Positions 1-22,199 of a stretch of 22,199 nt of DNA are shown here, piece after piece. The notes beneath the pieces are model-generated. The model saw only the letters and a list, made by a program, of their open reading frames with translations. It was not told the origin of the DNA and did no database searches. The translations under genes were made by a program, and so were the position numbers. Source of the DNA: a virus; IMG/VR virus record IMGVR_UViG_3300004369_000170, positions 1 to 22,199 of that record. One strand, 5' to 3'. Every line of letters begins with the position of its first letter. The first letter of the stretch is position 1.

Positions 1-48
1 GTTGCAGAAGAATTAGCTAAAAGAGATTTTGAACAGATGTCCGATTAA
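1..48 (+). CDS. 3' end of an unidentified plus-strand gene (partial)
   Basis: The first 15 codons are open and end in TAA at 46-48. They encode a charged C-terminus (VAEELAKRDFEQMSD). The stop overlaps the stop of the minus-strand terminase gene by two bases, a tail-to-tail arrangement. On the minus strand, no ATG, GTG or TTG opens a gene in the terminase frame within bases 1-44, so a plus-strand gene end is the more likely reading. Too little is visible to assign a function. Confidence 0.4.
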   Translation, partial: VAEELAKRDFEQMSD

Positions 49-557
49 TCTGCTTGAACATCAATGATGTTGCTTTTATCCTCTAGGTAAGGTTTAAGTT
101 TCTCTTGCAACTCTGCTATTTTCATAGCAGTTTCTTCTAAAGAAAGACTAGCTACATGATTTACAGTAGTTTCAGTCTTAGTGATATATAAACCACTAGC
201 CTTACCTCTTAACTCCTCTGCTTTTACACTAGCACTAAAGTTATTATTATCTCTAGCTTCATCTCTTAAACTAGCTAACTCTCTTAAATGCTGATCTAAA
301 GATATTTCACTTTTCTCTTGTGCCTGTTTAAATCTTCTTTCTACCTCTGCTCTTACATGAGGATACTTCTCCTCATTCATAAGGTAGCTTCCGATTACTC
401 TAGCTTTCTCTTTCCTCTCCTCTAGTGTGCCTTTACCACCATAGCCACTAGCTAATGCACTTTCCATAAGAGAGAAGTTAGTTTCTCCACTGCAAAATAC
501 ATCTACGAATTTTCTTTGTCTAATGTTTAGTTTTTTGTTTATGTCTGTGTTTGCCAT
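45..557 (-). CDS. Terminase small subunit
   Basis: A 170-residue protein, a usual length for a phage small terminase, the DNA-recognition subunit that loads the packaging motor onto viral DNA. The N-terminal part (residues about 11-40, NIRQRKFVDVFCSGETNFSL and following ASGYG) has the pattern of the Terminase_2 helix-turn-helix domain, in which a RQ-x-F-V-x-x-Y/F stretch precedes the recognition helices. The central helices (about 75-125, with KAEELRGKASGLY) and a charged C-terminus match the oligomerisation part of that family. The start at 557 is chosen because it keeps the HTH intact. Its Shine-Dalgarno is weak (AAGG about 13 bases upstream), and it starts inside the preceding gene, so translational coupling is likely. 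The large subunit is not in the window. The repeat region at 800-1110 lies upstream and is a candidate recognition site. Confidence 0.8.
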   Translation of the reverse strand: MANTDINKKLNIRQRKFVDVFCSGETNFSLMESALASGYGGKGTLEERKEKARVIGSYLMNEEKYPHVRAEVERRFKQAQEKSEISLDQHLRELASLRDEARDNNNFSASVKAEELRGKASGLYITKTETTVNHVASLSLEETAMKIAELQEKLKPYLEDKSNIIDVQAD

Positions 558-792
558 AGCTGATATCTAATACCTTAGGATTAAAGTCTTTCATTACCTC
601 TAGACATTTTAGAACAAAATCATTTCTTTTGTCACTACGATTGACATTTCTAATGTCGTCTATAAGTTTCTTGCTATGGTCTGATATGGGGGGATATTGA
701 AAGATAAACTTCTGCGGAGTTTTGTTAGGAGTGGTGTTTTCTAGGATAGCTTGGATTATTTCTTCTTTAGACTGAGAAAAATTATATTTCAT
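520..792 (-). CDS. Hypothetical protein upstream of terS
   Basis: A 90-residue basic protein, not recognised. It has no membrane segment. Its C-terminus is rich in Lys, His and Arg (GKHRHKQKTKH), which would suit nucleic-acid contact. It overlaps the terminase small subunit by 38 bases on the same strand, so the two are probably co-transcribed and coupled. A weak purine stretch (AGAGAA) precedes the ATG. A helper of packaging or a DNA-binding protein is possible from position alone. Confidence 0.55.
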   Translation of the reverse strand: MKYNFSQSKEEIIQAILENTTPNKTPQKFIFQYPPISDHSKKLIDDIRNVNRSDKRNDFVLKCLEVMKDFNPKVLDISYGKHRHKQKTKH

Positions 793-804
793 AATTAATT
801 CTCT

Positions 805-965
805 ATGTGACTAATTAGTTAAGCTAATAGCATAGCATATACTTAACTAATTAGCAATACTAATAACTTAACTAATATATATAACTAATATATATAACTA
901 ATTACTTAGCTAAGAAGTGACTAATTAGTCACTAGCTAGTTAGCTAGTAGTTCACTAGTTAGTTA
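805..965. repeat. AT-rich field of CTAATTAG-type repeats and palindromes
   Basis: This stretch is made almost entirely of variants of CTAATTAG, TTAACTAA and CTAGTTAG. It includes two tandem copies of ACTAATATATATA (871-883 and 884-896), followed by a partial third copy. It also includes the perfect 18-base palindrome AGTGACTAATTAGTCACT (916-933) and the palindrome ACTAGCTAGT. No gene runs through it. Such a field could be a DNA-unwinding element of an origin, a packaging site for the adjacent small terminase, or a cluster of protein-binding sites. The sequence alone does not decide between these. Confidence 0.75.
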
Positions 966-1006
966 CATAGGAAAATGAGGGGTGTTTTAGCTTGGTTTCG
1001 TTCATT

Positions 1007-1107
1007 ATGACGCATGTGACACTTAGACAAATACGCTGAAACCCTTGCTACATAAGGGTTTAAGGCGTGACACTAGGTTGTTTTTTAGGTGTGACACAAC
1101 ATGACAC
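1007..1107 (+). repeat. TGACAC iteron-like repeats around a hairpin
   Basis: GTGACAC occurs at 1016-1022, 1067-1073 and 1091-1097. ATGACAC occurs at 1101-1107 and the near copy ATGACGC at 1007-1013, all in the same orientation. Between them, AAACCCTT (1039-1046) and AAGGGTTT (1054-1061) form a perfect 8-bp inverted repeat with a 7-nt loop. Spacing between copies is irregular (9, 51, 24 and 10 bases), which is weaker than classical plasmid iterons. Initiator binding or terminase (pac) recognition are both plausible. Confidence 0.5.
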
Positions 1108-1135
1108 AAAAACTTATATTTTTTTTGCTTTAAGT

Positions 1136-1165
1136 GTTGACAAGATCAACTTATCATGTAATCAT
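1136..1165 (+). promoter_or_regulatory. Promoter with GTTGA-N5-TCAAC operator, leading into the structured RNA
   Basis: A consensus -35 box TTGACA lies at 1137-1142. The -10 box is weak; candidates near 1159-1165 (TAATCA or AATCAT) give spacers of 16-17. The -35 lies inside the perfect palindrome GTTGA-CAAGA-TCAAC (1136-1150). A second 15-base palindrome, ATGTAATCATTACAT (1156-1170), covers the -10 and ends just before the expected transcription start near 1171. The first palindrome has the same arms and spacing as one at 7326-7340, suggesting control by the same regulator. Confidence 0.55.
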
Positions 1166-1171
1166 TACATC

Positions 1172-1660
1172 ATAAGGTATTCTAGTAAGGGATTACTACA
1201 GGAAGGAATTTAAATGTGTTCCTGTTGAGTGGGTTTACAAGCACTCTATAAACACCGCCTTATAAATTTTGTAGTTGGGAGTGAGCCTTTATAAAACCCC
1301 ACATACTTGTGTAAAAATAAGTAGGAAGTTAGGGTTAAGGATAATGCAGTCACTTAGAACTAAACCGCTACTGCACTAACTACAAAAAGTGTGCGAGGGT
1401 TGATAGGGAACTTAGCAGTTAATGAACTATCCACTTGGTGCTAACGAGATTCACGAGGTTAGTTAAATGAGACTTGTTAAACACTCAAGCCAAGTGCTAA
1501 TCCAACTGCCCACACACTGTCTGAGGAACTATCGGCAGTTTCACAATGGTTAATGCATTGATCGTGAAACCAAAGAAGAGAAGGACACCTGTATAGCTAG
1601 TGATTGGTGGGTATCAACAATCCGTCACTGAATAGCCAACGGACACTAGCTATACACCTT
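1172..1660 (+). ncRNA. Candidate large structured RNA of no class I recognise
   Basis: No protein gene fits here, yet the sequence pairs with itself almost end to end. Domain 1 is closed by 1172-1178 with 1257-1263 and holds hairpins 1198-1204/1219-1225 and 1227-1231/1242-1246. Domain 2 is closed by a perfect 10-bp helix, 1267-1276/1378-1387. Inside it are 1286-1289/1337-1340, 1295-1299/1332-1336, 1304-1308/1319-1323 and hairpin 1345-1350/1370-1375. Domain 3 follows with no gap: 1388-1393/1513-1518, 1415-1420/1504-1509, 1432-1438/1490-1496, then two arms, 1440-1445/1458-1463 and 1468-1471/1484-1487. Hairpin 4 is 1538-1544/1564-1570 with inner 1545-1548/1556-1559. Domain 5 is a perfect 13-bp helix, 1590-1602/1644-1656, enclosing 1603-1606/1618-1621 and 1621-1625/1639-1643 (these share one base). 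The 5' helix begins at the expected start of the upstream promoter. I see no tRNA end, tmRNA signature, RNase P core or intron core. It could be a free RNA or a long leader of the gene at 1673. Helices were found by eye only. Confidence 0.6.
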
Positions 1661-1672
1661 TAAGTTTAGAAC

Positions 1673-1834
1673 ATGAATTACACAGAGGAAGAAAAACAAG
1701 TCTTAGAAGCCATTAAAACTGTTAGAGCCTATATCAAAAACAATTTAGTTTTTGTTGGTGAAGCCAAGTTAAATGACCTTTTGTTTAATCTCCAAGAAGA
1801 AACCATAGGGAAAGCCGAATTTAGAGATGGGTGA
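1673..1834 (+). CDS. Small hypothetical protein (53 aa)
   Basis: An ATG at 1673 opens 53 codons ending in TGA at 1832-1834. The product starts MNYTEEEKQVLEAIKTVRAY, is mostly helical and charged, and is not recognised. There is no clear Shine-Dalgarno: the ATG sits 17 bases after the last helix of the structured RNA region. Either the leader controls its translation or the gene is weakly expressed. Its last bases overlap the next small gene (ATG at 1827), as expected for a coupled phage operon. Confidence 0.5.
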   Translation: MNYTEEEKQVLEAIKTVRAYIKNNLVFVGEAKLNDLLFNLQEETIGKAEFRDG

Positions 1835-1898
1835 GCCACTTATTTTAACTGTTGCAGTAGCATTATTTTTGGTATTAATATTTGTTTATAACAATTAG
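1827..1898 (+). CDS. Single-pass membrane micropeptide (23 aa)
   Basis: The ATG at 1827 overlaps the end of the 53-residue gene and gives MGEPLILTVAVALFLVLIFV followed by YNN and a stop at 1896-1898. Nearly the whole peptide is one hydrophobic transmembrane helix of about 18 residues with a short polar tail. TTAGAG upstream can act as a ribosome binding site. The stop is followed directly by GGGAG, the binding site of the next gene, so spacing supports a real coding unit. Membrane role unknown. Confidence 0.45.
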   Translation: MGEPLILTVAVALFLVLIFVYNN

Positions 1899-1906
1899 GG
1901 AGAAAC

Positions 1907-2098
1907 ATGACTTATCCACACATAAGAGAAAAGGTAAACAAAAGGCGAGAAGAACTTTCAGAAGAACAGAAAGACAATATGTTGGCGTTTGATTATTACC
2001 AAAGTAATGTCGTAAATGGAGAGCAAAAGATACTTGAGTGGAAAAAGTATTTATCTGGCAGAGAAACCAAAAAAACTATTGCCAAAAAAATTAAATGA
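1907..2098 (+). CDS. Small basic hypothetical protein (63 aa)
   Basis: A 63-residue, Lys/Glu-rich, probably helical protein, not recognised. The start is well supported by GGGAG 6 bases before the ATG. The C-terminus is strongly basic (ETKKTIAKKIK), which may indicate nucleic-acid binding. Its stop overlaps the start of the next gene in an ATGA junction (2095-2098), showing translational coupling in the plus-strand early cluster. Confidence 0.65.
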   Translation: MTYPHIREKVNKRREELSEEQKDNMLAFDYYQSNVVNGEQKILEWKKYLSGRETKKTIAKKIK

Positions 2099-2409
2099 CG
2101 AAGCCTTATACTAAAAAATATGTGGTCTTAGCTACTGAGGGAGATCCCATAGATCATGCAACCATTAAATCCTGTTATGGATTGTTTTTAAGCGTAGAAG
2201 ACGCTCAAATCTTTATTAAGAAGTTTTTTCATAATTACAACAACATAGTGGAAATATTTGTAATGAACGATCAGCTTCCAATTAGTGCAAACTTAGATGA
2301 TTTAGACGACTTTGACTTAGAAGAAAAACAAAAAGGCAAGGTAGTAGACATTAAAACAGCAAGGGAGATAGATTTTACTATTGAATTTACTCCTGACCTT
2401 GAAGATTAG
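2095..2409 (+). CDS. Hypothetical acidic protein (104 aa)
   Basis: A 104-residue protein, not recognised. It has an alternating hydrophobic N-terminal half (residues about 8-60, including KYVVLATEGDP and IVEIFVM) that reads as a compact alpha/beta fold. A very acidic linker (NLDDLDDFDLEE, about 66-77) and an acidic C-terminus follow. The start overlaps the upstream stop by four bases. The charge pattern could mimic DNA or sequester a basic host protein, but this is inference from composition only. Confidence 0.65.
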   Translation: MTKPYTKKYVVLATEGDPIDHATIKSCYGLFLSVEDAQIFIKKFFHNYNNIVEIFVMNDQLPISANLDDLDDFDLEEKQKGKVVDIKTAREIDFTIEFTPDLED

Positions 2410-2437
2410 TTGTATTAATATAAAATACTGCTATAAT
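2410..2437 (+). promoter_or_regulatory. Promoter for the 2525 gene
   Basis: A perfect -10 box TATAAT lies at 2432-2437, with a -35-like TTGTAT at 2410-2415 and a 16-base spacer. It lies just after the stop of the preceding gene. Transcription would begin near 2444, just ahead of the leader hairpin at 2454-2507. Confidence 0.6.
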
Positions 2438-2453
2438 GAAGAAATGCTATATG

Positions 2454-2519
2454 TGGCACAGGTATAGCCTGAATTCATATTCACCCTCCTTATGTATAAC
2501 TGTGCCATTCAACAAGGAG
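2454..2519 (+). promoter_or_regulatory. Leader hairpin that can mask the Shine-Dalgarno
   Basis: TGGCACAG (2454-2461) pairs with CTGTGCCA (2500-2507). The stem extends by TATA/TATA (2463-2466/2495-2498) after one mismatch, giving 12 pairs around a 28-nt loop. The loop carries CTCCTT (2486-2491), the exact complement of the downstream ribosome binding site AAGGAG (2514-2519). The surrounding TCACCCTCCTTA closely resembles the 3' end of 16S rRNA. The long hairpin and SD pairing could be alternative states, or the loop could pair with the SD just outside the stem. Confidence 0.45.
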
Positions 2520-2524
2520 AAGAC

Positions 2525-2806
2525 ATGACCTTAGTAGACGAAATAGAAGATTTTAAAGAGGAAGTTCACGAAGCATTAGATGTTTTAAACAGAAATGGCT
2601 ACATACTTCCTGATAAAGAGTTAAGAGATAGAAAGTCTTTCGCTATCGTTCTTAATGTAATTTTAAAGCAAAGACAATTTGGTAAAGAAAGTATTATGCC
2701 TATGGATAAATACTTTCAATGGGTAGTTGCAGAGACATCAGAAATATCAAACATGCTAGAAAACTATATTCAATGGTATGTTGATAGTGCAGAGTCTTAC
2801 ATTTAG
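2525..2806 (+). CDS. Hypothetical protein (93 aa) with structured leader
   Basis: Start chosen at ATG 2525 (MTLVDEIEDFKEEVHEALDV). It has the strong site AAGGAG 5 bases upstream, whereas the earlier in-frame ATG at 2492 lies inside the leader hairpin and lacks a site. The 93-residue product is helical, acidic and soluble, with amphipathic stretches at about 1-20 and 55-80. It is not recognised. It is followed after 11 bases by the next gene. Expression is probably set by the 2410 promoter and the SD-masking leader. Confidence 0.65.
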   Translation: MTLVDEIEDFKEEVHEALDVLNRNGYILPDKELRDRKSFAIVLNVILKQRQFGKESIMPMDKYFQWVVAETSEISNMLENYIQWYVDSAESYI

Positions 2807-2817
2807 AGGAGAAAAAA

Positions 2818-3105
2818 TTGAAATTAGATAACAGCGTACCTATTCCTGATGATTGGAAACATTTGAAATTTGCACCATTGCCTGACAGTTTAGATGTAGG
2901 TCAGTCTTTTGTGCCTGAATTACTAGAGCCTGATGAAGATGGGTGTAAAGTTGCACCGCCATCAAGATCACTTCGCAACAAAATACAGCGTTGGGAAAAG
3001 AAAATGAGCTATAAAGTGATTACTAGAACAGTAAAAGAGACTTGGAGTAATGATGAATACGATTACCCTGATGTTGTTTGTTTTAGAGTTTGGAGAAAAG
3101 AATAA
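2818..3105 (+). CDS. Hypothetical protein (95 aa), TTG start
   Basis: A TTG start at 2818 is supported by AGAGGAG (2805-2811) six bases upstream; no in-frame ATG gives a comparable site. The N-terminal half is proline-rich with an extended look (NSVPIPDDWKHLKFAPLPDS). The C-terminal half has a basic helix (SRSLRNKIQRWEKKM) followed by beta-like segments with aromatic residues. Not recognised. It ends immediately before the promoter at 3106 and is the last gene of the left plus-strand cluster. Confidence 0.6.
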   Translation: MKLDNSVPIPDDWKHLKFAPLPDSLDVGQSFVPELLEPDEDGCKVAPPSRSLRNKIQRWEKKMSYKVITRTVKETWSNDEYDYPDVVCFRVWRKE

Positions 3106-3134
3106 TTGACAAATTGTAACTAATTTATTATTTT
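3106..3134 (+). promoter_or_regulatory. Promoter for a short transcript
   Basis: A consensus -35 TTGACA (3106-3111) is followed after 17 bases by TATTTT (3129-3134). It starts directly after the TAA of the preceding gene. The next strong signal is the terminator at 3202-3235 with no gene between, so this promoter would make a short RNA. Confidence 0.5.
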
Positions 3135-3140
3135 ATTTTT

Positions 3141-3235
3141 AACTGACCTATTTTTATCCCCCCTTTACATAACTCTAGGTCTTATAAAAATCTCCATTTT
3201 TAAAAGGGTGTAATGCAAATTATGCCCTTTTTTTT
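3141..3235 (+). ncRNA. Putative small RNA of about 95 nt
   Basis: A promoter (3106-3134) and an intrinsic terminator (3202-3235) frame about 95 nt with no protein gene. The 5' part has a 6-bp helix GACCTA/TAGGTC (3145-3150/3176-3181) whose loop contains a run of six C. The 3' part is the terminator hairpin. The layout is that of a stand-alone small RNA, with the C-rich loop as a possible pairing region for G-rich ribosome binding sites. The 5' end is estimated from the promoter. Confidence 0.4.
3202..3235 (+). terminator. Rho-independent terminator with GCAA tetraloop
   Basis: AAAAGGGTGTAAT (3202-3214) pairs with ATTATGCCCTTTT (3219-3231) through 13 pairs, two of them G-U, around the GNRA loop GCAA. 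A run of eight T follows the CCC. The two wobble pairs would be mismatches on the other strand, so the terminator works for plus-strand transcription. It ends the small RNA and the left plus-strand cluster. Confidence 0.8.
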
Positions 3236-3240
3236 ATTGA

Positions 3241-3260
3241 TTATTCACAAGTTATCCCCA
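3241..3260 (+). promoter_or_regulatory. Two in-phase DnaA-box-like sites
   Basis: TTATTCACA (3241-3249) fits the DnaA box consensus TTATNCACA exactly. TTATCCCCA (3252-3260) differs by one base. Both are on the same strand, and their starts are 11 bases apart, about one helical turn. AT-rich DNA lies upstream (3117-3145). This may be a host-DnaA-dependent origin or a DnaA-regulated promoter of the heat-shock gene. Two boxes can also arise by chance in AT-rich DNA. Confidence 0.35.
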
Positions 3261-3275
3261 ATAATATCTGTAGGT

Positions 3276-3297
3276 GTAAACGCCATAATGGGTTTAC
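3276..3297. promoter_or_regulatory. Operator-like palindrome upstream of Hsp20
   Basis: GTAAAC (3276-3281) and GTTTAC (3292-3297) flank CCAT-A-ATGG (3283-3291), a near-perfect 22-base dyad with one unpaired G. It lies 30 bases before the Hsp20 start codon. The single-base centre argues for a protein-binding site rather than an RNA hairpin. Confidence 0.45.
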
Positions 3298-3327
3298 GAA
3301 ACAAGTTGCTTAAAAAGGACTATTACA

Positions 3328-3735
3328 ATGAATAAATTATTTTTATCCCCAAAGGCTTTAGGTTTTGAAAGTTTGTTTGACAGACTTGAAGCGTTTCAAA
3401 AAGAACAATCAAGTTACCCACCATTTGATGTAACAAAAAAAGATGATAAATACTTCATCACTTTTGCAGTCGCAGGTCTTACTAAAGAAGATATTAAGAT
3501 AGAACTAGAAAATGGCTTTCTGAGCGTCTCTCACAGCGCTGGTGAAGATGTAATTGGCGAGGAAGTGCTACATAAAGGCATAGCAAAAAGATCGTTTATA
3601 CAGCGTTTTACGCTGTCTGAGGATATCGTCATAAATGACGCTAAATTATCCAATGGATTATTGGTAATAGAATTGCAGAGAATAATCCCTGAGGATAAGA
3701 AACCTAAATTAATAGAGATTACTCAGGAAGACTAA
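3328..3735 (+). CDS. Small heat-shock protein, Hsp20/IbpA family
   Basis: A 135-residue protein with the alpha-crystallin domain of small heat-shock proteins, ATP-independent chaperones that hold unfolding proteins. Residues about 32-118 show the family pattern: DVTKKDDKYFITFAVAGLTK with the A-G-L-T-K-E-D-I turn, ELENGFLSV, and the signature LSNGLLVIELQR at 107-118. The N-terminal FESLFDRLEAF resembles the IbpA start, and the C-terminal I-E-I (129-131) matches the I-x-I/V tail that docks on neighbouring subunits. AAGGA upstream supports the start. Marine phages and cyanophages are known to carry Hsp20, probably to help virion assembly. The gene overlaps the convergent nuclease gene by 17 bases. 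Confidence 0.9.
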   Translation: MNKLFLSPKALGFESLFDRLEAFQKEQSSYPPFDVTKKDDKYFITFAVAGLTKEDIKIELENGFLSVSHSAGEDVIGEEVLHKGIAKRSFIQRFTLSEDIVINDAKLSNGLLVIELQRIIPEDKKPKLIEITQED

Positions 3736-4171
3736 ACTCTTCTTGAATAAAAGAGCAATACTGTCTAAACAGTTTGTCTTCTATTAAACAAGCGAGTTTG
3801 CATTGATCATCACCAAAACCATGAATGTTTTGCGAATGTATGTTGTTGGTAATAATACACTCAACTATTCTTATCGGTTTAATCCAATAAAATTCTTTAG
3901 TAGTTGCAATAATCCACCAATCAGCTTTTGTGATGAGCAATGCACTTGGCTTGCCAAACATGCCTATCTCGACAAGTATGTTCCCTGTTTGTAAAGACTT
4001 TTTATCTAGCTTAACCTCAAAGGTCTGCTCAATCTCAGGAACAATAATATCGTAAGGCTTGAACTTACCCTCTATGCATTTAGCTAGAGGGTAGGTCTTT
4101 TTTATAATTTCAAGCACATGATTTTCATAAGTCTTGCCTATTGCTAGATCTCTTTGAAAAGCCTCTTGCAT
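3719..4171 (-). CDS. PD-(D/E)XK family nuclease (resolvase/restriction-like)
   Basis: A 150-residue protein with a readable PD-(D/E)XK core: E16 in the first helix (GKTYENHVLEIIKKTYP), D41 (KPYDIIVP), and E52-V-K54 (FEVKLDKK). The order helix-E, strand-D, strand-E-x-K is that of small restriction-fold nucleases such as Holliday-junction resolvases. The subfamily is not certain. It is the last gene of the recombination operon, starting in a TAATG junction with the exonuclease gene. A junction-cleaving role fits the context. Several Cys residues in the C-terminal half (C104, C124, C128, C139) have unclear meaning. Confidence 0.65.
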   Translation of the reverse strand: MQEAFQRDLAIGKTYENHVLEIIKKTYPLAKCIEGKFKPYDIIVPEIEQTFEVKLDKKSLQTGNILVEIGMFGKPSALLITKADWWIIATTKEFYWIKPIRIVECIITNNIHSQNIHGFGDDQCKLACLIEDKLFRQYCSFIQEEFSLPE

Positions 4172-4965
4172 TAAATAGCCTCGTAAAGATTTATTTCCAT
4201 TACATTAGGTGAGTTGTAGCAACTTATTTGTTTGTTTTGTAAGTATTCTTTGTAAATATCAAAGGCTTGGGTATTTAATTCAGAGCCAAGAAAAATAGAT
4301 TTATCACCAAGACGATACACTTTGTTTGCATAAGGAAAAGTTTTTTCCTGTGCGATAAAGTAAAAGTCTGTGACCTCATAGCCTAAACCAACTATTCCGT
4401 CTATATACCAAGAGGCTTGTTGATGATAGCCAAAATTTCTTACGCTTTTCTCAAAACCTTTTGGAGAAGCATCTGCTGTGGTCTTGTAATCTACAAGAAT
4501 AGCTTTTGGTTTATTGCTAAAGTCTTTTTTGTCTTCCAAGAACATAGCATCAGGTCTACACTTGCATAGAACATTATCTCTTTCCCAATATACAGACTGC
4601 TCTACTAATGCACCTTTTAGCAAATCCATAGCTTCTGGAACTAATGCATTTTTCATAGCCTGCATCTGTTGAAACTGACTTTCGGTAATTACTACCAAAT
4701 TTTCATCTTGGGCTTCTTGCCACCGCATCTTGCCCTCTTTAGTTCGCTTGTCAAAGTTAAAGACAACAAATTCAGATTGAAAATCATCTTCTTCTAATAT
4801 CCATTTGTGACAAGCACTACCAAATTCTAATGCTGGTGATGGTGTTATTTCCTCTCTGTTGAGAGCGTGTAAAAGAGATTTATGTATCTCTCTCAGAAAA
4901 GAAGAAGAGATACCCTCTCCCCCATGATATTCTGAGTTTGTGTTTTGTATTAATCCTATTTCCAT
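4171..4965 (-). CDS. RecE/RecB-like exonuclease (PD-(D/E)XK)
   Basis: A 264-residue protein resembling the C-terminal nuclease domain of exodeoxyribonuclease VIII and related phage exonucleases. These resect one strand of double-stranded DNA to give ends for strand annealing. Visible core residues: H53 (GSACHKWIL), D139 (CKCRPDAMF), D159-Y-K161 (ILVDYKTT) and the YHQQASWY motif around 180-187, all in the family order. The start has AGGAG a few bases upstream. It would be the resecting partner of the Sak4-like ATPase and ssDNA-binding candidate upstream in the same operon. Confidence 0.85.
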   Translation of the reverse strand: MEIGLIQNTNSEYHGGEGISSSFLREIHKSLLHALNREEITPSPALEFGSACHKWILEEDDFQSEFVVFNFDKRTKEGKMRWQEAQDENLVVITESQFQQMQAMKNALVPEAMDLLKGALVEQSVYWERDNVLCKCRPDAMFLEDKKDFSNKPKAILVDYKTTADASPKGFEKSVRNFGYHQQASWYIDGIVGLGYEVTDFYFIAQEKTFPYANKVYRLGDKSIFLGSELNTQAFDIYKEYLQNKQISCYNSPNVMEINLYEAI

Positions 4966-4974
4966 GTCTTTCTC

Positions 4975-5256
4975 CTAAAATGGTATTTCAAATCTTACAT
5001 CTTTTGTTTCGTAAGGTAGAACCCAACCTTTTTCTTCAACGAAATCTAAGATGTTTTCTTTCTCAGTTCTTTCAAAGTTGTAATAAGGGAAGTCATTCTT
5101 AGCCAACCAACCTTGTGCATCTTTGATTAAGTCTTCGTGTTCTTTTAACAAGAACAAAGAAGTCTCAGGGTCTTCAATGTTTAAAGGTATCAGGTGATTG
5201 TCTGACTTTCCTATAAAAAAATAAATCTTGATCGTTTGCGGGGAATATTCCTGCAT
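4975..5256 (-). CDS. Hypothetical protein (93 aa)
   Basis: Not recognised. A 93-residue acidic protein whose C-terminus is VRFEIPF, recalling the acidic-IPF tail of bacterial SSB proteins. It starts inside the upstream gene, overlapping it by 83 bases in another frame. GAGGAG ten bases before the ATG is the only support for a separate start. A T7 run in the overlap makes a frameshift-joined single gene a real alternative (see findings). It lies in the recombination operon. Confidence 0.5.
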   Translation of the reverse strand: MQEYSPQTIKIYFFIGKSDNHLIPLNIEDPETSLFLLKEHEDLIKDAQGWLAKNDFPYYNFERTEKENILDFVEEKGWVLPYETKDVRFEIPF

Positions 5257-5437
5257 CTATAAAAATCTCCTCTACTTCTGCTTCTATATATTGACCATTG
5301 TAGCCTTGTGCATAACAAATACTGTCTGCTTGTTTCCAATTGCGAGCATTAATTATGTCAATGACTTCCATTTCATCATTTTTATTTTTCTTAACTACAA
5401 GGTATTTCTTATCAAAAGCTGTCATACGTCTAATCAT
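5174..5437 (-). CDS. Hypothetical protein (87 aa)
   Basis: An 87-residue protein, not recognised. The start could be ATG 5437 or ATG 5425 (MIRRMTAFDKKYL); neither has a good Shine-Dalgarno, so coupling to the Ref-like gene 11 bases upstream is likely. Residues 10-60 look like a small alpha/beta domain. The last 28 residues lie within the overlap with the next gene and end in a charged tail (VRQSPDTFKH) that may be out of the original frame. Confidence 0.5.
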   Translation of the reverse strand: MIRRMTAFDKKYLVVKKNKNDEMEVIDIINARNWKQADSICYAQGYNGQYIEAEVEEIFIDAGIFPANDQDLFFYRKVRQSPDTFKH

Positions 5438-5448
5438 AGTTTAGTTAG

Positions 5449-5772
5449 CTAGAATGGTAAATCGTCTTCCGTGTATTTATCCAACAGCTTGTTGACTTGT
5501 TTTAATAAGTCTTCTTCCTTGCCATAAGTTTTTTCAAAACGATATTTAAAAGGATGCCGACTGATAGGCTCAGTAGAACTGATGCCTCTATGGTGTGCAT
5601 AACATAAGGGTAATACATCAAAGTGAGCATTATGTTTGGTCTTTCCTCGGATATGGTGAATTTCAGAAGGAACAAACCCCTTGTTTAAATTTCTGCAGAC
5701 TATGCAACCCAATGCACGAACTTGCTTCATGTGAAGCATTTCGTTATCAGTCGGCTTTCTCCCTCTAATCAA
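5449..5772 (-). CDS. HNH nuclease resembling the P1 RecA-dependent nuclease Ref
   Basis: A 107-residue metal-binding nuclease. C23-x2-C26 and C57-x2-H60-H61 flank H39-H40. The order RGRKPT, ALGCIVC, IHHIRGKT, LPLCYAHHRG matches what I recall of phage P1 Ref, which cuts DNA at RecA-made D-loops. It lacks the long basic N-terminal tail of P1 Ref, so it corresponds to the catalytic domain only. It ends in EDDLPF, close to the SSB C-terminal tip. Its start overlaps the preceding gene in an ATGA junction. Confidence 0.75.
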   Translation of the reverse strand: MIRGRKPTDNEMLHMKQVRALGCIVCRNLNKGFVPSEIHHIRGKTKHNAHFDVLPLCYAHHRGISSTEPISRHPFKYRFEKTYGKEEDLLKQVNKLLDKYTEDDLPF

Positions 5773-5975
5773 TTTATAAGGCTTCTTTCTAAGTTTAATA
5801 TTTCTTTTTCAAAATCGTTTAACATGCCAACCAAAGGTCGCATCTGATCTTCGATATAAGGAACTCTAGATACAACCAAAGATAAATCTTTGTGCCATAA
5901 CTCTAGTTCTTGCTTTAGGTGAAACACTTGCCTTTGCATAGCGTCTAACTCTTCTTGTAAATTTTTGATACTCAT
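5769..5975 (-). CDS. Small coiled-coil protein (68 aa)
   Basis: A 68-residue protein not recognised by family. Residues about 1-30 (NLQEELDAMQRQVFHLKQEL) and 45-66 show heptad spacing of Leu, Met and Val, so two antiparallel helices or a parallel coiled coil are likely. The ribosome binding site GGAGAAGAC precedes the ATG. It sits between the ssDNA-binding candidate and the Ref-like nuclease and may be an adaptor, by position only. Confidence 0.6.
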   Translation of the reverse strand: MSIKNLQEELDAMQRQVFHLKQELELWHKDLSLVVSRVPYIEDQMRPLVGMLNDFEKEILNLERSLIN

Positions 5976-5993
5976 GTCTTCTCCAATAAAAGT

Positions 5994-6017
5994 GGAGAGG
6001 TAGCGAACTACCTCTCC
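5994..6017 (-). terminator. Intergenic hairpin with UUCG loop (weak terminator or processing site)
   Basis: On the minus strand GGAGAGGTAG and CTACCTCTCC form a perfect 10-bp stem closed by TTCG, followed by ACTTTTATT. The T tract is short and broken, so it would attenuate rather than stop transcription. The next gene starts 19 bases later. It could also protect the 3' end of the abundant upstream mRNA. Confidence 0.5.
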
Positions 6018-6030
6018 GAGTCAATTCTAG

Positions 6031-6540
6031 TTAGGAAGCCCAACTAGGTTTGACAGCACTGGTTGATGCGGCAGCCTTTTGCTCAGTTGCCTGTGCTGTT
6101 GGCTGTGAGGGAGCATCATTGCCAGCGGAAACTGCTTTCTTATACCCTCTAATGATATTAGATGGTGCATATCCGTTCTTGCTTTCCTCAGTTTCTACTT
6201 TTATATCAAGTAGATTGTCGTGCAACTCAGTCGGATCTTGGAAACCTGCCAACCCCATAGACTTGCAAATATTTGCTAAATCTTTGTGACCAATTTCAAC
6301 CGCCCTTTCGTTGTCATTATCAACATTAATTCTTGTCCAAACCTTTCTACCTTTGTATCTAGGTCCGACAATTTCAAAAGTAAACTCAATGTATTGACCT
6401 TTAGAAGTCAATCCCTCTTGTTTCTTTTTAGTGTCCTTTACCTCAGAGTTGACAATCATAGATGTGTACCAACCATCAGGTAAAAGTTGTAGTGGCTCAT
6501 TGTTAGTGAGCGGTTCGTTATGTGTAAATGAAAACGACAT
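6031..6540 (-). CDS. DUF669-like phage protein, ssDNA-binding candidate
   Basis: A 169-residue protein with the pattern of phage DUF669 proteins, which are encoded next to Sak4-type ATPases and are thought to bind single-stranded DNA. The OB-like body spans about 15-130 (LLPDGWYTSMIVNSEVKDTK, YIEFTFEIVGPRYKGRKVW, HKDLANICKSMGL, LLDIKVETEESKNGYAPSN). A low-complexity Ala/Gln/Ser/Thr tail (135-165) follows, as in SSB proteins, but the end is KPSWAS rather than an acidic IPF tip. It starts one base after the ATPase gene ends, with GGAGAA upstream. Confidence 0.75.
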   Translation of the reverse strand: MSFSFTHNEPLTNNEPLQLLPDGWYTSMIVNSEVKDTKKKQEGLTSKGQYIEFTFEIVGPRYKGRKVWTRINVDNDNERAVEIGHKDLANICKSMGLAGFQDPTELHDNLLDIKVETEESKNGYAPSNIIRGYKKAVSAGNDAPSQPTAQATEQKAAASTSAVKPSWAS

Positions 6541-6541
6541 A

Positions 6542-7249
6542 TTATTCTCCTTTAGTTTCTTTCGTTTCTTTTGGTTTCTTTGTAGCCCTGATTTTGTTTA
6601 TGACAGCATCAAGATCGGCTGGCTCGTATAAGTCAAGTTTGCCACTTCTATCTTTTGCCACAAACTGTCCATCAGAACTGGTTTGTAGATATCTTTTGAT
6701 TTGGTCTTCTACAAGTTCATTTCTCAGAACAAAAACCTCATCAAAGATATATGGAAGATTCTCAGGTAATTTCTTACCAACCATAGATGGTCTGTAGAGC
6801 ATTCTTCCGCTTACCTCGTCTTTATCTCTTTCAATTTTGGCAGTCATTACCACATTGATTTTTGATAAATCCCTAAAAGCCCTCAACATATCCATCATAC
6901 TTTTCTGGACTGTTTGATAGCTTTGTCGGTTATCACGAGTTTTTTCTAATTCGCTTGATAACAGAACTTCCGATATCTCACTAATAGAATCAATACACAA
7001 ATTATTAAAACCATCTTTGTTCTCTAATAAGAGGCTATACACCTCAAAGAGTTCAGCAACAGTTTTAACCTCTACAGCATAAACATCAGTGCTGTCTGCA
7101 ATAGACAACAATCCTGCTTCGGCTGAGATTATAAGTGTTTTTCCTTTAAGGGAAGTAAGGAGTCTAGTTTTACCTGCTCCAGATTCCCCAAATATAAGTA
7201 TGTTTATGCCAGTGTTTTTGACTAATTCACTGACCGGTTTTATCTCCAT
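6542..7249 (-). CDS. Sak4-like RecA-fold ATPase (AAA_24)
   Basis: A 235-residue ATPase with Walker A GESGAGKT at 21-28, a Walker-B-like strand FNNLCIDS ending at D87, and MTAKIERD near 135-142. It matches phage Sak4/AAA_24 proteins, short RecA-like enzymes that anneal single strands with help from an SSB. The C-terminus is a Lys/Glu-rich tail (KKPKETKETKGE). AAAGGAGA before the ATG is a good ribosome binding site. It is the first gene of the minus-strand recombination operon and would be expressed from the promoter at 7312-7339. Confidence 0.85.
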   Translation of the reverse strand: MEIKPVSELVKNTGINILIFGESGAGKTRLLTSLKGKTLIISAEAGLLSIADSTDVYAVEVKTVAELFEVYSLLLENKDGFNNLCIDSISEISEVLLSSELEKTRDNRQSYQTVQKSMMDMLRAFRDLSKINVVMTAKIERDKDEVSGRMLYRPSMVGKKLPENLPYIFDEVFVLRNELVEDQIKRYLQTSSDGQFVAKDRSGKLDLYEPADLDAVINKIRATKKPKETKETKGE

Positions 7250-7305
7250 AAACGTCTCCTTTTAAGTTTCATGTGAGTTTCTGCCAATTATTTTTATAAA
7301 GGGCA

Positions 7306-7334
7306 TTGACAATCATAACTAAAAAGTTGATTAT
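7306..7334 (+). promoter_or_regulatory. Rightward promoter for the replication genes
   Basis: TTGACA (7306-7311), a 17-base spacer and GATTAT (7329-7334). The start would be near 7341, 15 bases before the HTH gene. The -10 box is covered by the operator at 7326-7340. Confidence 0.65.
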
Positions 7335-7339
7335 GTCAA
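7312..7339 (-). promoter_or_regulatory. Leftward promoter for the recombination operon
   Basis: On the minus strand TTGACA (7339-7334) is followed after 16 bases by TATGAT (7317-7312). It overlaps the rightward promoter almost completely, so the two polymerases would compete. The -35 box lies inside the operator, the same geometry as at 1136-1150. Confidence 0.65.
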
Positions 7340-7340
7340 C
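7326..7340. promoter_or_regulatory. Operator GTTGA-N5-TCAAC shared by divergent promoters
   Basis: The perfect dyad GTTGA-TTATG-TCAAC covers the -10 of the rightward promoter and the -35 of the leftward one. Arms and 5-base centre are the same as at 1136-1150. The likely ligand is the small HTH protein encoded 16 bases downstream. Confidence 0.65.
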
Positions 7341-7355
7341 TCTTTCCAAAAAGAT

Positions 7356-7556
7356 ATGAAGTTAAAAGATTTTATTAGTAAAGTAGGTAACGAAACAGCA
7401 TCAAAAACTTTTGATGTTCCTGTTGGCACTATTAAGTCTTGGAGACATGGAGTCTCTATTCCAAAACCTGAAAGGGCAAAACATATCGTTAAGGTATCAA
7501 GGGGTATGATATCTTGGGAAGATATATATGGAGATTTAGAGGATGTTCAACAATAG
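7356..7556 (+). CDS. Small Cro/YdaS-like helix-turn-helix regulator
   Basis: A 66-residue protein. The N-terminal helices (MKLKDFISKVGNETASKTFD) and the recognition helix PVGTIKSWRHG (about 22-32) form an HTH. The following KAHIV-type helix and GMISWEDIYGD tail are typical of Cro/YdaS-like phage regulators, whose pattern ends in S-x-G-x-I-x-W-E-D-I. The upstream site is weak (AAAAAG). It lies directly beside the operator at 7326-7340 and overlaps the primase gene by 14 bases, so it is a good candidate for an autoregulator that also controls the leftward operon and the 1136 site. Confidence 0.75.
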   Translation: MKLKDFISKVGNETASKTFDVPVGTIKSWRHGVSIPKPERAKHIVKVSRGMISWEDIYGDLEDVQQ

Positions 7557-9663
7557 CCTAACAGGGCAAGAAACGATTTATGATTTGGCTCTTGATTATC
7601 ACGAACAAGGGTGGCATATCATTCCTGTATCAAGAGAGACTAAGCAACCTTTAGTTAAAAGCTGGAAGTCTTATCAAACTACCGCACCTGAAATAAAAGA
7701 TATCAATCGTTGGTTTTACGGAGAGCAAGAAGTAAACATAGCTTTGGTGTGTGCAGGTTTCTGTGTAGTGGATGCAGATACTCCTGAGGCAGTTGAGTGG
7801 TGTGATGAAAATTTATGGTCGCCTGTGCAAGTTAAAACTAGAAAAGGCAAACATTATTATTTTTCTAATCCTAAAAACTTTGCACACTATGTTTCTAATA
7901 AAACTAAATTGCCACCTGAAAAACACATAGACATAGTTGCTACTTATGCACTTGCACCCTACTCAACTCATGCAACAGGAGTTCAATACTTGCCTTATGT
8001 GCAAGCAGACTTTGATTTTAGTTTTGTCTCTGACTTGCCTGCTATGGATGATGACCTTGTTGCTAAAATTCGTGGAACATCCGTAGGTAACACTAAATCA
8101 GAAGAAATAGATTTTTCTGCTTTTGCTACGCCGAGTCTTGACCCTGTGCATGAGGGTTCGAGAAATGCAACCTTGACTCAGGTGGTAGGAAGATTCATTG
8201 CTATGGGCGCAGCACCTGAGGAAGCATTGTGGATTGCTAGAAAAGCCAACGCTGACTACAAGCCACCTTTACCTGATAGGGAAATACTTACCATTATTAG
8301 ATCTATCTTTGAATTAGATGTTAAGAAACTTAATGAGGGTTTAGCACCTATCTATAGACCTGCAGAAAAAACCCTAGAACAACCGAAGCATATATTAGAA
8401 CCACCCGGAATTTTGGCTGACATTTGGGCGTATGCAGAATCTATGGCAAGAACTCCACAACCTTATCTTTCTGTCAACATAGCATTAGCTATTGGCTCTA
8501 TTGCTTGTTCAAGAGTTTATAGAACTAATATAGATAATTATTCTTCTTTATTTTTTCTAAATATAGCGAAGTCAGGTCAAGGAAAAGAAAACGCTAAAAA
8601 GGTTATAGAAAAAGTTTTAGAAGATTCAGGAATATCCGATATGGTGGCTGGTGATGGCTATACTTCAAGTGGCGCAGTATTTTCAACACTAGCTAAAAAA
8701 CCAGCGCATATAGTTATTATTGATGAATTTGGCAGAAGACTTAAAGGCATTAATGCAGGAGAAAGCTTTCATCAAGATCAAGCCATGAGAACGCTTATGG
8801 AGAGTTGGGGTAGATGTGACGGAGTGTTAAGACCTGACCAATATTCTACCTATAGCAGACCTGATGAAGACGAAAGAATCTGTTACAACCCAGCAATTAG
8901 TATGATAGGTATGACAGTTCCTAGAAATTTCTACAGTTCAATAACAGGAACTGAAATCGCCGATGGATTTCTTAATAGATTTTTGGTAGTAGAAAGTAAA
9001 AAGGAAAGAGTAGCAGGTAGGTTGATAGAACCCTCACCTGTACCACAACATATTGTGCAATGGATTAAAACCATACGTAAAGTTGGCAACGATGGCATGT
9101 GGAGAGCGATTAACGATAATGCAAGGCTCAGACCTAAAGACGTTACTGTGCTTGAGTTTGATGTTGCAGCGATTGAATATTTAGAACAATTTGAAGAGGG
9201 TCTAATTCAACGACAAAAAGAATTAGAGGAAGAGGGTCTAGAAGTTTTACTTTCTAGAACTAGAGAAAAAGCAATGCGAGTTTCTTTGATATGTGCATTA
9301 GCCGAAGATCCTTTTCAAAAAGTCATACCACTGCATTGTGTTGAATGGGCGTGTGAGTATGTTAAATATTATGACGAACTTCTTGTTGAGGCTTGTTCTA
9401 CTAAGGTTGCATCTAGCGTTGAGGAAGCCAAACTTAAAAAGGTATTGGATGCTGTTCGTAAAGCAGGTGAAGAGGGTATATCTAAAAGAGATGTTGATAG
9501 ACATACAGTCTTTAGATCTATGCCTAAAAGAACTGTTATGGAAATCATACAACGTCTTATTGGCTCAGGAGAGATACAAGAAAGAAAGTTAAGAGGAACT
9601 AGCGGTAGGATTGCGGCTAGATACATTGCTGTAGACAGTAGTTATTTTGATGATAAGGAATAA
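7543..9663 (+). CDS. Prim-Pol primase/polymerase fused to a DUF3987-like helicase
   Basis: A 706-residue replication protein. Residues about 10-165 look like the bifunctional primase/polymerase (Prim-Pol) domain: EQGWHIIPVSRETKQPLVKSW, the metal-binding D77-A-D79 in CVVDADT, KTRKGKHYYF at 98-107, and a D-I-V-x(6)-P-Y-S-T-H segment at 130-143. Residues 206-258 resemble a PriCT linker. The motor part has a Walker A-like AKSGQGKEN (342-350), Walker B HIVIIDEF (389-396), and NRF at 478-480 as a possible arginine finger. The end (about 620-690) reads as a winged helix. The P-loop has Glu after Gly-Lys where Thr or Ser is usual. It would prime and unwind phage DNA. The start lies inside the HTH gene. 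Confidence 0.85.
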   Translation: MFNNSLTGQETIYDLALDYHEQGWHIIPVSRETKQPLVKSWKSYQTTAPEIKDINRWFYGEQEVNIALVCAGFCVVDADTPEAVEWCDENLWSPVQVKTRKGKHYYFSNPKNFAHYVSNKTKLPPEKHIDIVATYALAPYSTHATGVQYLPYVQADFDFSFVSDLPAMDDDLVAKIRGTSVGNTKSEEIDFSAFATPSLDPVHEGSRNATLTQVVGRFIAMGAAPEEALWIARKANADYKPPLPDREILTIIRSIFELDVKKLNEGLAPIYRPAEKTLEQPKHILEPPGILADIWAYAESMARTPQPYLSVNIALAIGSIACSRVYRTNIDNYSSLFFLNIAKSGQGKENAKKVIEKVLEDSGISDMVAGDGYTSSGAVFSTLAKKPAHIVIIDEFGRRLKGINAGESFHQDQAMRTLMESWGRCDGVLRPDQYSTYSRPDEDERICYNPAISMIGMTVPRNFYSSITGTEIADGFLNRFLVVESKKERVAGRLIEPSPVPQHIVQWIKTIRKVGNDGMWRAINDNARLRPKDVTVLEFDVAAIEYLEQFEEGLIQRQKELEEEGLEVLLSRTREKAMRVSLICALAEDPFQKVIPLHCVEWACEYVKYYDELLVEACSTKVASSVEEAKLKKVLDAVRKAGEEGISKRDVDRHTVFRSMPKRTVMEIIQRLIGSGEIQERKLRGTSGRIAARYIAVDSSYFDDKE

Positions 9664-9665
9664 AT

Positions 9666-9746
9666 ATGATTAGAGTAGCATTAGGTTTAATTTTCGGTAT
9701 GATAGTAAGAGCTATCTTATTTGATGATAGTAAACGGAGAAGATAA
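9666..9746 (+). CDS. Single-pass membrane micropeptide (26 aa)
   Basis: ATG 9666 lies two bases after the primase stop and opens 26 codons: MIRVALGLIFGMIVRAILFD and a basic end DSKRRR. Residues about 3-19 form one hydrophobic helix broken by an Arg at 15; positive ends suggest membrane insertion. Its TAA overlaps the next ATG (TAATG), and GGAGAAGA inside its end serves as the next ribosome binding site. Function unknown. Confidence 0.45.
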   Translation: MIRVALGLIFGMIVRAILFDDSKRRR

Positions 9747-10051
9747 TGACTTACGAAGAAAAAGTAGATAGGTTTTTAAATACTGTTAAAAAAACGCTAC
9801 TAGAGCGCAATGATGAATATGGAGATCACGAAAATTTCTTTATTGGTATGGCTCATGGGATGAATGCCATATTATTACCAAAATTAAAAGATAAGGTTAC
9901 TAAGGCGGATGCGCTTGCAGTCATGCAACTCTTAAAGGCTATCAGAATAGCACAAGCACCAACTCACATAGATTCTTACGTAGATAGCGCAGGCTATGCA
10001 ACATTAGCAGGAATGGAAGCACAGAGAGTTGGAGATTATTTTGATAAATGA
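9746..10051 (+). CDS. DUF6378-like phage protein
   Basis: A 101-residue all-helical protein resembling the phage DUF6378 group: RNDEYGDHENFF near 21-32, the long central helix with ADALAVMQLLKAIRIA, then DSYVDSAGYATLAGMEA. The pattern (acidic residues on helices, D-x-x-x-D before the last helix) recalls MazG-like all-alpha nucleotide pyrophosphohydrolases, so nucleotide-pool cleaning is possible, but that is inference. GGAGAAGATA precedes the start. It is in the same transcript as the primase. Confidence 0.7.
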   Translation: MTYEEKVDRFLNTVKKTLLERNDEYGDHENFFIGMAHGMNAILLPKLKDKVTKADALAVMQLLKAIRIAQAPTHIDSYVDSAGYATLAGMEAQRVGDYFDK

Positions 10052-10589
10052 TAGCGATTTAATAAAACAAGACATCATAGAGTGGATGAAAGGCAGTGTT
10101 TTTAAGTCAAACGAAACCTGCTCTGGTATGACGCTCTGTCCTTTTGCTGAAAAGATTTACCAGCAAAAACGCTTAAAGATTGTTACTTCTATTGAGTCAG
10201 GTAAAACTTATCAAGACTACGCTCTAACTTTTGATAAAAGCAAATACGATATTATTATCTTTGCTGACATTCATTATCCACAAACTCCTCAAGAACTTCA
10301 CGATGATATTGATTTATTCAACAACGTAAATTTTAAAAACGATATCTATCTTATGGCTTTTCATCCTGATGAAACAGATGAAGCAGCAGAATTATTTGGA
10401 GACTTTTTTGGGTCTGATATAGAAGTTCCTGATTACAGTATGGTCTTTATACAAAAACTTTTGAAGCTAGATGACGCAGCAAAGAATCTCGAAGACACTG
10501 CGTATTACGATAACTGGAAGCTGAAAGAATATAAAAAATTGGTAATAGAAAGAAGAAGGCTTGCAGAACGTTTACGTTCTTTAAATTAG
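10041..10589 (+). CDS. DUF1415-like protein of unknown function
   Basis: Start chosen at TTG 10041, because TTGGAG lies six bases before it; TTG 10029 and ATG 10083 are alternatives in frame. The protein of about 182 residues contains LCPFAEKIYQQKRLKIVTS and, in its middle, LMAFHPDETD. The pair C-P-F-A near the start and F-H-P-D later is what I recall of the bacterial DUF1415 family, although the rest is divergent. The C-terminus is a basic helix (KLVIERRRLAERLRSLN). It overlaps the end of the upstream gene, and its own end overlaps the convergent virion gene by nine bases with no visible terminator. Confidence 0.55.
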   Translation: MINDSDLIKQDIIEWMKGSVFKSNETCSGMTLCPFAEKIYQQKRLKIVTSIESGKTYQDYALTFDKSKYDIIIFADIHYPQTPQELHDDIDLFNNVNFKNDIYLMAFHPDETDEAAELFGDFFGSDIEVPDYSMVFIQKLLKLDDAAKNLEDTAYYDNWKLKEYKKLVIERRRLAERLRSLN

Positions 10590-13500
10590 TTTCCTCATTT
10601 CTTCTTCTCGTAATACCTGACCAGCCATACCACCCATAGGTTGTCCTTGTGGTTGGAAGATGTCTATATTTTGAAAAGGTGATGGCTCTATAGTTGGCAT
10701 AGATACAGGTTGTCTTGGAGCCATAGTGGTTTGAACTTTTGGAGTTGGTTGTTGTTCTTCAGCTTTAGCCTCTTCTCCATAGAATGTTTCTAACAAATCT
10801 TCATCAGATTGAAGCATCTCTTGTGTAAAGCCTAAACCTGATCCCAAAAACCAAGCATTAATTCTTTTTGCTAGTTTTACTTTCTCTCCAATAGTTTTTC
10901 CTTTTTTGAGTAAGTCTGCCACTAAGGCGGGATCTTTCATAGCTTCAAACAAAAAGTCTCTCATCATACTTTGAGGAACTTTGTCTAAAGCGTTTCTTAC
11001 AAATCTTGACCCAGCAGAAGCAGCTATCAAAGAAGCATTTCCTTCGCTAAACGATGCTCCTAATCTAGCACCAATAATTCTTGCCATTAAATCTTGCAAA
11101 GCATTCATTGGTGTATCAATTCCCTCAATAACGCCTTTTTCTAAAATGGATTTCTCCATTACAGCCATCTCATTTACCATTTTTTCTAAGTTTCTGACTT
11201 CATCTACAGTAAATACACCTTTGGTTTTCAGCTTGCTCATTAACGATCTTGGGTCACCCTTTGCGCCAAATTTATCAAACAAAGTTTTATAGAATTTTTG
11301 AAAGGAGATATTGTCTGCTGGTCCTGATTTTAAAGTAGCCCATTCAAATATTGCTGACTTTAATCCATCAACCGCTTCTGGACCTGATTTTTTTGCTTGA
11401 TTAATTATGTTATCTAAATCTCTAAATGGAGTTTTAGATGTCAATATGCTATTTAAAGCTTTAACAGGATTTTCATTTACTTCTTTATTAAGTTTTCCAA
11501 AAGCTGTTTTTTCTGGAAGATTTAATACTCTTTTTTCTCTGTTCTTAAAATGGTTAAGTCTTATCTGTGCTTTGGTAGCGTCTTCAAAATCAGATTTCAT
11601 TCCTAGCTTAGTTAAAACTTCATCGTATTCATTTACAAAAGCTTTGAGTTTATTTGGATTGATGTTTCCATCTTGATCTAGAGCTTTTCTAGCCATTAAC
11701 TGAACAGCTAACTGTTCTGCTTCTCTTAAGGTTCCAAGACCAGTTTCATCTAAAGACTTTATAGTATTCTCTCCAGCGGTTTCTACCAATTGCCCTGTGG
11801 TTTCGTCTATTCTAGAGAGGAAAGTGACAGCATCCTCAATTTGATTCATTCTGGTAAAAGTTATATCTCCAGCAGATTTGTAAGTTTCTCTTATCATTAA
11901 TTCTGGAATTATTTTTTCTGCACCAGTTTTAGTTTTACCAGTAACTTTTCTTGCAAAAGTTCTAGTAAATGTGTCATTTAAGGATTTAGAAAAGCTTCTT
12001 GCAACATCATAAGCATCATCAAAGTCTGCTAATTTATCTAAATCATTTAAAACAGCATCTGCCATTTGTCCAAAGTATCTTGCTTTTGAAGGATCTGTAT
12101 CTGCTTTTGCTCTAGCTTGATCTAGCATCACTGTTCTAAATTTTATTAATTCTCCAACATTTGTTCGCAATCTTTCAATTTCTTTTGAAGCATCTTGGGG
12201 TTTAAAATCTTTAATAGGCGTTACTTTGTGTTGTTCTATAAGATCTTCTAGTTCTTCTATGCGCAATCTTTCGTTTGTTTTTCTTTTAACAAAACTTCTT
12301 ATTTGCCAAGGCAGAGGAGATTCTGGACTTGCTTCGTCTGCTAGTTTTGTAAACGAGCTGAATATGTTGTCTGGTTCAATCTGAATATTTTTGTCTACTT
12401 GTTTCCAAAAAATATCTTCTTGTTCTCTTGCTTCTTTTAAAGCCTGCTTTACCAAATCTTTTTCAATTTCTCCAAGTTCAAATCTGCTTGGTTTTTTATT
12501 AAAGAATATTTTTTGAGATTTTTCTTGAGCTTCTTTTTTTGCTAATCCAAGTCTTGCTTGTAAAATGTTTTTAAAATTTGTTGATCGTATTTGTGAGGCA
12601 GCTTGTAAAGCTTCTTGATCTCCTGTTTGAATTAAAAGTTCAACCAAGTTATTTATAGCAGCAAGATTTTCTTTATTGATTCCTTCTAAATCTGTTGCGA
12701 ATTTAACGCTTTTATTAGCAAGTTCATTTTCTATTCTTGATAAAGTAACGTTGCCTGTTTTTTGAGCCGGAGTTAATTTAATTCCTTGCAATACAGATGG
12801 CTCGTTGAGTGCTGCGATTAAAGCATCTACATCTTCACCAGAATCTTGTAGTATCTTTAATAAGGTGTTTGCTGCTTGAGCCTCTCTACCGCCCTCAGAA
12901 ACTTTAGCTCTTATATTTTTTACAAGACCCTGAATTGGTATGCTTGCTGTTGCAAATATAGTGACTGGATTTAAAAAAGCTCCGCCAATCTCTCCAGTTA
13001 TTCTTGGACCAAGCTCTCCGGGTGCGATAGATTCAGCTACCCCTGCTCCTACTCCTGATCCTATTATTTGACTTAATTCTGCAAACAAAGTTCTTACAGG
13101 ATATTGCATGGTTGTTTCTTTTATTCTTTGCAAAAACTGTGGAGCTTTGCTTCCTATGGCTAATGGTGCTGGCAAAAAGCTGGCTCCATAACCTATTGTC
13201 TTGCCGGCTTCTTCAAAAGGGTAAGCTCCCGGAACTACATCTTCTTGTGGAAAGAAGTATTCTGAAATTCTTGGTGTTTGCGTTCCTGCAGCCAAGGCTG
13301 CTGAAAGACCAGTAACTCCTGCTGATATTCCTTTTAATGGAACAGGACCCGGTACTTTAAAGCCAAGTTTAGCTCCGCCAACAAAAGCCCCTACTGATGG
13401 CAAAGCTTCAGTTAAACCTCTTGCCACTCCTGTTCTTACGCTTTCAAAAGCAGTGGGCATTTTTGCTCCGGTAAGCTCAGATATTATCTCATCATCTGAA

Positions 13501-13622
13501 TAGCCGGATTTTAAAGCAGCCTCATAATCATAGCCCGATGTCTCAGATAGATCTTTAGCTATGTCTGATGCTGTGTAACCAGCATTTAAAGCCTCTCGTA
13601 TATCAAAATCTAATTTAGCCAT
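10581..13622 (-). CDS. Large putative virion protein (1013 aa), internal/ejected type
   Basis: A 1013-residue protein. It begins with two copies of a short motif: FDIREALNAGYTASDIAKDL (about 5-24), then YEAALKSGYSDDEIISEL (33-50). Large virion-internal proteins of marine podoviruses often begin this way. Residues 60-235 are Gly/Ala/Pro-rich with amphipathic or membrane-like segments. Residues about 240-860 are charged and mostly helical. The end is Pro/Gln-rich and disordered. Size, position as last gene of the virion operon and composition suggest an internal or DNA-ejection protein; no enzymatic domain is seen. The start overlaps the upstream stop by eight bases. Confidence 0.65.
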   Translation of the reverse strand: MAKLDFDIREALNAGYTASDIAKDLSETSGYDYEAALKSGYSDDEIISELTGAKMPTAFESVRTGVARGLTEALPSVGAFVGGAKLGFKVPGPVPLKGISAGVTGLSAALAAGTQTPRISEYFFPQEDVVPGAYPFEEAGKTIGYGASFLPAPLAIGSKAPQFLQRIKETTMQYPVRTLFAELSQIIGSGVGAGVAESIAPGELGPRITGEIGGAFLNPVTIFATASIPIQGLVKNIRAKVSEGGREAQAANTLLKILQDSGEDVDALIAALNEPSVLQGIKLTPAQKTGNVTLSRIENELANKSVKFATDLEGINKENLAAINNLVELLIQTGDQEALQAASQIRSTNFKNILQARLGLAKKEAQEKSQKIFFNKKPSRFELGEIEKDLVKQALKEAREQEDIFWKQVDKNIQIEPDNIFSSFTKLADEASPESPLPWQIRSFVKRKTNERLRIEELEDLIEQHKVTPIKDFKPQDASKEIERLRTNVGELIKFRTVMLDQARAKADTDPSKARYFGQMADAVLNDLDKLADFDDAYDVARSFSKSLNDTFTRTFARKVTGKTKTGAEKIIPELMIRETYKSAGDITFTRMNQIEDAVTFLSRIDETTGQLVETAGENTIKSLDETGLGTLREAEQLAVQLMARKALDQDGNINPNKLKAFVNEYDEVLTKLGMKSDFEDATKAQIRLNHFKNREKRVLNLPEKTAFGKLNKEVNENPVKALNSILTSKTPFRDLDNIINQAKKSGPEAVDGLKSAIFEWATLKSGPADNISFQKFYKTLFDKFGAKGDPRSLMSKLKTKGVFTVDEVRNLEKMVNEMAVMEKSILEKGVIEGIDTPMNALQDLMARIIGARLGASFSEGNASLIAASAGSRFVRNALDKVPQSMMRDFLFEAMKDPALVADLLKKGKTIGEKVKLAKRINAWFLGSGLGFTQEMLQSDEDLLETFYGEEAKAEEQQPTPKVQTTMAPRQPVSMPTIEPSPFQNIDIFQPQGQPMGGMAGQVLREEEMRKLI

Positions 13623-15441
13623 TAGGTTGTATATAAAAACTTGCTAAAGGCGGTCTGTTTTCTTGTAAAGAAGCCCTTAAAATTTTGCCTAAACTTCTGT
13701 AGTCTTTAACCAATCTTTCTAATTTTGGCATGTTAATTCTAGCTCCCTCAATTTCATCTGCGCTATAATTACTCGGATTGTCAACTATATCTTGCGCGTC
13801 TCCTAACAAGTTTTCCAAATAATTTGCTGTACTTTCAAATTTTTGAGCCGTTCTTTCAGGTCCTTTTAAAATTGTGGCTGCCTTAGGAGTTAATATATCT
13901 AACATATCAAGAAGTGCTACAGTATCTCTTCCTCTGAATGCGTCTTTAACAATTGTTTTTGTATCAAGTCCTACTTTTTCAATGGTATTAATGGCTGCAT
14001 CTGTATCTTTAAAAGGTTGTCTTTGTAAAAATACTTCAGCAATAGTATTTACTGCATTTTTAAATGCTCCTTGTGTTCCCACAGCGCCATAAACATTTAT
14101 TACTTCCTCTTCTGAAGCTGCTGGCTCAAAATCAATATCTTTGTAAGATTGTTTAGGCTCTTCTGTTGGAGTATAGGCTCCTCTATTAATCAATTCTTTA
14201 GCAATTGGTGGCATTTGTTCTTTTTCGTATGCGCCGCTGCTTGAATTATAAACACCAACTTTTTCAGCGTTATAAAGCTCACTTAAAGATGTTTGTAGGA
14301 TCTTTAGATTGTCTTGTGTTATATCTCCAGAAATAAAATTATCACCGTATTTATTAACATTCGCTAAATGATAGCCTCTTGCGGTTTTTCCAAAAGGCAT
14401 ATCTTCACCATCTTTGTCTCTTTGGCTGACGCCTGAAAATAGTTCCATTGCAAAAGTTTTATCGTTTGGATCGACCAGCTCATTTTCTAGCATAAACTTA
14501 TACATGCTTATTTTGTCTGGCTGTTTTATGCCTTGAATATAATCTTTAAATTCTTTTGAAGCTGGATCAATTCCTGATGCTAAAGCTGTTCTTACTTTTT
14601 CAGGTAATGCTTTAAATCTTTCTAAAGGTGCAAGTTGTGCTCTTTTTTCTTCCTCTAATACCAAATTTAATGCTTGCATTTTTAATGCTTTGTCTTGTTG
14701 GTTTTCAGTGATTGCAATTTTTTGCAAGAATGTAGGAAGATCTTCAAAGGCTTCTGCAAAGTTTTGAAGGAAGCTTTTATCTCCTTTGCCTCCAGCAAGT
14801 TTTAATCCTGATTTTGCTACTTCTAAAAAGGTAAGATATTTAGAATTATTATCATCCATCTCTAAGACATCTTTAAACATAGCAGCTCTTTCAGCTACTT
14901 TTGTTTTTATCTCGTCTGCTGATAGAGATGGAACAGTCTTTAAAAACTCATTTAAAAATTCGTAAGGATCTTTTTGAGGCGATGGTTTTGGTTCTTTTTC
15001 TTTAGTCGGCTCTTTTCTAATTTCTGCTAAATTTTTAATTCTTGCTTCTAACTCAGTCTCGGTGATGTCTCCCTCTTCAAAAGCTTTCTGTATTTTTTGT
15101 TCTGTAGTTAGCTCTTCTTCTGTCGTTGGAACAGGCATCTTAATAGTGGGTGCAATATCTACTGTTTGCATACCAGCTACAGGCTGTCTAGAAAACGCAG
15201 AAGCGTAATCAATAGAGCCTAGCGGCTGCACTGCAAAAGGATCAATAGACCTAGGATCCATATAAGAAAATTGATTATTTGGTAGACTCGTTGGTAGGTT
15301 TAAACCCGCTCCAGCCATACCAGCAATTTGCACAGGTGCTGTTGTTGGTTGCTGTGAAAGTATGGGTCTTACGTTTTGAGGTATTCTTGTTAAAGAACCT
15401 ATGCCTTGTGGAACACCTCGAATGTCATCAAAGTTAACCAT
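13615..15441 (-). CDS. Putative virion protein (608 aa)
   Basis: A 608-residue protein without a recognisable enzymatic domain. Residues 1-100 are Pro/Gln/Thr-rich and extended. About 105-165 is a charged linker (TEEELTTEQKIQKAFEEGD, then KEPTKEKEPKPSPQKDP). The remainder is helical, including LTFLEVAKSGLKLAGGKGD and an acidic C-terminal domain ending in FYIQPNG. It lies between other virion genes and is joined to both by eight-base overlaps, so it is probably a structural or internal protein. Marine phage genomes often carry such a gene at this place. Confidence 0.6.
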   Translation of the reverse strand: MVNFDDIRGVPQGIGSLTRIPQNVRPILSQQPTTAPVQIAGMAGAGLNLPTSLPNNQFSYMDPRSIDPFAVQPLGSIDYASAFSRQPVAGMQTVDIAPTIKMPVPTTEEELTTEQKIQKAFEEGDITETELEARIKNLAEIRKEPTKEKEPKPSPQKDPYEFLNEFLKTVPSLSADEIKTKVAERAAMFKDVLEMDDNNSKYLTFLEVAKSGLKLAGGKGDKSFLQNFAEAFEDLPTFLQKIAITENQQDKALKMQALNLVLEEEKRAQLAPLERFKALPEKVRTALASGIDPASKEFKDYIQGIKQPDKISMYKFMLENELVDPNDKTFAMELFSGVSQRDKDGEDMPFGKTARGYHLANVNKYGDNFISGDITQDNLKILQTSLSELYNAEKVGVYNSSSGAYEKEQMPPIAKELINRGAYTPTEEPKQSYKDIDFEPAASEEEVINVYGAVGTQGAFKNAVNTIAEVFLQRQPFKDTDAAINTIEKVGLDTKTIVKDAFRGRDTVALLDMLDILTPKAATILKGPERTAQKFESTANYLENLLGDAQDIVDNPSNYSADEIEGARINMPKLERLVKDYRSLGKILRASLQENRPPLASFYIQPNG

Positions 15442-16150
15442 TTCTTGGACTTACACCTAATACGTCAGTTTTTTCTAATATTTGAAACTTAGATGGCTGT
15501 GGTGTCATACCGCTAGTATCTTTATTTCTGCTTAAAATCTCTTGAACTTGTTCATTGATGTTTTGTCTATCTGAGTCAAGCAAGTTTTCATTTTGTAATA
15601 GATTCATAAGAAAAGCTAGCTGTCTTTCATCTTCTGTTGGGATGCTACTACCAAATTTTAAATTCTCCTCACTTTGGTTTAGGAATTCTATTAATGGGTC
15701 GCCGCCAACATTCATCATTACTGGCTCTTGCATTTCTCCCATATTTCCCATTCCTTCCATTTGACTTTGTAGTTCCAATACAACGATTGGTTGTACTAAA
15801 GCCAATACAGAATCAGGCGTTGCCATAGCATCTTCTTCACCAACCAACATAGCTAATTCTTGCTTTCTTTCGTTGATTGGTTTTTCATCGCCACGAATAG
15901 CGTTGATAATTTGCTCATAGTTTTCTGCAGCATCAATTTTTTGACCCATTTCTGCGCCAACTGCTTGACCAGTTAATTGTGCTTCAGCTTCTGTTTGAGC
16001 AATAAGATCCTCAGGCGATCCAGCCATCCCCGTGAGAGGAGAAGACATGGTAGTATCAGATTCGGGAACGACCAGACCGCCATCTTGGAACATTTTTCTT
16101 TTCATTAAAGGGTTTTCTATTTGTTGTTGCATCATACTTCTATTCATCAT
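15434..16150 (-). CDS. Putative virion-associated protein (238 aa), Met/Gln-rich
   Basis: A 238-residue protein, start at one of two adjacent ATGs. The N-terminus PLMKRKMFQDGGLVVPESD carries the M-F-x-D-G-G motif that several marine phage virion genes share; the 571-residue protein upstream has the similar AFAGGGD. The middle is acidic and helical, with a Met/Gly/Gln stretch (QMEGMGNMGEMQEPVMMNVG) around 130-150. It has no enzyme signature. It starts three bases after the upstream stop and overlaps the next gene by eight bases. Confidence 0.6.
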   Translation of the reverse strand: MMNRSMMQQQIENPLMKRKMFQDGGLVVPESDTTMSSPLTGMAGSPEDLIAQTEAEAQLTGQAVGAEMGQKIDAAENYEQIINAIRGDEKPINERKQELAMLVGEEDAMATPDSVLALVQPIVVLELQSQMEGMGNMGEMQEPVMMNVGGDPLIEFLNQSEENLKFGSSIPTEDERQLAFLMNLLQNENLLDSDRQNINEQVQEILSRNKDTSGMTPQPSKFQILEKTDVLGVSPRNG

Positions 16151-16153
16151 TTA

Positions 16154-17623
16154 TTAAGCTCCAAATAATCCTATTTGTTTAGCAGCTCCTGCTGCTCCTA
16201 GTGCTGCTATACCAAGACCAGCTACTTGCTGGAACGGACTAGCAGACGGTGTGGTTGAAGTTTGTATCATTTGCTGAGAAGTCGGTGCTCCTCTGTAAAT
16301 ATCTGATACAAATCCCAATCTTTGATAAGGCTCGTACAACTGTTGCATTTGTGAGGCTCTTTGAGCTTCCAACACATTTTGTGCTTGTTGTTGACCCATT
16401 GCGCCTATTGTAGCAAGAGACTGTATATCTCTGCCAGCTAAAGCTTGAGCAGCTTCGCCTGCGCCTATTTGGGTAACGCCTAATTGTCCTAATGCTTGAG
16501 CTTGCCTTAATCTTTGTTCAGCAGCACCAAGCCCTAATTGTCCAGCTTGTTGACCTAATCCGCCAAGCACTCCAGCTTGCTGTCTAGCAGCTGCTGCTTG
16601 AGCTTCAGACATGCCTGCGAGTTGCTGGCTTTGTGCTAAAGCTTGCTGTGCTTTCATTAATTCTGTTTGATTTAGAGCCTGACCTTGAGCAAGTTTTGCA
16701 GCTGCTTGTTGAGCTTGAATATCTCCAAGACCTGCAGCTCTTTGTAAGGCTGTTTGTACATCCACTTGAGCAAGTTGACCGTATTGCTGACCAAGTTGAG
16801 CTTGTAAAGCAGCCAAACCAGCCTGTCTTGCTTGTTGAGCTTCAAATGCCTGTTGAGCAGCCTGTTGTTGTCTGCCAAATCCAGCGCTTCTAATTCCAGC
16901 CACAGCTTCGGCTGCGCCTCTGCCAGCCGCTCTTTGTAATTCTTCGCCAAGCAATCTACTTCTAGCTCCGCCAAAAGCACCAGCACTTACAGCTTGCGCT
17001 CTTCTAGCAATATCTTGTTGAGCGGTTTGCTCTTCAATGTCTTTTAAAGTTTGTTGAACTACTTGTTGTTCAAATGGGTCGTAGAACGCCTGTGCTTGCT
17101 CTGGTCTGAACGCTTGAGTTGAAAGCAACCCAGATATACCAGCTTGTCCAAGCTGTCCGTATGCGCCACCAAATTGAGGCATAGCCTGTCTATAAATTTG
17201 TTGAGATTCACCGTACTGAGGTGCTGCTTGTTGTAAAGCGCCAAGACCAATGCCGGTTACACCTGCTTGTCTTGCTAATTGTTGAGCTTCACCAAAAGAA
17301 GGAAGTCCAGTTCTTGCAACACCTGCTGCCTCTTCGGTAAGAGCCATTCCTCTACCAATATCAGGTCTTGCTTCTTCTGCTGCGGTAACTCCTCTAGCTA
17401 TAGCCTCTGCACCGGTTTTTAAATAAGGTGCAAAGCCTCCAAGACCTTGTCTTGTGAGCTGCATAGCCATAAGTTGATCTGGAGTAAATCCAGCAACCAT
17501 TTGAGGTGGTAATACAATACCTTGAGTTGCAAGCTGTCTAGCTGCATCCATTAACGCCAGTTTTCTTGCTTCTATTTCTGGCGCTTCTCTTGCGTATTGA
17601 GTGATGGTTTGTGTTTCTGCCAT
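16154..17623 (-). CDS. Ala/Gln-rich putative tail or virion protein (489 aa)
   Basis: A 489-residue protein dominated by Ala, Gln, Gly, Leu and Arg. After an N-terminal helix region (1-60, with FTPDQLMAMQLTRQGLGGF), residues about 80-420 consist of long helices rich in QQA, AQA and RQAG steps with Gln/Ala spacing like a coiled coil or fibre shaft. Residues 430-489 are a short hydrophobic Gly/Ala end. No cysteine and no enzymatic motif are seen. It is probably structural. The repetitive codons make spurious open frames on other strands. It starts in a TAATG junction with the upstream gene. Confidence 0.6.
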   Translation of the reverse strand: MAETQTITQYAREAPEIEARKLALMDAARQLATQGIVLPPQMVAGFTPDQLMAMQLTRQGLGGFAPYLKTGAEAIARGVTAAEEARPDIGRGMALTEEAAGVARTGLPSFGEAQQLARQAGVTGIGLGALQQAAPQYGESQQIYRQAMPQFGGAYGQLGQAGISGLLSTQAFRPEQAQAFYDPFEQQVVQQTLKDIEEQTAQQDIARRAQAVSAGAFGGARSRLLGEELQRAAGRGAAEAVAGIRSAGFGRQQQAAQQAFEAQQARQAGLAALQAQLGQQYGQLAQVDVQTALQRAAGLGDIQAQQAAAKLAQGQALNQTELMKAQQALAQSQQLAGMSEAQAAAARQQAGVLGGLGQQAGQLGLGAAEQRLRQAQALGQLGVTQIGAGEAAQALAGRDIQSLATIGAMGQQQAQNVLEAQRASQMQQLYEPYQRLGFVSDIYRGAPTSQQMIQTSTTPSASPFQQVAGLGIAALGAAGAAKQIGLFGA

Positions 17624-19338
17624 TATGCGTAATTCTCTAATTGATTCATCATTTTGTACATATTCTGTACGCCTAATTCTCTATCGCCATTACCAGCTCC
17701 TCTTACCGCTTTTGCGGTAAATACAAATTCACCATCAGAAAGCATGGCTGGTATGCTATCGCTTATTCCTGTTCCCGGTCCATTAATATCTCCTCCATTT
17801 GCTACATTTAAAGCGTAATTATAGGGAGACTGTAATGGGTTGTATTGAATATATTGTGGAGTAAATGCTCCTTGTGGAAATCCGTATTTGAGTGGATCTT
17901 GAGCCAATAACTGCTCTCCTGTTATTGGGTCAACATACACTGGTTCTTCTACTTGAGTTCCATAACCCATCAACGCTGTATATCCTAGCGCTTTAGTTGG
18001 GCTAAATGGTAGTTTACTAATAAATGGCATATCCTGTTCAAACCCAAATTGTCTTCTTGGGTCTAAGAATTGTTTTGCCTGTGTAAACATGGTTGGTTGA
18101 TAAGGAACTACAATTTCTTGACCAATCATAAGCTGATTAAAGTTAACGTTTGGATTTAATCTTTGTAATTCTGACATTCCACCGTATTGTTCAGCAAGAT
18201 CAGCTAATTGCGTAGTGTCTTGAATTTTAACCTTATCAAATAATTGGGTGGTAGATGTATCTGCTGCTGTTGTTGTTACAGATCCAGTAGGTACAGAGGT
18301 TACTGACGGTGTTGTCGTAGCCGGAGTTATTTGTGCTGGTTGTTGTTGTCCTATAAATTCTGCTATTTGTTGTGGTGTTCCGCTTGGCGCTGCTACAGTT
18401 CCTTCCATAGCCAATAAATCTGGTGCGCCTTTACCAAAAGTTTCAACAAAAAATTGTGCTTCTGCAGGAGATTGTTGATACATTTTGCTAAATTCTGCTG
18501 GGCTTAATCCGCTTGCTTTAAACATTTCTAAATTTTGTATTCCTGCGTCTTTTAAAGCTTTTGAGTAAAATACATTGTTACCTCCAGCTTGAATTGCAAC
18601 ATTAGGATCTCCCATAAATCCTTCAACGAATGATCCTCCTTGCATTTTATTAGAAACACCTCTTACAGCGCCTCCAGTTAATGCTCCAATTCCAGCTCCT
18701 TTTAGAACATCTTTTAAGTCTCCTCCAGTAAGCGCCGCTCCAACTCCGCCAGAAAGAGCGCCAAACATCATTGCGTTTCTAACAGGATCTAGACCTAATG
18801 GAGCTGCTAATCCTTGTGAAATTCCGGCTGTTAAGCCTGTAATAGCTGCTGCTTTTAATGATGTTTCAAAATCCCCTGTTTGATAATAAGTTCCAAGACC
18901 GCTTCCAATCATTGCTCCCGGTATGCCGCCTATCATAAAACCAACAACAGCTCCTACAGTTGGTGCTATTTTTTTGAATACTTTTTTTACTGATTTGAAA
19001 ACTTTTTTTATACTTTTAAGTGGATTAAATCCGTATTGAGGTATGCCTTGCGGATTGAGCGATCCGATACCGCCAACAGTTTTTAAAAGCAGTTCTTCTT
19101 GCGGCGTTACTGCTGCAAGTCTTGTGTCTTGAGATAGTCCTCCTTGAAGAAGTTTAGAGAAATCAACGGGTTTGTAAGGTTTTACGTCTCCTCCACCAGC
19201 AAAAGCTTGCACAAGCATTTTTCCACCAGCTGTTTGACCTCTCAAAATGTTAGCCACGTTTTTATACATGGATTTATTCATAATGGGAGATGCAGGTGTA
19301 AAACTTACCTGTCTTTGAATGGACATAATACCTTGCAT
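17623..19338 (-). CDS. Virion protein with glycine-zipper segment and LysM-like domain (571 aa)
   Basis: A 571-residue protein. Residues 105-125 are strongly basic (KSIKKVFKSVKKVFKKIAP). About 126-225 is a Gly/Ala-rich hydrophobic region (GAVVGFMIGGIPGAMIGSGL) like membrane-penetrating glycine zippers. About 335-365 is a Thr/Pro linker. About 369-413 resembles LysM (LADLAEQYGGMSELQRLNPN, then LMIGQEIVVP), a peptidoglycan-binding fold. The end (515-555) carries GPGTGISDSIPAMLSDGEFV and TAKAVRGAGNG, a motif I know from many marine phage virion proteins. The combination suggests a role at the cell envelope during DNA entry. ATG 19338 and ATG 19326 are both possible starts. Confidence 0.65.
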   Translation of the reverse strand: MQGIMSIQRQVSFTPASPIMNKSMYKNVANILRGQTAGGKMLVQAFAGGGDVKPYKPVDFSKLLQGGLSQDTRLAAVTPQEELLLKTVGGIGSLNPQGIPQYGFNPLKSIKKVFKSVKKVFKKIAPTVGAVVGFMIGGIPGAMIGSGLGTYYQTGDFETSLKAAAITGLTAGISQGLAAPLGLDPVRNAMMFGALSGGVGAALTGGDLKDVLKGAGIGALTGGAVRGVSNKMQGGSFVEGFMGDPNVAIQAGGNNVFYSKALKDAGIQNLEMFKASGLSPAEFSKMYQQSPAEAQFFVETFGKGAPDLLAMEGTVAAPSGTPQQIAEFIGQQQPAQITPATTTPSVTSVPTGSVTTTAADTSTTQLFDKVKIQDTTQLADLAEQYGGMSELQRLNPNVNFNQLMIGQEIVVPYQPTMFTQAKQFLDPRRQFGFEQDMPFISKLPFSPTKALGYTALMGYGTQVEEPVYVDPITGEQLLAQDPLKYGFPQGAFTPQYIQYNPLQSPYNYALNVANGGDINGPGTGISDSIPAMLSDGEFVFTAKAVRGAGNGDRELGVQNMYKMMNQLENYA

Positions 19339-19484
19339 GTTTATGTTGTTTTTCCTCTAGCTATAGTCATAATTATGTTTGTTTTGCTTTTTGCGAGACT
19401 GATGCTTTACAGCATTGTTCGAGATAGGGCAGACAGCACGTCTGAAGTCTTTATTTTGGTATTAAATTGGCTTTTTTGCAAGTA
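19339..19484. other. Gap in the virion operon with two small hairpins
   Basis: This 146-base gap breaks an otherwise gapless minus-strand operon. It holds CAGAC-N5-GTCTG and ATGCT-GTAA-AGCAT inverted repeats (minus-strand reading) but no T tract. On the plus strand an open frame of 37 codons (ATG 19375, stop 19486-19488) would encode a hydrophobic peptide without a ribosome binding site. I see no clear promoter. The gap may carry a processing site or a promoter I cannot recognise. Confidence 0.4.
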
Positions 19485-19805
19485 TTAACTGGTAGTAACT
19501 GAGACAGTTCCAAGAGATCCAGTAAGACCAAAACCTAAATCATTATTAACATAGAACTGAGAGGCAAAAAGATCTCTCCATCTTGTGCCATCCCAGCACT
19601 GCAAAGTGTCAGTATTGGTATTAAAAATAATGCTTCCGGGGTTAAAAAACAATTCATTTCTATCATTATTGTTTAATTGTCTTGTATTATCTGGATCAAA
19701 GGTTCCTAGGTTAATTTCTAGTATTCTTACTAATCTATTATAGGTATCAGAAGTTACTTCTTGCCCGATAGCAATAGGCAACCTAGTTTGTAAAAGCTTG
19801 CTCAT
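19485..19805 (-). CDS. Small putative structural protein (106 aa)
   Basis: A 106-residue protein. After an N-terminal helix (SDTYNRLVRILEINLGTF), the segment NPGSIIFNTNTDTLQCWDGT and RWRDL is the short beta motif found in many phage fibre or decoration proteins, where a Trp-Asp-Gly turn follows a printed-value-like loop. The end is Gly/Ser/Thr-rich. The start overlaps the stop of the tail protein gene by four bases (ATGA). It is probably an accessory tail or capsid component. Confidence 0.6.
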   Translation of the reverse strand: MSKLLQTRLPIAIGQEVTSDTYNRLVRILEINLGTFDPDNTRQLNNNDRNELFFNPGSIIFNTNTDTLQCWDGTRWRDLFASQFYVNNDLGFGLTGSLGTVSVTTS

Positions 19806-21670
19806 CTTCTACCGTCTGTTCTAATATCTAAGCGTGTTGCTCCTAGTCTCCAGCCTACATTACTATTTCCTGAATTTTCTGCATCATCATCTGACTCTAT
19901 GCGTATAACTGCTTGCCTAGCTCTAGCTCTTATATTTGCTTGCTGAGTAGAGCTACTAATAGCACTGGTTGAAGATGTAGTTAGAGAGTCACCCGGATAG
20001 TTTCTTGTTTTAATTACAATATTTACTCTTCCTGCGCTTGAATTACTTAAAAATCTTAAATCAGGAATAATTCTATTAATAAAGGCAAAAGATTCGCCAT
20101 CACCAATATCAAAATCACTGCTTTCGATATATACATTAGTCATGGGCGAGCCATCATCATCATAACCAAATTCATGTTCATAAAGATAATTATTAGCGGT
20201 TGCTCTAGGATAGCTTTCTGTTCCACGATCTAGCCAAGCTGTTCTACTTAAATTGCCATAAGTCCATACTTTTTCTTCATAGTTGTACATAACATATCTA
20301 TCAACTTCTTCGCTAGAAGATGAAGGATAGAACCAACCCACTTCATTAAATTCAGAATTAGAAAATGCTAAAGTTTTAAATATTTGTCCATCATTTATGT
20401 CTTCAAATACATAATTTAAAACTGTGCATGGAACTTTCTGCACTGATCCATTGTAGGCATAAAAAGAGTCGTATCCCATCCAAAATACGCCGACAGGTGA
20501 TGTTGTAGCAGCTTTAGGTGCAACCAGCCCTGTGTTTTCATTAATTAAGTTGACACCGAAAGTGAATGGTGGTCCGATAAACTGCATACTGTATAAAGAT
20601 GTATCAGTCCAAATAAGTATTTCTTGTCTTGCTTTTACAGCCCCAATAATCTCAGAACCAGAAGAAAGTCTTAAACTTCCTGCTGTATTGGTATTAAGAG
20701 GCTCAAATTCTAAAGCGTTTTCTTGGTCTGAAAAAGAAATAAGCATTGGGTCAATGGATCCTGTTCTAGTTCCTCCAGAAAGAGGGTCTGAGCCTAAGAC
20801 AATCAAATGTCTGTCTACTTCGGAAACAATTACTTGCAAAGCAACAGTTGGAACTTGATTAGCTCCAGATATTCCTGATAATTCAACCGCTCTTGTATTT
20901 ACTCCGTTAGTAGCATCCCAGTAATATATACCGCCGGCTCTTGGATTTATTACCAAATCTTCTCCAAAATTGTCTGCGCTCCACAATCTAAGTTGATTAG
21001 TTGATGACAAAGAAGTTGAGCTTCCCCAAGCACCTGCTCCCCATGTTCCCACCCCATATCCAGATGAAGGAACATAAACATCTAATCCAACGTTTATCTG
21101 ATATTCGCCAACTACAGATGATCCTCCGTTTCCAGTATCAGACCCATCTGCTAAAACTGTATTTCCATCTGTATCTTTTGCTTCTACAGTATAGCTATCA
21201 GAATCAATAATAGTTGCTATTTGATATTCTTGGTTAAGAACTGTATCGGTAATATTACCGCCTAAAGACACTGCTCCTGAGAATGTAACAAAATCATTCT
21301 GCGCAGCACCATGTGCTGTATCTGAGACAGTTAGTGTCGCATCTCCGTTTACAGCAGCAAAGGTTACATCTCCTGCTGCGGTTGTTGATCTAATAGGAGT
21401 AACATCATTAAAGCTGTCTCCTTCTTCAATGTAATATTTAAGATTCGTTCCTATCCCAAGAAATTTATTGCCACTTAGTGCAACCCAGCTTTCTAGATCT
21501 CTACAAGTTCCTAAAAAAGTGTTAAAATTGTTTTTTCTCCAGCCACCGATTTTTTGTGGTCTTCCGTTTCTAAAACGGACTAGATTAACATCAAACCAAC
21601 CGCCTTCATTGTCGTAAGCGGTTCCTTCTCTTACTATTCCGGGTCTGAATTGAAATTTATTAAGTGCCAT
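19802..21670 (-). CDS. Tail nozzle/hub-like virion protein (622 aa)
   Basis: A 622-residue beta-rich protein. The start FQFRPGIVREGTAYDNEGGW and NLVRFRNGRPQKIGGWR is the hallmark N-terminus of a large class of marine podovirus virion proteins. Residues 100-190 hold an inserted Thr/Asp/Gly-rich beta domain. About 330-470 has repeated beta blades (VKARQEILIWTDTSLYSMQF, then VGVFWMGYDSFYAYNGSVQK) like the propeller-type P22 gp10 or T7 gp12 nozzle proteins. The assignment as tail nozzle or hub rests on pattern resemblance, not alignment. It follows the nuclease gene with no gap and lacks a clear ribosome binding site. Confidence 0.65.
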   Translation of the reverse strand: MALNKFQFRPGIVREGTAYDNEGGWFDVNLVRFRNGRPQKIGGWRKNNFNTFLGTCRDLESWVALSGNKFLGIGTNLKYYIEEGDSFNDVTPIRSTTAAGDVTFAAVNGDATLTVSDTAHGAAQNDFVTFSGAVSLGGNITDTVLNQEYQIATIIDSDSYTVEAKDTDGNTVLADGSDTGNGGSSVVGEYQINVGLDVYVPSSGYGVGTWGAGAWGSSTSLSSTNQLRLWSADNFGEDLVINPRAGGIYYWDATNGVNTRAVELSGISGANQVPTVALQVIVSEVDRHLIVLGSDPLSGGTRTGSIDPMLISFSDQENALEFEPLNTNTAGSLRLSSGSEIIGAVKARQEILIWTDTSLYSMQFIGPPFTFGVNLINENTGLVAPKAATTSPVGVFWMGYDSFYAYNGSVQKVPCTVLNYVFEDINDGQIFKTLAFSNSEFNEVGWFYPSSSSEEVDRYVMYNYEEKVWTYGNLSRTAWLDRGTESYPRATANNYLYEHEFGYDDDGSPMTNVYIESSDFDIGDGESFAFINRIIPDLRFLSNSSAGRVNIVIKTRNYPGDSLTTSSTSAISSSTQQANIRARARQAVIRIESDDDAENSGNSNVGWRLGATRLDIRTDGRR

Positions 21671-22114
21671 CTATATAGGTTCTAACTCTGGTATTTTATT
21701 TATTTTAAGTAAAGTTTTAATCAAAGACTCTTCAGAGTCAATCTTTTGTAGATTTTCTACAGTTTTGGCAACAGAGTTTTCTACTTCACAAAAAGGCAAG
21801 AAAAAAACCTTGTTGATAGGCAAAGCAACTAAACAAAAAATGTCTACTTGCCCGCTACCATATCTTAGCATTTTATTCTTTCTATTGTTATCTGCATTTG
21901 ATCTAAAATCCCAACGGTAGTAGTCTTTATTATCTTTTTGGTAAATGCTGTTAGTGGTTTTAACTTGTATGCGATAAAGTTGACCTTGATGATCAAGGAT
22001 AAGATCGGATTTATGACCTTCTGGAGCTAATATGACAGAGTCGCAATATCTCAACAAATAGGATGCTGCTAAATATTCTCCAGCAAGAGCTACTCTTGCA
22101 GAAGGGTGGGACAT
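21671..22114 (-). CDS. PD-(D/E)XK endonuclease, resembling I-Ssp6803I-type enzymes
   Basis: A 147-residue protein with a compact nuclease core: E13 (ALAGEYLAASYLL), D37 (HKSDLILD), and Q50-V-K52 (LYRIQVKTT). Length, motif order and Gln in place of the catalytic acid in the last motif recall the small PD-(D/E)XK homing endonuclease group that includes I-Ssp6803I. Cellular and phage members of the fold also resolve junctions. AGGAG precedes the ATG. It stands between two virion genes with nine bases to the upstream stop and none to the downstream start, unusual for a resolvase and more like a free-standing homing endonuclease or an adopted structural-operon gene. Confidence 0.7.
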   Translation of the reverse strand: MSHPSARVALAGEYLAASYLLRYCDSVILAPEGHKSDLILDHQGQLYRIQVKTTNSIYQKDNKDYYRWDFRSNADNNRKNKMLRYGSGQVDIFCLVALPINKVFFLPFCEVENSVAKTVENLQKIDSEESLIKTLLKINKIPELEPI

Positions 22115-22122
22115 TTAAACTC

Positions 22123-22199
22123 CTATATGTTATGCCAATCTTTTCCTTCAAAAAGTAATGCTTCGGCTTCTCTTCTTCTAGTAAGACCTGCTAGAACCT
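22123..22199 (-). CDS. 3' end of a minus-strand virion gene (partial)
   Basis: The minus-strand frame is open from the window edge for 24 codons, LAGLTRRREAEALLFEGKDW and HNI, then TAG (22125-22123). It ends nine bases before the nuclease start, in operon spacing. The end resembles C-termini of marine phage virion proteins with an R-R-R-E-A-E-A-L-L-F-E run, but the gene cannot be named from this part. Confidence 0.5.
   Translation of the reverse strand, partial: VLAGLTRRREAEALLFEGKDWHNI

Follow-up and report, generated by a model that had tools for sequence, protein, structure and literature searches.

Structured RNA modules arranged in a row, and gained, lost, reordered and nested among marine podovirus-like phages

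The viral contig studied here (IMG/VR record IMGVR_UViG_3300004369_000170, positions 1 to 22,199; this whole stretch is referred to as the window) carries phage genes for a terminase small subunit, an Hsp20 small heat-shock protein (3328-3735), an exonuclease, a Sak4-like annealing protein, a primase/helicase and structural proteins, and its closest annotated relatives by protein are the Pelagibacter phages HTVC027P and HTVC023P and phage DSL-LC04. A 6.25-kb contig (L002) is 97-98% identical to 4627-10672 of the window and stops short of the region of interest. We report that this region, 1172-1660, holds several distinct structured RNA modules in a row (the array): D1, D2, D3 with a nested core (F) and D5, with D4 as an uncertain member. 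All of them lie on the + strand, as do the two genes that follow: an ORF of 53 aa with no assigned function (1673..1834) and a gene encoding 63 aa (1907..2098).

Upstream of the array, the + strand has a promoter-like site at 1137..1165 (TTGACA-17-AATCAT), whose second hexamer is preceded by TG. An earlier note on this DNA had transcription start from it; the site does lie 6 nt before D1, and since the 2 such sites found are no more than shuffled sequence would give (2.3) it is suggestive only. An imperfect 23-bp inverted repeat (78%) at 1140-1186 covers both this site and the start of D1. Four GTGACAC/TGACAC-type repeats at 1010-1110, immediately upstream of the array, are possible operator or initiator sites, and the AT-rich overlapping palindromes on CTAATTAG/ACTAGCTA at 801-964, between divergent genes, may mark a replication origin.

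Region 1172-1660 has 8-16 stops in each of the six frames over about 162 codons, in agreement with the noncoding character claimed for it. ARAGORN predicted 0 tRNA or tmRNA genes in the whole window and in six related loci, and there is no Rfam match to introns, as expected from the lack of such hallmarks noticed earlier. The five closing helices named in the earlier note are also present: 1172-1178/1257-1263 (D1), 1267-1276/1378-1387 (D2), from 1388-1393 (D3), 1538-1544/1563-1569 (D4) and 1591-1603/1644-1656 (D5), with D2 and D3 adjoining at 1387/1388. For D3 the register of the closing stem, 1389-1393 with 1511-1515, is backed by covariation. Comparison with shuffled controls gave a mixed picture. 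The folding energy of the whole region was -131.1 compared to -119.0 in shuffles (z -1.95; 5 of 100 shuffles were equally good), i.e. weakly better at a z of about -2, and the two strands were equal in this respect (reverse strand, z -2.3 vs -2.5). Divided by domain, the z values were -1.2 for D1, -2.4 for D2, +0.1 for D3, -0.3 for D4 and -4.6 for D5; hence only D5, clearly, and D2 fold better than shuffles, and the best-proved module, D3, does not. Minimum free energy is probably a poor guide here because of the pseudoknots and the many A-U pairs. Folding energy alone would not have proved a structured RNA; the comparison of homologues does.

Homologues were not reached through the neighbouring genes. 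The terminase small subunit, the exonuclease and a 104-aa neighbour used as protein queries gave no locus covering the array, Hsp20 retrieved unrelated phages only, and one contig (L007) was rejected as a relative, being an unrelated high-GC phage. The whole window had no match among isolate phage genomes. The route that succeeded began with a pseudo-peptide, made by translating the RNA region in six frames and writing X for each stop, and went on to loop-based DNA patterns. The former detected eight viral loci, each having just one or two of the domains at 80-95% identity, and the homology blocks end at domain borders (D1 1173-1262, D2 1267-1388 and D3 1391-1513), such that the boundaries proposed for D1, D2, D3 and D5 match those of homologues in other uncultured viral contigs. 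The patterns, with loop letters fixed and stem letters free, detected D1 at 10 loci and the inner core of D3 at 35; all 35 F loci were confirmed by a covariance model (E<=1e-18), which at this threshold finds 38 loci with exactly one copy in each. Likewise, each module is present in a single copy in 19 longer contigs (G006 is counted twice only through two overlapping pieces).

D1 (92 nt; 1172..1263) has a closing stem, 1172-1177/1258-1263, a hairpin, 1198-1204/1219-1225, and an H-type pseudoknot in which 1227-1231/1242-1246 crosses 1233-1237/1249-1253, the latter strand pair being invariant. Nine distinct homologues were aligned (alignment A3). The closing stem compensates (TAAGG/CCTTA to TAGGG/CCCTA) and so does the pseudoknot stem (GAGTG/CACTC to GGATG/CATCC); 96.4% of the cells are paired and six pairs, among them the pseudoknot stem, have two-sided changes. 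The covariation is 0.158 vs 0.083 in shuffled alignments, and 0 of 500 shuffles reach the score. Shuffle counts of this kind are not probabilities, as the sequences are related, and slid controls together with two-sided pairs carry the weight.

D3 (1388..1516) is closed by 1388-1393/1511-1516 and has inner stems at 1397-1401/1499-1503 and 1402-1406/1427-1431, a pseudoknot at 1415-1420/1504-1509 and the inserted F core. In its alignment (A2; five sequences) 98.4% of the cells are paired, 13 pairs have two-sided changes and 0 of 500 shuffles reach the score; the pseudoknot covaries as well (GCAGTT/AACTGC to GCTGTT/AACAGC). The earlier note had put aside two short pairings as non-nesting alternatives. 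Two such pairings, 1227-1231/1242-1246 in D1 and 1415-1420/1504-1509 in D3, are covarying pseudoknots.

The F core (roughly 60 nt; 1432..1496) consists of a stem, 1432-1438/1490-1496, and two hairpins, 1441-1445/1458-1462 and 1468-1471/1484-1487, with near-invariant 12-nt loops. Its alignment (A1) comprises 21 sequences, in which 91.1% of the cells are paired, 10 of the 16 pairs changed on both sides, and 34 columns are invariant with the loops nearly so. The covariation is 0.432 vs 0.110 in shuffled alignments (0 of 500), the best slid control reaching 0.144. Another contig, L125, has a D3 host, with its own 8-bp closing stem, from which the F core is absent and in which CTATC-CAAAGT-TAATCC replaces the insert; this contig also bears F by itself elsewhere. 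The presence of F alone and of an F-less host in one contig indicates that one structured RNA was inserted into, or removed from, another.

The claim of structured helices thus holds by domain: those of D1, D3 and F keep pairing through compensatory changes, those of D2 and D5 are less well backed, and D4 lacks a homologue. D2 (121 nt; 1267..1387) has a 10-bp closing stem, 1267-1276/1378-1387, a variable inner hairpin and the conserved segments GAGCCTT..TAAAA..CC, GGTTAAGGATAA and GAACTAAACC. Among its six distinct sequences (alignment A4) RNAalifold retains 22 pairs, two of them two-sided, so the support is below that for D1 and D3. D5 (1591..1656) has the 13-bp closing stem and internal pairings; a homologue 88% identical is present in L112, L119 and L134, and the outer stem shows one compensatory change (T-A to C-G; two sequences). 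D4 (1517..1582), a hairpin at 1538-1544/1563-1569 with a purine-rich linker, is described from its sequence only, has no homologue among the viral contigs compared and might still be the result of chance folding.

The contigs that carry these modules form 22 groups, with under 4% of 24-mers in common between them. F is present both in contigs with an HTVC103P-like terminase (G006, about 65% identity; G015 and G024, which match G006 at 77-83%) and in others whose terminase resembles that of HTVC023P and DSL-LC04, and the two terminase groups have no mutual blastp match. Searching nine related isolates with D1 and F gave nothing better than E 0.7, and F against isolate phages at E<=10 gave chance matches only (best E 0.5). 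The nearest isolates are without D1 and F, so their phage group can do without the modules. The contigs are all metagenomic and many are fragmentary, so absence from a given phage group is not implied. In GTDB genomes the F pattern had 0 matches and the D1 pattern two, both attributed to chance by the covariance model. Rfam 15, all families, gave no match at the gathering score, including the group I/II intron catalytic core and known self-cleaving ribozyme classes; at E<=10 there were sub-threshold matches only, mostly to eukaryotic snoRNA, miRNA and lncRNA models, and these were taken as chance. Likenesses of F to a hammerhead or T-loop, and of a further module, K, to group I P3/P7 letters, were unsupported by Rfam.

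The order of the modules is D1-D2-D3-D4-D5 in the window vs D3-D2-D1-D5 in L112, L119 and L134. A homologue of the 63-aa gene follows the permuted array (58% identical; by tblastn over 53 aa in L134, L119, L185 and L190), and the loci therefore look equivalent, with the modules reordered. At least six further families (E, H, I, J, K and M; recurrent segments defined by similarity only) flank D1, D2, D3, D5 and F. Other arrays read D1-D2-E-I-M, F-H-K, F-H, H-F, D2-F and F-E-J, and D3 occurs with K and J. Several arrays finish in the terminator-like GCCACxC-TTTTT. These modules are thus gained, lost, reordered and nested, and this happens in at least two terminase lineages of marine podovirus-like phages.

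Module and following gene share a strand in 24 of 27 non-redundant places, many single modules are situated about 15-45 nt ahead of a start codon, and the proteins encoded downstream of one and the same module are, with two exceptions, mostly unrelated (blastp). Promoter-like sites occur just upstream of some arrays only, e.g. TTGACA-17-TATATT in L137, and such matches are cheap.

We lean towards the view that the array is a set of accessory noncoding RNAs that act in trans and, like the members of a phage tRNA cluster, are transcribed together. Phage tRNA gene clusters and the T4 stable RNAs C and D are small structured RNAs between phage genes; as in those, there is a row of RNAs, one copy each, with a content that varies among phages, but tRNA and tmRNA genes are missing from the array (ARAGORN) and the cores are unrelated to tRNA in Rfam. 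Each module has a closing stem and a conserved core to itself, and would mature or fold independently, be co-transcribed with the neighbouring phage genes and act in trans while the phage infects; the array would thus resemble a tRNA cluster with another cargo. Such a set is favoured over cis elements, DNA repeats or one giant RNA because of the single copies, unrelated neighbours, mixed content and reordering. It is consistent with compensatory changes that leave the loops of D1, D3 and F almost unaltered, and with modules common to dissimilar genomes and to two terminase families without detectable similarity. One copy per genome is not the pattern of repeats, operators or generic stability elements, and mostly unrelated downstream genes are not that of riboswitches. 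The permuted order at a seemingly equivalent locus, the nested F with its empty site, the terminator-like array ends and the shared strand in 24 of 27 cases fit as well, but the location of single modules shortly before start codons suits a cis role equally, and the lack of D1 and F in the nearest isolates counts against this view. Most speculatively, since near-invariant loops sit on variable stems, the loops may dock on something conserved in the hosts. The ribosome, RNA polymerase, a nuclease or a defence system are candidate partners, of which the sequence singles out none, and the array might then serve as a kit for takeover or anti-defence, with a set of modules that changes from phage to phage.

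The main rival, which we consider rather unlikely, is a cis role: each module would be a leader or intercistronic element that serves the next mRNA as an aptamer, a stabiliser or a processing signal. The strand bias and the location of many modules shortly before a ribosome-binding site speak for it, as do two sets of arrays that precede homologous genes (L106 with L132/L142; L102 with L105/L111) and the purine-riboswitch-like layout of F, a three-way junction in which the two conserved loops, ACGAG and CUUGU, might pair with each other. Phage riboswitches such as the glutamine riboswitch of phages Melnitz and Mosig (PMC9004378) resemble the modules as structured RNAs of marine phages that have conserved loops and often precede a gene; the modules differ in having no Rfam riboswitch match and no consistent functional class downstream (blastp). 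One copy per genome, and tandem arrays with four to five different modules before a single gene, also count against a cis role.

It is improbable that the whole array is one large ornate RNA, a single particle with the modules as exchangeable building blocks. GOLLD and ROOL are single conserved classes of one long, cage-forming RNA, often near tRNA islands (PMC12286853). They share with the array phage origin, a length of several hundred nt, an elaborate fold with pseudoknots and no assigned function, and the dense packing with D2 and D3 abutting, as well as a possible long-range pairing 1399-1405/1612-1618, would suit such an RNA. Against this, the modules are short and are met solitary or permuted, no tRNA island is nearby, and there is no Rfam match to GOLLD, ROOL, OLE, ARRPOF or others. 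The suggested distant kinship with GOLLD or ROOL was not recovered, and the order of domains is not fixed; a structured, multi-domain, phage-borne RNA outside Rfam stands, and one large class is not the best description, since the modules are separate and single-copy.

Still less probable are DNA-level mobile or recombination cassettes (PeSLs, attC sites, MITEs) with hairpins that serve gene shuffling rather than RNA. As described in PMC4503421, which cites Arbiol 2010 and Comeau 2014, PeSLs of T4-type phages are mobile promoter/stem-loop cassettes linked to gene shuffling, with promoter-terminator motifs dense in shuffled regions, and as mobile elements with a stem-loop they resemble the present intergenic modules, which move between phages and include a nested insertion with its empty site. 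The modules differ from PeSLs so described in being single-copy, in their large conserved cores and covarying pseudoknots, and in having promoter-like sites before some arrays only; they also differ from transposons, MITEs and attC sites in that no common ends and no target duplications were seen, ends differ between modules and loci, and unpaired loop positions are as invariant as pairs. A strand comparison gave G-U vs A-C as 13 to 8, a small margin. Chance folding or an overlooked protein gene, to which the weakly lowered energy would lend itself, has a negligible probability given covariation in three alignments (0 of 500 each) and stops in every frame, being refuted for D1, D3 and F and possible for D4.

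Taken singly, each module is of a known kind, a phage structured RNA without assigned function. What is new, the proposed function excluded, is that RNA families outside Rfam are reordered and nested across unrelated phages; our literature search, with subscription papers mostly outside its scope, found no earlier description of the modules, and one may exist. The large phage RNAs known so far are single classes, and here several non-Rfam families occur together. Their exchange between phages with unrelated packaging genes, by shuffling and nesting, is an RNA counterpart of protein domain shuffling. More tentatively, marine phages may share a combinatorial library of at least ten RNA modules, recombined as units, reordered and inserted in one another's stems, giving composite trans-acting RNAs with the host as their target. 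The spread in relatives of Pelagibacter phages suggests an RNA-based trait that is important in the ocean, and, given the covariance models and exact sequences, expression, processing and partners can be tested directly.

Further recurrent segments were observed. Module H (L114 6598-6685, L123 and L113) has the pattern GAGTCAGCCAT..GGGTGCGAGA..TTATCCC..GAAGTGAC..ACTACTAGAC without Rfam match and appears to be pseudoknotted, its strands covarying by eye (GAAGGT/ACCTTC vs GAGAGT/ACTCTC). Noncoding segments of the E, I, J, K and M types are found at L116 38-328, L139 5752-5893, L125 3384-3465 and L105 7822-8114, and J- and K-type ends have a GTGG/CCAC closing stem and then a T run. Finally, in L106 with L132/L142 and in L102 with L105/L111, homologous downstream genes are preceded by different module sets, which suggests that these loci are sites of module swapping.
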